Source of the DNA: Pedobacter nutrimenti
Lineage (GTDB): Bacteria; Bacteroidota; Bacteroidia; Sphingobacteriales; Sphingobacteriaceae
Reading direction: 5' to 3'
Assembly: GCF_003208655.1 (NCBI RefSeq)
Contig: NZ_QKLU01000002.1
Span: 188,285-252,284, forward strand
DNA length: 64,000 bases
The notes beneath the pieces were generated by a model. It worked only from the letters and a program-made list of their open reading frames with translations. It made no database searches and was not told the origin of the DNA. A program made the translations under genes and the position numbers. Positions 1 through 64,000 of this stretch are shown piece after piece (the first letter of the stretch is position 1; every line of letters begins with the position of its first letter).

Positions 1-3000
1 GCCTGCATTCTCTACAGCTTGTTTAACAAAAGCAAGGCCCAAACCGGTACCTGAAGATTTAGTGGTAAAATTGGGTGCAAAAATTTTAGTATGCAGGTAT
101 TCATCAATACCCTTTCCATTATCAGCCACTTCTACCCAAACCTTTTTCTGATCATTCCAGATCCTGATGTAAACCATACACGCCTCCTGGCCACCAGATG
201 CTTCTATAGCATTTTTCAGCAGGTTATTGAAGGTTCGCAGCAACTGGTCCTTATCACCCATTATAAGGACTTCTAAGCTCGTTTGATCAGAAATACCTAT
301 CTCGACATCTTTAGTGTTGGCAAATACGTCCCTGGCCTGCTGAATGATCGGCAACAGCAATAGCTTTTGCAGTTTTGTATCTGGCATTTTTGCAAAATTC
401 GAAAACTCAGAAGCAATAGTCGCCAGGCTGTCAATTTGTTCGATAAATGATTTATTAAATCGATCAAATTTCTTCTCAAAATTGGCATCTTTTTCTTTCC
501 AGGCTTTTTCCAACAGCTGTACACCCAGCTTCAAGGGGGTAAGCGGGTTTTTAATTTCATGAGCGACCTGTTTTGCCATTTCCCTCCATGCACTTTCCCG
601 TTCGGATTTAGCGAGCTTTATAGCACTTTCCTCCAGCGCAGCAATCATTTTATTATATTCCTTGATCAATGAACCGATCTCATCGTGCCGTGACCATAAA
701 ATAGGCTGATTTTTTTGTCCCAGTTTTGTTTTCCTTATACTGTCCTGAATAAAGGTAAGCGGGCTTGTAATCTGATTGGCAAGAAAAACAGCAAGTATTC
801 CTATGGCCACAAAAACCAAGGCATAAATATTAATCAAGGTATTAATAAACACACCTATTTTGGATTGATAATCTCCCTCATTTCCATAATAAGGCAGTCC
901 TATGTAGGCTACGGTTTGGTTTTGAGAATTTCTAATGGGTGCATAAGCCGCAGAATAGGAAAAATCACCAATTTTCTCATTTGGATCCAGGTACTCTGAA
1001 AGCTGCATTCTGCTCAAATAAATAAAAGCTTTGGTTCCCATTTTTGTACCCAGAAAGCCATAGTCATAAATCTTGGGAATAGAAGTATAAAGTAAATTAC
1101 CCTGTCTGTCAAACAAATTGAGGTAAGCCCCGTTCATGTCAGAAAACTGATTAAACTCCTCATTAGACTGATCAGAAACCGATGGAATGCCGTTTGTATG
1201 GATCATCTTTTCATAAGACAACTGTACCTTTCTTAGTTTGTCTTTGATAAAGTCGTCTTGCTGCCTGCGGTACTCCGAACTAATGTAATAAAATGTGGTC
1301 CAGCCTACAATTAGCAAAGTCGCAACAACCGAAAGAACGATAGAAAACTGAATCCGGGTTTTATACAAGATCTTATTTGCATTAATCATTAATGAGCGGT
1401 TGATGTTGAACCATCCGCCCCAGGTATCGTCAATATTTTTAACAACCCAGATCAAAATATAGAGAAGAATGGAAAACATGATAAACACCAGGAAGAAAAA
1501 CGATAAGACAGCAAGCCTGGTTACATAAGAAACCTTTTCCTTACTAACAACAACTGTTTTAAAGCTGCTGGGCATATAAATCATATGATTATAACCCGTC
1601 CTGTCGTCATTTACAAATATGGCCTCTCCCTTTCTCCCTTTGAAATCCTGATTATTGAGCTTATAGGTAAATTTTCCCGCCTGCTTAATTAGTTTTCCGT
1701 AGTTGTAAAAAGCAAAAGAATAATCTTTAAGATCTTCATCACCTTTTACTTTCAAATCAACCAGAAGGTCCGGAAATTGATTACTATAATCATATTGCTG
1801 GGATTTTAATTCTAAAACCAGCGTACCCAATATGTGTTTGTTGTAAAAAACAGGGATAATTCCAAAATAGCTTTGATAACCAAAGGTGTCATTCAGGCGG
1901 TAAAAGAAATTGGATACTTTAACAGATCCCGACCTGACCAGGTCTTTATAATGGACCAGATGTACCGCATCATCAGAATTTAATGTCGAATCAAGACTAT
2001 TAAAAGCATATAAACTATATTCAAACTGGGCAAGATAGCTATCCAGGTATTTCTTATCAATCAGTTTCTCCAGCTCTACGTGCTTATGCAAAGCAGGGGC
2101 TTTAAAATAATTTAATACAGAATGATCTGAGGCTATTCCGTTTTCAAGACTTTCAATAGAGCTGATGACCCTGGGGTTATCGGTAGACTGTACTTCTTCA
2201 GCAACCCGGTACCTCTTATTTCTTTCCTTTATGTCCTTATATTTTACATACTTTATCGAAGATATTAAAGCCAGTGAGAAAAAAAGCAAAGCATATATCC
2301 CTATGGAAAAGCGATGTTTTTGTGTATAAATATTTAAGGCAAGAATGAAGATAAAAAAGGCATAAATGATAAAAAAGGCCGTAAAATCGGTTGTAAGCCT
2401 GTAGATAACATATCCTGCGAATGCTGCCAGAAATAAAACAAGGCGCTCTTTATTACTTACATTGAGTTTTATACTCAATAGTAAAGCAACACTACAAAAC
2501 AAATAAAGGTTAAACCAAACCAGGCACAGAATTACAATACCAACCCAGCTCGCCCAACCCAGGTTAACAATATTGGTGATGTCAAAATTGATTTTAGAAT
2601 TATAGATCAGACCGGAGAAGACATGGTCCAGCATAAAAGCAAGGCCCCCTAAAAGAACAAGAAGCAACAGATGAAGGGCAATCCCCATTACTTTACTACG
2701 GCTTAACCAGGCCGGCAGCGTATACTTATCTTTATAAGTATAAATAAAAAGCAGCAACCAGGTTATTGAAATAACATTTAAGAGAAAATCCCCAAGAGAA
2801 GGAAGGAAAAAACTCTCGGCATAAATTTTAGGATCAAAAATATCCAGGTTAAACTGATGATTGAACCAGCCATATTCCAGATCGGTAATCCGAATCAGCA
2901 GAAAAAAGCACGCAAGAAGTAATGTCGACAACACGAGCCGGCCCTTTTTTGCCTGCCAGGAACAAAATGCATTAAAAAAAAGAGAAAAACTAAACAGTCC

Positions 3001-3648
3001 GATGACCCACAACCAGACTTCTATGGTAGAATAGATATTTCTTGGGCTAACCGAGTTTAATTTGACTTCAAACAGCAGCTTTCCATTAATGGATTTAATG
3101 CCATAAACCTGGTCATCGGTAAAGGAAGCTAAAGTCAGGGCATTTGAAGAGATCAGTTCCTTTGAGAATTCATTTCTCAGGTACTTATTTTCAATTAAAA
3201 ATTGATTTTTAACATCTATATAAAATATAAAGCTAAAAGCCCCGGTTGTTTTTTTGATCACTTCATACCAACCGTTAGAAAGGGGTATAAAAGAAACCCC
3301 TTCCTTAATCTGGTCGACTTCGGGAGGGGTGATTTTATAAGAACTCCAAAACTTGAGTGTTTTATCCTGATAGGTTAAAATGTTAATCCCTTTTGGCCGG
3401 TAAGTATTGATAAAATTTAAAGCGAGATCTTCATTCAGATGAAACTTCTTTGCTTTTTCTACCTCTTCTTTGTGCGCCAAAAAATTGCCAATGAGTTTTT
3501 CGCTATTCCAAAGGTTCTGTTGCAATTTAGAGGCTTCATGCCTCAACAGGTCCTTGGAGCTAATGGAATGCTTTAAGGATATGGCTGTAAGAATACAGCA
3601 TACACCCATTATCAGTAAAAGAAATCTGATTCTGCCCCCTAAGCTCAC
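1..3648 (-). CDS. NtrY-like membrane sensor histidine kinase, 3' end cut by window edge
   Basis: Two-component sensor kinase; 1216 residues are visible and probably only the last few are missing. In order: an N-terminal membrane helix, a first periplasmic region, a block of about seven hydrophobic helices, a second extracytoplasmic region, two more helices around a third short periplasmic loop, a HAMP segment, then the kinase core. The H-box reads AHEIKNPLTPLK with His at about residue 1030; the ATP-binding boxes DNGKGI and GTGLGL are present near the edge. GTG at 3648 is chosen because TGA is the next in-frame upstream stop and it keeps basic residues before the first helix; ATG at 3609 is possible. 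It starts 23 nt after fabD and is probably cotranscribed. The signal sensed and the response regulator are not visible. Confidence 0.9.
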   Translation of the reverse strand, partial: MSLGGRIRFLLLIMGVCCILTAISLKHSISSKDLLRHEASKLQQNLWNSEKLIGNFLAHKEEVEKAKKFHLNEDLALNFINTYRPKGINILTYQDKTLKFWSSYKITPPEVDQIKEGVSFIPLSNGWYEVIKKTTGAFSFIFYIDVKNQFLIENKYLRNEFSKELISSNALTLASFTDDQVYGIKSINGKLLFEVKLNSVSPRNIYSTIEVWLWVIGLFSFSLFFNAFCSWQAKKGRLVLSTLLLACFFLLIRITDLEYGWFNHQFNLDIFDPKIYAESFFLPSLGDFLLNVISITWLLLFIYTYKDKYTLPAWLSRSKVMGIALHLLLLVLLGGLAFMLDHVFSGLIYNSKINFDITNIVNLGWASWVGIVILCLVWFNLYLFCSVALLLSIKLNVSNKERLVLFLAAFAGYVIYRLTTDFTAFFIIYAFFIFILALNIYTQKHRFSIGIYALLFFSLALISSIKYVKYKDIKERNKRYRVAEEVQSTDNPRVISSIESLENGIASDHSVLNYFKAPALHKHVELEKLIDKKYLDSYLAQFEYSLYAFNSLDSTLNSDDAVHLVHYKDLVRSGSVKVSNFFYRLNDTFGYQSYFGIIPVFYNKHILGTLVLELKSQQYDYSNQFPDLLVDLKVKGDEDLKDYSFAFYNYGKLIKQAGKFTYKLNNQDFKGRKGEAIFVNDDRTGYNHMIYMPSSFKTVVVSKEKVSYVTRLAVLSFFFLVFIMFSILLYILIWVVKNIDDTWGGWFNINRSLMINANKILYKTRIQFSIVLSVVATLLIVGWTTFYYISSEYRRQQDDFIKDKLRKVQLSYEKMIHTNGIPSVSDQSNEEFNQFSDMNGAYLNLFDRQGNLLYTSIPKIYDYGFLGTKMGTKAFIYLSRMQLSEYLDPNEKIGDFSYSAAYAPIRNSQNQTVAYIGLPYYGNEGDYQSKIGVFINTLINIYALVFVAIGILAVFLANQITSPLTFIQDSIRKTKLGQKNQPILWSRHDEIGSLIKEYNKMIAALEESAIKLAKSERESAWREMAKQVAHEIKNPLTPLKLGVQLLEKAWKEKDANFEKKFDRFNKSFIEQIDSLATIASEFSNFAKMPDTKLQKLLLLPIIQQARDVFANTKDVEIGISDQTSLEVLIMGDKDQLLRTFNNLLKNAIEASGGQEACMVYIRIWNDQKKVWVEVADNGKGIDEYLHTKIFAPNFTTKSSGTGLGLAFVKQAVENAG

Positions 3649-3671
3649 GACGATTAAATTATGGATTCATT

Positions 3672-4556
3672 TTAGCCTGTAATTAAAGCTGAACTGGTTT
3701 TGACTTCTCTGCTTACTTTTTTTACAAGACCCTGTAAAACATTTCCAGGACCAACCTCGATAAAGTCATTGGCACCGTCTGCAAGCATATTTTCAATAGT
3801 TTGCGTCCATCTGACCGCTCCGGTCAATTGCGTGATCAAATTTAACTTGATCTGCTCCGGATTGGTGTTTGCCCTTGGGTCTACATTCTGATAAATAGGA
3901 CATACAGGTGTCTGGATATTTGTGGCCTCAATAGCCTGCTGTAATTCCAGCCTTGCAGGTTCCATCATCGGAGAATGAAATGCACCTCCAACGTTTAATT
4001 TCAAAGCTCTTTTAGCCCCCGCTTCTGTTAATTTCTGACAGGCCTCATCTATTCCTGCAATGCTCCCTGAAATTACCAGTTGGCCTGGACAATTGTAATT
4101 GGCAGGCACAACCACTTCCTGGATCTGCGCACAAATTTTCTCTACGACATCATCTCCCAAACCTAAAATAGCGGCCATAGTTGAAGGCTCAATTTCACAA
4201 GCTTTTTGCATGGCATTTGCACGGGCAATGACCAGCTTTAAGCCATCTTCAAATGACAGGGCTGAAGCAGCAACCAGGGCCGAGAATTCACCTAAAGAGT
4301 GTCCGGCAACCATATCTGGTTTGAATTCGTTACCGAGCGATTTTGCCAGGATAACGGAATGCAAAAAAATTGCAGGCTGGGTCACTTTGGTTTGTTTTAA
4401 TTCTTCATCAGAACCCGAAAACATGATATCGCTAATGCGGAAACCAATAATTTCGTTTGCCTTTTCAAATAAATCTTTAGCAGCAGCCAGCTGATAAAGT
4501 TCTTTTCCCATTCCGGAAAATTGTGCCCCCTGACCGGGAAATATATAAGCTTTCAT
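3672..4556 (-). CDS. fabD: malonyl-CoA:ACP transacylase FabD
   Basis: Moves malonyl groups from CoA to acyl carrier protein for cytosolic type II fatty acid synthesis. The 294 residues are normal for the family. FPGQGAQ lies at residues 6-12, the nucleophile elbow GHSLG at 85-89 (Ser87), the catalytic His in GGAFHSPMM near residue 196, and a late EVGPGNVL motif. The start ATG at 4556 sits inside the last repeat unit of a 101-bp tandem duplication, so its translation-initiation region is copied twice upstream. It follows folE at 266 nt and precedes the histidine kinase by 23 nt on the same strand. Fatty acid genes are not adjacent here. Function is secure; the regulatory effect of the repeat is not known. 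Confidence 0.96.
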   Translation of the reverse strand: MKAYIFPGQGAQFSGMGKELYQLAAAKDLFEKANEIIGFRISDIMFSGSDEELKQTKVTQPAIFLHSVILAKSLGNEFKPDMVAGHSLGEFSALVAASALSFEDGLKLVIARANAMQKACEIEPSTMAAILGLGDDVVEKICAQIQEVVVPANYNCPGQLVISGSIAGIDEACQKLTEAGAKRALKLNVGGAFHSPMMEPARLELQQAIEATNIQTPVCPIYQNVDPRANTNPEQIKLNLITQLTGAVRWTQTIENMLADGANDFIEVGPGNVLQGLVKKVSREVKTSSALITG

Positions 4557-4805
4557 CTATTCTATTTATTGTTATTCATTTGCCAGATGGATCCTTAGAG
4601 GATAAAAACAATCATCGTACCTCTTTTTAATGATTCTTTTTATCCTGTCGGATTCATCTATTCTATTTATTGTTATTCATTTGCCAGATGGATCCTTAGA
4701 GGATAAAAACAATCATCGTACCTGTTTTTAATGATTCTTTTTATCCTGTCGGATTCATCTATTCTATTTATTGTTATTCATTTGCCAGATGGATCCTTAG
4801 AGGAT
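4552..4805. repeat. 101-bp tandem repeat, about 2.5 copies, upstream of fabD
   Basis: The same 101-nt unit begins at 4552, 4653 and 4754; the third copy stops at 4805. Copies 1 and 2 differ by one visible base (CTCTTTTT against CTGTTTTT). The repeat fills nearly all of the folE-fabD gap and includes the first bases of fabD (ATGAA on the minus strand). Each full unit contains a 16-bp stem with one mismatch and a 14-nt loop (arms 4600-4615/4630-4645 and 4701-4716/4731-4746). On the transcribed strand the two upstream copies keep an ATG at 4657 and 4758 followed by only four sense codons and TAA. Confidence 0.95.
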
Positions 4806-4822
4806 TCACCGTTGTGATTTGT

Positions 4823-5458
4823 TTAGTGTAAACTTGCTGTAATTAACCTTAAAAACTCGGCCCTTGTTTTATCCTTGGCAAATTCACCTGTAAACGCCGA
4901 TGTGGTTGTCACTGAATTTTGCTTTTGTATACCCCGCATGGCCATACACAAATGCTTGCATTCCATAACCACAGCAACCCCTGCCGGATTTAAAGTTTCT
5001 TGTATACAATCCCTGATTTCATTGGTCAATCGCTCCTGAACCTGCAGGCGGCGCGCAAAAGCGTCAACAACCCTTGGTATTTTACTTAAGCCAACGATGT
5101 GGCCATTAGGAATATAAGCAATATGGGCTTTTCCAAAAAAAGGCAGCATATGGTGTTCGCACATAGAGAAGACCTCTATGTCTTTTACAACAACCATTTG
5201 ACTGTAGTCTTCTTTAAACATGGCCGACCTCAAAATTTCTTCCGGTTTTGTATCATAACCATGTGTAAGATACTGCAATGCCTTGGCAACACGCTCCGGG
5301 GTTTTAAGCAAACCCTCTCTGGCCGGGTTTTCTCCCAGCTGTTCCAGTATGTCTTTATAATGAGTCGCTATGGAAGCAATTTTCCCTTCGTTGTAACGGT
5401 CGATCTTAATATATCCTTCGTTTTCTTCCTCGGTAAATTTCTGTGTCTGATTATCCAT
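4823..5458 (-). CDS. folE: GTP cyclohydrolase I
   Basis: Converts GTP to 7,8-dihydroneopterin triphosphate, the first step to folate and other pterins. The 211-residue protein has the zinc site expected of type I enzymes: Cys100 and His103 in [10 protein letters not shown], and Cys171 in KHLCMAMRG, with the conserved GLSKIPRVV and QVQERLT segments between. The C-terminal [12 protein letters not shown] stretch is also typical. It starts 13 nt downstream of the PTPS-like gene on the same strand, so the two form a pterin operon. Downstream lies the 101-bp repeat and fabD. Cytosolic homodecamer in characterised relatives. Confidence 0.97.
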
Positions 5459-5471
5459 TTATGTTTAATTA

Positions 5472-5882
5472 TTATCCGAAGTATTCAACAAAGTTATTTT
5501 CGGTTTCATAAATTTTTATACTGTGCAATTGTACACCTTCTTTTTCTATGTGTGGTAATAATTCTTCCCATACCGCAATGACAAGATTTTCGGTTGAGGC
5601 CAGTTTTCCCTTCATAAAATCCACATCAAGGTTAAGGTTGCGGTGATCGATCTTTTCAACAACATATTCGTTTACAACCTCTTTCAACCACTTCAAATCA
5701 ACCAAAAAACCGGTTTCCGGATTAACCTCCCCCTTCACGGTAACATACAACTGATAATTGTGTCCATGCCAATTCGGATTAGCACATTTTCCATAAACCT
5801 CGGTGTTTTTATCTTCAGACCAATCTGGTCTTGATAATTTATGTGCGGCATTAAAAGATGCCTTGCGTGTTATGTAAATCAT
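5472..5882 (-). CDS. 6-pyruvoyltetrahydropterin synthase / QueD family enzyme
   Basis: A 136-residue T-fold enzyme that takes dihydroneopterin triphosphate from FolE. Zinc ligands are His14 (FNAAHK), His39 and His41 (WHGHNY); the catalytic Cys is Cys33. The spacing is C-x5-HGH, with KCANPNWHGHNY resembling animal PTPS (KCNNPNGHGHNY) rather than the C-x3-HGH of E. coli QueD. The tail YETENNFVEYFG also resembles PTPS. Known family products are 6-pyruvoyl-tetrahydropterin (biopterin route) or 6-carboxy-tetrahydropterin (queuosine route); the sequence alone does not settle which. It is first in a minus-strand run with folE 13 nt downstream. No sepiapterin reductase or other que gene is in view. 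Confidence 0.9.
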   Translation of the reverse strand: MIYITRKASFNAAHKLSRPDWSEDKNTEVYGKCANPNWHGHNYQLYVTVKGEVNPETGFLVDLKWLKEVVNEYVVEKIDHRNLNLDVDFMKGKLASTENLVIAVWEELLPHIEKEGVQLHSIKIYETENNFVEYFG

Positions 5883-5899
5883 TTTTTCTAAATTGATTA

Positions 5900-5907
5900 C
5901 AAATATA
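5900..5907 (-). promoter_or_regulatory. candidate -7 element for the PTPS-folE operon
   Basis: The minus strand reads TATATTTG, an exact match to the Bacteroidota TAnnTTTG element, 18 nt upstream of the PTPS start codon. No convincing -33 TTG lies at the right distance, so this is moderate evidence only. Confidence 0.4.
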
Positions 5908-5955
5908 CGCAGAAAGCGCTTTACGAACTTCTTTAAATTTAATTACCTTCGATTA

Positions 5956-6594
5956 ATGAAGATACTTGTTGTTGCAGCGACCATTCCGGAAATAACAGGA
6001 ATTTATAATCACTTCGGATTAAACCCGCTTACATTTACCTCCTCAGCAAAATTTGACTTGCTGGTCACAGGGGTAGGTATGACTGCCACAGCATATGCCA
6101 TGGGGCAACATCTCTGCTCCTCTTACGACCTTGTTTTAAATCTTGGAATCGCAGGCTGCTTTGATACTTCAGTTCCTTTGGGAAGCCTGGTTCGTGTGCA
6201 GACAGATGAATTTTCCGAATTAGGAGCACAAGATAAAAATGTTTTTCTGCCCATCGACGAGCTCGGCTTTGGAAAAAGCAAACACAACGGATCTTATCTG
6301 ACTTACGAAAACCCTGCACTAAAGGGTCTGACCTATCAGGGGGCAGGCATCACCGTGAATACCGTTCATGGCAATAAAGAAAGTATTTCAGCAATAAGGG
6401 CCCGCTTAAATCCACTCACAGAGAGTATGGAAGGGGCAGCTGTCTTTTATGCTTGTGAACAAGCGTCGGTTTCCTGTATTCAGATCAGAAGTATTTCTAA
6501 TTATGTAGAAGAACGCAATAAAGCAGCCTGGAAAATCGGGCTGGCCATTGCTAAACTCAACGAGTGGGCGATTGAATTTTTGACAAATGCTTAA
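5956..6594 (+). CDS. mqnB: futalosine hydrolase
   Basis: Removes the base from futalosine (hypoxanthine) or its amino form in the futalosine route to menaquinone. The 212-residue protein belongs to the purine-nucleoside phosphorylase/MTAN fold: it begins MKILVVAATIPE, has LVTGVGMTATAYAMG and NLGIAGCFD for the nucleoside site, and ESMEGAAVFYAC near the C-terminus (catalytic/ribose-binding Glu region). ATG at 5956 is preferred; reading can extend to a TTG at 5893 but the added residues are basic and unlike the family. It is 97 nt upstream of mqnD on the same strand, which supports the specific assignment over a generic MTA/SAH nucleosidase. Confidence 0.93.
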   Translation: MKILVVAATIPEITGIYNHFGLNPLTFTSSAKFDLLVTGVGMTATAYAMGQHLCSSYDLVLNLGIAGCFDTSVPLGSLVRVQTDEFSELGAQDKNVFLPIDELGFGKSKHNGSYLTYENPALKGLTYQGAGITVNTVHGNKESISAIRARLNPLTESMEGAAVFYACEQASVSCIQIRSISNYVEERNKAAWKIGLAIAKLNEWAIEFLTNA

Positions 6595-6691
6595 CCAATG
6601 CCCGTAGTTTGTTTGTTAATTTTACTTTCGTAAATCCCATCAGTCAGCTTCAGCTGTCTGTCTGCAGGATAAAAACTTTAAATACAAATCA

Positions 6692-7537
6692 ATGAAACTT
6701 AGCTTAGGATTTTCTCCCTGCCCAAATGATACTTTTATTTTTGACGCCCTGATTCATCATAAAATAGACACCGAAGGACTCGATTTTGAAGTTTCCTTTG
6801 ACGATGTGGAAACACTCAATCAAAAAGCATTAAAGGGAGAACTTGACATCACCAAATTAAGTTTTCATGCAATGGCCTATGTGCTGGACCGTTATGCGCT
6901 TTTAGATTCGGGAAGCGCCCTTGGTTTTGGCGTAGGCCCCTTACTGATTTGCAGCAATAAAGAGCTTCTGGAACTACAAAGTCCTGACCCTGGCTTAACT
7001 GTGGGCATTCCAGGCAAACTGACCACCGCTAATTTTCTTCTGGGCATTGCCTATCCCGGACTTGTACATAAAAAAGTAATGGTCTTTTCGGAAATAGAAG
7101 AGGCCCTGCTTAAAAACGAGATTGATCTGGGGCTGATTATCCATGAAAACCGTTTCACTTATATGGACAAAGGTTTACATAAAATTGTAGATCTTGGGAG
7201 CTTCTGGGAAAACCTCACCGGCTGTGCGATTCCTTTAGGAGGAATTGTTATTAACCGCAACCTCTCCCCCCAGGTTCAGCAAAAATTTAACCGGGTCTTA
7301 AGAAAATCTGTTGAATATGCCTTTGAAAACCCCAAATCAGGAATTGATTTCATCAGGCAGCATGCTCAGGAAATGGACGAGACCGTTATGTATAAACACA
7401 TTGAACTGTATGTAAACAAATATTCACTGGAATTAGGTCAGGAAGGCAGAAAAGCGATTGACACCTTATTTGAAATGGCTCAGTCAAAAGGCATCATTCC
7501 CGAAATATCACACCCTGTTTATGTAAATACCTATTGA
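6692..7537 (+). CDS. mqnD: 1,4-dihydroxy-6-naphthoate synthase MqnD
   Basis: Converts cyclic de-hypoxanthine futalosine to 1,4-dihydroxy-6-naphthoate in menaquinone synthesis. The 281 residues begin MKLSLGFSPCPNDTF, the signature of MqnA/MqnD periplasmic-binding-like enzymes, and continue with DDVETLNQKAL and ITKLSFHA, characteristic of MqnD. A glycine-rich LGFGVGPLLI and a conserved HENRFTY follow. Paired with mqnB, it indicates menaquinone is made by the futalosine rather than the MenFDHCEB pathway. mqnA, mqnC and mqnE are outside the window. The 3' end overlaps the convergent lipoprotein gene by 7 nt. Confidence 0.95.
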   Translation: MKLSLGFSPCPNDTFIFDALIHHKIDTEGLDFEVSFDDVETLNQKALKGELDITKLSFHAMAYVLDRYALLDSGSALGFGVGPLLICSNKELLELQSPDPGLTVGIPGKLTTANFLLGIAYPGLVHKKVMVFSEIEEALLKNEIDLGLIIHENRFTYMDKGLHKIVDLGSFWENLTGCAIPLGGIVINRNLSPQVQQKFNRVLRKSVEYAFENPKSGIDFIRQHAQEMDETVMYKHIELYVNKYSLELGQEGRKAIDTLFEMAQSKGIIPEISHPVYVNTY

Positions 7538-7908
7538 TTACAGGGCCCGTCCGGGATCTCTTTAGTAATTTTGATCAGCTTGGTCACCACCAGGGTAGAA
7601 TCAAAATCTGCAGAAACAGTCAGACTGTCAGATTTTATAATGTGTCCTTCTACTTCAATATATACAGGAAAAGGTTTTTCAAGATTTAATTCACTATAAG
7701 CAAGCTCTAATGTTTTAGCGCTATCGGCAACCCAGTATTCACGTCCTTCATCGCAATCGGTAAAAGATTTCAGCTCAGGACCAAAGCTGTAAAGCCCCTT
7801 AATTACCCTCACATCACTCTGCTTCTGGTCGGCTGAATTCCGGTTACAAGCCGTGATCGCCAGAGCAAGGATAAAAGAGAGGAGCATTATTTGTTTGATC
7901 AGTTTCAT
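7531..7908 (-). CDS. small lipoprotein with NlpE C-terminal-like domain
   Basis: A 125-residue exported lipoprotein: signal sequence with lipobox ending in Cys21 (LAITACN). The remaining domain reads GLYSFGPELKSFTDCDEGREYWV and then PVYIEVEGHI; this resembles the OB-like C-terminal domain of the copper-resistance/adhesion-sensing lipoprotein NlpE. Two further cysteines (in TDCD and the C-terminal GPC) could form a disulfide. The NlpE N-terminal domain is absent. It sits 2 nt downstream of the LolC/E-type permease on the same strand and may be cotranscribed. Function unknown; family placement is by motif resemblance only. Confidence 0.65.
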   Translation of the reverse strand: MKLIKQIMLLSFILALAITACNRNSADQKQSDVRVIKGLYSFGPELKSFTDCDEGREYWVADSAKTLELAYSELNLEKPFPVYIEVEGHIIKSDSLTVSADFDSTLVVTKLIKITKEIPDGPCNQ

Positions 7909-7910
7909 GA

Positions 7911-9137
7911 TTAAAAATCTTGATTAATATGGTTTATCTTCTTCACACTTAAATTGGCTGACAAAGCTGATGCCACAAAGGAAAACAGACTAACTGTCAC
8001 AAATACCAATAAAAAATCTGTCCATTTAAAAGCCACAGGATAGGCATTCATCAGTGTTTCCTGAGACATTTTTACTATATTATATTTTTGCTGGGCCAGA
8101 CAAAAAACAAATCCGATTAAAATGCCAAAGATACACCCTGACAGGGTAATCATCATGCCTTCAAGTAAAAATATTCTTTTAATTAATTTTTTGCCAGCCC
8201 CCAAGCTGCTTAAAATGGCTATATCCTTTTGCTTGTCGAGTACAAGCATAGTTAACGAGCCCATAACATTAAATATAGCGATTATTAATATAAAAGTAAG
8301 GATAATATAAACAGCCCATTTCTCAGTGCCCAAAATATTATACAGCACCTTGTTTTGCTGCAGACGGTCCTTTATTTCAAAATTAGGACCAGCGAGTTTT
8401 TCTATTTCCTTTTTAAATACTGCCGCATCTGTACCCTTATTCAAATTGATCTCTACATAAGAAATGTTGTGTGCTTCCTGCAGCAGTGTTCTTGCAAAAC
8501 TAAGGGGTACAATGGTTACATTATCAAAATCCTGCTGCACTTCAAAAACACCCGAAACCGGAATGGACATTACCGTAAAGTCTTCTGCGGGGTTTATGGA
8601 GTTCTGTCCGGAACCTTTCTTTGGTGAAAAGACCTGAAGCGGCGTAAAAGGGTCTTCCGTGTTGATCATCAGGTAATTCTGTATCGCAGAACCGGTCACC
8701 GCAAGAGGCCCTGTTTCATTTTTAAGTACAAACTTTCCCAGAACAGTAATGCTATCCAGACTTGAATTTTTAAGAAATTCATCACTTACCCCCTTAATGA
8801 GCCCTACAGATTGCCGGTCCCGATACCTTAACAGGGCATTTTCAGCAAGGACTTCTGTATAGGAATAGATCCGCTTATCTTTTTTAATCTGCTCAAGAAC
8901 AGATTGGTCCGGATTAAAAGTCTTACCCTGAGCAGGGGCAATAACGATTTGGGGGGTAAAAGTATTATACATTTTAAGGACCACCTCCTCAAACCCATTA
9001 AAAACAGAAAGGATAATCAGCAACGCCGCGCTTCCAACCAATACCCCCAATACAGAAATGGTCGAAATTATATTTATAGCATGAGTCGACTTTTTTGCAA
9101 AAAGGTACCTGCGTGCTATATAAAATGGCGTATTCAA
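7911..9137 (-). CDS. LolC/LolE-type ABC transporter permease (FtsX/MacB_PCD family)
   Basis: A 408-residue inner-membrane protein. The N-terminus NTPFYIARRYLFAKK and the helix that follows are typical of the lipoprotein-releasing permeases. A periplasmic MacB_PCD-like region covers about residues 60-260, followed by three helices, including ILIIAIFNVMGSLTML, in the FtsX position. These permeases extract outer-membrane lipoproteins with an ATPase (LolD), which is not in the window. The start is TTG at 9137: an in-frame TAA lies two codons upstream and the first internal Met is far inside, so TTG fits the family N-terminus best. Transcribed after the MBL hydrolase, 10 nt apart. Confidence 0.88.
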   Translation of the reverse strand: MNTPFYIARRYLFAKKSTHAINIISTISVLGVLVGSAALLIILSVFNGFEEVVLKMYNTFTPQIVIAPAQGKTFNPDQSVLEQIKKDKRIYSYTEVLAENALLRYRDRQSVGLIKGVSDEFLKNSSLDSITVLGKFVLKNETGPLAVTGSAIQNYLMINTEDPFTPLQVFSPKKGSGQNSINPAEDFTVMSIPVSGVFEVQQDFDNVTIVPLSFARTLLQEAHNISYVEINLNKGTDAAVFKKEIEKLAGPNFEIKDRLQQNKVLYNILGTEKWAVYIILTFILIIAIFNVMGSLTMLVLDKQKDIAILSSLGAGKKLIKRIFLLEGMMITLSGCIFGILIGFVFCLAQQKYNIVKMSQETLMNAYPVAFKWTDFLLVFVTVSLFSFVASALSANLSVKKINHINQDF

Positions 9138-9147
9138 TGTTTATGTA

Positions 9148-9783
9148 TTAAAAAAATGGATTATTCGCTTTTTCAAAACCGATCAGGGTTGACCTCCCGT
9201 GTCCCGGATAAACGGTACAATCATCGGGTAAGGTAAATAATTTTTCCCTAATACTACTGAGCAGTTGTTGATGGTTCCCACCAGGAAGATCCGTCCGGCC
9301 AATACTTCCGTAAAACAATGCATCACCCCCAATCACAAAATTTGCTTTTTTGGAATAGAAACACAAATGCGCCGGAGAATGCCCTGGTGTAAACAAAAGT
9401 TCAAGGCTGGTATTCCCAAAACTAACAGTTCCGGACTCTCCTAAAAAAATCTCGGGCTCAGGGGACAACTCATAATGAAAGCCCATTTGAGGGGCATAAG
9501 AAGGTACTGCCTGCAGGATGTAAAGCTCCCCCTTGTTAAATTGTGGTTTCAAAGACCAGTTGTCAAATACAAATTTATTCCCAAAAACATGATCAAGATG
9601 ACAATGTGTATTCAGCAAAAGAACCGGTTTAAGCTTATTGTCCCTTATAAAAGCAACCAGTTCATTTTGTTCCTCCCCGCTATACATTCCAGGATCAATA
9701 ATTGCCGCTTCACCTGTTTGGTCATAAACCACATAAGTGTTTTCCTGATAGGCATTAAATGTAAACTGATGGATTTTAATCAT
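9148..9783 (-). CDS. metallo-beta-lactamase-fold hydrolase (glyoxalase II-like)
   Basis: A 211-residue cytosolic MBL-fold enzyme. The HxHxDH metal motif is NTHCHLDHVFGN with His60, His62, Asp64 and His65; a further metal His is in FTPGHSPAHLC and the late PGHG motif is present. Length and layout match the compact glyoxalase II-like group of Bacteroidota, which lacks the long C-terminal domain of true GloB. The substrate (a thioester such as S-lactoylglutathione or another) cannot be read from sequence. It lies between gldD (28 nt upstream) and the LolC/E-type gene (10 nt downstream) on the same strand. Confidence 0.87.
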   Translation of the reverse strand: MIKIHQFTFNAYQENTYVVYDQTGEAAIIDPGMYSGEEQNELVAFIRDNKLKPVLLLNTHCHLDHVFGNKFVFDNWSLKPQFNKGELYILQAVPSYAPQMGFHYELSPEPEIFLGESGTVSFGNTSLELLFTPGHSPAHLCFYSKKANFVIGGDALFYGSIGRTDLPGGNHQQLLSSIREKLFTLPDDCTVYPGHGRSTLIGFEKANNPFF

Positions 9784-9811
9784 AAAATTCTTATTAATAC
9801 AAAAAAAGTGG

Positions 9812-10393
9812 CTAAGGTTTCCAGCGGAAAGACCGGATCATAACATCTATGTCTTTTTTAATAAAGTTAACGACAGGAGCAATAGAATCATATTGCGGCC
9901 GCTCATAAAAATACAAAGCCCCCCTAAAGTAATGCTTTGCACTATCTGTTAAGAAAAATTGTACAGAAGAAGCTGTATTTCCCTGTATCAGATAGCAAAC
10001 ACCATAAACCTTTTTATCCGGGAAATTGATGAGTTTCTGATCAATTGAATTCGCTTTGACTGTATGCTTAAAGGCAAGCTCTCTTGCGTACTCTGTTAAT
10101 TTAACCACTTCATTTTTGGAGTGGACCTCATGATAGGTCAAATGGATTTTACCATTAAAAGCAGGAAAACTTAAATTACTCCAGCAAGGCTGTGCATTTT
10201 TTTCTGTATCCGCACTGATGTTGGCATATACCGGATAGTCAAAACTAAATGGACAGGAACTTACATAATGCTGGTATTTTTTCTCCGGAAAATCTATCCT
10301 GAAATAGCCTTTTGGTTTAGGAGTGTAACTGTCGTTGTGACAAGCTGTCCCAAGCAGGGCAAGCATCAGAAGAAAAAACAACCTGTACCTCAT
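9812..10393 (-). CDS. gldD: gliding-motility lipoprotein GldD
   Basis: A 193-residue lipoprotein with signal peptide and lipobox LLGTAC. The mature start YTPKPKGYFRIDFPEKKYQ is the GldD signature. In Flavobacterium johnsoniae GldD is required for gliding and supports the type IX secretion/gliding machinery; in many non-gliding Bacteroidota it is retained. ATG at 10393 is chosen over GTG at 10396: its A is shared with the aroE stop (TGATG), a 1-nt overlap indicating translational coupling. No other gld or por genes are near. Confidence 0.93.
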   Translation of the reverse strand: MRYRLFFLLMLALLGTACHNDSYTPKPKGYFRIDFPEKKYQHYVSSCPFSFDYPVYANISADTEKNAQPCWSNLSFPAFNGKIHLTYHEVHSKNEVVKLTEYARELAFKHTVKANSIDQKLINFPDKKVYGVCYLIQGNTASSVQFFLTDSAKHYFRGALYFYERPQYDSIAPVVNFIKKDIDVMIRSFRWKP

Positions 10394-11139
10394 CACGATT
10401 GATTCCAGATAAACCAGGAACGCTCCGCCTGAAGATACAGCATTTCCATCCCATTTTTTGTTGCTGCGCCCATCTCCCTGGATTTTCTTAAAAATTCCGT
10501 TTCTTCGGGGTTATAGACCAGGTCATAAACCAAATGCTGCGGTGTTAAAAATCCATAATTTATTCCGGGGCTGGACGAAACATCAGGAGACATTCCCAAT
10601 GGCGTTGTATTGACCAATACCGTATGTTCCTTCAGAAGATCCGCCGTCACATCTTCATACAGAATGTTATCCTTAGCCATTTTTCTGCTGACAGACAAAA
10701 AGCTGATCCCCAATTTTCCCAGAACATATTTCACTGCTTTAGCAGCCCCTCCGTCACCAAAAATCAAGGCCTTTTGGTGATGTTCTCCAAGCAGGGGTTT
10801 CAAAGACTCCTCGAAACCATAGGCATCTGTATTGTATCCTTTCAGATGGCGCTGTCCATCTTTATGGCTAATGTCAATGCAATTTACAGCACCTATAAAA
10901 GCGGCGGCCTCATCAATTTCATTTAAAAAAGGAAGCACCTGAACTTTATAAGGGATGGTCACATTTAAGCCAGAAATACCGGGGCCTTCTTCCAAAAGTT
11001 TTTCAAGAAGGTTAATTTCAGCAATAGGGAACAATTCATATACGCAGTCGCCAATATGATCCCGTTCAAACTGTTCTGTAAAATATTTCTTTGAAAAAGA
11101 ATGTGACAGCGGATAACCTATCAGTCCAAATGTTCTCAT
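10393..11139 (-). CDS. aroE: shikimate dehydrogenase
   Basis: NADPH-dependent reduction of 3-dehydroshikimate to shikimate in aromatic amino acid synthesis. The 248 residues include the substrate-binding YPLSHSFSK near residues 9-17, the catalytic Lys65 in NVTIPYK, the Asp of YNTDAYGF, and the nucleotide-binding loop FGDGGAAKA (one Gly pattern variant of GxGGxx). The C-terminal DLVYNPEETEFL is typical. It is slightly short, like the AroE/YdiB-like forms of Bacteroidota. It overlaps gldD at the stop codon. The phosphosulfolactate synthase gene is 51 nt upstream on the same strand. Confidence 0.95.
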   Translation of the reverse strand: MRTFGLIGYPLSHSFSKKYFTEQFERDHIGDCVYELFPIAEINLLEKLLEEGPGISGLNVTIPYKVQVLPFLNEIDEAAAFIGAVNCIDISHKDGQRHLKGYNTDAYGFEESLKPLLGEHHQKALIFGDGGAAKAVKYVLGKLGISFLSVSRKMAKDNILYEDVTADLLKEHTVLVNTTPLGMSPDVSSSPGINYGFLTPQHLVYDLVYNPEETEFLRKSREMGAATKNGMEMLYLQAERSWFIWNQS

Positions 11140-11190
11140 TCTGCAGAAATTAGGAATGTAAACCGTTTTTCCTCATCATAAGGTTTCTGC

Positions 11191-11958
11191 TTACTTATTT
11201 AAATTAAGAAAATGATCAAAAGTATCCCCTCTAAGGCCAAGTCTGATGGTTTCCAGTGGAATTACTTCTGCTGGCGCAATGTTCCCTAAATTCACATTGG
11301 TTCCGATGAGTTTAATAAACCAAACCTGTTGCTCTTTTTGCGGGGCTTCCCAAATGATCGTTTCTTCCGGTATCTGGGTCAGGATCTCATCCACCAATCC
11401 TTCACGTACCTCTCCTGAATCCCTGTAAATCCCCACATTTCCACCTTCTCTTGCTTCTGCAATCACTTTCCATGATCCGGCTTCAATTTCCGCATTCATG
11501 AGTTTGATCCATTTATAAGGGGCAAATATTTTTTTTGCGTCCTTTGAACCAACTTCAGAGATGACAGTAACTTGTTTTGCTAATTTATTGATGAACTCGC
11601 ATTTCTCTTCATGTTCTATCGTGATAGAGCCATCCGAAACTTCCGCGTATTCCATTCCAAACTGATCGAGCACCCTGCAGTAATCATCAAACTGATTTCT
11701 GATCACAAAAGCTTCAAACAAAGTTCCTCCAAAATAAGTAGGAATTCCTGCGCTTTTATAAATTGCCAGTTTCTCTTTCAGGTTGGGTGTAACAAAAGAA
11801 GTAGCCCAGCCCAGTTTAACGATATCAGTATGCACACCGGCAACCTCAATAAAATCTTCCGTTTGCCTTAAGCTTAAACCTTTGTCCATTACCATCGTTA
11901 TGCCTTTTTGACGGGGCTTAACAGGACGCTCAGGTATGTTATTTAAAGGATAGTTCAT
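11191..11958 (-). CDS. phosphosulfolactate synthase (ComA family)
   Basis: A 255-residue TIM-barrel protein of the ComA family, which adds sulfite to phosphoenolpyruvate to form (R)-phosphosulfolactate. Recognised by KPRQKGITMVMDKGLSL at the N-terminus, TDIVKLGWATSFV, GIPTYFGGTLFE, YAEVSDGSI, VISEVGSKD and the late LGLRGDTFDHF. In methanogens the product leads to coenzyme M and in Bacillus to spore sulfolactate. Neither applies here, so the product's fate is open; sulfolactate, cysteate or a sulfonolipid head group are guesses. No ComB or ComC homologue is visible. Probably cotranscribed with aroE. Confidence 0.9.
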   Translation of the reverse strand: MNYPLNNIPERPVKPRQKGITMVMDKGLSLRQTEDFIEVAGVHTDIVKLGWATSFVTPNLKEKLAIYKSAGIPTYFGGTLFEAFVIRNQFDDYCRVLDQFGMEYAEVSDGSITIEHEEKCEFINKLAKQVTVISEVGSKDAKKIFAPYKWIKLMNAEIEAGSWKVIAEAREGGNVGIYRDSGEVREGLVDEILTQIPEETIIWEAPQKEQQVWFIKLIGTNVNLGNIAPAEVIPLETIRLGLRGDTFDHFLNLNK

Positions 11959-12037
11959 ATATCTTGCAAAGGTTAAAAAAAATTAGACTGCTTTTATCAG
12001 CTTTATCTAATAAAAGGGTATTTTTTTTAACGGGATA

Positions 12038-13441
12038 TTACTTTACGTATTTACTAATGACTTCAAGTATCATTCCATTGTCCTGTAACTGGGGCAGATA
12101 CTCAAATAAGATATAATGTTTTTCGGGGTCGGTATTTAAAGCTGTTTCAAGATACACCAAAGCCTCTTTATGCTGGCCCAATGCAAAAAGATAAGCCACC
12201 ATTCTATAGTAAAGTTCAGCGGCATCCGGATTATTTTTAATGCCTTCAGAAATCGTTTCTGATGCCTCGTACAACTTGCCTTGTTCATAAAGTACCGTAG
12301 AAAAATCAAGCCAGGCCTCTACATCCAGCGGATTATATTCTAAAACTTTATCGTAGGCATCAATCGAATTGTCAATCTGACCAAGTTTATAATAAGCATC
12401 TGCCATGGCAAACCAGAAATCCGGATTTTCCTCATCCAATTCCAGGGCTTTTTTATAAAAATGCAGCGATTCGAAATACCGTTCCTCAAAGTTCAGGGTA
12501 ACCCCAATTCCAAACCAGGCATCAGCCATCTTCATGTCCATTTTCACAGACTTTTTGTAATAAGACCTTGCCTCGTCCATACGTTCCAGCTTCTCGTAGC
12601 ACTCTCCTATTGCACAATAGGTATCTGCATTAGGTTTTTCGTACTCAAAAGTCTGTTTGTATACTTCAATTGCTTCCGCATACCGATCGACCTGCACAAG
12701 GGCATTTCCCTTATTGTAATAAGCCGAAGCAAAATTATCCTTGATCAATATCGCATAGTCATAGGCATCAATGGCTTTTTCGAACAAGTCCAGTTTATGA
12801 TAAGAGTTCGCAAGATTGTACCAGGCCGCATAAGAATAAGGGTCATTATCAATATATTCCTTATAAAACTGGATACTCTCTTCCTGTTTATCTAAAATAT
12901 CGTAGCAAAAGGCCAGTTCATATAAACCGTCTTTATTTTCCATATTTTGCTCCAGGCTTTGCTTGATGTAAACAATTGCATGCTCATAATCCAGCATGTT
13001 CTGATATACGTAAGCAATCTGCAACAGAATTTCATCGGTGGTTTCTGCAAAATCCAGGGCTTTTTGAAAATTCTCCAAAGCTTCATGGTAACGTTCCAGA
13101 CTGTTGTAGATATTCCCCCGAAGAATATAAATTTCTGCTTCCGAGGCCTCCAGCATTTCTGCCTTTTCCAAAGCAAGAAAAGCCCGCTCTATCTGATCGG
13201 TAATAAAAAGCAGTTGGGCCTGTTTCACAAGAAAAACGGCGGCATAAGGATGCTGGTTTAAGGCGTATTCTATGACCTGAAGTGCTTTAACCGGGTCACT
13301 CTTCTCTATATAATAATCAATGATGTTTTCAAAAGCCTGGGCATCAAAAAAATACTGATCCTGGTTCCGTATCATCTCCTCGTAACGCTCAACCGAACGT
13401 TGTGCGTCGTCGCTAAAATCAAAGTAAAATTCCTCTTCCAT
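12038..13441 (-). CDS. tetratricopeptide-repeat protein
   Basis: A 467-residue protein made almost wholly of TPR-like units (about 12 copies of 34 residues), e.g. AEAEIYILRGNIYNSLERYHEAL-type helices, AWYNLANSYHKLDLFEKAIDAY and ADAWFGIGVTLNFEERYFES. No signal peptide or membrane helix is seen; the N-terminus is acidic (MEEEFYFDFSDD). TPR arrays mediate protein contacts, and no partner can be named. It is the first gene of a minus-strand run leading to the ComA-type gene 79 nt further on, though that gap may hold a separate promoter. Confidence 0.85.
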   Translation of the reverse strand: MEEEFYFDFSDDAQRSVERYEEMIRNQDQYFFDAQAFENIIDYYIEKSDPVKALQVIEYALNQHPYAAVFLVKQAQLLFITDQIERAFLALEKAEMLEASEAEIYILRGNIYNSLERYHEALENFQKALDFAETTDEILLQIAYVYQNMLDYEHAIVYIKQSLEQNMENKDGLYELAFCYDILDKQEESIQFYKEYIDNDPYSYAAWYNLANSYHKLDLFEKAIDAYDYAILIKDNFASAYYNKGNALVQVDRYAEAIEVYKQTFEYEKPNADTYCAIGECYEKLERMDEARSYYKKSVKMDMKMADAWFGIGVTLNFEERYFESLHFYKKALELDEENPDFWFAMADAYYKLGQIDNSIDAYDKVLEYNPLDVEAWLDFSTVLYEQGKLYEASETISEGIKNNPDAAELYYRMVAYLFALGQHKEALVYLETALNTDPEKHYILFEYLPQLQDNGMILEVISKYVK

Positions 13442-13789
13442 GTATTGAATAATTAAAGAACAGATCCCTTTTTTTTAAATACATTATAAGTTTACGCTAT
13501 TTAAACGTAGATAAAGCGAAATAATTTTCAACATTCACACACTTAAATGTATAATCCACTGATAAATTTACAGTTAGCAACAGATTGGGAGGATGGACAA
13601 AAAGCATTAAATTTCTTTTTGTTTGTTCAGAAGTTCAATGCAAAGGAACAAAACAAAATTTTAAAGCCCGTAATCCTGCTGTCAAGAAATAAGCATTTCT
13701 CTATTTTTTTATAAAGCGCAAAAGAGCATCTTTGTTCTGGGCCATTCAAGGCTTGACATTATTTTTATACAAACCATTATTCATTAAAC
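13442..13789. other. 348-nt divergent intergenic region
   Basis: Separates the TPR gene from the aldehyde dehydrogenase. AT-rich, no supported ORF or RNA. It holds the candidate TPR promoter listed at 13502-13531. Near the dehydrogenase start a TTGACA/TATAC pair is visible by eye, but that is not the known Bacteroidota promoter form, so I make no call for the plus strand. Confidence 0.5.
13502..13531 (-). promoter_or_regulatory. candidate promoter of the TPR gene
   Basis: On the minus strand TTG (13529-13531), a 19-nt spacer and TACGTTTA (7 of 8 matches to TAnnTTTG), about 60 nt upstream of the start codon. Confidence 0.4.
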
Positions 13790-15328
13790 ATGCAAAAAGA
13801 TATCAGTATTGTATTAAAAAATTTAGGCATCCTGGACATCAACCCGGCTTACAGCACCGGAAAAATATGGGGACCTGATTCAGGAGCCGCAACGATAGAG
13901 AGCTTTTCACCTGTTAACGGAAAAAAAATTGCTTCAGTCCAGGTCGCAACTGCTGATGATTATGAAAATGTAATGAAAACCGCCGAGCAGGCTTTTTTGA
14001 CCTGGAGAAACATCCCCGCCCCCAAAAGAGGTGATGTGGTCAGGCAATTAGGTGATGCTTTACGGGCAAACAAAGAAGATCTTGGAACCCTTGTTTCCTA
14101 CGAAATGGGTAAAAGCCTGCAGGAAGGATTTGGAGAAGTGCAGGAGATGATCGACATCTGTGATTTTGCAGTCGGCCTGTCCAGACAATTGTATGGCCTG
14201 ACCATGCACTCTGAAAGACCAAGCCACAGGATGTACGAACAATGGCATCCAATGGGCATTGTAAGCATTATCTCTGCTTTCAATTTCCCTGTGGCAGTAT
14301 GGAGCTGGAATGCAGCCCTGGCACTTGTATGCGGAAATGTCTGTGTTTGGAAACCTTCTTCTAAAACCCCGCTTTGTGCAGTAGCCTGTCAGCATATCCT
14401 TGCCAATGTGCTTCAAGCAAATGACCTGCCTGAAGGGATCAGCGCTCTTCTGATTGGTAATGCTGTTGGTGACATGATGAATCATGATAAACGTATTCCA
14501 CTGGTTTCTTTTACAGGTTCTACCCGTATCGGGCGCCATGTATCTGCTGCCGTTGCAGGCCGATTTGGTCAGACTATACTTGAACTTGGGGGAAACAATG
14601 CCATTATTATTTCCAAAGACGCAGACCTGGACATGTCTATTATCGGAGCTGTATTTGGTGCCGTAGGTACTGCCGGGCAACGCTGTACTTCCACCAGAAG
14701 GCTTATTATCCACGAAGATATTTATGATGCTTTTACAGCTAAACTGGTTAAGGCTTATGGGCAATTGAGAATCGGCGATCCTTTGGACCAGCACAACCAT
14801 GTTGGGCCGCTTATTGATACTGCCGCTGTGGATATGTATCTGAAAGCCATTGAAAAAGGTAAATCCGAAGGTGCAAAGTTTGTCGTTGAGGGTGGCGTTC
14901 TTGAAGGTGGCAACTATACTTCTGGCTGTTATGTTAAACCATGCGTAGCAGAAGTAAAAAATCATTATGAAATTGTTCAGGAAGAAACTTTTGCCCCAAT
15001 ACTTTATTTGATCAAATACAAAACACTTGACCAGGCCATAGCCTTACAAAACGGTGTACCTCAAGGTCTTTCTTCTGCCATCATGACCCTAAATCTACGG
15101 GAAGCAGAACAGTTTTTATCTGTTAACGGTTCAGATTGTGGTATAGCAAATGTTAATATCGGGACCTCTGGCGCGGAAATCGGTGGTGCTTTTGGCGGTG
15201 AAAAAGAAACCGGCGGGGGCCGGGAAAGTGGCTCAGATGCCTGGAAGGGTTATATGCGCAGGCAAACCAACACCATTAATTACTCCAATACACTTCCTCT
15301 TGCCCAGGGAATCAAATTTGACTTGTAA
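13790..15328 (+). CDS. ALDH7-type aldehyde dehydrogenase (piperideine-6-carboxylate / aminoadipate-semialdehyde dehydrogenase-like)
   Basis: A 512-residue NAD(P)+ aldehyde dehydrogenase. The catalytic Cys299 lies in GTAGQRCTSTRRL and the general base Glu265 in LELGGNN. The N-terminus, YEQWHPMGIVSIISAFNFPVAVW and the C-terminal EIGGAFGGEKETGGGRESGSDAWK are those of the ALDH7A1/AmaB group, which oxidises alpha-aminoadipic semialdehyde in lysine breakdown. The expected partner, a lysine aminotransferase, is not beside it. It is monocistronic: a long divergent gap precedes it and a strong terminator follows. Family secure, physiological substrate inferred. Confidence 0.9.
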   Translation: MQKDISIVLKNLGILDINPAYSTGKIWGPDSGAATIESFSPVNGKKIASVQVATADDYENVMKTAEQAFLTWRNIPAPKRGDVVRQLGDALRANKEDLGTLVSYEMGKSLQEGFGEVQEMIDICDFAVGLSRQLYGLTMHSERPSHRMYEQWHPMGIVSIISAFNFPVAVWSWNAALALVCGNVCVWKPSSKTPLCAVACQHILANVLQANDLPEGISALLIGNAVGDMMNHDKRIPLVSFTGSTRIGRHVSAAVAGRFGQTILELGGNNAIIISKDADLDMSIIGAVFGAVGTAGQRCTSTRRLIIHEDIYDAFTAKLVKAYGQLRIGDPLDQHNHVGPLIDTAAVDMYLKAIEKGKSEGAKFVVEGGVLEGGNYTSGCYVKPCVAEVKNHYEIVQEETFAPILYLIKYKTLDQAIALQNGVPQGLSSAIMTLNLREAEQFLSVNGSDCGIANVNIGTSGAEIGGAFGGEKETGGGRESGSDAWKGYMRRQTNTINYSNTLPLAQGIKFDL

Positions 15329-15354
15329 GTTATTCTTCAACATCATTATTTCGG

Positions 15355-15384
15355 GGGCTGCTGGCATGAGCAGCCCTCTTTTTT
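15355..15384 (+). terminator. rho-independent terminator of the aldehyde dehydrogenase
   Basis: GGGCTGCT / AGCAGCCC, 8-bp stem with a 6-nt loop, followed by TCTTTTTT, 26 nt after the stop codon. Confidence 0.85.
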
Positions 15385-15552
15385 ACAGCTTTTTTTTCGC
15401 AGGATTTTCTTTCTGAAGTTCCCTTTCAGATTCCTCTTTATTTTTCTGAAAAAATTGCACTCATTCAATAATCCTGCTTTGAAAGCCAGTCAATTTGATG
15501 TATGTTTAAAGATTTTTATTTGCTTACGTTCCCTTAGTTTTAACTTTTATAT

Positions 15553-18450
15553 ATGTTACGCGTCGATAGCTCAAAACCATGCAAAATTGTTTATTCCTTG
15601 TGCAAGCATGAGTTTCTAGGCTATGTAATTGAGCCCCATATTGTCCAGTTAAACCCTCAGGGCGATTTTTCCCTTACCTATCAACGGCTTTTTAGCCATA
15701 CGGCAAAAGAATTTGCAAAACACCTTAGTGAAACTGATTTAAAAATCATAAAAGTCCTGGACGAAACCGAGCAGGATTTCATCATCAAAAAGTACCATAA
15801 GAAACAGACCCGCCCGCTGGAGTTTTTCAGCAAGTTTTTTGATGATAAATTCTATGATACCGTTCGTCCTAAAATTGAAAAAAAACTGGCGGAAGTATTG
15901 TCCATTCTGGCCATAACCGATTCTCTTTACCTGATGGGCAAAGATGGCTGGCCAGCCGACCGGAAAATTGAGATTGCAGCAGAACCGGCTACCATCCTGT
16001 TTCATTTTAGAAGAAATGAAACTGAAACCAGGTATTTTCCTACCCTAAAATACCAGGGCCTTCGGATAGACTTCATGTTTAAGGACGCACAGATTGTCAG
16101 TAACCAGCCCGCCTGGATGCTGCTGAACGATACCCTCTATTTTTTCGAGCAGGATATAGAAGGAAAAAAATTACAGCCCTTTTTAAACAAACGCTTCATT
16201 ACCATTCCGAAAGCAACTGAAGAAGCTTATTTTGAAAAATTTGTAGCGCCACTTATTGAGAAGTATCATGTGTATGCTGAAGGCTTTGAAATAAAAACCG
16301 AGAAATATGACCCCGTAGCGGTCATTAAGGTAATTTATGTAGAAAATGGGATTTCACAGTTGCAACTTTATTTCAGATACGGATCGTATGTTTTTGCAAT
16401 GGATAATGAACGAAAGGTCACCGTAAGAATTCTTAAAAATGAAAACAACTATACTTTCACCAGAATTAAGCGCAATACGGACTGGGAAAAAAGCAAATTC
16501 AATGAATTGCTCCGATCGGGCCTGAAAAAAACCAGTGCATTATTCCATCACCTGGAACTCAGCCCTGAACACGAAGAACAGGACAGGTCTTATGGGGTAA
16601 TCAACTGGATCAATGAACATTTGGAGGAACTGGAGGCAAAAGGGTACGAAATAGAACAAAGCACCGGTAGCAAACGTTTTCTGTTTGCAACCAGCAAAAT
16701 AGATTTCCAGATCAGTGAAAACAATGACTGGTTTGACATTAATGCCATTGTTTACTTTGGCAGCCATCCGATTCCTTTTCTTTCCTTAAAACAACATATC
16801 CTTCAAAAGAAAAGGGAATTTATTCTTCCCGACGGCTCTATTGCCATTATCCCGGACCAATGGTTAACCAAGTATGGTAGTCTTTTCAATTTATCAGAGG
16901 GTGCCAAAACCTTAAAACTAAAGAAACATCATATCGGCCTGATCAATGACCTTGCTGAAGACAGCATTGCCAATGTTACCCTGAGCAGAAAACTTCAGAA
17001 GTTAAATGATTTTGAAAATATTGCAGATGTTCAGATGCCCCTCCATTTTAAAGGGGACCTGAGAAGCTATCAAAAAGCAGGCTATAACTGGTTCAGTTTT
17101 CTCAGAGAATACAATTTTGGCGGTTGTCTTGCGGATGATATGGGTTTGGGAAAAACCATACAGACCCTGGCTTTATTGCAAAAGCTCAAAGAAGAGAACG
17201 AGCAAAATGCCACACATGGCACTTCATTGATCATCATGCCAACTTCTTTGATTTACAATTGGCTGAGCGAGGCCAAAAAATTCACTCCAAAACTTCGCAT
17301 TTATGCGCATACAGGAAGTTCCAGGAATAAAGACGTCAGCCAATTTATCCGTTATGATGTGATCATTACCACTTATGGCATTACAAGAGTTGACATCTCC
17401 CTGATGAAGGATTTTTATTTCAATTATGTCATTCTGGATGAAAGTCAGAACATAAAAAACCCATCCTCAAAATCTTTTAAGTCTGTAAAGGCATTAAAAT
17501 CCAGGCACCGGCTGATTTTAAGTGGTACACCTGTTGAAAATTCGGTAGGAGACCTCTGGACACAGCTTACTTTTCTCAATCCCGGCTTATTGGGGACGCA
17601 AACTTTTTTTAATGAAGAGTATGTACAAGCCATTGAGAAGAAAAAAGATGAAGAAAAAGCCAGAAAATTACAAGCCATCATTAAACCCTTTGTATTAAGA
17701 AGAACGAAGGAACAGGTCGCTGAAGAACTTCCGGCAAAAACCGAACAGATTTTCTATTGTGATATGAGTGAGGACCAGGCTGCCTATTACGAAAAAACAA
17801 AATCTGCCTACAGAAACGATCTTCTGAGCAGCATGGATGACGGAACCTATGCAAAAAAACAGGTACAACTGCTGCAGGGACTTACTGCGCTGAGGCAACT
17901 GGCCAATCACCCCATGATGATCGATGAAGCTTATGGCTCTGATTCAGGTAAATTTGAAAACGTCGTGCATACACTGGACAACGTTCTTAAAGGCGGCCAT
18001 AAAGTCCTGATCTTTTCGCAGTTCGTAAAACATCTTAGCATTTTTAAAAGTCACCTGGACAAAGAAGAAGTCCCATACGCCTATTTAGATGGGACCACAA
18101 AAAAAAGAGGGGAAATTGTTGCCGACTTTCAGCAAAACCCCGACCTGAAAGTATTTTTGATTTCTATTAAGGCTGGTGGCGTTGGGTTAAACCTTACCCA
18201 GGCAGATTATGTATTTATTTTAGATCCATGGTGGAACCCCGCTGTAGAACAACAGGCAATAGACAGGACACACCGCATTGGTCAGGACAAAAAAGTTTTC
18301 ATTTATAAGTTTATCACCAAAGACACGGTGGAAGAAAAGATCCTATCTCTTCAAAACCGGAAAAAGAGACTGGCAAATGCGCTGATTACCACCGAGGAGA
18401 GCTTTTTCAAGTCACTTAGCAAAGACGACATCCGGGAGCTTTTAAATTAA
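15553..18450 (+). CDS. SNF2/Rad54-family DEAD/DEAH-box helicase
   Basis: A 965-residue SF2 ATPase. The first 480 residues are a divergent N-terminal region without a recognised SWIM zinc motif. The helicase core begins about residue 495: Walker A DDMGLGKT near 527, motif II DESQNIKN near 629 (DESQ in place of DEAH), motif III SGTPVENS. The C-terminal RecA domain has KAGGVGLNLTQADYV and QAIDRTHRIGQ near 900. Such proteins move along double-stranded DNA and remodel bound proteins; bacterial relatives include the RapA-like and HepA-like groups, though no RapA-specific N-terminal Tudor-like domain is evident. No adjacent methylase or nuclease suggests a defence role. Confidence 0.93.
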   Translation: MLRVDSSKPCKIVYSLCKHEFLGYVIEPHIVQLNPQGDFSLTYQRLFSHTAKEFAKHLSETDLKIIKVLDETEQDFIIKKYHKKQTRPLEFFSKFFDDKFYDTVRPKIEKKLAEVLSILAITDSLYLMGKDGWPADRKIEIAAEPATILFHFRRNETETRYFPTLKYQGLRIDFMFKDAQIVSNQPAWMLLNDTLYFFEQDIEGKKLQPFLNKRFITIPKATEEAYFEKFVAPLIEKYHVYAEGFEIKTEKYDPVAVIKVIYVENGISQLQLYFRYGSYVFAMDNERKVTVRILKNENNYTFTRIKRNTDWEKSKFNELLRSGLKKTSALFHHLELSPEHEEQDRSYGVINWINEHLEELEAKGYEIEQSTGSKRFLFATSKIDFQISENNDWFDINAIVYFGSHPIPFLSLKQHILQKKREFILPDGSIAIIPDQWLTKYGSLFNLSEGAKTLKLKKHHIGLINDLAEDSIANVTLSRKLQKLNDFENIADVQMPLHFKGDLRSYQKAGYNWFSFLREYNFGGCLADDMGLGKTIQTLALLQKLKEENEQNATHGTSLIIMPTSLIYNWLSEAKKFTPKLRIYAHTGSSRNKDVSQFIRYDVIITTYGITRVDISLMKDFYFNYVILDESQNIKNPSSKSFKSVKALKSRHRLILSGTPVENSVGDLWTQLTFLNPGLLGTQTFFNEEYVQAIEKKKDEEKARKLQAIIKPFVLRRTKEQVAEELPAKTEQIFYCDMSEDQAAYYEKTKSAYRNDLLSSMDDGTYAKKQVQLLQGLTALRQLANHPMMIDEAYGSDSGKFENVVHTLDNVLKGGHKVLIFSQFVKHLSIFKSHLDKEEVPYAYLDGTTKKRGEIVADFQQNPDLKVFLISIKAGGVGLNLTQADYVFILDPWWNPAVEQQAIDRTHRIGQDKKVFIYKFITKDTVEEKILSLQNRKKRLANALITTEESFFKSLSKDDIRELLN

Positions 18451-19086
18451 TTATCTTTTTCTGAGCAATTGCAGATAATGCGCTCTGCTGATCATTTCGG
18501 CACCAAGACTTAATAAATGATCATTGGGAAGCTGACAATCTACCATATCGGGCCTTTTTTCCTGAACAAGCCATATTAAAGCCTGCTTGGAGGCGTTGCT
18601 GACCAGACTAAACATACTCTCCCCACAAAAAACACGGTTAACCCAAATCCCATACAGCCCGCCAACCAAATGACCGGACTGCCATACTTCAATACTATGG
18701 GCATAACCTTTTTTATGAAGATTAATATAAGCATCCTGCATCTGCTGCGTAATCCAGGTACCATCCTGATCTTTTCTAAAAACAGCTGCACAATGACCGA
18801 TTACCTCTTCAAACGCCTGGTCTTCTGTCACTTCAAACACCCCGTCCCTGATGATTTTCTTCATACTCTTACTTATTTTTAATCCATCAGGAAGGATAAC
18901 GCAGCGCTCATGTGGAGAAAACCAGCAAATGGGGTCTCCTTCGCTAAACCAGGGAAAAATGCCATTTTGGTAAGCCAGTAAAAGCCTGTCCATACTCAAA
19001 TCCCCTCCTATAGCCAGCAAACCATCAGGATCGGCAAGAGAAGGATCGGGGAATACGATTTCATTTTCCGGTAATCTGAAAACCAT
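18451..19086 (-). CDS. aat: leucyl/phenylalanyl-tRNA-protein transferase
   Basis: Transfers Leu or Phe from tRNA to proteins with N-terminal Lys or Arg, marking them for ClpS/ClpAP degradation (N-degron pathway). The 211 residues carry the family blocks FPDPSLADPDGLLAIGGDLS, GIFPWFSEGDPICWFSPHER, GLYGIWVNRVFCGESMFS and VDCQLPNDHLLSLGA. ATG at 19086 is preferred to the TTG at 19092. The stop codon abuts the convergent SNF2 gene (next base), so their 3' ends touch without a terminator between them. Confidence 0.95.
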   Translation of the reverse strand: MVFRLPENEIVFPDPSLADPDGLLAIGGDLSMDRLLLAYQNGIFPWFSEGDPICWFSPHERCVILPDGLKISKSMKKIIRDGVFEVTEDQAFEEVIGHCAAVFRKDQDGTWITQQMQDAYINLHKKGYAHSIEVWQSGHLVGGLYGIWVNRVFCGESMFSLVSNASKQALIWLVQEKRPDMVDCQLPNDHLLSLGAEMISRAHYLQLLRKR

Positions 19087-19160
19087 ATCCAAAATTACAA
19101 ACTAATCCTTAAACCTATTTGTCAATTCAGAGTCATACAAAAGTTTTAACCTGAATCTTT

Positions 19161-20591
19161 ATGACCAAAGAAGATAATTTCAGTAACGTCAAACACCTTT
19201 TTAACCGGGCCGGTTTTGGGATCTCCTATCCCGAGCTGCAGGAACTAGGGAACAAAAAACTACACAAATCCGTTCAGGAGCTCTTTTCCAAAGCAAAAGA
19301 AGTTTCTGACATCGCTTTTGTGGACAGCAACGACAATCGCCAGCGCCTGCTCATGCAGGCCGGTCTTGCAGCAAAAAAAGACCTCAGTCCTGAAGAAAAA
19401 ATGCAACGGCAGCAAATTATCCGTGAGCAAAATCTTAAAAGCCGTGACCTGAATATAGAATGGCTTCAAAAAATGATCAACACCAGCGCTCCCTTGCTGG
19501 AAAAAATGACCCTATTTTGGCATGGTCATTTTGCCTGCAGGAGCAATAACCCATATTATGCCCAGCAATTGAACAACATTCAACGGAAAAATGCATTGGG
19601 CAATTTTAAGACGCTGGTCATGGAGGTCTCCAAATCTCCGGCGATGCTTCAATACCTTAACAACCAACAAAACAGAAAGAACCATCCCAACGAAAATTTT
19701 GCACGGGAGCTGATGGAGCTTTTTACACTTGGCAGGGGAAATTATACAGAACAGGACATCAAAGAATCTGCACGGGCCTTTACCGGCTGGACGTATAACA
19801 AAGATGGTGAATTTCAATTCCGGCCGGCACTGCACGATGCAGAGCGAAAAAGTTTTTTTGGAAAAACAGGAAATTTTGATGGCGAAGACATCATAGACAT
19901 CATTCTGGAGAAACCTGCAACCGCAGAATTCATTTGTCGTAAGCTGTATGTCTTTTTTGTCAATGACAATCCAAACGAAAGCCATGTAAAAGAATTAGCG
20001 GCTCATTTTTACCAGCAGGGTTATGATATTGCTGCTGTGATGAAAAAAATATTTGAATCGGACTGGTTTTACGATCCCCAAAACATGGGGAATAAAATCA
20101 AGTCTCCCGTTGAATTTTTAACGGGCCTGAGCCGGCAGTTTTTTGTTACCTACAACAAACCGCAGGTGCTCATTCAATTGCAAAGCAGCCTGGGACAATA
20201 CCTTTTTAATCCCCCAAATGTTGCCGGCTGGCCTGGTGGAAAAAGCTGGATAGACAGTTCTTCACTCATGTTAAGAATGAGAATCCCCTCCCTGGTTCTG
20301 AACGACGGCATCATTGACTTTAGCGGTAAAGCAGATCCTGAAGACGAAGCAATTATTGCTTTGGGCAGTAAAAACAACAAAGCGAAACTGGTCAGGTCTT
20401 ACATCAATGCACAGGCAGACTGGGCTAAATTCCTGGGCACTTTGCCCGCAACCTGTAAGCCACCAGAGCTGGCCGCTTTTTTATTGCAACCCCCATTAAA
20501 TGAAAAGATCCGGTCTTTGCTGAGTAACGGAAAAGACTTGAAAAATGCAGCGATAGAGATTACCAGTACACCTGAATACCAATTGTGTTAA
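19161..20591 (+). CDS. DUF1800 family protein
   Basis: A 476-residue protein of the DUF1800 family, recognised by KHLFNRAGFGISYPEL at the N-terminus, the central FWHGHFACRSNNPY, RKNHPNENFARELMELFTLGRGNYTEQDI and ARAFTGWTYN, and the late PPNVAGWPGGKSWID. The role is unknown. Members are usually found, as here, directly before a DUF1501 gene, which suggests a joint exported or envelope-associated function. No N-terminal signal peptide is obvious, unlike its partner. DUF1501 starts 20 nt after the stop with a good AGGA-type site between, so they form an operon. Confidence 0.9.
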   Translation: MTKEDNFSNVKHLFNRAGFGISYPELQELGNKKLHKSVQELFSKAKEVSDIAFVDSNDNRQRLLMQAGLAAKKDLSPEEKMQRQQIIREQNLKSRDLNIEWLQKMINTSAPLLEKMTLFWHGHFACRSNNPYYAQQLNNIQRKNALGNFKTLVMEVSKSPAMLQYLNNQQNRKNHPNENFARELMELFTLGRGNYTEQDIKESARAFTGWTYNKDGEFQFRPALHDAERKSFFGKTGNFDGEDIIDIILEKPATAEFICRKLYVFFVNDNPNESHVKELAAHFYQQGYDIAAVMKKIFESDWFYDPQNMGNKIKSPVEFLTGLSRQFFVTYNKPQVLIQLQSSLGQYLFNPPNVAGWPGGKSWIDSSSLMLRMRIPSLVLNDGIIDFSGKADPEDEAIIALGSKNNKAKLVRSYINAQADWAKFLGTLPATCKPPELAAFLLQPPLNEKIRSLLSNGKDLKNAAIEITSTPEYQLC

Positions 20592-20611
20592 ACATTCCTA
20601 AGGAAGAGATC

Positions 20612-21811
20612 ATGAAAAGAAGAGATTTTTTAAGAAACTCCATATTTACCGCAGCAGGCGCCATCGCTGTTCCTGCCTTTATGAAACCCTTTGAGGCACT
20701 GGCACTAGATGAACTGAGCCTATACAAAAACCTGGTCGTCATTCAGCTGTCTGGTGGAAATGATGGCCTGAATACCATAATTCCTTATGGAAATGACATT
20801 TATTATCAGAAAAGAAAGGGTATTGCCATTAAACCCGAAGACCTGATCCGGTTGAACGATATGCAAGGGTTTAATCCAAACATGACAGCTCTGAAAGAAA
20901 TTTACGATCAGGGCTGGATGACCATTATTAATGATGTTGGTTACCCGAATCCCGACCGTTCGCACTTCCGCTCCATGGACATCTGGCAAACGGCCAGTGA
21001 TTCCAACCAATTCCTTTCGACCGGCTGGATCGGGCGTTATCTGGATTCCAATTGTCAGACCTGTAAGTTTCCTTACACCGCAATTGAAGTTGACGATAGC
21101 CTTTCTCTTGCCATGAAAGGCAACACCAAAAAAGGCATTGCCCTAAAAGATCCTGGTGCTTTATACAGAAACACCAATGAGCCTTTTTTTAAAGAAATGA
21201 TCAACCGAGAGAAAGCCCATCTGGATGAGGACAATCTGGGATACCTCTATAAAACGATGATAGAAACTTCCTCTTCTGCAGATTATATTCAAAATACCTC
21301 TAAAATCTATCAGAATAAATTTACCTACCCGGCAACACCATTTGCCAGCCAACTGAAAACCGTATCCAAATTCATCTCATCGGGCCTCAAAACAAGGGTG
21401 TATTATGTTTCCCTTAGTGGCTTTGATACTCACGTAAACCAAAATCAACAACAAGGGAACCTGCTGAAACAGTATTCAGAGGGCATCAATGCATTCCTGA
21501 AAGACTTGAAGCAAAACAACAAACTGGACGATACCCTGGTCATTACTTTTTCTGAATTTGGAAGAAGGGTAGAACAAAATGCAAGTAACGGAACTGACCA
21601 TGGGACGGCAAACAATATGCTGATCTTCGGTGGCCGCCTGAAAAAACAAGGCATTTACAACAACGCCCCCGACCTGGAGAACCTGGATTCAGGAGACCTG
21701 AAGTATCAGATCGATTTCAGACAGGTTTACGGGACCCTGCTGGACAAATGGCTGGATGTAAACAATGCCCAGATCCTGAACAAAAGGTTCAATACCCTGG
21801 ACTTCATTTAG
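20612..21811 (+). CDS. DUF1501 family protein with Tat signal
   Basis: A 399-residue DUF1501 protein. The N-terminus MKRRDFLRNSIFTAAGA has a twin-arginine motif (RRDFLR), so folded export by Tat is likely. Following motifs: LVVIQLSGGNDGLNTIIPYG, MTIINDVGYPNPDRSHF, SLSGFDTHVNQ, VITFSEFGRRVEQNASNGTDHGTANNM. These are the metal-site-like motifs of a sulfatase/alkaline-phosphatase-like fold, but no substrate is known. ATG at 20612 follows AGGAAGAG; an upstream in-frame start at 20585 would bury the Tat signal. Cotranscribed with DUF1800. Confidence 0.92.
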   Translation: MKRRDFLRNSIFTAAGAIAVPAFMKPFEALALDELSLYKNLVVIQLSGGNDGLNTIIPYGNDIYYQKRKGIAIKPEDLIRLNDMQGFNPNMTALKEIYDQGWMTIINDVGYPNPDRSHFRSMDIWQTASDSNQFLSTGWIGRYLDSNCQTCKFPYTAIEVDDSLSLAMKGNTKKGIALKDPGALYRNTNEPFFKEMINREKAHLDEDNLGYLYKTMIETSSSADYIQNTSKIYQNKFTYPATPFASQLKTVSKFISSGLKTRVYYVSLSGFDTHVNQNQQQGNLLKQYSEGINAFLKDLKQNNKLDDTLVITFSEFGRRVEQNASNGTDHGTANNMLIFGGRLKKQGIYNNAPDLENLDSGDLKYQIDFRQVYGTLLDKWLDVNNAQILNKRFNTLDFI

Positions 21812-22784
21812 ACCAGATCAGGCCAATGTGTTCGGAGTGCCTGATGGCCTCCTGACTGTTTTGAAACAGGCAGGTACTAATACCGTTTAATTCGGCCTGT
21901 TGTAGCATCTCCAAAGTCTGGGCCGTATTTTTCGAAACAATATTCCGGATATAGATCGCTTTAACCTGAGCAGGATATTTTGCTGCAATAGTCACATAGA
22001 TTTCCGGGTCACGCTGGGAATTGTCCCCTAAAAAAACAAACTTCTGATTGGGGAAAGCCTTCAGGATCCGCATGACCCTGATTAATTTTCCTTCATGCCC
22101 GGTCCTTCCTGTCCGGATCAGGCTTTTCCATCTTTTTATCTGATTCAGTAAAAATGCCCCTTCCGGAAGACCGTTAAAACGAAAGGTCTCTAACAGGTAA
22201 TCATACAAATTCCATTCGCTGCTGGACACATAGAAAAACGGATTGGGCTGCTCTTGCTCAGTATGGGATAAAGCCAGTAATTCATAATGCTCCTGCGTAT
22301 CCCGAAAAGTTTTCCTGGTGTGCGGATTTTTGATCAACAGCTCCCTTAACCTTCTGCCAAAACGGACAGAATGCGAAACCATCACGGTATCGTCAATGTC
22401 CGAAATAAAAGCATACTGCGTCACATGGGGAACATAGATTTTTCCCCAGCTTTCAGCCAGGAGCTCCTGGTCCTTTCCTATGGCCTGAACCCTTACCCGG
22501 TGCCATCCTGCACCGATGTTCCGCCTGGCAGCCCATTCAAATTTAAAAAAACCATCGTATTCTGTTTTCTGCTCCACAACATCCCCTTCAAATGTAAGCC
22601 GGACTTTCACAAAGGGGTAAGGCTTCAGGACAAATAGCTTCAACAAGTGGAGGATGTTCACAAAGAAATTATTGCTGAACAGCTGTTCTGTTTTTGCCCG
22701 GTACTTAAATACATGGCCATAAACCACCAAATCGTGTGTATGACCGTAACCATGATATACCTTTACGCTTACAGAATTATTCAT
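21804..22784 (-). CDS. App1-family phosphatidate phosphatase-like protein (DUF2183)
   Basis: A 326-residue HAD-type phosphatase. The DxDxT motif is SDIDDTV (Asp129, Asp131, Thr133), followed by YVSSSEWNLYDYL (motif II region), the conserved Lys in KLIRVM and the acidic FLGDNSQRDPEIY motif. This is the catalytic domain named after yeast App1, a Mg2+ phosphatidate phosphatase. An N-terminal beta-rich region of about 120 residues precedes it. No signal peptide. It is divergent from a lipid-kinase-like gene 43 nt away, and overlaps the DUF1501 3' end by 8 nt. Confidence 0.88.
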   Translation of the reverse strand: MNNSVSVKVYHGYGHTHDLVVYGHVFKYRAKTEQLFSNNFFVNILHLLKLFVLKPYPFVKVRLTFEGDVVEQKTEYDGFFKFEWAARRNIGAGWHRVRVQAIGKDQELLAESWGKIYVPHVTQYAFISDIDDTVMVSHSVRFGRRLRELLIKNPHTRKTFRDTQEHYELLALSHTEQEQPNPFFYVSSSEWNLYDYLLETFRFNGLPEGAFLLNQIKRWKSLIRTGRTGHEGKLIRVMRILKAFPNQKFVFLGDNSQRDPEIYVTIAAKYPAQVKAIYIRNIVSKNTAQTLEMLQQAELNGISTCLFQNSQEAIRHSEHIGLIWSK

Positions 22785-22827
22785 CTTAATTAAAACAGTG
22801 TAAGGGACAGGTTGTTTGTGCTCATAG

Positions 22828-23703
22828 ATGAATGATCAGATGAGCGCACATAAATTACTCTTTATTGTAAATCCCGGTGCGGGTAACCATAAAATGGATT
22901 TAAGTGCAATGATCCGTCAAAACCCCGCCGTACAAAAACATTCATTCGAGATTTTTGAATTGCAAAAAAACGACACCGTCGGCAAAATAAAAGAGTTGAT
23001 TTCCAAGTCCCGTGCAGGGCGGGTCATTGCCGCCGGAGGAGACGGGACACTAAAACTCGTCGCTGAATGCCTTTTAAAAAGCGGTACAGCCATTGGCCTG
23101 ATTCCTGCGGGTTCGGCAAACGGAATGGCCAAAGAACTCGGCATACCTACGGATTTCCAGCGGGCGCTGGAACTGGCCCTTTACGGATCTGCAAAAACCA
23201 TTCATGCCATCAGGATCAACGGAGCACTTTGCGTCCATCTGTCGGATATTGGTTTTAATGCTTATGTGGTTAAAAAATTTGATGACCTTCCCCAAAGGGG
23301 GATGTGGGCCTATGCAAAAGCAGCATGGCAGGCCCTTTGGCGTCATTATAAGATGGATGTCTTTATTAGTACCCAGGCAAAAGAAATCCGTTCAAAAGCG
23401 GCCATGGTTGTCATTGCGAATGCCACCATGTATGGTACGGGTGTAAAAATCAATCCGGCAGGCCAGCTCAGTGACGAACTTTTCGAAGTCATACTAATCA
23501 GGGAATATGCTGTTATGGAAATTCTGAAAATCCGCTTCACCAATCTGGCTTTTGATCCTGAAAAGATCCAGGTTTTTCAAACCAGGAAACTGAAAATCAG
23601 GACCAGATACAAAGCCCATTTCCAAGTGGATGGAGAGTATCTTGGAAAAACCAGGCAAATAGAGGCTGAGATTATTCCTGCAGCCATCCAGATCATTTTT
23701 TAA
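22828..23703 (+). CDS. diacylglycerol kinase-family lipid kinase (YegS/DgkB-like)
   Basis: A 291-residue soluble kinase. Motifs: FIVNPGAGN at residues 12-20, the nucleotide-binding AAGGDGTLKLVAE at 68-80, GLIPAGSANGMAKELG, and a C-terminal FQVDGEYLGK. This is the DAGK catalytic domain family, whose members phosphorylate diacylglycerol, sphingoid bases or related lipids. The acceptor cannot be assigned. ATG at 22828 is used; ATG at 22840 is possible. Divergent from the App1-type phosphatase, which would catalyse the opposite reaction if both act on diacylglycerol/phosphatidate. Confidence 0.88.
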   Translation: MNDQMSAHKLLFIVNPGAGNHKMDLSAMIRQNPAVQKHSFEIFELQKNDTVGKIKELISKSRAGRVIAAGGDGTLKLVAECLLKSGTAIGLIPAGSANGMAKELGIPTDFQRALELALYGSAKTIHAIRINGALCVHLSDIGFNAYVVKKFDDLPQRGMWAYAKAAWQALWRHYKMDVFISTQAKEIRSKAAMVVIANATMYGTGVKINPAGQLSDELFEVILIREYAVMEILKIRFTNLAFDPEKIQVFQTRKLKIRTRYKAHFQVDGEYLGKTRQIEAEIIPAAIQIIF

Positions 23704-23730
23704 GAAATACTATTTTTCAGCCAGGGAGGA

Positions 23731-24378
23731 TCAGTTGCAGTACTTTTTCAACAGTTCATCTGCAAGGTCAAAACCCATATTTTTGACAAACAAAAGATCC
23801 TCACAAGCGCCTTGCTTATCTTTTTGTTTTAGTTTTTTCATTGCATCTTTAATTTTCTGCTGCATAAAATCTTCCGTATAGCCCAATTCAGCTCTCAATG
23901 CAACCATTTTTGGCTCTTCCTCTTTATTGTAATTGCCCTTTTCCTTGTTTTTATAGAAATTCTGGATCACATTACTCATCCCTTCGCTTGCTTTGTACGC
24001 AATAATCGCCCGCTGAATTTCTGCTTTGTTTTTATACTCGCAGTTATAACCTTCCAGTTTAAAATTTACTGGCACCAGCAACAAGGCTGCCGTATCGGTG
24101 CCTTCAGGGACAATCCAATGTCCACTGCTCATCCGGATCAAACGCAGGGCCTCATCGTCCAGATCTGTTCCTATTCCGGATTTGACCGCAGAAAAAAACA
24201 CTTCTCCGGCTTTATTCAGTTTAAAACCAACCCTAACTGTTCCCTGAATACAATTGGCTAAAGAATAAGGGGGATAAACTGTATTGTCTTTTATAAAGGT
24301 TTCCAGGCCCCCTTTAATTGAGGGCTGGGCAGCAGCGGAAAATCCGATAAACAGCGATACAAAAAATAACCGTCCCAT
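23731..24378 (-). CDS. secreted protein with TonB C-terminal-like domain
   Basis: A 215-residue protein with a short signal peptide (cleavage after AAAQ likely, SAAAQPS). Residues about 25-115 look like a TonB_C domain: YPPYSLANCIQGTVRVGFKLNKAGEV, GIGTDLDDEALRLIRMSSGHW. The C-terminal half is helical and charged, with KKLKQKDKQGACEDL. There is no N-terminal membrane anchor-plus-Pro-rich linker as in true TonB, so this is not an energy transducer for a receptor but one of the periplasmic single-domain forms common in Bacteroidota. Role unknown. The stop lies 27 nt from the convergent lipid kinase gene. Confidence 0.7.
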   Translation of the reverse strand: MGRLFFVSLFIGFSAAAQPSIKGGLETFIKDNTVYPPYSLANCIQGTVRVGFKLNKAGEVFFSAVKSGIGTDLDDEALRLIRMSSGHWIVPEGTDTAALLLVPVNFKLEGYNCEYKNKAEIQRAIIAYKASEGMSNVIQNFYKNKEKGNYNKEEEPKMVALRAELGYTEDFMQQKIKDAMKKLKQKDKQGACEDLLFVKNMGFDLADELLKKYCN

Positions 24379-24394
24379 ACCCTAATTTACGAAT

Positions 24395-25102
24395 TTAAAT
24401 CTGTTTTGATTTAAAAGTATGTTTTAATATAAATCCCGGATCAGGGCTATTGGTCAGGTAGGGTTCCCTTTCCGAAAAACGGCAAACCCCTGGGTAATCC
24501 CCTTTTAGTCCTTTCATACTGAACATCAGCTGAAAATGAAGGTGCGGTGGCCAGTGGCCATTTTCTTCGGGCGCTCCAAACCAGGCAAAAAGCTCTCCCT
24601 TTCTGATCAGTTTTCCTTCCTCAAGTCCTTCCAACGACTTTAAACTCAGATGACCGTACAATCCATAAACGGCCAGATCATCCAGCAAGTATTTGAGTAT
24701 AACGGTCGCTCCATAATCCCCAAAAAAATTATTGAACTTAAAACTATGTACCTCCGCTTCATGAAAGTTATAAACAGGTGTACCGGCGGGTCCCCAGATG
24801 TCTACGCCCAGATGAAGCCGCCTCGGTTCTTCAGTTCCATCAAACCGGGCACTTCTGGCATAAATGGTCCGATGTTCATTATAACCACCAATACCATATC
24901 TGCAATGCGCTGAACTGAGTTTCTGTCTTACCCAGGCAGAGAACAGATCCGTATCTGCAACAAGTTCGGCATTCAGATCTGTATTGTTCGCTGTAAAATC
25001 AAATGGGTAAAGCTCATCCTCAAACTCCTCAAAATCCACTACTTTACCCACCAAAACATCATTTCTATTGAAGTAATTTTCAAACTTCTCTGTAAGGGTC
25101 AT
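24395..25102 (-). CDS. M23 (LytM-type) metallopeptidase-family protein without signal peptide
   Basis: A 235-residue protein with the LytM zinc motifs: HLGVDIWGPAGTPV (His97, Asp101) and WPPHLHFQL (HxH near 198-200), plus GLYGHLS with the third His. Family enzymes cut glycine- or D-Ala-linked peptide bonds in the cell wall and are normally exported. Here the N-terminus MTLTEKFENYFNRND is acidic and lacks a signal peptide, lipobox or membrane helix. It may be cytosolic, exported by another route, or act on a non-wall substrate. It starts 27 nt after rbfA on the same strand. Confidence 0.85.
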   Translation of the reverse strand: MTLTEKFENYFNRNDVLVGKVVDFEEFEDELYPFDFTANNTDLNAELVADTDLFSAWVRQKLSSAHCRYGIGGYNEHRTIYARSARFDGTEEPRRLHLGVDIWGPAGTPVYNFHEAEVHSFKFNNFFGDYGATVILKYLLDDLAVYGLYGHLSLKSLEGLEEGKLIRKGELFAWFGAPEENGHWPPHLHFQLMFSMKGLKGDYPGVCRFSEREPYLTNSPDPGFILKHTFKSKQI

Positions 25103-25129
25103 GCGTTAATGTGTATTGTTCAACAGAGG

Positions 25130-25504
25130 TTACCCTTCCTGATCCGTATCTTTTCTGTCTTTGGAAATCTTGTCAAAGATTTTATCCATATGCTCCACAT
25201 ACTCATTTGTATCATCAACAAAAAAACTAAGTGTTGGGACAATTCTTGCCTGATGGCGGATCCTTGAGCCCAGCTTATAACGGATTTCTCCTGCATGAGC
25301 ATTTACGGTTGCCACCGATAAAGAGGTATTGTTTGTGTTTAAAAAGCTCAGATAAACCTTTGCTACAGCAAGATCAGAAGAAACCCTGACTTTGGTTATG
25401 GTCACCAGTGTATTTGGCAAATAAGCCGCTCCTTCCCGTTGAAAAATTGCTGCAAGCTCTTCCTGCAGCACGCCTGCAAATTTCTGTTGTCGTTTACTTT
25501 CCAT
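25130..25504 (-). CDS. rbfA: ribosome-binding factor A
   Basis: A 124-residue KH-like protein that binds the 30S subunit during late 16S rRNA maturation. Recognised by KRQQKFAGVLQEELAAIF at the N-terminus, VTITKVRVSSDLAVAKVYLSFL and the RHQARIVPTLSFFVDDTNEYVEHMDKI motif (typically LR..PxLxF..D). Length and motif order are normal. It follows hflX by 18 nt on the same strand, so a ribosome-related pair is likely cotranscribed. Confidence 0.95.
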   Translation of the reverse strand: MESKRQQKFAGVLQEELAAIFQREGAAYLPNTLVTITKVRVSSDLAVAKVYLSFLNTNNTSLSVATVNAHAGEIRYKLGSRIRHQARIVPTLSFFVDDTNEYVEHMDKIFDKISKDRKDTDQEG

Positions 25505-25522
25505 ATCGTCCTGATCTAAATG

Positions 25523-26713
25523 TTAATATAACAGCTTATCATAAGGATAACGCTGCGTGTGAAGCTCAATTACCTTATCATAAAGTAATTGTTTAAATTC
25601 TTCCAGATTTTCTTTGTGTAGCGCTGAAATAAATAAGGCAGGGGCATTATGATGTGCCATCCAGCTCTTTTTAAATTCGGCAAGGGTAAAGGGAGATTTT
25701 TCCTCCTCTGTTTCTGCAATTTCAGGGCTCACATAGGCGTCAATCTTATTGAACACCATAATGGTTTCTTTATCTCTTGCTCCAAGGTCCTTGAGTGTTT
25801 CGTTAACCACATGGATCTGGTCTTCAAAACTGCTGTGCGAAACATCCACCACATGGATAAGTATGTCTGCTTCCCTAACCTCATCCAATGTGGATTTAAA
25901 GCATTCCACCAGGTGGTGTGGCAGTTTCCGGATAAAACCTACAGTATCTGACAGCAAAAAAGGAAGATTATCGATCACCACTTTCCTGACAGTTGTATCC
26001 AGGGTTGCAAATAGTTTATTTTCTGCAAATACCTCTGACTTGCTCAGCATATTCATGATCGTTGATTTACCAACATTGGTATAACCCACCAGTGCCACAC
26101 GAATCAGCTGCCCCCTATTCTTTCTTTGGGTCTCATTTTGTTTGTCGATCAGTTTCAGGCGGTTTTTCAGTAAAGAGATCTTTTCCAGGATCATCCTTCT
26201 GTCACTCTCGATCTGGGTTTCCCCCGGGCCACGCATACCGATACCCCCTTTTTGACGTTCCAGGTGGGTCCATAAACGGGTCAAGCGTGGCAACAAATAT
26301 TGTAGCTGCGCCAGTTCAACCTGGGTTTTCGCCTGGGCGGTTTGTGCTCTTCCGGCAAAAATATCCAGAATCAGATTACTTCTGTCCAGAATCTTCACCT
26401 GAAGTTCCCTTTCAATGTTCCTGAGCTGAGAAGGTGAAAGTTCATCATCAAACACCACCATATCTATCTCTTCAGACTTTACATAAGCCTGTATTTCTTC
26501 CAGTTTACCAGTTCCTACGAAGGTGGCACGTTCCGGCCTGAGCATTTTTTGTGTAAACACCTGCTCTACCTTTCCTCCTGCAGTATCCACCAAAAAAGCC
26601 AGTTCGTCCAAATATTCTTTGGTTTCTTCGGGACTCTCCCCTGGTCTGATTACACCCACAAGAACGGCGCGTTCCTGTTTAAGTGCGGTGTCATAAAATT
26701 TTTGTTTTCCCAT
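25523..26713 (-). CDS. hflX: ribosome-associated GTPase HflX
   Basis: A 396-residue GTPase that binds the 50S subunit and can split stalled ribosomes. The N-terminal HflX domain has ATFVGTGKLEEIQ, VVFDDELSPSQLRNIE and VKILDRSNLILDIF; the coiled linker has GGIGMRGPGETQIESDRR; the G domain has G1 GYTNVGKST, G3 DTVGF, and G4 NKID. ATG at 26713 is used; a TTG 12 nt upstream is less likely. trpC ends 23 nt upstream on the same strand, so hflX-rbfA may receive transcription from the trp promoter. Confidence 0.96.
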   Translation of the reverse strand: MGKQKFYDTALKQERAVLVGVIRPGESPEETKEYLDELAFLVDTAGGKVEQVFTQKMLRPERATFVGTGKLEEIQAYVKSEEIDMVVFDDELSPSQLRNIERELQVKILDRSNLILDIFAGRAQTAQAKTQVELAQLQYLLPRLTRLWTHLERQKGGIGMRGPGETQIESDRRMILEKISLLKNRLKLIDKQNETQRKNRGQLIRVALVGYTNVGKSTIMNMLSKSEVFAENKLFATLDTTVRKVVIDNLPFLLSDTVGFIRKLPHHLVECFKSTLDEVREADILIHVVDVSHSSFEDQIHVVNETLKDLGARDKETIMVFNKIDAYVSPEIAETEEEKSPFTLAEFKKSWMAHHNAPALFISALHKENLEEFKQLLYDKVIELHTQRYPYDKLLY

Positions 26714-26736
26714 GTATCTTTGCAAAGATACAAAAG

Positions 26737-27528
26737 TTATACCGAGATTAAATCCCTGGCAAACTGACGTATGGCCTGGCCGGGGTCTCCTGTTTTCATA
26801 AAATTCTCCCCAATCAGAAAACCTTTAAAACCAACTGATTTCAAGCGCCTTATCGTTTCCACATCGCTAATTGCACTTTCAGATATCTTCACAAAATCAT
26901 CAGGGATCTGATCTGCAAGATCAAAAGAGGTCTGAATATTCACAGAAAAATCACCCAGGTTCCTGTTATTTACCCCAATTGCATCCAGTTCAGGACAAAC
27001 ACTCCGTTGCAATTCTTCCAGGTTGTGCACTTCCATAAGTACATTCAGACCCAGTCTTTTTGCAAAACCGGCCAGTGAACGGATTTCCCCGGGTGTCAAA
27101 ATAGCTGCGATCAGCAAAATAACATCTGCTCCCCAGGCTTTGGCCTCCAGAAGCTGATATTCATCAATGATAAAATCTTTTCTTAAAACAGGAATCTGAT
27201 TGACTGACCTCGCTTTGACCAGGTCATCCGGACTTCCTCCAAAAAAATCCCTGTCCGTTAGCACAGATAAAGCAGAAGCGCCCGCAGCAGCATAAGCTGC
27301 AGTAACCGTTTCGACTTTTACCTGGTCATTAATTACACCTTTGGACGGGGATCTCCTTTTGAACTCGGCAATGATCCCGTTCCGCTGTCCGTCCAGTAAA
27401 AAATCCCGGAAAGAATGTGTGGCCCTCCCGAAGGAAGCTGCAGATTCAAGCAGCCTGGCAGGGACATTTAGTTTTGCGTGTTCAACTTCTTCACGTTTTC
27501 GTAAAACGATCTTATCCAGAATATTCAT
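26737..27528 (-). CDS. trpC: indole-3-glycerol phosphate synthase
   Basis: Cyclises CdRP to indole-3-glycerol phosphate in tryptophan synthesis. A 263-residue TIM barrel with IIAEFKRRSPSKG (catalytic Lys and phosphate-binding Ser), ALSVLTDRDFFGGS, VLRKDFIIDEYQ, LMEVHN, IGVNNRNLGDF and VKISESAI near the C-terminus. It is not fused to trpF. The start overlaps trpG by 17 nt, indicating tight coupling. Confidence 0.96.
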   Translation of the reverse strand: MNILDKIVLRKREEVEHAKLNVPARLLESAASFGRATHSFRDFLLDGQRNGIIAEFKRRSPSKGVINDQVKVETVTAAYAAAGASALSVLTDRDFFGGSPDDLVKARSVNQIPVLRKDFIIDEYQLLEAKAWGADVILLIAAILTPGEIRSLAGFAKRLGLNVLMEVHNLEELQRSVCPELDAIGVNNRNLGDFSVNIQTSFDLADQIPDDFVKISESAISDVETIRRLKSVGFKGFLIGENFMKTGDPGQAIRQFARDLISV

Positions 27529-28096
27529 CTTCTAACCAGTTTTTTATCATTTGTTTACCATATTCAGTCAATACACTTTCGGGATGGAACTGCACCCCTC
27601 TTACATCCAGATCCTTATGTCTGATGGCCATAATCTGTCCTTGTTGATCTTTTGCTGTGACCTGAAAACAATCCGGCAAGCCTGCTGTATCCACCACCCA
27701 GGAGTGGTAACGACCTACATTAATGGTCTGGGGACAGTCTTTAAATGTCAGTTCTTTTTCATCCAATACCGTAATGGGTGTTGCAATTCCATGCATAGGT
27801 CTTCCCAGATTTAAAAGTTTTCCACCAAAGGCCTGCGCAATAGCCTGCTGTCCCAAACATACTCCAAATATACTTTTTGTAGCCGCATAAGTTTTAATCA
27901 CCTCCATTAGCAAACCAGATTCCTCCGGTAAACCCGGCCCTGGCGACAAAAGCACCTTATGGTAAGCTTCTACATCGGCCAGGTTAAATTTATCATTTCT
28001 CCAAACCACTGCCTCATAATTCAGTTCATTAATCAGATGAACCAGGTTATACGTAAAGGAATCATAGTTATCTATCACCAATACTTTCTTTTGCAT
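27512..28096 (-). CDS. trpG: anthranilate synthase component II (glutamine amidotransferase)
   Basis: Supplies ammonia from glutamine to TrpE. The 194-residue class I amidotransferase has the start VLVIDNYDSFTYNLVHL, oxyanion loop SPGPGLPEESG, nucleophile motif FGVCLGQQAIAQAFGG, and the C-terminal catalytic pair in GVQFHPESVLTEYG. ATG at 28096 lies 12 nt after the trpE stop; the TTG at 28108 is less likely. It could also serve para-aminobenzoate synthesis, as in some bacteria with one shared PabA/TrpG; no pabB is in view. Confidence 0.95.
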   Translation of the reverse strand: MQKKVLVIDNYDSFTYNLVHLINELNYEAVVWRNDKFNLADVEAYHKVLLSPGPGLPEESGLLMEVIKTYAATKSIFGVCLGQQAIAQAFGGKLLNLGRPMHGIATPITVLDEKELTFKDCPQTINVGRYHSWVVDTAGLPDCFQVTAKDQQGQIMAIRHKDLDVRGVQFHPESVLTEYGKQMIKNWLEDEYSG

Positions 28097-28108
28097 ATTC
28101 TTTATCAA

Positions 28109-29515
28109 TTAAATACTTTCAGCCATTTCCATCGCCTTACGCAAGGCCGCAATTTTACTATTCACTTCATTGAGTTCACTTTCCGGAACAGAATCTATCA
28201 CAATTCCCGCTCCTGCCCGATAATGAAGTGCATTGTTTTTACTCATAAAAGTCCTGATCATAATGGCATGATTAAAGCTTTCATCAAAACTCATATAACC
28301 AATGGCCCCTGCATAAAAATTACGCGCAAGACCTTCGTACTGGTCAATCAGCTGCATGGCCTTATATTTCGGGGCACCACTCAGGGTTCCGGCAGGATAG
28401 GTGTCTGCTACAATTTTAAAGGCAGCAGTCTGGTCCTGTAAACGGCCGCTCACTTTGGAAACCAAATGGATCAAATGGGAATAATACTGTACTTCTTTAA
28501 ATGATTTGACTTCTACCTCTTTACAATGCCTGCTCAAATCATTTCTGGCCAGATCTACGAGCATAACATGCTCGGCACTTTCTTTGGGATCCTGTTCCAG
28601 TCTTCTGGCAATTTCTGCATCTTCCTCGTCATTTCCTGTCCGTTTAAAGGTCCCCGCTATGGGAAAAATATTGGCCGTTCCGTTTTTAATTGTAATCTGT
28701 GCCTCCGGAGAAGAACCAAAAAGTTTAAAATCACCATAATCAAAATAAAAAAGGTAGGGAGAAGGATTAATAGAACGCAGACAGCGGTACACATTAAATT
28801 CATCTCCCGTAAAATGCTGTTTAAATGCCCTGGAGGGCACAATTTGAAAAACATCTCCCCTTAAAATATGCTCCTGCATTTTCACCACAATTTGCATAAA
28901 CTGCTCATCAGTCAGGTTAGAGCTTTCTGCGCCTTCCTTTTTGAAACTATATTCAGGGAAATTTTTATTCTGGATGAGGTATTCGATTTTTTCCAGATCG
29001 GTATTTTCTGTTCCGTCAAAACTGTTGTTAAACAAGGTCACCTCGTTGCGGAAATGGTCAATCGCAATAATATACCGGTATACATGGTATTGCATTAAAG
29101 GAATACGGTCTTCTTCCGGGGTTTGGGCCTTAAAAGAAATGTCTTCAAAATGCTCCACTGCATTCCAGGTAAAATAACCAAACAGACCCGAGGAAATGTA
29201 ACGCTGCTGCTGTGCCTGTTCATGTTTAAATCTGGATTTGAAGGCCTGGATCTCCTCAAGGAGGTCGAACTGCGTTTTACTTTCCTTTATTCCATTCGGG
29301 AAATAGGAAGACAACAGGCCTTCTTTTAGCAAAATACCAGCTACAGGATCAGCACAAACATAACTTACCGAATTTTCCCGGCTGTGGTAGTCGGAGCTTT
29401 CCAGTAAAATGGTATTTGGAAATACATCCCTGAGCCTAAGGTAGATACTCACAGGAGTTGTGGTATCGGCAAGCCTCTTTTTAAAGGTAGTACGGACGAT
29501 GATTTTTTCTTCCAT
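28109..29515 (-). CDS. trpE: anthranilate synthase component I
   Basis: Converts chorismate and ammonia to anthranilate, the first committed step to tryptophan. The 468 residues carry the family's late motifs GDVFQIVPSRAF, SPSPYLFYFD-like SINPSPYLFYF, GSSPEAQI, PIAGTFKRTGNDEED, ENVMLVDLARNDLSR (read as AEHVMLVDLARNDLSR), TYPAGTLSGAPK, and RAGAGIVIDSVPESE. PIAGT and the N-terminal LLESSDYHSRENS, similar to the Trp-feedback LLES element, favour TrpE over PabB. It is the first structural gene behind the trp attenuator. Confidence 0.95.
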   Translation of the reverse strand: MEEKIIVRTTFKKRLADTTTPVSIYLRLRDVFPNTILLESSDYHSRENSVSYVCADPVAGILLKEGLLSSYFPNGIKESKTQFDLLEEIQAFKSRFKHEQAQQQRYISSGLFGYFTWNAVEHFEDISFKAQTPEEDRIPLMQYHVYRYIIAIDHFRNEVTLFNNSFDGTENTDLEKIEYLIQNKNFPEYSFKKEGAESSNLTDEQFMQIVVKMQEHILRGDVFQIVPSRAFKQHFTGDEFNVYRCLRSINPSPYLFYFDYGDFKLFGSSPEAQITIKNGTANIFPIAGTFKRTGNDEEDAEIARRLEQDPKESAEHVMLVDLARNDLSRHCKEVEVKSFKEVQYYSHLIHLVSKVSGRLQDQTAAFKIVADTYPAGTLSGAPKYKAMQLIDQYEGLARNFYAGAIGYMSFDESFNHAIMIRTFMSKNNALHYRAGAGIVIDSVPESELNEVNSKIAALRKAMEMAESI

Positions 29516-29552
29516 CTATTTTATTTTAAATATTTAAAAAACGCTCAAACAC

Positions 29553-29583
29553 AAAAAAACCCGACGTTGTGTAACGTCGGGTT
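29553..29583 (-). terminator. trp attenuator terminator
   Basis: A perfect 11-bp stem (AACCCGACGTT / AACGTCGGGTT) with a 4-nt loop, followed on the minus strand by a run of seven U. It lies 38 nt before the trpE start and 30 nt after the leader peptide stop, where a transcription attenuator is expected. Confidence 0.9.
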
Positions 29584-29612
29584 AGAAATGTGGTTTGGTT
29601 TAGGTTGATAAA

Positions 29613-29690
29613 CTATAAGGTACACAAAGCAGCGACGAAACTCTTTTCAGAATTACCACGCCATTGCCAAGTATGTATATTGTTGATCAT
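29613..29690 (-). CDS. trp leader peptide with two Trp codons
   Basis: A 25-codon ORF between the promoter and the terminator hairpin. It begins MINNIHTWQW and ends at TAG, with two TGG codons at positions 8 and 10; Trp is otherwise rare. It is too short for normal gene calling. Placement upstream of trpE and a terminator indicates ribosome-mediated attenuation: ribosomes stalling at Trp codons should permit readthrough into trpEGC. A competing antiterminator is not clear by eye. A similar Bacteroidota trp leader motif (Bacteroid-trp RNA) has been described, to which this probably belongs. Confidence 0.85.
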   Translation of the reverse strand: MINNIHTWQWRGNSEKSFVAALCTL

Positions 29691-29696
29691 GAGCAA

Positions 29697-29727
29697 CAAA
29701 AATATAAATAAATCTTATAATGCAAAA
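29697..29727 (-). promoter_or_regulatory. promoter of the trp operon
   Basis: TTG (29723-29725, within TTTTG), an 18-nt spacer and TATTTTTG at 29697-29704, an exact TAnnTTTG match. Transcription would begin just before the leader peptide ATG, giving a leader RNA with almost no 5' untranslated bases. Confidence 0.6.
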
Positions 29728-29741
29728 TGTTTTTCAAAAAA

Positions 29742-30191
29742 TTAAGATATACCAAATAAAGAACGGGAAGGATCTGCCTTGGTCATCGTATAAATAGCCG
29801 CCACTATTACCAGCAGGGCAAGGGTAAAATAAATGGCTATGGTTTTATGTTTAGCCACCGCGCTGTCAAATCTTTTTGAACGCGCATTGCCCACGGTAAT
29901 CAGTATTATGGCAAAAATCATCATACTGATGTGCTCCATTTTCCAGTAGCGCCCCATGGGTATGGAACTGTCCACTTTGTACCAGTTGTTCATAAAATAT
30001 AACGCCAATCCAAGAACCAGTTGTATATGTGCACTGATCAGGGTAAAAACATTGAGTTTTCTGTTCCCTTCAGTATAAGGTTTTTTACCCAGCCATCCTG
30101 AAAAAGCATTTGCGATGGCAAGCAGCAACAGAACCAATACCAGATAACGCCAGCCAGAGTGCGCACTTTTTAATATTTCACTAAATCCCAT
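29742..30191 (-). CDS. four-helix membrane protein, cytochrome b-like
   Basis: A 149-residue integral membrane protein with four hydrophobic helices (about residues 15-33, 48-67, 85-103, 118-137) and short loops. His residues sit at helix ends (SAHSGWRY, SAHIQLVLG, MEHISMMI, AKHKTIAI), a spacing compatible with heme ligands, and it resembles the small cytochrome b-like proteins of Bacteroidota. No enzyme partner is adjacent. It lies upstream of the trp leader on the same strand without a clear terminator. Heme binding is an inference. Confidence 0.65.
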   Translation of the reverse strand: MGFSEILKSAHSGWRYLVLVLLLLAIANAFSGWLGKKPYTEGNRKLNVFTLISAHIQLVLGLALYFMNNWYKVDSSIPMGRYWKMEHISMMIFAIILITVGNARSKRFDSAVAKHKTIAIYFTLALLVIVAAIYTMTKADPSRSLFGIS

Positions 30192-30294
30192 AATTTTTTT
30201 CTTTCAAACTTAATGAATTACTTTCTTTTTTATAAAAGGGTGTCTTCATAAATGAAATTTAAAATCATTATGAATTGATCCCCTAAGCAGGCCA

Positions 30295-30735
30295 CTATTG
30301 TAATTCCATATGCAATATCGGATATGGATTTCCCGCACCGTCCAATGCCGAACGTCCAATCGTTTTGAATCCGAAGTGCGCATAGAAACCTGCGGCCTCC
30401 ACATTATCCTCATTGACATCCACCAGATTTACACCCTGATTTTCAATCGCATGCAGTAATAATTTTTTACCAACCCCTTCATTTCTGTAATCCGGATGAA
30501 CAAATAACATTTCCAGTTTTCCCTCTGCTGTCCCCGAAAAGCCCATCATTCGGCCAGACTCATTTCGCATACAGCACAGCGCAACCTCCTGCAGGTAACC
30601 ACCAAGAATTAAAGATTTGTAAAATGCGATATCAGATTCTTTTAAAAAGTGATGGGTGGCCCGTACCGAGGCCTCCCATAAACTCACCAATTCGGGGTAG
30701 TCCTGTTCGGGGATTTCTGCTGAAAAATACATCAT
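30295..30735 (-). CDS. GNAT-family N-acetyltransferase
   Basis: A 146-residue GCN5-related acetyltransferase. The acetyl-CoA-binding motif A reads LEMLFVHPDYRNEGVGKKLL (pyrophosphate loop RNEGVG), followed by VDVNEDNVEAAGFYAHFGF (motif B). It resembles the YjaB-type group. Substrate unknown. It stands alone between the cytochrome-like gene and the BNR lipoprotein. Confidence 0.88.
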   Translation of the reverse strand: MMYFSAEIPEQDYPELVSLWEASVRATHHFLKESDIAFYKSLILGGYLQEVALCCMRNESGRMMGFSGTAEGKLEMLFVHPDYRNEGVGKKLLLHAIENQGVNLVDVNEDNVEAAGFYAHFGFKTIGRSALDGAGNPYPILHMELQ

Positions 30736-30763
30736 TGTTATATTAAAACCCCAAAACTAGTTA

Positions 30764-32056
30764 TTAATTTATATTTATTTTCGAATAACAAATTTCCGAG
30801 CGGCCATGGCTATCCCGTATCCAGGCCACCAGTACATCTTTATCCAGATCACTGAGCACTGCATGGTGATCTGCATATTGTCCGTTGCTGATATTTACAG
30901 AAGGCAATACCACAGGCCCTCCTAAAATTCTCAACACGATTTTTGCAGGTGCAGCCGGCATCATCGCCATACTCATTTTCCCTCCGGAATGGTTCATATG
31001 CTGCATCGCGCTTTCCGCTCCCCCGGTGCTTTCTTCACAAACGGCTGCCAAACGGCCATCTGTCAGGGCAACCATTTGTGGATGCCTGCCCTGGGCAGTC
31101 ATTAACTGACGGCCACGGAAATCGGCTCCTTGTGGTGCTGTCGTAAAGTACAAACCTGGATGCCCGCCAGCGGTAAACCAAAGGGCATTTATTCCATTTT
31201 TACTTTCTGCCAGACTGGGCCCAGAATGTGGGCAGCCTTCAATCTCCCAATTGTCCTTACTAATGGTTTTTGCGGCACTGAATGTTTTACCATTATCTGT
31301 GGAAATTTTATACACCATATCCCTGACCTGTTTGCCCGACAGTGCAGAAGGGAATTGTATACTTCTGTAAGCCAAATGGATGTTTCCAGACTGGTCGCAG
31401 AGTATATCCGTCCGGCAGCATTCACAGGTACCTTTATCCAGACAGGTATCCAGACCAAAGCCTTTTCCTTTTTCTGTCCGGCTAAAAAACAAGGCCGAAC
31501 CTTTTATACTCTTGCCATAACGGCCATCCAGCCAAATGGCTGCCAGTTCCCCGTCTTTTAAAGTGCTTACATCAAAAAAACTTCTTCCGTAAGCATGCGA
31601 AGTATCCGAATGTAAAAACTGCGCTTTGGACCAGTTTTTACCATCATCAGCCGAAAAGCTATAATAAATTGCACCTGCATAAGGATTCTTTTCTTTTGGA
31701 AAACGCTTTGCAAAAACTGCCATAACCATTCCATCTGCCTTAAAAGCGATTTTCCCCATGCTTTCAGCAGAGGTACTGCTTCCAGCCGAGGCAGCAACAG
31801 TCACCACGGCATTAAAAGCCTCCGTTTTTCTATTGTAAACAGCATATTTTAACCTGTACAGGGAATCTTTAGCATCCTGTTCTGTCCAGCACAAAACCGG
31901 ATTTCCTTTATTGTCCTTTGTCAGATAAGGTCCGACAGCAGAAATTCCTTCCATTTTCAAAACAGAAGCAAGGGGCTCAGCGGGCTTTTTTGAACAACTG
32001 CAAAACAGTAAAAGCCCGGAAAGAAGCATAAATAAAGTCTTATTCATGGTCATCAT
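30764..32056 (-). CDS. Cys/His/Met-rich lipoprotein with sialidase-like (BNR) repeats
   Basis: A 430-residue (427 from the ATG at 32047) lipoprotein: signal peptide and lipobox LLLFCSC. At least two Asp-box repeats occur, SADDGKNWS near 135 and STDNGKTFS, giving a probable beta-propeller. A cysteine cluster lies at Cys205, 211, 213, 214 and 220 (GTCECCRTD), and a Met/His-rich strip near 352-368 (MQHMNHSGGKMSMAMM). These look like soft-metal ligands, more suited to copper binding than to glycosidase action; the sialidase Arg triad is not evident. It begins 3 nt before the end of the TonB receptor gene's stop region and is clearly cotranscribed with it. Confidence 0.75.
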   Translation of the reverse strand: MMTMNKTLFMLLSGLLLFCSCSKKPAEPLASVLKMEGISAVGPYLTKDNKGNPVLCWTEQDAKDSLYRLKYAVYNRKTEAFNAVVTVAASAGSSTSAESMGKIAFKADGMVMAVFAKRFPKEKNPYAGAIYYSFSADDGKNWSKAQFLHSDTSHAYGRSFFDVSTLKDGELAAIWLDGRYGKSIKGSALFFSRTEKGKGFGLDTCLDKGTCECCRTDILCDQSGNIHLAYRSIQFPSALSGKQVRDMVYKISTDNGKTFSAAKTISKDNWEIEGCPHSGPSLAESKNGINALWFTAGGHPGLYFTTAPQGADFRGRQLMTAQGRHPQMVALTDGRLAAVCEESTGGAESAMQHMNHSGGKMSMAMMPAAPAKIVLRILGGPVVLPSVNISNGQYADHHAVLSDLDKDVLVAWIRDSHGRSEICYSKININ

Positions 32057-32059
32057 TAT

Positions 32060-34366
32060 TTAGAAAATATATTTAAGATTTAAACCCGCATAACCGTTTC
32101 GTTTCGGGGAAGGGTTAAAATAAGCTGGCTGAGCACCCCCATAACCAACTGCATTCAAAGAAACAATAGAACTATAGCTCTTATTCAGAATATTGTCCAA
32201 CCCTCCATAAACATTTGCTTCCAGGCACTTAAGCAACATTTTTTTATAGCCTATTTTTGCATTTAGTACCTGATATGAAGGATTAAAAGCAGAATTGGCA
32301 TCATTTAAAGGCAAGGCATCGCTGTAAAAATAACTGCCATAAAAATACACCCCGCTCCGGGTCTCAAGGTCCAGTCCGGCATTAAATACCCAGGGCGCAA
32401 TACCAGTTAACTGATGACCATCGTAAGTTGCAGTCACCTGATTTTGTGCATTTAGAATCTTATAATCTTTAAATTTAAAATCTGAATAAGTCACCGCCAC
32501 AAAAGGCCGAAGGCTTAAAATCTGCTGCTGGTCTTCGGCTTTGAGCAATTGATAGGACAAGGACAATTCTGCTCCATTGTGACTGGTTTTTCCTGCATTG
32601 TTATAAATCGTAATTCCCTGCTGGACAGACTGGCCAATCAGCTCCCCTTTCATATCCATTTTAAATAAAGCAAGATCGTACTCCAAACGCGATTTCAGCA
32701 AATTTCCCTTTGCATTAAGTTCATAATTCAGGGCTTTTTCTGCCTGTAAAGTAGGGTTAATAGAACCATCTACATTTTTGATCTCTGAACTCGAGGGCGG
32801 AGAAAAGCCAGAACTTACACTGGCATGAAGGCTTAAGGCATCACTAAAGTTATGACTCAAAGCAATACGGGGACTGGCCTGCGGGTCGAATTTTTTAAGC
32901 CCGCTCTGATTCTGCTTTAAATAATCCTTCACATCATAGCGCAGGCTGTTATAGCTCAATCCCAGGGTCAAGGTTGTTTTAGGGCCTAGTGCAGTCTCCG
33001 ATTGATAAAACAGGGAATACTGTGTGTTCTGGTAATCAACATTTGAATTGACAGCGCCTTCGGTTCCATGGTTATTCACATACTGGGTTCCCTTGGTCAA
33101 TCCTTCGTTAAACTCTGCCCCGATGGTAAACCTGGTTGGCAGGGTTTTAAATTCCGGGTCATAACTAAAACGGGTGCGGCCGCCATAACTCTGATAATAA
33201 TTTCGGATATAAGCATAAGGAAGCGGATGGTTCAGGTCATAAAAATAGGTAAAGACACTGGTTGTATTTGAAAATTGATCGTTAAAACGGTACTGCTGCC
33301 CCAGACCTATCCTGGTCCAGTTCTGATACCTGCCCGCAGCCTTATCCAAATTAGTGGCATTGGCCTGCAATGGATTTGTATTGACCTGGTCCAGGGTCAG
33401 CGAACCCGGAATCTGTGAATGCTGGGTTGTCCTGTTGATCAAAAGGGTAATGATCCTTTTATCACTTGGAAAAAGCTGGAAGTTACCCGTCAGAAAACGC
33501 CTCATGTCTGTACTGTGCTCCCTATAGCCATTATATTCCTGCCAGCCATAAGAGACATAGCTATTTACTTTATCTCCTCCGCTCCTGTAGGTGGTTGCAA
33601 GACGGTGTAATCCATTTGCCCCAATGAGCCCGGATGCCTCCAGGCTTTGTTCCTGATAAGGGGAGCGTTGCAATTGAAAATTAATGACCCCTGCGGTACC
33701 TGCGCCATAAATGCTGGAAGCCGGACCTTTAATCACTTCCGCCCGGCCAATAGAATTGACATCCAGGGCTTCAATTCTGGTGGTTCCATCGGCCTCGGTA
33801 ACAGGAATTTCATTGAGGTAAATTTTGACGTTCCGTATGCCATAAGAAGCCCTGACCCCATTACCACGAATAGAGATCCTGGCTTCGGACAGCGTACTCT
33901 GGTCCATGCGGACGCCCGGAATCCCATTTAATGCAGATTGGAAAGAAACTGCATTTCCACGGTTAATATCTCTGGCAGTAATCAGGGCAATTCCTCCGGC
34001 AGTTTCCTTATTGGTCTTATTGCCATTGTAACTTTCCACCCTGACTTCATTTAAGCTGACAGCGTCAGCTTCCATCTGAACGTTCAGTTCGCTTTCGTCC
34101 GCCCGAAGCTTAATCAATTGAAATTTGTAGCCCCTCAAGCTGGCTTTCACCTGTCCTTCAGCAGAACTTGTTCCCAGTTCGAAATAACCTTTAACATCAG
34201 ATTTGGCAATGGTCTGTCCGTCTGAATTGACTATAATAACCCCAGCCAAGGGCTGCCTAGTTTGAGAATCGTAAATATGGCCTTTAAAAAGGCGGTTTTG
34301 TGCCTTCACCTGTATAAAAAACAGGAGTAGGCCAATAGATAACATTAGATATCTTAATGACTTCAT
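32060..34366 (-). CDS. TonB-dependent outer-membrane receptor
   Basis: A 768-residue receptor: signal peptide ending VKAQ, a CarboxypepD_reg-like domain (about 25-105; GHIYDSQTRQPLAGVIIV), plug domain (about 115-230; VIKGPASSIYGAGTAGVINF), then a beta-barrel ending in aromatic NLKYIF for BAM recognition. A canonical TonB box is not obvious. No SusD follows, so glycan uptake is unlikely; siderophore or metal transport fits better. The neighbours, a Cys-rich small membrane protein upstream and a Cys/His/Met-rich lipoprotein downstream, suggest a metal ligand. A bulged stem-loop at 34391-34414 lies in the leader. Confidence 0.9.
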   Translation of the reverse strand: MKSLRYLMLSIGLLLFFIQVKAQNRLFKGHIYDSQTRQPLAGVIIVNSDGQTIAKSDVKGYFELGTSSAEGQVKASLRGYKFQLIKLRADESELNVQMEADAVSLNEVRVESYNGNKTNKETAGGIALITARDINRGNAVSFQSALNGIPGVRMDQSTLSEARISIRGNGVRASYGIRNVKIYLNEIPVTEADGTTRIEALDVNSIGRAEVIKGPASSIYGAGTAGVINFQLQRSPYQEQSLEASGLIGANGLHRLATTYRSGGDKVNSYVSYGWQEYNGYREHSTDMRRFLTGNFQLFPSDKRIITLLINRTTQHSQIPGSLTLDQVNTNPLQANATNLDKAAGRYQNWTRIGLGQQYRFNDQFSNTTSVFTYFYDLNHPLPYAYIRNYYQSYGGRTRFSYDPEFKTLPTRFTIGAEFNEGLTKGTQYVNNHGTEGAVNSNVDYQNTQYSLFYQSETALGPKTTLTLGLSYNSLRYDVKDYLKQNQSGLKKFDPQASPRIALSHNFSDALSLHASVSSGFSPPSSSEIKNVDGSINPTLQAEKALNYELNAKGNLLKSRLEYDLALFKMDMKGELIGQSVQQGITIYNNAGKTSHNGAELSLSYQLLKAEDQQQILSLRPFVAVTYSDFKFKDYKILNAQNQVTATYDGHQLTGIAPWVFNAGLDLETRSGVYFYGSYFYSDALPLNDANSAFNPSYQVLNAKIGYKKMLLKCLEANVYGGLDNILNKSYSSIVSLNAVGYGGAQPAYFNPSPKRNGYAGLNLKYIF

Positions 34367-34510
34367 TATCGGTAAAATTTTATAAAAATGCCCTGGCGGT
34401 CAATGCCAGGCAAATCCGTTTAGTCCTATGGATCATCTTCAAAAAGATAAACCACAGGGACAACACTGTTTCATTTAAATCAGGGCATAACAAACCCTTG
34501 GGTCATGAAA

Positions 34511-34879
34511 TCAGACTTGCGGAGGATGAAAAATAGAAGATGAATGAAGTGGGAGTGCGAAAGGAAGTTCTGAGGGCCTTAGTACTTTCGGCAATTGTAT
34601 TGAAAAATCAAATTTGGTTTTCTGTACAATCAGGGCCTCCTGAAATTGATTCTTTTGGGATGCCCGGTTCTGGCCCTTTTCTTTTTCTTCAGCCTGTTTG
34701 AGTTTTTTCATCAGGTAACATTTTCCATTGCAATGCAGCATAGGCTTATCCCTGTTTTCACAAAGTGTGGATGCGATGTAATTTCTGTTCAACTCAAAAC
34801 CAGCATAGATAAAGAAGCGGCTAAAATTAGCGCCCAGCAGGAAAAAAATTAAAGAAAAGGCAATCAGGCTCCTGAACAT
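34511..34879 (-). CDS. small membrane protein with CNGKC motif
   Basis: A 122-residue protein starting at ATG 34879 (a TTG at 34891 is possible). One N-terminal hydrophobic helix (about 4-24) is followed by CENRDKPMLHCNGKCYLMKKL, with three Cys and a His in close array, then a charged, Lys/Glu-rich segment and a C-terminal HSSSIFHPPQV. I do not recognise a named family. It precedes the TonB receptor by 144 nt on the same strand. The Cys/His array could bind a soft metal or form a disulfide; this is inference from composition and position. Confidence 0.7.
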   Translation of the reverse strand: MFRSLIAFSLIFFLLGANFSRFFIYAGFELNRNYIASTLCENRDKPMLHCNGKCYLMKKLKQAEEKEKGQNRASQKNQFQEALIVQKTKFDFSIQLPKVLRPSELPFALPLHSSSIFHPPQV

Positions 34880-34920
34880 ATCCGGGCGCAAAGGTAAGGC
34901 TTAGATCTTATTCTGCAAGA

Positions 34921-35937
34921 TCAATTTTTTAAAGCCTTCATGCCAAGGGTATGTATGGCAAAATTTTCAGTCTCTTTTTCAACGGCTGCGACATCCTTAG
35001 AAAGCAATGGAGAAGCAATAACATGGTTACCCGCATCCGGAATGGCTTTTTTCTGTTTCAACTTTGCTGGCGTGCCCAGTTCATCAAACATCCTGAGCAT
35101 TCCGGAAACCTTTGCTGTGGCATCCTGGTGGGTTTCATCTTTATAATAATAAAGCATCAGCACCGGTTGCTTTATTTTTGCAAAAGCTTCAGCAGTGTTG
35201 GATGTTTCCAAAAGCTCCTGTAACTGAGGTAAAGCTTCCAGACGGTACTGGTTGTACCAATATTGCAATACTTTTGGATCTGTATCTGTTGTTTTTTTTG
35301 AATACTGACCACCCATTACAGCTCGGGTAATCTGTAAGCCCCAGGGATTATTCATCAACCAGGCTTTATCGTTATTGATCTCTATATTAGGAGAATACAA
35401 AATTAAACCATAAATTTCAGGATAAGTTTCTGCCAATTTTAAAGCCAGGGTCCCTCCCGTGGATGTACCCACCAGGATCACCTTTTTACCCAATTTTTTT
35501 CCTATGGAATAGGCTTCCTTTGCCGAAGCCCATAAATTATCTACGGTAAAATCCAGCATGGCGTCTGGCCCTTTCAATCCATGTCCTGCCAGCCTGGCCA
35601 AATATAAATTACATCCAAATTTCTTTGCAAAATTCCGGTGAACCGGATCTCCCTCCCCCTGACTTGCTGTAAAGCCATGTAAATAGACCACCGCATATTC
35701 AGTTTGTGTTTTATTTGTACTGTCTGCCCAAACAATTCTGGCCTGGTTATCAGGTTTCAAAGGAAGACTCTTTTCGGTATTGTTTAGTAAAACCTCTATT
35801 TTAGCAAGGCTGTCTGGTAAAGCAGGCAGCTCTACCTGATATAAAGGGGCAGAAGGTTTTGGTCCCAAAAAATAAACCACCACCAGCAACACAAGCAAAA
35901 CCGCTATACCTAAAAATATTCGTTTAATCCAATGCAT
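34921..35937 (-). CDS. membrane-anchored alpha/beta hydrolase
   Basis: A 338-residue protein with an N-terminal membrane anchor (about 5-24) and a periplasmic alpha/beta-hydrolase domain. The nucleophile elbow is VGTSTGG (Ser159); YLHGFTAS supplies the oxyanion-type HG motif, and the late DAGNHV carries the catalytic His. It resembles monoacylglycerol-lipase/esterase-like hydrolases. Substrate unknown. It lies upstream of the metal-uptake cluster on the same strand, separated from the small membrane protein by 41 nt. Confidence 0.85.
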   Translation of the reverse strand: MHWIKRIFLGIAVLLVLLVVVYFLGPKPSAPLYQVELPALPDSLAKIEVLLNNTEKSLPLKPDNQARIVWADSTNKTQTEYAVVYLHGFTASQGEGDPVHRNFAKKFGCNLYLARLAGHGLKGPDAMLDFTVDNLWASAKEAYSIGKKLGKKVILVGTSTGGTLALKLAETYPEIYGLILYSPNIEINNDKAWLMNNPWGLQITRAVMGGQYSKKTTDTDPKVLQYWYNQYRLEALPQLQELLETSNTAEAFAKIKQPVLMLYYYKDETHQDATAKVSGMLRMFDELGTPAKLKQKKAIPDAGNHVIASPLLSKDVAAVEKETENFAIHTLGMKALKN

Positions 35938-36067
35938 AACCGTATTTTAAATTTTTAAACTGTAAATTCAGAACAACTTAACCCTCATCCTCCCTGCCCT
36001 AATGGTCAAGTTTACTGTCGGGCAATATACATAATAATGAATTTTGATATCAAAATCATTTAATTAA

Positions 36068-36096
36068 GTTTGTTTACAATTAATGTTAAACAAAAC
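36068..36096. promoter_or_regulatory. inverted repeat in divergent promoter region
   Basis: GTTTGTTTA, a 10-nt spacer and TAAACAAAAC: a 9-bp inverted repeat with one inserted base, between the divergent hydrolase and YiaA-like genes. It has the look of a dimeric regulator's operator; no regulator is adjacent. Confidence 0.35.
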
Positions 36097-36120
36097 TAAT
36101 ACTTCTCTGACCATCTGACT

Positions 36121-36531
36121 ATGAATCAAAAACCATCAAACGCATTTATTGGGGCTTCCTGGGCCGCGCTCATTGTAGGCTTTGCCGCTTACAATATAGG
36201 ATTATTCAATGCCACCATGCAGCTAAACGAAAAAGGATATTATTTCACCATACTCATGTTTGGTGTATTTTCGGCCATATCAGTACAGAAATGTGTCCGC
36301 GACCGCCTCGAAGGCATCCCTGTAACCAGCATTTATTACAGCATCAGCTGGTTCTGTACGATCCTGTGCCTGGTTCTTTTAACGGTGGGCCTCTGGAACG
36401 CAACATTGGCCCTTAGTGAAAAAGGATTTTATGCCATGTCTTTTGTACTGACCATTTTTTCTGCAATTGCAGTTCAGAAGAACACCCGTGACAGCATTTC
36501 CACTGATCACAAGAGCCCTCAGGACAATTAA
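36121..36531 (+). CDS. YiaA/YiaB-family inner-membrane protein
   Basis: A 136-residue membrane protein with two copies of a two-helix unit. The halves resemble each other: [40 protein letters not shown] and [38 protein letters not shown]. This is the YiaAB two-helix domain. Function is unknown in E. coli. It is monocistronic, ending at a bidirectional terminator. Confidence 0.9.
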
Positions 36532-36556
36532 ATCGGCTATTTTTAAAAATCTAATC

Positions 36557-36585
36557 AAAAGGGGCTGGTAAAACCAGCCCCTTTT
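36557..36585. terminator. bidirectional rho-independent terminator
   Basis: AAAAGGGGCTGGT / ACCAGCCCCTTTT, a perfect 13-bp stem with a 3-nt AAA loop, between the convergent YiaA-like and PPIase genes. A and T runs on both sides let it serve both strands. Confidence 0.9.
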
Positions 36586-37258
36586 ACAATCCAGTTTTAT
36601 ACATATTCCTGTATTTAGACGCTTCTTTTTTTGAAAGAACCTGAGCGTCAAATACCACAGGGCTTACAGGAAGATCATTTTGAGTAGGCACCTGGTTAAT
36701 GGCATCCGCCACTTCCATTCCATCAATCACTTCACCAAAAACGGTATAATCCCCATCCAGGTGAGGTGTTCCTCCAATCTTTTTGTAAATTTCCCTTTGT
36801 CTTGCGGTAAAATGAATTCCTTTCTTTTGCTCCAGGGCATCCAGCTGTGCGTCCGTTTGTTTTTTACCTGCGACCAGATAGATTTGGGAAAAGTAAGAAG
36901 CTTTTTCCGGGTTATCGTCCCTCCCTGCTCCCAATGCACCCTTTTTATGAAAAAGACCCGGTTTAATTTCGGCAGCAAAACGCTTTAGAGATTCCGGATG
37001 GGCTTTTTCACGGTTCAGGATGGTATCATCCAATTCTCCGGCCTGACTCACAAAAGCTTTAATCACCCTGTTGAACAACGCTTCTTTATAGGCGCCTTCT
37101 GCAATCATTTTTAAAAACATATCCCGGTGCTTAGGGGTCTGGTCATACAACATCAGAATAATGTTTCCCTTATTGGTTTTCAAACGAACAAAGGAGGTCT
37201 GTGCATTGACCCAAAAAGCTGAAACAGTTAAAAATAAAGTCAGGAGAATCCTTTTCAT
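36584..37258 (-). CDS. exported cyclophilin-type peptidyl-prolyl isomerase
   Basis: A 224-residue protein: signal peptide MKRILLTLFLTVSAFWVNAQ, then a cyclophilin domain beginning VRLKTNKGNIILMLYDQTPKHRDMFLKM, with FNRVIKAFVSQAGE (in place of the usual F-H-R-V-I-x-x-F-M-I-Q-G-G-D) and DYTVFGEVIDGMEVADAIN. An insertion of about 30 residues (KKQTDAQLDALEQKKGI and on) interrupts the middle, as in other Bacteroidota periplasmic forms. The catalytic Arg is kept. ATG at 37258 is used; a GTG at 37282 adds no sensible signal. It overlaps the terminator stem by 2 nt. Confidence 0.9.
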   Translation of the reverse strand: MKRILLTLFLTVSAFWVNAQTSFVRLKTNKGNIILMLYDQTPKHRDMFLKMIAEGAYKEALFNRVIKAFVSQAGELDDTILNREKAHPESLKRFAAEIKPGLFHKKGALGAGRDDNPEKASYFSQIYLVAGKKQTDAQLDALEQKKGIHFTARQREIYKKIGGTPHLDGDYTVFGEVIDGMEVADAINQVPTQNDLPVSPVVFDAQVLSKKEASKYRNMYKTGL

Positions 37259-37314
37259 TGGTCGGTTAATCGGTTTGATCACAAATATAAAAAATACAAG
37301 TCAATACTTTATAG

Positions 37315-39171
37315 TTACAATACCTTGATCATCAGATGACTTGGATGCTGTGCAGAAGTATACACACGATGTACAGACGCTTTAAAATCTGTATCCTGAG
37401 CTTTCATAATGTCCTGAAACTGCTGGGTGTTCCGGTCTATGAGCGGAAACCAGGTACTCTGCAGCTGAACCATTAGCCGGTGACCTTTTTTAAAAGTATG
37501 GAGCACATCCTGAAGCTCAAAATTCACCGGACTGACCCTTCCTGGAACAAATGCTACCGGCCGGTCAAAACCTCTTCTGAATTTCCCCCTCATGGCCTCA
37601 CTGCGGACCATTTGCTGATACCCCGCCATCTGCACCTGTTTTGCTGTCCACTTATTATTTTGTGCCGTATCGGGATAAACATCAATAATTTTCACCACCC
37701 AGTCTGCATCAGTCCCAGTTGTTGAAACCTTCAAATGGGCCCAAATATTCCCCGCCAGGGTCAGGTCCTCTGTAAGCACCTCTGTCTGATAGGTAAGCAC
37801 ATCGGGCATCGCAGAAGCAAAACGCTGGTCTGCTGTCATGTAATCCCGGTCCATATCCATGGTCACCCGGTTGATAAAAGGAACCGGTTTATTCGGGTCC
37901 GAATTGAACTCACTGTAGCTGTCTTTTTTTGGGACAGGAGGGTTAAAGGATAATTTTCCACCATCCTGAAAATACAACCGTTTTTCTTTAACCTCTGCCG
38001 GTGGCCAGGTTTTATAGTTTTTCCATGCATTCAAACCGGTTTGAAATACAGAAACCGCAGGCAGATCCAGAGAGGTCCCTTTCAAATAATGACTGAAAAA
38101 AGCAAATTCAATTTTTTCCCTGTAGAAAGGTCCGGTCGGACCACCAAAGTCCACATCACCCAAATGGTCCCCATCGCCCCTTGCCCATCCGCCATGGACC
38201 CAGGGACCCATTGCAAAATAAACCGGCGTAGAGGGGTTTTTAGCCCGAAGTACTTTATAGGTATTGATTGCCCCATATAAATCTTCAGCGTCATACCAGC
38301 CCCCGGTCACCAGGGTAGGTGTTTTAATGTCATGCAAATGAGGAAGTACATTTCTGTCCTTCCAGTGCTGATCATAATTCGGATGGTTCATCATTTCGTT
38401 CCATAAACGAATGCTATCCTGGTAGTATTTGACATTTGAATTGCGTAAAGAACCCATTTTCAAAAAGAAATCATAACCATCATTCGTTCCTGCCTCAAAT
38501 CGTTTACCAGGTCTTTGGGTAGGTTTGTCGTCCTGTCTGTTGGTAAAGGAAGGGTAAAAACCAAAGTTGGCCGTAAGCATAAATGCTCCGTTGTGAAACG
38601 CATCGTCCCTGTAAAGGTCTGCAATAGGTGCCTGCGGAGATGCCGCAGCCAATGCCGGATGTCTGCTCAACAGTGCTGTGGTGGTATAAAAACCGGGATA
38701 GGAAATACCCCAAACCCCTACTTTCCCATTATTATTGGGAATATTTTTAAGCAGCCAGTCGATCGTATCGTAAGTATCTGTGCCTTCATCAACATCGTTA
38801 TTGCTTTTGTGCTCTTCGAGTTCGGGCGTCATTTCTTCATAAATCCCTTCACTCATCCAGCGTCCCCGGACATCCTGGTAAACAAAAATATAGCCGTCCC
38901 GTAAAAATAAAGAAGAAGGACCCAGGGAAGAACGGTAGTTCGCAGCCCCATAAGGCGCCACGCTATAACAAGTCCGGTCCATCATAAAGGGATAAGATTT
39001 AGACTGGTCCTTTGGCACATAAACCGCAGTAAACAGTTTTTTCCCGTCCCTCATTGGCACCTGGTATTCATATTTCTGATAATTTTCTTTTACATAAGCC
39101 CCATCCGGCGAAGCAACCTGGGCAAAAGTACCAAGACTAAAAAAAAGAAAAAGAAGGGTTAGAGTTTTCAT
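37315..39171 (-). CDS. CocE/NonD-family hydrolase (X-Pro dipeptidyl-peptidase-like)
   Basis: A 618-residue secreted hydrolase: signal peptide ending FAQ, then an alpha/beta-hydrolase domain with the nucleophile elbow GVWGISYPGF (Ser157) and GGWYDAEDLYG carrying the catalytic Asp. The last 200 residues are the jelly-roll C-terminal domain (PX/CocE C-terminal; ends in DFKASVHRVYTSAQHPSHL). Relatives include cocaine esterase, glutaryl-7-ACA acylase and alpha-amino-acid ester hydrolases. The natural substrate is unknown. Single gene. Confidence 0.92.
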   Translation of the reverse strand: MKTLTLLFLFFSLGTFAQVASPDGAYVKENYQKYEYQVPMRDGKKLFTAVYVPKDQSKSYPFMMDRTCYSVAPYGAANYRSSLGPSSLFLRDGYIFVYQDVRGRWMSEGIYEEMTPELEEHKSNNDVDEGTDTYDTIDWLLKNIPNNNGKVGVWGISYPGFYTTTALLSRHPALAAASPQAPIADLYRDDAFHNGAFMLTANFGFYPSFTNRQDDKPTQRPGKRFEAGTNDGYDFFLKMGSLRNSNVKYYQDSIRLWNEMMNHPNYDQHWKDRNVLPHLHDIKTPTLVTGGWYDAEDLYGAINTYKVLRAKNPSTPVYFAMGPWVHGGWARGDGDHLGDVDFGGPTGPFYREKIEFAFFSHYLKGTSLDLPAVSVFQTGLNAWKNYKTWPPAEVKEKRLYFQDGGKLSFNPPVPKKDSYSEFNSDPNKPVPFINRVTMDMDRDYMTADQRFASAMPDVLTYQTEVLTEDLTLAGNIWAHLKVSTTGTDADWVVKIIDVYPDTAQNNKWTAKQVQMAGYQQMVRSEAMRGKFRRGFDRPVAFVPGRVSPVNFELQDVLHTFKKGHRLMVQLQSTWFPLIDRNTQQFQDIMKAQDTDFKASVHRVYTSAQHPSHLMIKVL

Positions 39172-39254
39172 GAAAGCTTTGTTTTTAAGCCTTTCGGGTG
39201 AAGTACGCCAAAAGCCTCACGAATATAGCCATAAAAATATTTTCAGCACAGGGA

Positions 39255-39593
39255 TTAAGTTCCCGATTCTTTCCTTAATTCTTCTCCATACTGTAGCAAC
39301 ACTTCAATGACAGGGATTGCACGGATTCCCTTTTCGGTTAAGGAATACTCCACTTTTGGAGGAACGACCGGATAAACCACCCTTCTGATCAGCGCATTTT
39401 CCTCCAGTTCACGGAGTTGGGCAGCGAGCATTTTATCGGTAATGCCAGGCAGATTTTTTTTCAGTTGACCATACCTTAATATGTTTCCACTCAGCCTCCA
39501 TAAGATGGGCATTTTCCAGGGCCCACCGAGGTGTTTTAAAGCAAGTTCAATAGGAATATCAAAAGAATATTCCTGATCAATTGGCATTTTCAT
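39255..39593 (-). CDS. HxlR-family winged-helix regulator
   Basis: A 112-residue MarR-like HTH protein of the HxlR group: HLGGPWKMPILWRLSGNILRYGQLKKNLPGITDKMLAAQLRELEENALIRR-type core and VPPKVEYSLTEKG wing, ending in a dimerisation helix. The usual N-terminal Cys of redox-sensing HxlR proteins is absent. Target genes are unknown; the CocE gene downstream (83 nt, same strand) is the obvious candidate. Confidence 0.92.
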   Translation of the reverse strand: MKMPIDQEYSFDIPIELALKHLGGPWKMPILWRLSGNILRYGQLKKNLPGITDKMLAAQLRELEENALIRRVVYPVVPPKVEYSLTEKGIRAIPVIEVLLQYGEELRKESGT

Positions 39594-40027
39594 TTTTTAT
39601 ATAGCTGATAATCAATTTTCTTTCTTTTTTTACCATATAGAATTTCACAAACTATATGGATTAAATTTACAATGAAGATTTTAAAGCTCAAAAGAATTTA
39701 ACACAATCCTTAAATTATATTTATCGAGCCTGAAATCAGATCTTTCTTTTCCCATAAAAAAGTCAAACCCAAGAGAAAAACAAATACAAATTTTAAAGTG
39801 ATTTAAGAGGCATTTCGATTTAAATCTTTTTGGGTCTGAGACACCAATACAGTACTGGTTACGCAAACCAAGAAAAAGAAAAGACAGGGTAAAAGCATAC
39901 GAAAAGCTCAATCGAATAAGCACTGATGCTGGACAGGGTGTCCAAAAAGAAAATGGAATTATTCCTTCGGCCGGAGAACAACCTCCTGGGCCAAAGGAAT
40001 AATTCACAAAATATATTTTAAGGGCGT
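39594..40027. other. 434-nt intergenic region with no convincing gene
   Basis: AT-rich. One minus-strand reading frame (39681-40007) starts inside a terminator hairpin and has low-complexity composition, so I do not call it. The terminator of the OmpA-like gene is listed separately. Confidence 0.6.
39957..40004 (-). terminator. terminator-like hairpin after the OmpA-like gene
   Basis: Arms 39957-39972 and 39989-40004 pair over 16 bp with one mismatch (AATTATTCCTT-GGCC core); the loop contains a second GGAG/CTCC stem. On the minus strand CCATTTTCTTTTT follows. Position, 24 nt past the stop codon, fits termination. Confidence 0.65.
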
Positions 40028-40555
40028 TTATTGAACAACTTTAACCTCTACCCTTCTGTTGAGCTGTCTGCCAGCCTCTGTATCATTGGATGTCAGGGGG
40101 CGGGTTGCACCAAAACCTTTAATACTTAAGCGGGATGCACTTATACCTGCATTGACCAGATAAGATTTTACTGCATTTGCGCGATCAACGGATAAAGACA
40201 TATTGTGCTCTACTGTACCTTCGGCAGAAGAATTTCCATTTAAAACAAAATTAATGGACGTGTCTTTTTTCATTTCTGCTGCAGCCTGGTCCAGGATCGA
40301 AAAAGATGCCGTTTTTAATACATCTGAATTAAACTCAAATTGCACATTGTTAAAGTTAAAATTTGGTTTTTCAGGAGCAGCAGGTTTTTCTTCCTGTACC
40401 GGTGCCGGATCAGGCTTCTTTTCCTCCACTGGTTTTTCAGCTACTTTTTCTACAGGCGCTGGTTTTGCTACGATTTTTTTTGTCTTACATGAATACATGC
40501 TAATGGACAGAAGTCCGAGAACGGCTGATACTAAAAAAGGTTTTAAAGATTTCAT
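40028..40555 (-). CDS. OmpA-family lipoprotein (Pal-like)
   Basis: A 175-residue outer-membrane lipoprotein: signal peptide with lipobox SISMYSC, a Pro/Glu/Lys/Val-rich linker (about 25-65, PAPVEKVAEKPVEEKKPDP), then an OmpA peptidoglycan-binding domain with VQFEFNSDVL, LNGNSSAEGTVEHNMSLSVDRANAV and GFGATRPLTSN, ending RQLNRRVEVKVV. The Asp and Arg that bind diaminopimelate are in the expected places. ATG at 40555 starts the signal; an upstream frame extension to 40588 is not needed. It tethers the outer membrane to the wall. Confidence 0.9.
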   Translation of the reverse strand: MKSLKPFLVSAVLGLLSISMYSCKTKKIVAKPAPVEKVAEKPVEEKKPDPAPVQEEKPAAPEKPNFNFNNVQFEFNSDVLKTASFSILDQAAAEMKKDTSINFVLNGNSSAEGTVEHNMSLSVDRANAVKSYLVNAGISASRLSIKGFGATRPLTSNDTEAGRQLNRRVEVKVVQ

Positions 40556-40675
40556 TTGTTTGTTGTTGTTTTTTTGTTTCGTAAACATAAATAATATTTA
40601 ATATTAATTTAAATACTACTGCAACTATAACGTATTTTAAAACAAGAACTTATGTAAACCAACCTCTTTAATCAC

Positions 40676-40695
40676 AAAAAAACAGGATATATCCT
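40676..40695 (-). terminator. short rho-independent terminator after the GNAT gene
   Basis: Self-complementary AGGATATATCCT followed on the minus strand by G and seven U, 11 nt after the stop codon. Confidence 0.5.
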
Positions 40696-40705
40696 TCTTA
40701 AATCC

Positions 40706-41158
40706 TCAGATCAAGGACTTCATCATACAAACGCTGTTTTCTACCCCTTCATATTGCCCGTAATTAGGGATAAAACGGTACCCAGCCTTTTGATAAAGGC
40801 TTATCGCTTCAGGCTGCTTTTTTCCTGTTTCCAGTACACAGCTTTCTGCTCCGGTTTCTGCCGCCCATTTTTCCAGTTCAGAAAGTATTTTCAGTGCAAT
40901 TCCCCGGCCTCTTGACTCTTCCTTCACAAACATTCTTTTAACCTCCACTTTTCCTTCCCCAAAAGGTTTTATGGCTCCGCAACCCCGGGCAACCCCTTCT
41001 TCAAATGCCAAAACGACTTCATTGATTTTATCAACCCGATTAAATTGCGCATAAAAATCATGGTCCTCACCATCTCTGATCCTAAGATCTTTATCCAATA
41101 AAATAACCAGTGCCCTAAAATCCGGGTCCATAGAATTTGTCCTGATCAGCTCTATCAT
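40706..41158 (-). CDS. GNAT-family N-acetyltransferase
   Basis: A 150-residue acetyltransferase: VEVKRMFVKEESRGRGIALKILSELEKWA is motif A (RGRGIA pyrophosphate loop), and ISLYQKAGYRFIPNYGQY is motif B. The C-terminal NYGQYEGVENSVCM pattern matches the PhnO/YkkB-like small-molecule GNATs common in Bacteroidota. Substrate unknown. It is divergent from the TPM-domain gene 57 nt away. Confidence 0.9.
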   Translation of the reverse strand: MIELIRTNSMDPDFRALVILLDKDLRIRDGEDHDFYAQFNRVDKINEVVLAFEEGVARGCGAIKPFGEGKVEVKRMFVKEESRGRGIALKILSELEKWAAETGAESCVLETGKKQPEAISLYQKAGYRFIPNYGQYEGVENSVCMMKSLI

Positions 41159-41215
41159 ATCTCTGGATTGTTTTTTGCTAAAATATCTATATTTATGATA
41201 AATCTACCTTAACCC

Positions 41216-42793
41216 ATGATCAAATCTGCTGTTTTTTATCTCTGCCTGACACTACTGGTCCTGAGCTGCAAACCTTCCAAAACCAGCAAGCTGGTCCTGG
41301 ACACCATCCCCGATCCCAAAACCCTTGGAGAAAGTTATGTCAGTAATCCGGACAACCTGCTTTCCGACGCAACAGTATCCACCCTGAACAGGGACCTGAG
41401 CGCACTGGACCAGGAAGGTACCGCACACATTGATGTCGTGTTTGTAAAAAGTATCGGAGACAATGTTCCAAAAGACATTGCACACGAGCTTTTCAGGAAA
41501 TGGAAAATAGGTGACCAAAAAAGCAATAACGGACTATTGATCTTTATGGTAAAAGATCAGAAAAGGATAGAGTTTGAAACCGGTTATGGCCTGGAGGGCA
41601 GTCTTCCGGACATGATTTGCAGAAGGATCCAGGAAGATTACATGATTCCCTATGCCAGGAACAATGATTTCGACAATGCCGTTCTTAAAGGAGTCGACGC
41701 GACCATAAGCCACCTTAAAGGCAACGCTTCATCTCCGGCAGAACCAGAAGTCCAGGTGGTCTCTCCGCTCCCCGATCAGGCAACCGCTCCCGGCCCGGTC
41801 CCAGTCATGGATCCCGGAGCGATGCGTCCCGACCCCCGACCAGCTACCATTTCAGGAGAAAACCAGGTACAGCCTCCGGTCAGTAGCACTGAAAAAACCG
41901 GCCCCTCAGGCAATCCGGGAGGCTTACTTTCTATTTTGATCTTTGTATTTTACATGATCTTTGCAATTATCCTTGGCCGTAAAATGACCGCTTACAAATT
42001 TAAACGGGCATGGCTAAATCCCTTCATTTATTTAATGGTACTGGGTCCGGCCGCTTTGATCATTTATTTAAATCTATATTATCCAACGTCTTTTTATGAC
42101 CTGCGGGCATTTTTTGTCCTTTGTTTTTTGCTCTGGTTCTTTGTTAACGCTCATTTTCTGATTCTAGGGGCAATACTAAAAGCAAGTCTGAAAGAAAAAA
42201 GCAGACATGAACAATACCTGGCCTGGAGAGAAAGACATGAGCCAATGGAAAAAATAGTCTTGAAACTTTTCTCTTTTCCATTTCTGAAAGCATACTGGGA
42301 AACCTATACAGAAAGATTAAAACGATTGCGGTACGACCCAATGGATTGTGATCATTGTAAAAGTACAATGACCCTTCTTGACGACAAAAAAGAGGACGCC
42401 TATTTATCTAAAGGACAGCTTACTGAAGAACAGATAGATGCTATAGATTATGACGTATGGCTTTGTACTTTCTGCAATGCGACCCTGGTACTGGACTATA
42501 AAAACCTTCAGTCAACAGCAAAACCCTGCAGCCAATGTCATTTCCAGACCATGGAGTTCAAAAAAAGAAAAATAATGAAACGGGCAAGCAGTTCCGATGA
42601 TGGTTATGGTTATGAATATTATGTCTGTGCCAACTGCCTGTTTGAAGAAAGTATTAAATTCATTATCCCTCAAATTTCCAGTTCCAGTGACAGTTCTTCT
42701 TCTTTTTCAGACAGCAGCAGCTCTTCCTCTGACAGCTCTTCCTCCAGCAGCGGAGGAGATTCTGGGGGAGGCGGAGCAGGCAGCAACTGGTAA
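41216..42793 (+). CDS. TPM-domain lipoprotein with zinc-ribbon CxxC pairs and Ser/Gly-rich tail
   Basis: A 525-residue protein. Lipobox LLVLSC gives Cys18. A TPM domain (about 35-170) has SYVSNPDNLLSD, NGLLIFMVKDQKRIEFETGYGLEGSLPD and RNNDFDNAV. A Pro-rich linker leads to three hydrophobic helices (about 238-322). The C-terminal region has four CxxC pairs (CDHC, CTFC, CSQC, CANC), enough for two zinc ribbons, and ends in a poly-Ser/Asp run and GGDSGGGGAGSNW, a tail typical of YgcG-like TPM proteins. TPM proteins act in membrane-protein repair or have weak phosphatase activity. The zinc ribbons are an unusual addition. A terminator follows. Confidence 0.85.
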   Translation: MIKSAVFYLCLTLLVLSCKPSKTSKLVLDTIPDPKTLGESYVSNPDNLLSDATVSTLNRDLSALDQEGTAHIDVVFVKSIGDNVPKDIAHELFRKWKIGDQKSNNGLLIFMVKDQKRIEFETGYGLEGSLPDMICRRIQEDYMIPYARNNDFDNAVLKGVDATISHLKGNASSPAEPEVQVVSPLPDQATAPGPVPVMDPGAMRPDPRPATISGENQVQPPVSSTEKTGPSGNPGGLLSILIFVFYMIFAIILGRKMTAYKFKRAWLNPFIYLMVLGPAALIIYLNLYYPTSFYDLRAFFVLCFLLWFFVNAHFLILGAILKASLKEKSRHEQYLAWRERHEPMEKIVLKLFSFPFLKAYWETYTERLKRLRYDPMDCDHCKSTMTLLDDKKEDAYLSKGQLTEEQIDAIDYDVWLCTFCNATLVLDYKNLQSTAKPCSQCHFQTMEFKKRKIMKRASSSDDGYGYEYYVCANCLFEESIKFIIPQISSSSDSSSSFSDSSSSSSDSSSSSSGGDSGGGGAGSNW

Positions 42794-42794
42794 C

Positions 42795-42824
42795 AAAAAA
42801 AGAGCGGCCAATCCTGGACCGCTC
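42795..42824 (-). terminator. rho-independent terminator of the tRNA-like unit
   Basis: On the minus strand GAGCGGTCC, a 6-nt loop and GGCCGCTC pair over 8 bp with one bulged base and are followed by seven U. It lies 30 nt beyond the CCA of the second tRNA-like gene, in the 3' gap shared with the convergent TPM gene. Confidence 0.8.
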
Positions 42825-42854
42825 AATTAACTAACTTATTATTCATAAAAAAAC

Positions 42855-42998
42855 TGGCTGTTGGGGAAGGAGTCGAACCTTCAAGGGGAAGTTAGCCGCA
42901 GTTCAAAATTAATTTGTGGTCAACCCATAAACTGTGTTTATCCCATGATCCCCACCACCGAGACAAGAAGGTGTGTCTGCCAATTTCACCACCCAACA
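42855..42998 (-). tRNA. class II tRNA-like gene A, anticodon GUC, giant 72-nt variable arm
   Basis: Reads as a full tRNA on the minus strand. Acceptor TGTTGGG pairs with CCCAACA (7 bp); D arm GTG/CAC with GG in the loop; anticodon arm CCTTC-TTGTCTC-GGTGG (anticodon GUC at 42964-42962, U33 present, U29-U41 mismatch and U30-G40 wobble); T arm GAAGG-TTCGACT-CCTTC; discriminator G; encoded CCA at 42857-42855. The variable region (42954-42883) is 72 nt, against at most about 25 nt in known class II tRNAs. Its base is closed by GGGGA/TCCCC. The D arm is Leu-like, but the anticodon is that of tRNA-Asp. I know no family with this form. Confidence is for a structured tRNA-like RNA, not for its decoding role. 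Confidence 0.75.
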
Positions 42999-43016
42999 TG
43001 ATATTTAAGAACTCCA

Positions 43017-43069
43017 TTTAAACAGTAAGTTTTTGGTTTAGGTTGATTTTTTCTACCTTACTGTTTAAA
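43017..43069. repeat. perfect 13-bp inverted repeat between the tRNA-like genes
   Basis: TTTAAACAGTAAG (43017-43029) and its exact complement (43057-43069) enclose a 27-nt loop. It occupies the 73-nt spacer between the two tRNA-like genes and ends 2 nt from the 3' end of gene B. It lacks a U run, so it looks like a spacer or processing stem rather than a terminator. Confidence 0.85.
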
Positions 43070-43071
43070 AG

Positions 43072-43179
43072 CTGTAGGGGAAGGAGTCGAACCTTCAAGG
43101 AGTAGTTAGCCCTTTCGGGTTTTCCATATTCTCCACCACCGAGACAAGGAGGGGTGTCTGCCAGTTCCACCACCCTACA
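43072..43179 (-). tRNA. class II tRNA-like gene B, anticodon GUC, 39-nt variable arm
   Basis: Acceptor TGTAGGG/CCCTACA; D arm GTG/CAC; anticodon arm CCTCC-TTGTCTC-GGTGG with anticodon GUC (43145-43143) and the same U29-U41 mismatch; T arm identical to gene A; discriminator G; CCA is not encoded. The variable region (43135-43097) is 39 nt: GGAG/CTCC at the base and a CCC-GAAA-GGG hairpin at the tip. Against gene A, acceptor pair 4-69 changes T-A to A-T and the variable-stem third pair changes G-C to A-T, both compensatory. ATGG and GGCTAACT are conserved inside both variable arms. First gene of the transcript. Confidence 0.78.
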
Positions 43180-43227
43180 GTGTGCAGCAAATGTTAAAGA
43201 ACTTATTTTTTTATCGTTTGCTTGATA

Positions 43228-43259
43228 CAAATGTAATAAGAGCCTCAATATGTTGCAAA
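43228..43259 (-). promoter_or_regulatory. promoter of the tRNA-like unit
   Basis: On the minus strand TTTG (43256-43259), a 20-nt spacer and TACATTTG (43228-43235), exact matches to the Bacteroidota -33/-7 elements, about 49 nt before the 5' end of gene B. Confidence 0.7.
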
Positions 43260-43332
43260 TATTTTAAACAATTATTTTTATTTTTATAAATTCAATAATT
43301 ATATTTGAATTTCATTATCAAATTAAAAATTC

Positions 43333-43806
43333 ATGATAAAAAAAGAAAGCCAAAATTCAGAAATTGATAACCTCGATATAGACATCCTGAAACAACTGAT
43401 GCAGGATGCCACCAAACCCTACACCGAAATCGCTAAAGACCTCATCGTATCGGGGGGGACCATTCACGTGAGAATGAAAAAATTACAGGAAATGGGCATC
43501 ATCAGGGGTTCACACCTGATCATTGACCCCCAAAAAGCCGGATATGACATTTGTGCCTTTCTGGGAATTTACCTGGAAAAAGGAATCCAATATAAAGATG
43601 CAGTTGCCCAGCTGAGCCAAATCAAAGAAGTTGTGGAACTTCACTATACCACTGGTGCATACAGCATGTTTGCCAAAATCATTTGCAGGGATACCAGTCA
43701 CCTCAGACACGTACTGAACGAAGAAATACAGGCCGTACCAGGCATACAACGAACAGAGACCCTGATTTCATTGGAGGAGAGCATCAGAAGGCAGATTGAA
43801 CTGTAA
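43333..43806 (+). CDS. Lrp/AsnC-family transcriptional regulator
   Basis: A 157-residue regulator: N-terminal winged HTH (LDIDILKQLMQDATKPYTEIAKDL, then GTIHVRMKKLQEMGII) and a C-terminal RAM ligand-binding domain (ELHYTTGAYSMFAKIICRD, RTETLISLEESIRR). Lrp-type proteins sense amino acids. It is divergent from the tRNA-like unit with their promoters in a shared AT-rich region of about 150 nt. Its target and effector are unknown; self-regulation and control of the divergent unit are plausible. Confidence 0.93.
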   Translation: MIKKESQNSEIDNLDIDILKQLMQDATKPYTEIAKDLIVSGGTIHVRMKKLQEMGIIRGSHLIIDPQKAGYDICAFLGIYLEKGIQYKDAVAQLSQIKEVVELHYTTGAYSMFAKIICRDTSHLRHVLNEEIQAVPGIQRTETLISLEESIRRQIEL

Positions 43807-43833
43807 GTCCAATCTGCTTTTTAAATTTACCCA

Positions 43834-45234
43834 TCAGTCTTTATTCATTCTTACAATCCTGGGCATAAACCTACCCTCTACATCCACCAGCGCGGTCTGC
43901 GCCTGCATGACCCGCTCAATGTCCTTATAAGCCATAGGATGTTCTTCAATACTGCCACCAATTAAAGTAACCCCCGCTGTTCCCAGTATTTTCTTTAAAG
44001 CAGAAACCGTAGAACTGTTTCGGGCCTTTTGCCTGCTCATGGCCCTTCCTGCACCATGGGAAGCAGAATTCAGCGAGGCCGCCACCCCCTTTCCTTTCAC
44101 CAGATAAGCAGCAGTACTCATACTGCCCGGAATGATCCCCATAGCACCCTGGTGGGCAGGCGTTGCACCTTTACGGTGTACCACCGCCTCAAGGCCGTCT
44201 TCCAGCAGTTCCTTCCAGGCAAAATTATGGTGGTTTTCTACTTTTGCCAGCGCCTGTAGTCCAAGGGACTTCAGCAGGCTCGAGTGAATCACATCATGAC
44301 AGGCTTTTGCATAATCCCCGGCAAGATTCATACTCAACCAGTATTCCTGACCTGCCTGTGTATCCATGTCAAGCCAGGCCAGGCTTGACACTGGTTTTGG
44401 CAGCTTACAGGTTTCCATAGCAATCCGGGTATAGTACTGCGCCACATTTGCCCCTAAAGCCCTGCTGCCGGAATGGCTCAACAGGGCCAGGTATTTTTTG
44501 GAGGGAAGGCCCATTGAATTCCCTTCAAATAATTCCAGTTCTCCAAATTCCACAAAATGATTTCCGCCACCAGAACTACCGAGTTGCCTGGCCGCCTTTC
44601 CCTGTAGCTTTTTCAAGAGCTCCGTCTGATGAAATACAGGACTATCCATAATTTCATGTTCCGGCTGCACATCCAGCATTCCTTCCATTCCAAAATGTGT
44701 AAATTGTTTCATCGAAACTTTTATCTGGTGACTGTAACGTTTAAAAAAGCTATCGCTTTCATCAATAATGGTCATGGCCATCCGGCAACCAATATCTACG
44801 CCCACTGCGTAGGGTATAACCGCATTTCTTGTGGCCAGTACCCCTCCTATAGGCAACCCATAACCGGCATGTGCATCCGGCATTAAGGCACCTTGCAGCA
44901 CCACGGGCAGGGACATAGAAAGTTCCATTTGTTTCTTTGCCCCGGCCTCAATGTCCCGGCCTCCATAAATTTTAAGCTGGCCGGTTTCCTGAAGCAGGGA
45001 ATAGCTCTTAAAAGCAAGTGGTTTTGGCCTGTCCATAAAGGTTTCGGCAATCTTGCACAGGAACTGGTCATCTATAAAATCTTGGGGATATTCCCTGATT
45101 TGATGGAGTAGCGCTATAATTTCACTTTTTGAATGGTGTTTGTAGTTCCTGGCCATGATATTGATCACCAGGCTTCTCGCTTTATCATTCGTATAACCTA
45201 TTTTACTAAGTTCTTTTGTTTTTAAAATGCTCAT
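43834..45234 (-). CDS. rtcB: RtcB-family RNA-splicing ligase
   Basis: Joins RNA ends with 2',3'-cyclic phosphate (or 3'-phosphate) to 5'-OH, using GTP and Mn2+; repairs or splices tRNA in characterised organisms. The 466 residues show all key motifs: PDAHAGYGLPIGGV, Mn ligands Asp147 and Cys150 in VGVDIGCRM, His226 in GGGNHF, His254 in LSHSGSR, ENHHNFAW near 335, GATPAHQGAMGIIPGSM, and the guanylated His393 in SASHGAGRAMSR. It lacks neighbouring rtcA, rtcR, archease or prfH. It is convergent with the Lrp gene (27 nt), which separates it from the tRNA-like unit. Confidence 0.95.
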   Translation of the reverse strand: MSILKTKELSKIGYTNDKARSLVINIMARNYKHHSKSEIIALLHQIREYPQDFIDDQFLCKIAETFMDRPKPLAFKSYSLLQETGQLKIYGGRDIEAGAKKQMELSMSLPVVLQGALMPDAHAGYGLPIGGVLATRNAVIPYAVGVDIGCRMAMTIIDESDSFFKRYSHQIKVSMKQFTHFGMEGMLDVQPEHEIMDSPVFHQTELLKKLQGKAARQLGSSGGGNHFVEFGELELFEGNSMGLPSKKYLALLSHSGSRALGANVAQYYTRIAMETCKLPKPVSSLAWLDMDTQAGQEYWLSMNLAGDYAKACHDVIHSSLLKSLGLQALAKVENHHNFAWKELLEDGLEAVVHRKGATPAHQGAMGIIPGSMSTAAYLVKGKGVAASLNSASHGAGRAMSRQKARNSSTVSALKKILGTAGVTLIGGSIEEHPMAYKDIERVMQAQTALVDVEGRFMPRIVRMNKD

Positions 45235-45686
45235 TGTTTTATGCTTTTATCTTCCCGGTCTGTGTTTATACCGGAAATCCCCAATGGAAAATTGATGGTT
45301 ATCCATTGAATTTGCAGTACCCATATTTGAATACAGATACCTTAAAAAATTAATTGTTATTGAATTTGTATAATCGATCCTTAGAAAAGGACACACTCCT
45401 TCCAGACTCCGGAAAATCCTCAAATTACAGCAGACGTGATTCGCTAAACAGCAAAAATTTTAAACGGGCAGCGTTATGCCAATAAAATATATGATGAACA
45501 GAATTGCGCCTGCCCTTAATGGGTAGCGGAAGAAAGGGGCGATATGTAAATATATTCTGTCATGATTCCAGAAGTTAAAAGGTTAACACCAAAAGGAATT
45601 GACCCAAAGATAGGTTATTTCATCTGATTTCGGCAAATGCAAAACACCTTAAATGACAAAGGGCCCCTAAAGGCCCTTGTCGAATG
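45235..45686. other. 452-nt intergenic region upstream of rtcB
   Basis: Holds the rtcB promoter region on its left side and a terminator for tex on its right (listed separately). No ORF, tRNA or convincing structured RNA is seen in between. Confidence 0.55.
45655..45681 (-). terminator. hairpin after tex
   Basis: GACAAGGGCC pairs with GGCCCTTTGTC (one bulged base) across a short CUUUAGG loop region, beginning 6 nt after the tex stop. The downstream U content is poor (CAUUUAA), so termination is probable, not certain. Confidence 0.5.
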
Positions 45687-47981
45687 TTATTTAAATTTAT
45701 CTTTTAAAGCAGCGAGCTTCATTTGAAGATCGCCTTCCGGAAGGGCTTTTTCCTTTCTGGGTTCGTGCTTTTTAGCTGTTGGCCTGGAAGGACCTGGCTT
45801 CGATACATGCTTTGGCCTGGCCTGTTTTACTTTAGGTTTATCGCTTTTGGGTGAAGGTCCTTTTTTCATGGAAAGCGAAATGCGTTTGCGTTCCACATCT
45901 ACTTCCATTACCGTTACCTCCACCTTCTGGTGCACTTTAACCAGATCATTTGGATTGGCAATGAATTTATCCGACATCTGGCTGGTATGTACCAGTCCGT
46001 CCTGATGAACACCAATGTCTACAAAAGCACCGAAATTGGTAATGTTTGTCACAATTCCAGGCAATTTCATCCCCACTTTCAGGTCTGCAATTTCATTTAC
46101 CCCATCGGTAAAACTAAAGACCTCAAACTGCTCCCGGGGATCCCTGCCAGGTTTTGCCAGCTCGTTCATGATGTCATTTAAAGTTGGCAAACCTACCTGG
46201 TCACTCACATACTGCTGCAACTTGATCTGTTTTTGTTTCTGTACATCTTTAAGTAATTCTTCTACAGAACAACCGCTATCGGTTGCCATTTTATGGATCA
46301 AAGCATAGCGCTCCGGATGGACCCCACTTGCATCCAACAACTCCGCACCATTTCTGATCCGCAGAAAACCTGCAGCCTGTTCAAATGCTTTATCGCCCAA
46401 ACGCGGTACCTTTTTCAGGCTTTCTCTGTTTTTAAAGGCCCCGTTTTCATTGCGGTAATTGATGATATTTTGTGCCAGCTGAGGGCCCAGGCCCGAAACA
46501 TAGGCCAAAACCTGTTTAGAAGCCGTATTCAGTTCTACACCCACGGCATTCACACAACTCATTACAGTATCATCCAGTGCCGCCTGCAATTTGTTCTGGT
46601 CCACATCATGCTGATACTGCCCCACACCAATAGACTTGGGGTCAATTTTAACCAGTTCGGCCAACGGGTCCATTAAACGTCGTCCAATGGAAACCGCTCC
46701 CCTTACGGTAATGTCATGGTCCGGGAATTCTTCACGGGCCACTTCAGAAGCAGAATAGATAGATGCTCCGTTTTCATTCACCATCACCACAGCGACTTCC
46801 GGTAAAGCCAGACTCCGGATAAAAAGTTCAGTTTCCCTTCCTGCTGTTCCGTTACCAATTGCTATCGCCTCTATTTCATGTTTGGCCACCAGTTTTTGAA
46901 TGCTCTCTGTTGCATTTCTGATGTTGCCTTGCCCGGTGTGCGGAAAAATTGTCGTATTCTCTAACAATTTACCCTGTTTGTCCAGGCAAACGACCTTACA
47001 GCCCGTCCGGAAACCCGGGTCAATAGCCAGAACATTTTTTTGCCCCATTGGTGCGGCCAGAAGCAGCTGTCTTGCATTTTCTGCAAAAACCCGGATGGCC
47101 TCTTCATCGGCTTTTTCTTTTGAAAAGCCCCGGAGCTCATTTTCCATAGAAGGGGCCAAAAGACGCTTATAGCCATCCTGAATCGCCAGTTCCACCTGTT
47201 TTGCGTTCGCATTGGCTGCTTTGACAAATTGTCTCTCCAGCAAAGCGATCGCTCCATCTTCTGCAGGAACGAGTTCCAGTTTTAAAACAGACTCGTTTTC
47301 ACCTCTTCGCATGGCAAGTACCCGGTGTGAAGGGGTCGATTTAACCGGCTCATCCCAGTTAAAATAATCTTTATATTTTACCCCGCCTTCTTCTTTTCCG
47401 GCAACAACCACAGATTTGAATTTGGCCTGTTGCTGGTAATAATTTCTCATGATGGTACGGGCCTCTGCATTTTCATTGATCATTTCGGCAATGATGTCCC
47501 TTGCCCCGGCAAGCGCCTCTTCCACCGTATGTACCCCCAACTCTTCATTCAGAAAAGACTGGCCTTCCTGTTCTGGGTCTCCGGCAGCCTGCTCCAGCAG
47601 TCTTAATGCCAAAGGCTCCAATCCTTTTTTCCTGGCCTCAGAGGCCCTGGTTTTACGTTTAGGTTTATATGGCAGATAAATATCCTCAATTTCTGTAATC
47701 GTTGCCGCAGCATTGATCTGAACTTCCAGCTCAGGGGTTAATTTACCCAATGCCGTTAAAGCTTTTAAAATCGCTTCTCTTCTTTTATCCAGGTCCCGAA
47801 GCTGCTGGAAACGGTCGCGGATACCGGCGACCTGAACCTCGTCGAGGCTTCCGGTCATTTCTTTACGGTAACGGGAAATGAAAGGGACAGTAGCGCCCTC
47901 ATCCAGTAATTCAATGGTGGCAAGGATTTGTTTTTCTGCTACACCTAATTCAGCAGCAATGATTTTCGAGTGATTACTCAT
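45687..47981 (-). CDS. tex: Tex-family S1 RNA-binding protein
   Basis: A 764-residue nucleic-acid-binding protein. Order: N-terminal helical Tex domain with VPFISRYRKEMTGSLDE and DIYLPYKPKRKTRASEARKKGLEPLA, a YqgF/RuvX-like RNase H fold (VLAIDPGFRTGCKVVCLD), helix-hairpin-helix units (LQAALDDTVMSCVNAVGVELNTAS, VPRLGDKAFEQAAGFLRI), and a C-terminal S1 domain (GMKLPGIVTNITNFGAFVDIGVHQDGLVH). A basic Lys/Pro tail of about 50 residues follows S1. Tex binds RNA polymerase and RNA in relatives. Single gene between two hairpins. Confidence 0.95.
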   Translation of the reverse strand: MSNHSKIIAAELGVAEKQILATIELLDEGATVPFISRYRKEMTGSLDEVQVAGIRDRFQQLRDLDKRREAILKALTALGKLTPELEVQINAAATITEIEDIYLPYKPKRKTRASEARKKGLEPLALRLLEQAAGDPEQEGQSFLNEELGVHTVEEALAGARDIIAEMINENAEARTIMRNYYQQQAKFKSVVVAGKEEGGVKYKDYFNWDEPVKSTPSHRVLAMRRGENESVLKLELVPAEDGAIALLERQFVKAANANAKQVELAIQDGYKRLLAPSMENELRGFSKEKADEEAIRVFAENARQLLLAAPMGQKNVLAIDPGFRTGCKVVCLDKQGKLLENTTIFPHTGQGNIRNATESIQKLVAKHEIEAIAIGNGTAGRETELFIRSLALPEVAVVMVNENGASIYSASEVAREEFPDHDITVRGAVSIGRRLMDPLAELVKIDPKSIGVGQYQHDVDQNKLQAALDDTVMSCVNAVGVELNTASKQVLAYVSGLGPQLAQNIINYRNENGAFKNRESLKKVPRLGDKAFEQAAGFLRIRNGAELLDASGVHPERYALIHKMATDSGCSVEELLKDVQKQKQIKLQQYVSDQVGLPTLNDIMNELAKPGRDPREQFEVFSFTDGVNEIADLKVGMKLPGIVTNITNFGAFVDIGVHQDGLVHTSQMSDKFIANPNDLVKVHQKVEVTVMEVDVERKRISLSMKKGPSPKSDKPKVKQARPKHVSKPGPSRPTAKKHEPRKEKALPEGDLQMKLAALKDKFK

Positions 47982-48000
47982 TTGACTGTTTTTTTAAAAT

Positions 48001-48033
48001 AAAAAATCCCGAAGGGCATCAGCCATCGGGATT
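48001..48033 (-). terminator. rho-independent terminator of pdhB
   Basis: AATCCCGA / TCGGGATT, 8-bp stem with a 13-nt loop, followed on the minus strand by TTTT-rich sequence, 27 nt after the pdhB stop. Confidence 0.8.
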
Positions 48034-48059
48034 GTATTTTTAAGATTATCTTTAATAGC

Positions 48060-49046
48060 TTATTTTGCTACGTACAATACTTCTTTCACGGCTTTCACCA
48101 CGCGCTCTGCATTTGGCAGACTTGCTGCGATCAATGTAGGGGCATATGGAAGCGGAACATCTGCGCAGGTAATACGCAATACCGGGGCATCCAGGTGGTC
48201 AAAAGCATTTTTCTGAACATTGAATGCAATTTCAGAAGAAATGGAAGCCAATGGCCATGCTTCTTCTACAATCACCAGGCGGTTGGTTTTTTTAACCGAC
48301 TCGATAATGGTGGCATAATCGATAGGACGTACTGTACGCAAATCAATCACCTCTGCATTGATGCCTTCTTTAGTCAGCTCTTCTACTGCAGGGTTAACCA
48401 CACGGGTAAGCATTTTACCAAAAGTCACAATGGTTACATCTGTACCTTGCTTAACAACATTGGCTTTGCCCAGAGGAATGTAATATTCTTCTTCAGGCAC
48501 CTCGCCTTTATCGCCATACATCACCTCAGATTCCATAAAAATTACAGGATCCGGATCCAGGATAGACTGTTTTAAAAGACCTTTTGCTTCGTAAGGGGTT
48601 GAAGGGACCACAACTTTTAAACCAGGGCAGTTTGCATACCAGTTTTCAAAGTTCTGAGAGTGCTGCGCACCCAATTGTCCGGCATTACCGGTTGGTCCGC
48701 GGAACACAATAGGAACAGAAAATTGTCCTCCACTCATGGATAACATTTTTGCTGCACCGTTAATAATCTGATCAATAGCAACCAAAGAGAAGTTAAATGT
48801 CATAAACTCTACGATTGGAATTAATCCGTTCATTGCTGCCCCTATACCTATACCGGCAAATCCAAGCTCAGCAATAGGGGTATCAATAATGCGTTTGTCG
48901 CCAAACTCATCCAGCATACCCTGACTAACCTTGTATGCACCGTTGTATTGCGCAACTTCTTCACCCATCATGAACACGTTTTCGTTTTTACGCATTTCTT
49001 CGCTCAGGGCTTCACGCAGGGCTTCTCTAAATTGAATCTCTCTCAT
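48060..49046 (-). CDS. pdhB: pyruvate dehydrogenase E1 component, beta subunit
   Basis: With the alpha subunit, decarboxylates pyruvate using thiamine diphosphate and passes the acetyl group to E2. The 328 residues show the E1-beta features: VFMMGEEVAQYNGAYKVSQGML, the activating Glu region, DTPIAELGFAGIGIGAAMNGL, VFRGPTGNAGQLGAQHSQ, and the C-terminal VIDLRTVRPIDY and VEEAWPLASI. Branched-chain 2-oxo acid E1-beta is the alternative, but the first two segments favour PdhB. The alpha subunit, E2 and E3 are not adjacent. Monocistronic with its own terminator. Confidence 0.92.
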   Translation of the reverse strand: MREIQFREALREALSEEMRKNENVFMMGEEVAQYNGAYKVSQGMLDEFGDKRIIDTPIAELGFAGIGIGAAMNGLIPIVEFMTFNFSLVAIDQIINGAAKMLSMSGGQFSVPIVFRGPTGNAGQLGAQHSQNFENWYANCPGLKVVVPSTPYEAKGLLKQSILDPDPVIFMESEVMYGDKGEVPEEEYYIPLGKANVVKQGTDVTIVTFGKMLTRVVNPAVEELTKEGINAEVIDLRTVRPIDYATIIESVKKTNRLVIVEEAWPLASISSEIAFNVQKNAFDHLDAPVLRITCADVPLPYAPTLIAASLPNAERVVKAVKEVLYVAK

Positions 49047-49108
49047 TGTATATTCAAATATTAACTGTGGGCAAATATAAGTATTGTAATCTAATTATAA
49101 AGTTTGTT

Positions 49109-49459
49109 TTAACCGGACAATGATTCTCCAAAATGCAGGATATTACCATTGTTGTCTAATATGGAAAACTGTCTCATTTCCCATGGCATATCTGCCAATC
49201 CGCCTTCCGGATGGATCACGCCTTCCGCCTTATATTGCGCAAACAGCGCATCCACTTCTGTAACATTGATGTAGCAGCCTGTGGCTTTTGGGATCTGAGG
49301 ATCTGTTGTGGTCCAGAAATGCAGGAAAACATCATCCTTACCAAAAATCAGGTAGCCCTCCCATTCCGAATGAAAGGTAAAACCCAGTTTCTTTGTATAA
49401 AAGTCAATAGTACTTTGTGTATCCAGGGAGGCCAGAATAGGTACTGCCGATGTTAACAT
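49109..49459 (-). CDS. VOC-family protein (bleomycin-resistance/glyoxalase-like)
   Basis: A 116-residue vicinal-oxygen-chelate fold protein: PILASLDTQSTIDFYTKKLGF at the N-terminus, VFLHFWTTTDPQIPKATGCYINV in the centre, MRQFSILDNNGNILHFGE at the C-terminus. This pattern is the bleomycin-resistance group, which binds rather than degrades; resistance itself is not shown. It precedes pdhB by 62 nt and may be read with it. Confidence 0.88.
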   Translation of the reverse strand: MLTSAVPILASLDTQSTIDFYTKKLGFTFHSEWEGYLIFGKDDVFLHFWTTTDPQIPKATGCYINVTEVDALFAQYKAEGVIHPEGGLADMPWEMRQFSILDNNGNILHFGESLSG

Positions 49460-49469
49460 TTGTTCCGAA

Positions 49470-52373
49470 TTAAAGTCCGCATAAAGTTAAGTAGGGCGAA
49501 TATAGAAATCCTGCTTCATTTTCCGTTGGCAAAAATGGCATACTTTCGTCAAAAAGTTCTGACAATTTGATCCGCAGCAATTCCAGGAATTCGGTTTTAA
49601 TACTTTCCAGCCTTTCCCCGTTCAGTTTTGTCTTCTCCTTTCCTTCCATAAACCAGGTGCCTTCGTTGCGGATGTTACGGGTACTGTAAAGATTGGGTTC
49701 TACCCCCTTCAAGCCATTTGCCTGCTCAAATACATATGTATAAAACAGGGTCTGGACCAGGGCCTTGTTTTGTTTATTTCCATTGGTATCAAAAACATCT
49801 TCCAGGTTACTGAACCTCAGGTTATCGCTGCCGGTTTTATAATCGACGATCCTTGTCGTGCCATTTTTCCGGTCAATCCGGTCAATAATCCCATGCAGTT
49901 TGATTTTGTATGGTTTTCCTTTCCGTTCAAAAGCAAACTCCACCTGGTCCCGCTGTTCCAATGCCAGGATCTCAAAAGGGGCCTGTTGCTCATCATAATC
50001 CAGAATCAGTCCGGCATATTCTTCAGCGATGGCCAAAACCACTTTCTGCATCCCATTATGGACCACCTGATGCGATTCATTGTCAAACATTACCTTGGCA
50101 AAGCCCCGCACGGCAAGTTCAGGAATCTCTTTTCTTTTTGCGGCAATGGCTTCTTTAGACACGACCGGATCTGAATTTCTGAGTTCGCCATAAAAGGTTT
50201 CCATAACATAATGCAAAATGGACCCGATGTAATTCGCCTCCAGATTCTCCGTAATTTCTTCCGGCTCTTCTATTTTCGCAACGTATTTATAAAAAAACTG
50301 CAAAGGGCAATTGATGTATGTGGTTAAAGCGGAAGCCGACAAAGCAATTTCTCCTTCCAGATATTTGTTCAGTACAGCCATCACTGCTGCATCTTTTTCA
50401 ACCTTAACCGCTTTTTTCATTTCAGTCCGGATGCTTTGTTTATGCTCCAGATAATGGAAGGTATAGCCGCTTTCATACTCCAGCTGTCTTAAAAAGCGAC
50501 TGGGCTCTCCTGTATTGGTCTCATCGGCCTGCGCATTATACACCAGGCTCACCTGCTCGGAGCGCTGCAACAAACGGTAAAACATATAGGCCGAAATGGC
50601 ATCCTGGTTTTCCAATACCGGCAAGCCATAGGCCCTGCGGATACCATCAGGAATAAAACTCGGGGAAGCACTGCTTTGCGGCAGCAGGCCTTCATTGGTC
50701 CCCAATATATAAATTCTTTCAAAATCGAGGTTCCTGCTTTCCAGCAAACCCATCACCTGTATGCCCTGTAAAGGTTCACCACTTAGAGGAACAGAAATTC
50801 CCTGTATGGCTTTCTGGATCAATGACAATACAAAAGACAAATCCCCGCTTTGCTGTAACTGGGGCAAATATGCTTTTAAAGAATCATGAAGGCGGTTGAG
50901 CTCCTTAATTGCTGCAACAAAAAGATCGGCCTCTGTTTGTCTAAGGCTTTTATCGGCCAGCTGTTGCTCGAGTATCCGCTTAAAAATGGCCTGCAAAATC
51001 CCGGTAGCTTCCTCTGCTGAATTCACTTTCCTGAAAAACAATTCCAGTAAACCTTTCTGGCCCTGAAGCCGGCTTAAGGGCACCTCCGCGAGCTGTTCAC
51101 CCAATAGTTTGTGCTGAATTTTCCCTCTTTGCTTTTCATTAATCCCGGTTAAAGGATGAGACAAAAAAGCCTCTACTTCACGATAATAAACGGTTTCTTT
51201 TGCGCCCTGGATCAGTTGCGCCTGGATACTGAGCCAAAGGTCGGCCAAACCAAAAATAGAAGAAGCCGCCAGAGGATAACCCATGGTCACATTCAGGTGA
51301 AGTATTTTGCTTTGCCCATCCAGCTCATAATGTGTTGGTATGGTCTGTAATACCGGCAAAAGCAAACTTTCATCCGCAAGGATCAAAGCAAGCCGGCCCG
51401 CATTGTCCGGGTGATCCAGTAAGGGATAATCTTTTTGCAAAGCCCCTTCCAAAACTTTTGCCTGTGCCACCTGACCTTGTGTTTTGTAAACGTTTACCGT
51501 TTTTGGATTGGAGCGGATTTTGTCTTTGACCTGCTCAAAAACATTTTTTAACCCGGTTTGCTGCAAATTTTTTCGCAGAAACAATCCGGCCTCCTGCAAA
51601 GGGTCATCCAGGTAATAAGGATCCGCATCAAAATAAAACAGCGCTTTACCTGCTTCCTGCCAGCGGCTAAAAACCTTTGCTTCGGCCCTGCTCAAAGCAT
51701 TAAACCCTACAAATACCAGCTTCGCCCTGTCAAAATCCTTAATAAAGTCAGGGTTTCCGCTTTTTCCCTCAGCCAGTTGCCGGTAAACATTACCGATAGT
51801 ACTCAGTCCTTTCTTTTCCAGTTCCAGGTGAAAATTCTGGTACAATTCTGGCATTCTCTGCCACATTTTAATAAACTGCTCCTGTTGTTTTTTATGTTTT
51901 CCTTCTGAATAAGACGTCCAGAACCCCTTTAAAAAGTCTTGTTGCTCCTGGGTAAGGTAATCGAATTCATAATCTACAATGGCAAAATCTTCTAGTTGCC
52001 GGAAAATTGTTCCGGCATCGACCAGGTCATTGTCGATCTGCGCAAAATCACTTAAAATAATTCTTGCCGCCGGATAGAACCTGGCCGGCTCCATAATTTC
52101 TTCCCCGTAGCTTCGGGCCAGTTCATTATAACATTGATATAAAGTGAAGAACTGGGAAAACCCATCTGCAATTTTAAAAGTAGAAGACAATGCAAAAAAC
52201 TCCTGGATGGTAAAAAAGGAAGGGCTCCAGAATGGTTTTTGAATCAACCTGGCCAAATGGTTCTGCATATAGGCCACCGGCCTTTTATTGTTAAAAATAA
52301 TTGCCGTATACTGCAGGTCCTCTCCAAAACGCTCCAGCAGATCTTCGGCGACCTCTGTTAAAAATGCTTTCAT
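49470..52373 (-). CDS. AddB-type PD-(D/E)XK nuclease/helicase-like subunit
   Basis: A 967-residue protein of the AddB/RexB type, second gene of a recombination pair. An inactive-helicase-like body includes FIPDGIRRAYGLPVLENQDAISAYMFYRLLQRS. The C-terminal nuclease shows YINCPLQFFYKYVAKIEEPEE, then LHGIIDRIDRKNGTTRIVDYKTG (catalytic D-x-x-x and DYK). In AddB of Bacillus four Cys hold an Fe-S cluster around this nuclease; here only the first (YINC) and one near the end (LTLCGL) can be seen, so the cluster is probably absent. It starts 4 nt after the AddA-type gene. Confidence 0.85.
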   Translation of the reverse strand: MKAFLTEVAEDLLERFGEDLQYTAIIFNNKRPVAYMQNHLARLIQKPFWSPSFFTIQEFFALSSTFKIADGFSQFFTLYQCYNELARSYGEEIMEPARFYPAARIILSDFAQIDNDLVDAGTIFRQLEDFAIVDYEFDYLTQEQQDFLKGFWTSYSEGKHKKQQEQFIKMWQRMPELYQNFHLELEKKGLSTIGNVYRQLAEGKSGNPDFIKDFDRAKLVFVGFNALSRAEAKVFSRWQEAGKALFYFDADPYYLDDPLQEAGLFLRKNLQQTGLKNVFEQVKDKIRSNPKTVNVYKTQGQVAQAKVLEGALQKDYPLLDHPDNAGRLALILADESLLLPVLQTIPTHYELDGQSKILHLNVTMGYPLAASSIFGLADLWLSIQAQLIQGAKETVYYREVEAFLSHPLTGINEKQRGKIQHKLLGEQLAEVPLSRLQGQKGLLELFFRKVNSAEEATGILQAIFKRILEQQLADKSLRQTEADLFVAAIKELNRLHDSLKAYLPQLQQSGDLSFVLSLIQKAIQGISVPLSGEPLQGIQVMGLLESRNLDFERIYILGTNEGLLPQSSASPSFIPDGIRRAYGLPVLENQDAISAYMFYRLLQRSEQVSLVYNAQADETNTGEPSRFLRQLEYESGYTFHYLEHKQSIRTEMKKAVKVEKDAAVMAVLNKYLEGEIALSASALTTYINCPLQFFYKYVAKIEEPEEITENLEANYIGSILHYVMETFYGELRNSDPVVSKEAIAAKRKEIPELAVRGFAKVMFDNESHQVVHNGMQKVVLAIAEEYAGLILDYDEQQAPFEILALEQRDQVEFAFERKGKPYKIKLHGIIDRIDRKNGTTRIVDYKTGSDNLRFSNLEDVFDTNGNKQNKALVQTLFYTYVFEQANGLKGVEPNLYSTRNIRNEGTWFMEGKEKTKLNGERLESIKTEFLELLRIKLSELFDESMPFLPTENEAGFLYSPYLTLCGL

Positions 52374-52377
52374 CTGT

Positions 52378-55300
52378 TTACACTTCTTTTAACTGTCCGC
52401 TAAGCGCATAAAACAAATAAGTCCTGACCTTTGAATAGCCCATGGCCTGCAATAAGCTCCGGTAATGATCTATTTGTTCAATGTGTCTGTTGCTTTCCTG
52501 CTGCGTAAATTTATAATCAATTACCGTGACCTCTGCGCCATTCAACAGCACTTTGTCCGGCCGGAAGCTTTTTCCATGCGCATCTATAATGCTGCGCTCG
52601 TTTAGACTTTTTCCTGTTCCGGCAAGCAATTGCTGCAAACCGGGATGCTGTAAAACAGACAGGGCCTGATTTTTCAGGAAGGGATATTCCTCCTCCTTAA
52701 AAAAACCTTCCAACAGCAGGTTTTTCAATATGGGTTCCACCGCTCCGGCCTCTGTTGCCTGGGCCAGTACTTCATGCAGAATTGTTCCCCATCGACCGGC
52801 ATCTTCTCCGGTGAGCAAATTGATTTCCCGTCTTTTCAGGTTTGCATCAAAAACCTGGGTTAACCTGTCCGAAAGTGGGTAGTGGTCCAGTTCTATTTCC
52901 GGATCCCTCGCCTGTTTTTGTGGAACCGTAGGTACGATTTCATCCAGCAGGTATTGACCCTGATCGGAAAGCTGGTCGGCAAAAACTTTACAAAGCAGGT
53001 CCCCTATATTGGTGATCGTATCTGTTTTTTTACCCATGGTACTGATGTACAGATACTCTTTAGATCGTGTAGTGGCTACATACAGCATATTCAGGGCGTC
53101 CATATTGTTATACAACAGCTCTTCAAAATAAGGCTTTGCCACCGTAGAACGGCCCAGCTCCTTATTGTATTTTAAGGGTATACTGTGCAAATGATGGTAA
53201 GGCGTACCCTGTGCAGAGACCCAGAACACGCCATTTGTCTTACCGTTGATATCCCAGTTACAGAAAGGCAGCATTACGGCCCTAAAAGCCAAACCTTTAG
53301 ACTTGTGAATGGTCATGACCTGCACCGCATCTGTATTTTCTGAGGAAGGCAGCGTTTTGCGCAGGCCCTCCTCCTTCCAGTAATTCAGAAAAGCTGCAAT
53401 TCCCCGCTCTCCCTGCAGGGTAAAACGTCCGGCCAGGTCTCTCAACGCAAATAAATAAGGCAAATTGAAAGCCTGTTCAGGACGCTGTAATCCATAAGCC
53501 TCTATGATTTTCTCCAGCAAGGCCGGAAGAGGCTGCTGCATCCATTTTTCCCATTCAGTGCAAAGTGCATGCGGCAGCAAATCACCCAAATCTGAAAGTT
53601 TCTTTAGCTTCAATCCAAACAGGTCACTGGGTTTCAATGACCGGTGCTGCAGATCGGCGTACAGGCTAATGCAGTTGGCTTTGTATAAAACCGTATTTTC
53701 TGCAAGCCCTCCCATCACCTGTAAGGTATTGATCAGCAATTTTATCGCCCGGTTATTGCTCAGCAGCAGCGCTTCGCCCGAAACCACATCAATCCCATGC
53801 TCCATTAAGGCCTCCACGGCAGCGATCGCCTCTGAGTTAGAGCGCACCAGAACACAAATGTCCCCTGCTTTATATTTTTTTTCCTGGAATAAATGTTCCA
53901 GTTCTGCAATCATTTTATCCAGGGCAAGTTCCCGAAAAGAAGTTTTGGTTAAGGCAGCTCCTTCTTCATCTGTTTTAAACACATTAAAACTGATCGTTCC
54001 ACCTTCCAGGGTGAAAGGTGTTGTTTTTTGTGCAGCCTCTGCATAAACGGCTGTAACCACCTGATCAAAACCCTTTTCCTGCCACCAGGCCGCAAGATCC
54101 CCAGGCCCATTCTGCTCAGCGACTGTTGCATTTAAACTGCCTTGCATGAATTGGGGCAGTTGCCCGTACAGGTAATTGTTAAAATCAATAATGTTTTTGG
54201 TGCTCCTGTAATTTTCTTCCAGACTTTCTTCCTGCACATTATGTGCTTTTACATCCTTCTTTGCCTGCTGGTGCAGAATGTTCCAGTCTCCGTTGCGCCA
54301 CCGGTAAATGGACTGCTTGGTATCTCCAACAATCAGGTGATCAATCAGTTTACCACTCGGAGCGGCCATCGCATTACTGAGCAAAGACTTAAAGCTGCCC
54401 CATTGGTTGGCAGAAGTATCCTGGAATTCGTCAAAAAGAAAGTTCCGGTAGCGGTTGCCCATTTTTTCCCAGATAAAAGAAGGATTTTCATCCGCATCAT
54501 CTGTAATTCCTTTTAACAGGGTCTGCGCATCACTGATCAGCAGGTTTGGACTTTCATTTCTATACGCTTTCAGCAATACAGCCATTTCCTGCATGAGCCG
54601 CAGGTAATAAAGGTTTTTGTTAAAAGCATGTGCTAAAAGATAAGATGGCAGCCCCTGCTGATAACGGTTTACCAATTTACCCAGTACCGGATTCAGCTCC
54701 TGATAAGCCCCGGTATAATCCGAGCCTTTCTGAAACCATTCTTCCGGTTGGTCCAGCAGTTTTTCCAGACTCAGGACCTTGGAAAGGTCTCCCGAGGCAA
54801 TTTTTTGCAAATTATTTAAAGGAGACCTCGATTTCCCCTTTAACTCCGATACATCAATGCCTTCTACCTGGAAAATTTCCAGTGCCTGGGTGGCGAGATC
54901 AGTCATTTCCTGCTCAAAAGCCTCGATTCCCAGCCTGGTCACTTTATCATAATCTTTGAAAAGGGCATCCAGGTCTGCCGATTCCCCCAAAGCCTCTATC
55001 GCCTTTTCAAATGGCTGATAACGTTCTTTAAAAATTTCATTGCTCAATTCAAGCAGTTCCCTGCGGTAATTCCAGCTCAGGTTATTGTCAATCCGGTCCA
55101 GGGCAAGATCAATGATCCACTGCAACAATACCGGGTTTTTATCCAGGGCCTTATCCAGTCTTTCTGCAAGTTCATTTTTTACCTTGTCATAATTCATTTC
55201 CAGACCATAACCGGCATCCAGTCCCAGTTCAAAAGCAAAACCACGGATCACTTTCTGGACAAATCCGTCAATGGTGCTCACCGAAAAACGGCTGTAATCG

Positions 55301-55611
55301 TGCAGGATTTTCCTGTAAATTGTATCTGATTTTCGTTTTAAACTGCCTGGGTCCAGCTCCGGGTGCGCCCTTAATACAATTTCACGGTAATCGTTAATTT
55401 TTTTGGAGGGGTCGTCTTCCGCAAAGCCTTTTAACACTTCCATAATGCGGCTTTTCATTTCCTCGGTCGCCTTATTGGTAAAGGTAACCGCCAGTATTTC
55501 CCGGTATTTTGTTTCGGAAGCCAAAAGCAGGGTCAGGTAATGCGCAGTCAGGCTAAAGGTTTTACCAGAACCTGCAGAAGCTTGTAATATTTTAAGAGGC
55601 AGTTGGGCCAT
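52378..55611 (-). CDS. AddA-type UvrD/Rep helicase-nuclease
   Basis: A 1077-residue SF1A helicase with a C-terminal nuclease, the AddA/RecB-like partner in double-strand-break end processing. Walker A LQASAGSGKTFS at residues 9-20, FTNKATEEMKSRI (motif Ia), FLFDEFQDTSANQW (Walker B DEFQDT), DTKQSIYRWRNGDW, ENYRSTKNIIDF, MTIHKSKGLAF, and MLYVATTRSKEYL. The C-terminal nuclease has GRWGTILHEVLAQ, FRPDKVLLNGAEVTVIDYKFTQ and QIDHYRSLLQAMGY. Together with the downstream AddB-type gene it should resect DNA ends for RecA. Confidence 0.92.
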   Translation of the reverse strand: MAQLPLKILQASAGSGKTFSLTAHYLTLLLASETKYREILAVTFTNKATEEMKSRIMEVLKGFAEDDPSKKINDYREIVLRAHPELDPGSLKRKSDTIYRKILHDYSRFSVSTIDGFVQKVIRGFAFELGLDAGYGLEMNYDKVKNELAERLDKALDKNPVLLQWIIDLALDRIDNNLSWNYRRELLELSNEIFKERYQPFEKAIEALGESADLDALFKDYDKVTRLGIEAFEQEMTDLATQALEIFQVEGIDVSELKGKSRSPLNNLQKIASGDLSKVLSLEKLLDQPEEWFQKGSDYTGAYQELNPVLGKLVNRYQQGLPSYLLAHAFNKNLYYLRLMQEMAVLLKAYRNESPNLLISDAQTLLKGITDDADENPSFIWEKMGNRYRNFLFDEFQDTSANQWGSFKSLLSNAMAAPSGKLIDHLIVGDTKQSIYRWRNGDWNILHQQAKKDVKAHNVQEESLEENYRSTKNIIDFNNYLYGQLPQFMQGSLNATVAEQNGPGDLAAWWQEKGFDQVVTAVYAEAAQKTTPFTLEGGTISFNVFKTDEEGAALTKTSFRELALDKMIAELEHLFQEKKYKAGDICVLVRSNSEAIAAVEALMEHGIDVVSGEALLLSNNRAIKLLINTLQVMGGLAENTVLYKANCISLYADLQHRSLKPSDLFGLKLKKLSDLGDLLPHALCTEWEKWMQQPLPALLEKIIEAYGLQRPEQAFNLPYLFALRDLAGRFTLQGERGIAAFLNYWKEEGLRKTLPSSENTDAVQVMTIHKSKGLAFRAVMLPFCNWDINGKTNGVFWVSAQGTPYHHLHSIPLKYNKELGRSTVAKPYFEELLYNNMDALNMLYVATTRSKEYLYISTMGKKTDTITNIGDLLCKVFADQLSDQGQYLLDEIVPTVPQKQARDPEIELDHYPLSDRLTQVFDANLKRREINLLTGEDAGRWGTILHEVLAQATEAGAVEPILKNLLLEGFFKEEEYPFLKNQALSVLQHPGLQQLLAGTGKSLNERSIIDAHGKSFRPDKVLLNGAEVTVIDYKFTQQESNRHIEQIDHYRSLLQAMGYSKVRTYLFYALSGQLKEV

Positions 55612-56165
55612 CAGGTAAAGCTATCATTTATTTGCAAATTTTTTCTGACAAATGCGCTTTAGCCAGCAAATGAATTCCAATAACCCGGGCATCAAAGCAA
55701 AATGAACAGGGTATTTTTTTCAGATAAAAAGTTCTAAAAATGAACCCATTTTCCCTGAAAAGTTGTATCTTGAACAGGCAAGGAAACGGAATTGGACCCG
55801 GACTTAAACAATTGTGGAATAAGGCCCTGGGTTTGGCTGGTAACCAAGCCGACGCTAAGATTAGTATGTGCCGGATTTGAGCCGCATTTCATTCGATAAA
55901 ATACATCTGACAGATGGCCGACAAGGCACTTAGCCTAAAACTTTAGCCCATGCAGCAGTAGGCCCTGCTTTAACCCTCATTTCAGCCCTAAAAAAACAAA
56001 CACCGGAATGTGACAACCACCGCTTGCTCCTTAAAAATAAACTACCATTTAAGTCGTATAATTTTAAAATCAGATTACAAATGTTAAACATCAGGGCCGT
56101 AACTTTGCTTTCGGCAGGGCTCATGGAAAGGGCGAAGGCTGCTTAAAAAAAATACAAATTACAAA
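55612..56165. other. 554-nt intergenic region between the AddA-type and thioredoxin genes
   Basis: Contains the leader of both divergent genes. One short minus-strand frame (55930-56124) is not supported: no homology by eye and it lies opposite the candidate thioredoxin promoter. I see no RNA motif. Confidence 0.5.
56100..56107 (+). promoter_or_regulatory. candidate -7 element of the thioredoxin gene
   Basis: TAACTTTG, an exact TAnnTTTG match 61 nt before the start codon. A -33 TTG is not clear. Confidence 0.4.
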
Positions 56166-56168
56166 TTG

Positions 56169-56687
56169 ATGAAAAAAACAATCTTAATACTATCTGTCCT
56201 GCTGACCTTCAGTTCGGTTTCATTTGCCCAGGAAAAAAAAGAAGTCGTTCACATTTATAACCCTCAGGCTGATGCCCAAAGGGATATCAATGCTGCGGTG
56301 CATAAAGCAAAATTGGCACAAAAAAATGTACTGGTACAGGTGGGCGGAAACTGGTGCATCTGGTGTATCCGTTTTCATGATTTGGTAAATAAAACACCTG
56401 AGTTAAAAAAGACCATCAACGATAATTTTGAATGGGTACTGGTCAACTGGAGCCCGGAAAATAAAAATACTGAAGTACTCACAAAACTGGGCAACCCCGG
56501 ACGTTTCGGATACCCTGTATTTGTTGTTCTGGATGGGGATGGAAAGGTCTTGCACATCCAGGATTCCGGTTATTTAGAACGCGACAAAGAAGAAACAACG
56601 GCTGAAGGAAAAGGACATAGCATAAAAAAAACAGAAGCCTTTCTTAAAAACTGGACTTATAGCGCTGTGCATGCCCCGGCAAAATAA
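56169..56687 (+). CDS. exported thioredoxin-family protein
   Basis: A 172-residue protein: signal peptide ending SFAQ, then a thioredoxin fold with GGNWCIWCIRF (Cys63, Cys66) as active site and the cis-Pro in RFGYPVFVV. The CIWC pair differs from thioredoxin CGPC and DsbA CPHC, so its redox role cannot be assigned. An HxY-rich start (VVHIYNPQADAQRDINAAVHKAK) is as in the DUF255/thioredoxin_7 group. ATG at 56169 is preferred to the TTG 3 nt before. Ends at a strong terminator. Confidence 0.87.
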   Translation: MKKTILILSVLLTFSSVSFAQEKKEVVHIYNPQADAQRDINAAVHKAKLAQKNVLVQVGGNWCIWCIRFHDLVNKTPELKKTINDNFEWVLVNWSPENKNTEVLTKLGNPGRFGYPVFVVLDGDGKVLHIQDSGYLERDKEETTAEGKGHSIKKTEAFLKNWTYSAVHAPAK

Positions 56688-56700
56688 GGTTAAAAACACA

Positions 56701-56736
56701 AAAAAGCCTCCTGTCTAATGGACAGGAGGCTTTTTT
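56701..56736. terminator. bidirectional rho-independent terminator
   Basis: AAAAAGCCTCCTGTC / GACAGGAGGCTTTTT, a 15-bp stem with a 5-nt loop, between the convergent thioredoxin and GH3 genes; A/T tracts at both ends. Confidence 0.92.
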
Positions 56737-56750
56737 GTATATCCTATTTT

Positions 56751-58457
56751 TTATTGTCCGTCCCCGGATTTAAAAAAGGCATTTACGGTAACCGGCAGTT
56801 TACCTGTAGGTTTCAGCTCATTTTTAAAAGCAGCTGCAGCCGCTTTCTGCATAAAATCTTCTTTCTGATAAGCCACCAGCAAGGCCTTGCTGTTTTCCAG
56901 TCCAGGCCATTGGGCTAAGTTATAAGGATTGGCAAAAACAGCCAAAAGCGCGTTTTTCTGGGACATGTCTTTCAAAAACATTTTCAGGTCCGCACTCAGG
57001 ACCATTCCGTTTCCAGGCCGGCTTCTTGTATCGTGTACGCCGATAATCACCTGCTCAAACATAGCCAGTTCCCTGCTTACTTTCGCAATGTCATTGGCAT
57101 TGGCACTTTTGTCCAGTGTATAAAACACCGAATTCTGATAATAAGCGCCCAGTTCTTTCTGGAAAGTGGTGACCTCAGCAGAGCCAACACTAATAATTAC
57201 GGTCCTTTTGCCTTTATCCAGTTGAGGTAAAACTGCTGCACCCCGCAGCATGGTTACCGCTGCGTTGGCCAGTTCCTGTACCAGGGCAATACTCTCGGGA
57301 CGGTTCACATCAGCAGCCACATGATGCTCATTGAGGGTATCCTTTCGGTTTAATCCAACCCAGTACTTGGCCATCAGGATTTTTTTAACACTTTCATCAA
57401 TCCGTTCCATGCTGATTCTTCCAGAACGCACCGCTTTACGGACCAGTTTAATCGCACGCTCACTATTCTGGGACAATTCTAAAATGTCATTACCTGCAAT
57501 CACGGCCATTACATCGGCCTCTCCGTCTTTGAAATACTTGATGACCCCTTTCATTTCCATGGCATCGGAAATGATGATTCCCTTAAAGCCCAGTTCTTCT
57601 TTCAGTACACCCGTAACGATCGGTTTGGAAAGCGTTGAGGGCATATGTGGCGTATTGTCCAGGGCCGGGATGTTCATATGCGCAATCATCACACCGGAAG
57701 CTCCTTCTTTAATCAGCTCGCGGAAAGGATAAATTTCCAGACTGTCCAAACGGGCTTTGGTAAAGTTTAACTGTGGCAAATCATAATGTGAATCTACATC
57801 TGTATCTCCATGACCAGGAAAGTGTTTTAAACTGACCATCAGGCCCCCATCCTGCATACCTTTCATATAGGCACCTGCTTTGGAAGCCACATTGTATTTA
57901 TTTTCCCCGAAAGAGCGGTAATTGATAACCGGGTTTTTTGCATTATTGTTCACATCGGCATCAGGGGCAAGGTTCATGTGCATCCCGATCCGGCGGTAAT
58001 CCCTGGCCACTTCCAAACCCATTTTATAAATGAGTTCTTTATTTTGAATGGCCCCCAGGGTCATCTGATAAGGATAAGAAATCGTACTGTCCAGGCGCAT
58101 GCCCAAACCCCATTCTCCATCTGAGGTCACCAGTAAAGGCACCCTGGCCAGTTTTTGGTATTTATTGGTCAGGATGGTTTGCCTGCCCGGGCCGCCCTGA
58201 AAAAAAACCAAGCCGCCAACCCTTTCTTTTTTGATCACATTGGCCACAGAATCTTCATAGGCTTTTGTCGAATTGGTCAATGCCCGCACAAAAAACATCT
58301 GCGCAATTTTTTGACGCTTGCTTAATTTATTAAAAACAGAATCGACCCAATGATTGGGTTCTGCTAAAGTTTGTATATAAGTTTTTTTCTGAGCGTTTAC
58401 CGAAGAGACAGAGGCCGCTGCAAGAAGTACAGCAACCGAAAGGTGTTTGGTGTTCAT
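56751..58457 (-). CDS. exported GH3 beta-N-acetylhexosaminidase-like enzyme
   Basis: A 568-residue protein: signal peptide ending VNAQ, GH3 N-terminal barrel (about 45-370) and C-terminal alpha/beta domain. The NagZ-type signature is KHFPGHGDTDVDSH at 211-224, with the nucleophile Asp in IISDAMEMKGV near 304. It cleaves N-acetylglucosamine-containing substrates such as muropeptides in relatives. Export means it works in the periplasm, unlike cytosolic E. coli NagZ. Many Bacteroidota forms carry an extra C-terminal beta-lactamase-like domain; this one ends after the GH3 C domain. Confidence 0.92.
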   Translation of the reverse strand: MNTKHLSVAVLLAAASVSSVNAQKKTYIQTLAEPNHWVDSVFNKLSKRQKIAQMFFVRALTNSTKAYEDSVANVIKKERVGGLVFFQGGPGRQTILTNKYQKLARVPLLVTSDGEWGLGMRLDSTISYPYQMTLGAIQNKELIYKMGLEVARDYRRIGMHMNLAPDADVNNNAKNPVINYRSFGENKYNVASKAGAYMKGMQDGGLMVSLKHFPGHGDTDVDSHYDLPQLNFTKARLDSLEIYPFRELIKEGASGVMIAHMNIPALDNTPHMPSTLSKPIVTGVLKEELGFKGIIISDAMEMKGVIKYFKDGEADVMAVIAGNDILELSQNSERAIKLVRKAVRSGRISMERIDESVKKILMAKYWVGLNRKDTLNEHHVAADVNRPESIALVQELANAAVTMLRGAAVLPQLDKGKRTVIISVGSAEVTTFQKELGAYYQNSVFYTLDKSANANDIAKVSRELAMFEQVIIGVHDTRSRPGNGMVLSADLKMFLKDMSQKNALLAVFANPYNLAQWPGLENSKALLVAYQKEDFMQKAAAAAFKNELKPTGKLPVTVNAFFKSGDGQ

Positions 58458-58523
58458 TATTTAGTGCTATGGTTAGGTCTCCAAAGTTAAACAAAAGACA
58501 GGCTTATGAAAATTCAGGGGCAT

Positions 58524-58556
58524 AAAAAATCCCGGAACAGTGTAACCATTCCGGGA
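58524..58556 (-). terminator. rho-independent terminator of the DUF4136 gene
   Basis: TCCCGGAA / TTCCGGGA, 8-bp stem with an 11-nt loop, followed on the minus strand by a run of six U, 22 nt after the stop. Confidence 0.85.
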
Positions 58557-58578
58557 CATTGTGCTTCGGGGTTGCAAA

Positions 58579-59163
58579 CTATGGTAGTTTTTTAAAAATA
58601 TTGGTCACCACCTGAGGGATATCATCGACGGCTTTCTGAGGATTGCTCAGCTCTCCTTCTGCCCAGCCCCTCCAGATTACTTTTTTTGTTTTCCGGTCAA
58701 TCAGATCGATCATAATACTTCCGGCTTTAACGGTTTCCCTCCTGGCCTGACTGCCCACGTATACTGGAAAGGGATCATAATAGGAATAATAGTAAAAAGC
58801 CCTTCCCCTATAGTAGGCAAGCCTTGGGCTTAACCTTGCCGGAGGGTTATAATACATAGGCTCATTATACGTTTTTACTTCTTTATTCACCACAGCGGTG
58901 TAGCGCACCAGAATGTCCGGGTTCTGATTGTCCAGGCTCAATCCTTTTTTATCCAGCTCTTTACTGGCTGCCTCTACAATTTTATCGGTGGCGACATCAT
59001 TATTGTAAAAACTGGTGGTTTTGGACTGTTCTTCCGGAATCCAGGCATAAGTCCGGTAATGCTGGCTGCTCAGGGGTTTATTGCTGACGGCATAATAGCT
59101 GTAGGAAGAACAAGCTGAAACTACAATACTCATTGTAAACAGCAAAAAAAATATTCTTTTCAT
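58579..59163 (-). CDS. DUF4136 lipoprotein
   Basis: A 194-residue lipoprotein: lipobox SIVVSAC, mature domain beginning YRTYAWIPEEQ and with DKIVEAASKELDKKGLSL, PDILVRYTAVVNKEV, SIMIDLIDRKTKKVIWRGWAEGEL, features of DUF4136. The middle is very Tyr-rich (RAFYYYSYYDPFPVYVG). Function unknown; probably outer-membrane associated. Monocistronic. Confidence 0.88.
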   Translation of the reverse strand: MKRIFFLLFTMSIVVSACSSYSYYAVSNKPLSSQHYRTYAWIPEEQSKTTSFYNNDVATDKIVEAASKELDKKGLSLDNQNPDILVRYTAVVNKEVKTYNEPMYYNPPARLSPRLAYYRGRAFYYYSYYDPFPVYVGSQARRETVKAGSIMIDLIDRKTKKVIWRGWAEGELSNPQKAVDDIPQVVTNIFKKLP

Positions 59164-59522
59164 GGCGATCTATTTTTTTCTTCAAGAAAGATTACTATCC
59201 TATAGACATTCCTCTGGTCAAAAAGTTTAATAAACTCTACCGGTGATGATATTAAGTTACGGTTTTTTTTTGTTTAATCATATTCCGATGACAATTCACA
59301 GGATTTGTAGCAAATCGCATACACTTTAACCATCAGCCTATTTCAAAGTCCTGCACCTTTCTGTTTTTTTTATTTTTCCATTAAAACGCTACCCAAAAGC
59401 GTTCAAGGGCTTATTCTGATGTATTTCCAATGGCCACACTAAATTTACTGGCACATTATTTCGCAAGCTGTTCCCGACAATATAAAAATGAATCATCAAC
59501 ACCCTTATTAAATCAGATGCGT
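59164..59522. other. 359-nt intergenic region before the PorT-like gene
   Basis: AT-rich divergent spacer. The reading frame of the downstream barrel gene can be extended to 59430, but the extension lacks a signal sequence and I treat it as leader. No RNA motif is recognised. Confidence 0.5.
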
Positions 59523-60137
59523 ATGAAAAAGTTATTTGTCCTGCTGACCGCCCTGTTTATTACAGGGGCAGCAAATGCCCAAAGTCCAATTAGAATTGGT
59601 ATAAAAGGGGGGTTAAACCTGCCCAACATTATTAAAGAGAACAACAACAATAATTTCAGCACCAAAGTAAACCCGGGTTTCAATGCCGGCCTTACCCTTG
59701 ACATCAGCCTGATCGAAGGACTTGCCCTTACGCCCGAGGTCCTGTATTCCACTAAAGGGTATAAACTGAGCTCTTCTTTTGGAGATTTTACCCAAACCAC
59801 CAATTTTCTTGACATTCCGGTTCTGCTGAGTATACGTCTGGCCGGAACTGGTTTAAATGTAGTCGCGGGTCCACAGGTCTCTTTCCTGCTCTCTACCAAA
59901 AATAAATTCCAGAACGGATTTGGTTCGGTCGATCAGACGATTGTAGAAGATGACGCCAACCGATTCAAAAAAAACCTTATTGGTGGTGTAATTGGCCTCC
60001 GTTATGACATAAACAGCAATGTCGATATCCATGGCCGCTATGCTATAGATTTTCAAAAGAACAATGAAAACGGAAGTTCCAGAACACCTGAATACAAAAA
60101 TCAGGTCTTTTCAGTAGGCTTCGGATATAAATTCTAG
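59523..60137 (+). CDS. PorT-like outer-membrane beta-barrel protein
   Basis: A 204-residue protein: signal peptide MKKLFVLLTALFITGAANAQ, then alternating beta strands opening with IRIGIKGGLNLPNI and ending VFSVGFGYKF, the pattern of the small PorT-family/outer-membrane beta-barrel domain. Strands such as NFLDIPVLLSIRLAGTGLNVVAGPQ are typical. It is not PorT itself on present evidence; many paralogues of unknown role exist in Bacteroidota. ATG at 59523 is chosen because it starts the signal peptide. Terminator follows. Confidence 0.85.
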   Translation: MKKLFVLLTALFITGAANAQSPIRIGIKGGLNLPNIIKENNNNNFSTKVNPGFNAGLTLDISLIEGLALTPEVLYSTKGYKLSSSFGDFTQTTNFLDIPVLLSIRLAGTGLNVVAGPQVSFLLSTKNKFQNGFGSVDQTIVEDDANRFKKNLIGGVIGLRYDINSNVDIHGRYAIDFQKNNENGSSRTPEYKNQVFSVGFGYKF

Positions 60138-60176
60138 ACCTTCTATTTAAGAGGATAATTACCTATTGTTGTCCTG

Positions 60177-60207
60177 AGCATCACTCCTATGGAGTGATGC
60201 TTTTTTT
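60177..60207 (+). terminator. rho-independent terminator of the PorT-like gene
   Basis: AGCATCACTCC / GGAGTGATGCT, a perfect 11-bp stem with a 3-nt loop, followed by TTTTTT, 39 nt after the stop. Confidence 0.92.
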
Positions 60208-60214
60208 AGGTCAT

Positions 60215-61384
60215 TTAACACACCGCACTCAGTTCATGGAGTGTTTCCTTTACATACAAACTGGCCAGACGGTCAACGACATCATCAATTTCTTCAATGG
60301 TATTGTACCTGCTGAAAGAAAAACGGATGGTTGTCCTGTCTGGTTCTACTCCCAGTGCACTTAAAACATGCGAACCCGTACCCGAATTGCTGCTGCAGGC
60401 ACTTCCTCCTGAAGCAGAGATTTCCTGCTGGTCCAGGTACAGCAAAGGGGACCTGCCGTCCGGAGCTTCCGGCAAAGAAACACTTAAAACAGTGGACAAG
60501 CTTAATTTTTCATTTGCGGTATTGCCGTTGAATCTGATTCCCGGAATCCTGTTGATGAGGTTGTAGATCATTTTATTTTTTAAATGTCTGAGGTGTGGCT
60601 GATAGGCTGATGAATTGGTATAGGACAGTTCCAGGGCTTTGGCCAGACCGATGATTCCGCTTACATTTTCTGTACCACTGCGCTGGCCTTTTTCCTGTGA
60701 TCCACCTAAAATCAGGGGAGCAATTGGGTCCAGGTCCTTTTTATACAGAAAGCCTATTCCTTTTGGTCCATGAAATTTATGAGCGGAGCCAACCAGGAAA
60801 TCGGCCCCCAGATTTTGGGTATCAAAACGGTATTGACCCATGGTTTGTACCGTATCGGTGTGAAATATTGCGCCGTAGCTTTTACAGCAGGCGGCAATTT
60901 CCTGGATGTCGTTCAAATTGCCAATCTCATTATTACCGTGCATAACCGACACAAATGCTTTTCCATGTGCTGCCAGAAGCTGATCTAAATGAGAAAGGGA
61001 TAAATTTCCTTTCTCGTCGTGCCTGAGGTAAATAATTTTGATTTCCCCACTGCGCTGTAATGCCCTCAATGGGTTTAAGACGGCAGGATGCTCAAATGCA
61101 GTGGTAATGGCTATACGTATTCCCTGCGAGCGGATGGCCGAAACAATGGCTGTATTGTCTGCCTCGGTACCTCCTGAAGTAAAGATGATTTGCTCCGGCC
61201 GGGCATTGAGTAAATCTGCGATAATCCTGCGGGATTGCTCAATAGCCGTTCTGGCTGCTTTTCCATGATGATGTGAAGAAGAAGGGTTTCCAAAGTTTTC
61301 AAAAAAGTAGGGCTCCATAGCCCTGAAAACTTCTCTGCTTAAAGGTGTCGTTGCGGCATTGTCCAAGTAAATTCTCATGTCCAT
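60215..61384 (-). CDS. cysteine desulfurase (NifS/IscS-like, class V aminotransferase)
   Basis: PLP enzyme that takes sulfur from cysteine as a persulfide. The 389 residues begin MRIYLDNAATTPLSREV, with SGGTEADNTAI (PLP phosphate), HGNNEIGNLNDI, HTDTVQ, the PLP Lys203 in GSAHKFHGPKG and the active Cys330 in SASGGSACSSNSGTGSH, on an IscS-type long loop. No iscU, sufE or thiI gene is beside it, so the sulfur acceptor is not known. It lies behind a SAM-I riboswitch, tying it to methionine/cysteine metabolism. ATG at 61384 used; ATG at 61378 is possible. Confidence 0.93.
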   Translation of the reverse strand: MDMRIYLDNAATTPLSREVFRAMEPYFFENFGNPSSSHHHGKAARTAIEQSRRIIADLLNARPEQIIFTSGGTEADNTAIVSAIRSQGIRIAITTAFEHPAVLNPLRALQRSGEIKIIYLRHDEKGNLSLSHLDQLLAAHGKAFVSVMHGNNEIGNLNDIQEIAACCKSYGAIFHTDTVQTMGQYRFDTQNLGADFLVGSAHKFHGPKGIGFLYKKDLDPIAPLILGGSQEKGQRSGTENVSGIIGLAKALELSYTNSSAYQPHLRHLKNKMIYNLINRIPGIRFNGNTANEKLSLSTVLSVSLPEAPDGRSPLLYLDQQEISASGGSACSSNSGTGSHVLSALGVEPDRTTIRFSFSRYNTIEEIDDVVDRLASLYVKETLHELSAVC

Positions 61385-61442
61385 TTAATTTAAAATGTTG
61401 ATAAAAATTACTCATTCAGAATTTTCAGATGATGTCATCAAT

Positions 61443-61537
61443 CTTATCTTTCTGCCACCGGCAGAAGGAATTAGCACCTTGTCGGGGACAGGTTGCTAAG
61501 ACGTCACAGGGCCTTTCCCTCAGTCTTTCTGGATAAG
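61443..61537 (-). ncRNA. SAM-I (S-box) riboswitch
   Basis: Minus strand, 95 nt, 58 nt before the desulfurase start. P1 is CTTATC/GATAAG. The family core is intact: AGAAAGACTGAGGGA, GGCCCTGTGA, TTAGCAACC, AGGTGCTAATTCC, and the P4 stem TCTGCC/GGCAGA. P2 and the kink-turn positions, P3 (CCTGTC/GACAAGG) and the J3/4 GCTAA are all visible. SAM binding should turn off the downstream gene. No rho-independent terminator follows, so control is likely at translation initiation. Confidence 0.95.
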
Positions 61538-61567
61538 TAAATAAGTTATAAGAACGAATTCTTGGGA

Positions 61568-61575
61568 CAAAGATA
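61568..61575 (-). promoter_or_regulatory. candidate -7 element for the riboswitch transcript
   Basis: TATCTTTG on the minus strand, an exact TAnnTTTG match 30 nt before the riboswitch. The -33 element at the usual spacing is not evident. Confidence 0.45.
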
Positions 61576-61613
61576 TAAATAGTCTACCAATTAAGTATAC
61601 TATTTGTGAAATT

Positions 61614-62351
61614 TTATTTTTTATTTTTTCCAGCTGCCGCTACAGCGCTCACCAGCAGCGGCTCCATCAGCTGATAACCTTTTAAGTTCGGGTGCACCCC
61701 ATCCCCGGATAAATCGGCTTTCATTCCTTTTCTTTCATCCTTCATGACCTGGTAATAATCCAGGTACACCAGTTGCTGTTCCTTTGCGTACTTTTGCAGC
61801 AGCTCATTGAGCCGGGCAATCTTTTCTACCGGCTCCAGCCCCTTTCTCCAAGGATAATCGTATACCGGCAGGACCGAACAAATGACCACCTTTATGCCAT
61901 TTGTCCTGGCCAATTCCATCATAGAAACCAGGTTACCAAAAATTTCATCAACCGTTGCCGGGCCCGTATTCCCTGCCAGGTCATTGGTTCCACCAAGCAA
62001 CACCAGTATCCGGGGTTTCAAATTAATTACATCCTGCCTGAAACGCAAAAGCATTTGTGGGGTGGTCTGCCCGCTGATCCCACGGTTGATGTAATTTTTA
62101 TGGGCCTTAAAAAAGTTGGAATCCACCCGCTGCCACAACTGGGTAATGGAATTGCCCATCAGCACCACCCTGTTTTCTTTAGGGTGCTCCAGATCAGCAT
62201 TCTGGTTGGCTTGCTGGTAAAATTTCAGGGCTGCCCAATCTTGCTCCTTTATTTTCTGTGCGGCTGGTACAGGTTTTTCCTGCGCAGGGGCTGCAAAATT
62301 AAAAACGCACACCAGAATGAAGGTGATCTTAAGAGGCTTTCTCAAATTCAT
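61614..62351 (-). CDS. exported SGNH-family (GDSL-like) hydrolase
   Basis: A 245-residue protein with signal peptide ending APAQ. SGNH blocks: block I VVLMGNSITQLW (Ser68), block II GISGQTTPQML (Gly), block III VLLGGTNDLAG (Asn), block V GDGVHPNLKGY (Asp/His). This group includes PAF-acetylhydrolase-like and acetyl-xylan esterases; the substrate is unknown. It lies upstream of the riboswitch on the same strand, but the 76-nt gap and the internal promoter element argue for separate control. Confidence 0.92.
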   Translation of the reverse strand: MNLRKPLKITFILVCVFNFAAPAQEKPVPAAQKIKEQDWAALKFYQQANQNADLEHPKENRVVLMGNSITQLWQRVDSNFFKAHKNYINRGISGQTTPQMLLRFRQDVINLKPRILVLLGGTNDLAGNTGPATVDEIFGNLVSMMELARTNGIKVVICSVLPVYDYPWRKGLEPVEKIARLNELLQKYAKEQQLVYLDYYQVMKDERKGMKADLSGDGVHPNLKGYQLMEPLLVSAVAAAGKNKK

Positions 62352-62460
62352 AACTTAACTGCATTTGCGGATCATTTATTGTAAAATTATTGGTAGACGT
62401 CGCGATTCTTTTCTTTTAACGCTAATTTCAGCTATCCAAACTCAAACTTAACTAATTTAT

Positions 62461-64000
62461 ATGATGAAAAGATTTACAACAACCTTATTGGGGCTTGGGC
62501 TTTGTCTTTCTGCTATGGCTCAGGAGAAAACAGATCCCGCAGCCATTCAAAAAATCAGAAAGGAAGGCCTTGAAAATTCGAAGGTGATGGACATTGCGTT
62601 CCACATTACCGATGTTGCGGGTCCCCGGCTGGCCAATTCACCAGGCCTGAAACGGGCACAGGAGTGGGCTGTAAAACAATTTAATGAATGGGGCCTGAAA
62701 AACGTTCAGCTGGAAGCCTGGGGAAATTTTGGTAAAGGCTGGCAAATCGATAAATACTATGCCGCCACCACCCTTCCTTTTTACCATGCCATTATCGGTT
62801 CACCGAAGGCCTGGACACCTGGCACCAATGGCCCTGTTAAAGCGGAAGTGATCCTGATCAAAGCAGATACGGTTACCGATCTGGACAAATACAAGGGAAA
62901 GCTGGCCGGAAAGATCATTTTATTTGATCAGATGACCATCCAGCCTTTAAAAAACACCTATAAACCCGATGCGGTACGCCTAACCGATTCTGCCTTAAAT
63001 GCAATGGCTGCCGCTGAAGCGGGACAGGTGGCTGCACGCCGTCCGGGCAATCCAAACAATATGATGGCCCAAATGCTAAAAATGAGGGCTACCCGTGCGG
63101 CCATTGCCGACAGGTTAAAAGAAGAAAATGCGGCCTTGCTTTTGGCTTTCGCCCGGGGCAACCATGGAACTTTTTTTACCAGCAACGGCGCTTCTTATGC
63201 CCTTGACGCCAAAGCCGTATTGCCTGAGCTGGAAATTTCTGCGGAAGATTACCTGCATATGCTCCGTTTGCTGAGGGCCGGACAAAAAGTAGAAATGGAA
63301 GCCGACATTAAAACTTCTTTTTACGATCAGGACCCTCAGGGTTACAATGTCATTGCGGAGATTCCCGGAACGGATAAAAAATTAAAAGAGGAGCTGGTGA
63401 TCATCGGGGGCCATTATGATTCCTGGCATGCGGCAACCGGCGCTACAGACAATGCTGCTGGTTCAGCGGTTATGATGGAAGCCATGCGTATTTTAAAAGC
63501 CATTGATTTTAAACCCAAAAGAACTGTCCGTATTGTTTTATGGAGTTCTGAAGAACAAGGCTTGCTGGGCTCCAGAGGTTATGTATTGAAACATTTTGGA
63601 GATCCTAAGACCATGGTACTGACTCCTGATCAGAAAAAAGTAAGTGCCTATTATAACCTGGACAATGGTACGGGTGCCATCCGCGGTATCTATTTACAGG
63701 GCAACAAGGAAGCCGGGCCAATTTTCCAGGAGTGGCTGAACCCTTTCAGTGACCTGGGTGCAAAAACGGTGACCATTAACAATACAGGCGGAACTGACCA
63801 CCAGGCTTTTGATGCAATTGGTATTCCGGGTTTCCAGTTTATACAGGACCCTATGGATTACAATACCCGTACCCACCATTCCAATCAGGATACCTATGAC
63901 CGGCTGGTTGAAGAAGACCTGAAAAGATCTGCAACCATTGTCGCTTCTTTTGTATACCATACTTCCGAGCGTGCAGCGCAGATTCCAAGAAAAGAACTGC
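62461..64000 (+). CDS. M28-family aminopeptidase-like protein, 3' end cut by window edge
   Basis: The first 513 residues are visible. Signal peptide ending LSAMAQ; an inserted PA-type domain (about 120-240: AEVILIKADTVTDLDKYKGKLAGKIILFD); then the M28 zinc core: GGHYDSWHAATGATDNAAGSA (His, Asp), WSSEEQGLLGS (Glu-Glu), YYNLDNG (Asp) and GGTDHQAF with the final His. Family members are periplasmic or secreted zinc aminopeptidases (glutamate carboxypeptidase II-like). ATG at 62461 or 62464 as start. It is divergent from the SGNH gene. Confidence 0.92.
   Translation, partial: MMKRFTTTLLGLGLCLSAMAQEKTDPAAIQKIRKEGLENSKVMDIAFHITDVAGPRLANSPGLKRAQEWAVKQFNEWGLKNVQLEAWGNFGKGWQIDKYYAATTLPFYHAIIGSPKAWTPGTNGPVKAEVILIKADTVTDLDKYKGKLAGKIILFDQMTIQPLKNTYKPDAVRLTDSALNAMAAAEAGQVAARRPGNPNNMMAQMLKMRATRAAIADRLKEENAALLLAFARGNHGTFFTSNGASYALDAKAVLPELEISAEDYLHMLRLLRAGQKVEMEADIKTSFYDQDPQGYNVIAEIPGTDKKLKEELVIIGGHYDSWHAATGATDNAAGSAVMMEAMRILKAIDFKPKRTVRIVLWSSEEQGLLGSRGYVLKHFGDPKTMVLTPDQKKVSAYYNLDNGTGAIRGIYLQGNKEAGPIFQEWLNPFSDLGAKTVTINNTGGTDHQAFDAIGIPGFQFIQDPMDYNTRTHHSNQDTYDRLVEEDLKRSATIVASFVYHTSERAAQIPRKEL

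Follow-up and report, generated by a model that had tools for sequence, protein, structure and literature searches.

Two tandem tRNA-like genes, copy A of a short type and copy B of a long type, lie on the minus strand of the window (the whole 64,000-nucleotide stretch of Pedobacter nutrimenti DNA that was analysed), with a gene for an AsnC-type Lrp regulator divergent from copy A (Table 1). A preliminary description had reported two tandem tRNA-like genes with variable arms of 72 and 39 nt, and this is confirmed from the sequence. Both genes have a 7-bp acceptor stem, a 3-bp D stem, a 5-bp T stem, the T loop TTCGACT and G73, that is, the normal arms attributed to them, and both share the anticodon loop TTGTCTC (anticodon GUC), a U29-U41 mismatch and U37. 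The differences between the copies described as compensatory are real (pair 4-69, A-U/U-A; third V-stem pair, A-U/G-C), and the D arm, which had been likened to that of tRNA-Leu, is one base off the genome's own tRNA-Leu(UAA) across positions 8-26. That tRNA is the likely source of the RNA body, from which the tRNA-like RNAs differ in carrying G73 instead of A73, U1-A72, another anticodon loop and the giant arm. The preliminary description therefore had the genes right; it gave no strand and missed their partners, namely the divergent AsnC gene, GatCAB and the absent asparagine synthetases.

Table 1. Positions of the features discussed and of two further elements of the window; R1 is the covariance model of the RNA family
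Feature	Position	Strand	Description and basis
TPM-domain protein	41216-42793	plus	Long serine- and glycine-rich tail
Copy B tRNA-like gene, long type	42858-42998	minus	141 nt, CCA is the next three bases; R1, 112.9 bits
Copy B variable arm	42883-42954	minus	72 nt; V-stem GGGG/CCCC, block TTGACCACAA, 3′ block GCTAACT
Copy B anticodon loop	42960-42966	minus	TTGTCTC; sequence and conservation count
Copy A tRNA-like gene, short type	43072-43179	minus	108 nt, U1 to G73, no encoded CCA; R1, 127.7 bits
Copy A variable arm	43097-43135	minus	39 nt; V-stem GGAG/CTCC, inner hairpin CCC-GAAA-GGG, 3′ block CTAACTA
Copy A anticodon loop	43141-43147	minus	TTGTCTC; G34 U35 C36 U37 C38; sequence and conservation count
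boxA-like leader element GTTCTTTAACA	43192-43202	minus	GTTCTT[TA]-type motif
Candidate -7 promoter element TACATTTG	43228-43235	minus	TAnnTTTG-type motif
Candidate -33 promoter element TTTGC	43255-43259	minus	Part of TTG-N18..23-TAnnTTTG motif
AsnC-type Lrp regulator gene	43333-43806	plus	PDB and NCBIfam profile matches
RtcB-family RNA ligase	43834-45234	minus	466 aa; PRK09588 and release_rtcB matches below cut-offs
SAM riboswitch	61441-61539	minus	83.3 bits, over gathering score

Standard searches passed over both genes. ARAGORN called no tRNA in the window, no Rfam family reached its gathering score over either gene (the best weak match was tRNA-Sec, with 20 bits against 47), and a whole-genome search with RF00005 returned 46 tRNAs with neither copy A nor copy B among them; the same genome holds two ordinary tRNA-Asp genes. 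The folding energies of the two genes were no better than those of shuffled sequences (z = -0.09 and -0.40), and support for the RNA fold therefore rests on comparison.

Extent, fold and leaders of the RNA family

A covariance model, R1, was built from 28 distinct homologs, in whose alignment all 644 of 644 cloverleaf cells pair, with double-sided changes in 8 of the 23 pairs, compared with 49-67% of cells pairing in slid control versions of the same alignment. Conservation as a family, together with compensatory change, supports the earlier view that these are functional RNAs and not pseudogenes, and the covariance search proposed at that time finds the family recurring widely in Sphingobacteriaceae. 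At the DNA level, 138 of 201 sampled genomes of the window's family gave a match, a few of the matches being weak (near 0.002-0.008). With R1, about 179 of 250 sampled genomes in the window's order were positive, all of them within the window's own family, and at least 38 of 395 genomes across the phylum, in seven families, were positive among the matches listed. These genome counts are a table reading of copies of at least 105 nt; the matches listed form two separate groups, such copies on the one hand and ordinary 84-nt tRNA-Leu near 50-60 bits on the other. Hosts among the matches listed are Pedobacter, Mucilaginibacter, Arcticibacter, Chitinophaga, Dyadobacter, Spirosoma, Cyclobacterium, Algoriphagus, Echinicola, Fulvivirga and Phaeodactylibacter. 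R1 bears out 70 of the 80 listed loci that had been found by pattern. Tandem arrangements of short and long types are common, and in one genome (G004) five copies form a 150-nt ladder. A 104.7-bit copy (L259:3131-3240) was also seen on a contig titled Ignavibacteriales UTCHB1, which is Sphingobacteriaceae-like and possibly mis-binned. No description of the family was found in open-licence papers, subscription papers lying outside the search. The RNA family is real, apparently undescribed, and strikingly coherent in its genomic setting.

The family extends to phages. One long-type copy sits among the tRNAs of a 636-kb phage record, and a pattern search of IMG/VR gave 69 loci, 28 of which have a family copy, some of the viral contigs carrying identical copies. 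At least one ARAGORN tRNA is present on the same stretch in 27 of these 28 loci, and an AsnC match in none of the 28. The viral pattern itself required GUC and C38, so that the informative positions there are U1 (28/28) and the others. Relative to the arm of copy B, phage copy L033 has its inner stem changed from CAGTT/AACTG to CAGAA/TTCTG. A further phage relative (L397:2909-3003, minus strand) has U1-A72, GUC, C38 and G73 but a class II arm of ordinary size, which suggests that the giant arm may be dispensable in that relative. Arrays of another kind were observed in phage contig L380 (5130-5276, 6143-6262, 6478-6616, 7683-7830, 7947-8052 and 8137-8251, minus strand) and also in L382 and L421, comprising tRNA-Leu shells with constant acceptor, D and T arms and A73, in which the anticodon and variable region are replaced by differing inserts; these are perhaps another set of tRNA-scaffolded RNAs.

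The variable arms are 36 to 131 nt long and include conserved blocks. The block TTGACCAC was found in 48 of the 98 arms longer than 60 nt, and 48 of the 51 four-base arm loops belong to GNRA hairpins. The best stem lengths beside the TAAC block were not clearly above those of shuffled arms, and the arm structure claimed here is limited to the GNRA hairpins and the V-stem. Two further ideas were examined by eye and set aside: a tmRNA-like coding arm, because the short reading frame within the long arm is open in some copies (L006) but stopped in the window copy and in the phage copy, and a likeness of the anticodon arm to an anti-Shine-Dalgarno sequence, which is lost in other families. The sequence GGCTAACT may resemble the 530 region of 16S.

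Upstream of the genes, the motif TTG-N18..23-TAnnTTTG, containing what we take to be the Bacteroidota -7 consensus (TAnnTTTG), occurs in 63 of 109 unique upstream regions compared with 1.2 in mononucleotide shuffles. The motif GTTCTT[TA], represented in the window by GTTCTTTAACA, which is presumably akin to boxA, occurs in 44 of the 109 compared with 3.8 in mononucleotide shuffles, and in 43 of these 44 it lies at -14 to -34. Promoter-like motifs, boxA-like leaders and tandem copies suggest an abundant, highly transcribed RNA, and high transcription would fit the need of a carrier limited by turnover.

Genomic setting: AsnC, GatB and asparagine synthetases

The best match of the divergent regulator in the PDB is E. 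coli AsnC (PDB code 2cg4), with 131.8 bits and the next at 83.5; against the NCBIfam AsnC profile PRK11179 it scores 178.1 bits, below the cut-off of 227. AsnC was found in 65 of 87 fetched RNA loci, repeats included; with only the best locus of each genome counted, it was present in 57 of 75 and absent from the other 18. It is divergent from the RNA in all 41 cases measured, at a distance of 114-226 nt, and in a scan of the neighbours in 20 regions it was the most recurrent (8/20), followed by an outer-membrane-protein-like gene (5/20). E. coli AsnC is described as an activator of asnA whose activation is abolished by asparagine (PMC4482635). The arrangement seen here resembles the E. coli asnC-asnA pair in that an AsnC-type regulator stands divergent from a gene that would produce asparagine, and differs in that the target is an RNA gene and not a synthetase, regulation by AsnC being proposed from position.

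Genome content was compared over a panel of 80 genomes (46 R1-positive, 34 negative), hand-chosen from about 145 with R1 status known beforehand and with G248, G271 and G562 excluded as ambiguous. GatB is present in 46/46 positives versus 6/34 negatives (Fisher p = 5e-16), E. coli-type AsnB in 0/46 versus 23/34 (p = 4e-12) and AsnA in 1/46 versus 7/34 (p = 0.009), kinship being ignored in all three values. Counted by genus, GatB is found in 28/28 versus 6/25, and AsnA or AsnB in 1/28 versus 16/25. A single genus (g21) shows both conditions: in four positives GatB is present without E. coli-type AsnB, and in two negatives E. coli-type AsnB is present without GatB. An AsnC homolog occurs somewhere in all 46 positives and also in 26 of the 34 negatives; among nine AsnC loci of R1-negative genomes that were read, one (G252) has an AsnC-like gene divergent from asnB.

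The E. coli-type AsnB class was defined by a 528-578 aa frame with a two-part PF00733 match, and against the NCBIfam profile (cut-off 499) G016 and G021 pass with 919.6 and 930.1 bits, G252 falls narrowly below with 491.8, and G202, with 273.6, is not borne out. One positive (G014) has a two-part PF00733 match in a 643-aa frame, which was left uncounted. Most positives keep long PF00733 proteins with low AsnB scores (253-320 bits where listed); five of six members tested pass TIGR01536, among them those of the four tested positives other than G443, and some of these proteins could make asparagine in their hosts. Eleven of the 46 positives lack AsnA as well as any PF00733 match with an E-value below 1e-5, and one genome (G361) has both AsnA and the RNA.

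Most of the GatB-positive negatives can be read individually. G209, G201, G202 and G240 each have a single PF00749 protein and thus probably no GlnRS, which would leave a glutamine job for GatCAB. In G075, only 26 nt separate AsnC from the end of its contig, and an adjacent RNA would fall outside it. G289 has GatB, at least two PF00749 proteins and AsnC, yet no R1 copy was found in it and no E. coli-type AsnB; it is unexplained. All 46 positives have at least two PF00749 matches, the pair of the window's own genome alone being verified as GlnRS and GluRS. Two members of the window's family with genomes of 1.7-1.8 Mb (G005 and G030) have AsnC and no GatB, AsnA or credible PF00733 match, and are likely asparagine auxotrophs.

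The window's own genome (99.98% complete) encodes GatB, GlnS, GltX, AspS and AsnS above the NCBIfam cut-offs, as well as LysS, and has no match to PF00733 or PF03590, that is, no AsnB or AsnA. It therefore has the gene content of the classical indirect pathway, with GatCAB present, as judged from its GatB subunit, and AsnA and AsnB absent. Its AspRS carries the motif DLGG, like the discriminating E. coli and T. thermophilus enzymes (PDB codes 1c0a and 1efw); PDB chains labelled as Asp/Asn ligases (4wj3, 5w25 and 5gro) carry DHGG, as does the AspRS of G209, the one R1-negative genome without evident AsnRS. The motif His was found in none of ten carrier genomes read, three of which have neither motif. 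Judged by this motif, the own genome lacks the non-discriminating AspRS of the classical pathway, and Asp-tRNA(Asn) would consequently not be expected in it. With GlnRS also present, GatCAB would be left without another evident substrate. The own tRNA-Asn also has U1-A72, so that classical amidation on tRNA-Asn is opposed only by the AspRS motif and by U20a.

Predicted charging and amidation signals

Conservation was counted over 98 unique copies drawn from 74 R1-searched sources. U1-A72, G2-C71, U3-A70, U35, C36, C38 and G73 are present in all 98 and G34 in 95, the remaining three having U34 or C34; in pattern-found sets, the conservation of G34 and C36 is a product of selection by the pattern. 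U33 is present in 88, and position 37 is U in 83 copies, C in 10, G in five and A in none. A second set, parsed from named genomes, comprises 97 copies; A is likewise never found at position 37 in these and U33 is present in 81, three copies being without the TGT start and two without the ACAG end. Nucleotide 20a is absent in 218 of 218 parsed rows, repeats included. The first D-stem base, corresponding to G10 of E. coli tRNA-Asp, is G in 65 of the 98, and the bacterial tRNA-Asp combination of G1-C72 and G10 is not found in the family, which has U1-A72 throughout. The own tRNA-Asp has G1-C72, U20a, U33 and A37; the own tRNA-Asn has U1-A72 but U20a.

G73, G34, U35, C36 and C38 are described as the identity elements of AspRS, and U1-A72 as the determinant of amidation, which is blocked by G1-C72 and U20a (PMC9976931, PMC6523644, PMC4206432). 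At the level of sequence, the RNA combines the AspRS identity set with the GatCAB signal (U1-A72, no U20a) and is free of both tRNA-Asp antideterminants, and we infer that it is a substrate of the two enzymes. A decoding elongator would have U33 and a purine at position 37 (A in the own tRNA-Asp), a combination that the family does not keep, and it is unlikely that the RNA decodes codons, because U33 is found in only 88 of 98 copies and A37 in none. The non-decoding mimic considered in the preliminary description gains support from the same counts, and the noncanonical synthetase also considered there appears unneeded, since the copies bear an ordinary AspRS identity set. Quite probably, the RNA is a dedicated carrier that does not decode: it would receive aspartate from AspRS, have it amidated by GatCAB, and supply asparagine under AsnC control.

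Of the other readings, a regulatory tRNA mimic, which would bind AspRS or GatCAB or sense charging and so tune asparagine metabolism under AsnC control without carrying the pathway, is improbable. The divergent AsnC gene and conserved arm blocks such as TTGACCAC would suit it, and identity elements would be equally useful for mere binding. However, regulation would not fill the biosynthetic gap left where E. coli-type AsnB is absent, the invariant U1-A72 with G73 (98/98) suggests catalysis at the 3′ end over binding alone, and the arms vary from 36 to 131 nt, with one phage copy having an ordinary arm.

That the RNA decodes GAC and GAU as an oddly built tRNA-Asp isoacceptor is very improbable. 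Set against the GUC anticodon of 95/98 copies and the placing of phage copies within tRNA arrays are the loss of U33 in 10/98 copies and the lack of A37, both present in the own tRNA-Asp, the two ordinary tRNA-Asp genes that the genome already has, and the mistranslation of Asp codons that an Asn-charged GUC tRNA would cause.

Serylation in the style of allo-tRNAs deserves scarcely more than a passing thought, even though the long arm and G73 are features recognized by SerRS and GUC is listed as one of the most frequent anticodons in 8/4 allo-tRNAs (PMC7609411). The RNA has a 7-bp acceptor stem and a 5-bp T stem where allo-tRNAs have 8/4 or 9/3, and serylation would not account for the link with GatB and AsnB. 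To our knowledge, the invariant UC-N-C loop and U1-A72 are not required by SerRS. The family shares with allo-tRNA and tRNA-Sec a long variable arm, G73 and a variable, non-cognate anticodon context, and is distinguished from them by its 7/5 acceptor branch, its 36-131 nt arms, an AspRS-type loop and the lack of any link to Sec or Ser. A role against tRNA-cutting toxins, as decoy or as repair substrate with the neighbouring rtcB as ligase, is hardly credible. Phage copies do exist and the RtcB-family gene is close by, but of 87 fetched loci only four have rtcB, each of them repeating the window's own place, and its presence there is incidental. No link with any toxin was observed, and AsnC and GatB would be left unexplained.

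Proposed asparagine synthesis on an RNA carrier

In the carrier reading, AspRS would load aspartate on the RNA and GatCAB would amidate the attached aspartate to asparagine; after its release from the RNA, AsnRS would attach the asparagine to ordinary tRNA-Asn. AsnC would set how much carrier RNA is made, and the non-decoding loop, without A37 and with U33 dispensable, would together with the giant arm keep Asn-RNA off Asp codons. A point against this reading is that, by reasoning, spontaneous hydrolysis looks too slow for the supply of asparagine on the scale of protein synthesis. More tentatively, we lean toward a wider proposal in which making a free amino acid would be the only job of this RNA, a non-decoding chimeric adaptor joining AspRS identity to the GatCAB signal, which would replace asparagine synthetase in several families of Bacteroidota, be dosed by an asparagine sensor and have been acquired by tRNA-rich phages. 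In this proposal the giant arm may bring about the release, perhaps as a deacylating ribozyme or as a dock for a hydrolase.

The predicted enzymes and chemistry are those of classical indirect asparagine synthesis (non-discriminating AspRS and GatCAB acting on tRNA-Asn), with Asp likewise attached to a U1-A72 tRNA. In contrast to that pathway, the substrate would be a separate non-decoding RNA with an Asp anticodon, chargeable by a discriminating AspRS, in cells that have AsnRS. The staphylococcal non-proteinogenic tRNA-Gly, which feeds peptidoglycan synthesis, is also a tRNA diverted from decoding into metabolism; it passes its amino acid unaltered to the cell wall, whereas the RNA described here is predicted to be the site at which the amino acid is made.

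A 2014 survey is cited here for its placing of Bacteroidetes among the genera with AsnRS, GlnRS and GatCAB and no evident asparagine synthetase, and for its assumption that asparagine is synthesized there on tRNA-Asn (PMC4206432). The present RNAs make up a new, large family that was missed by the standard tRNA tools used. If the carrier reading is true, it would be a variant of the transamidation pathway whose novelty lies in a dedicated non-decoding RNA substrate, and it would explain the source of asparagine in such Bacteroidota. Some phages would then bring their own asparagine-making RNA, and a metabolic pathway would run on an RNA carrier split from decoding.
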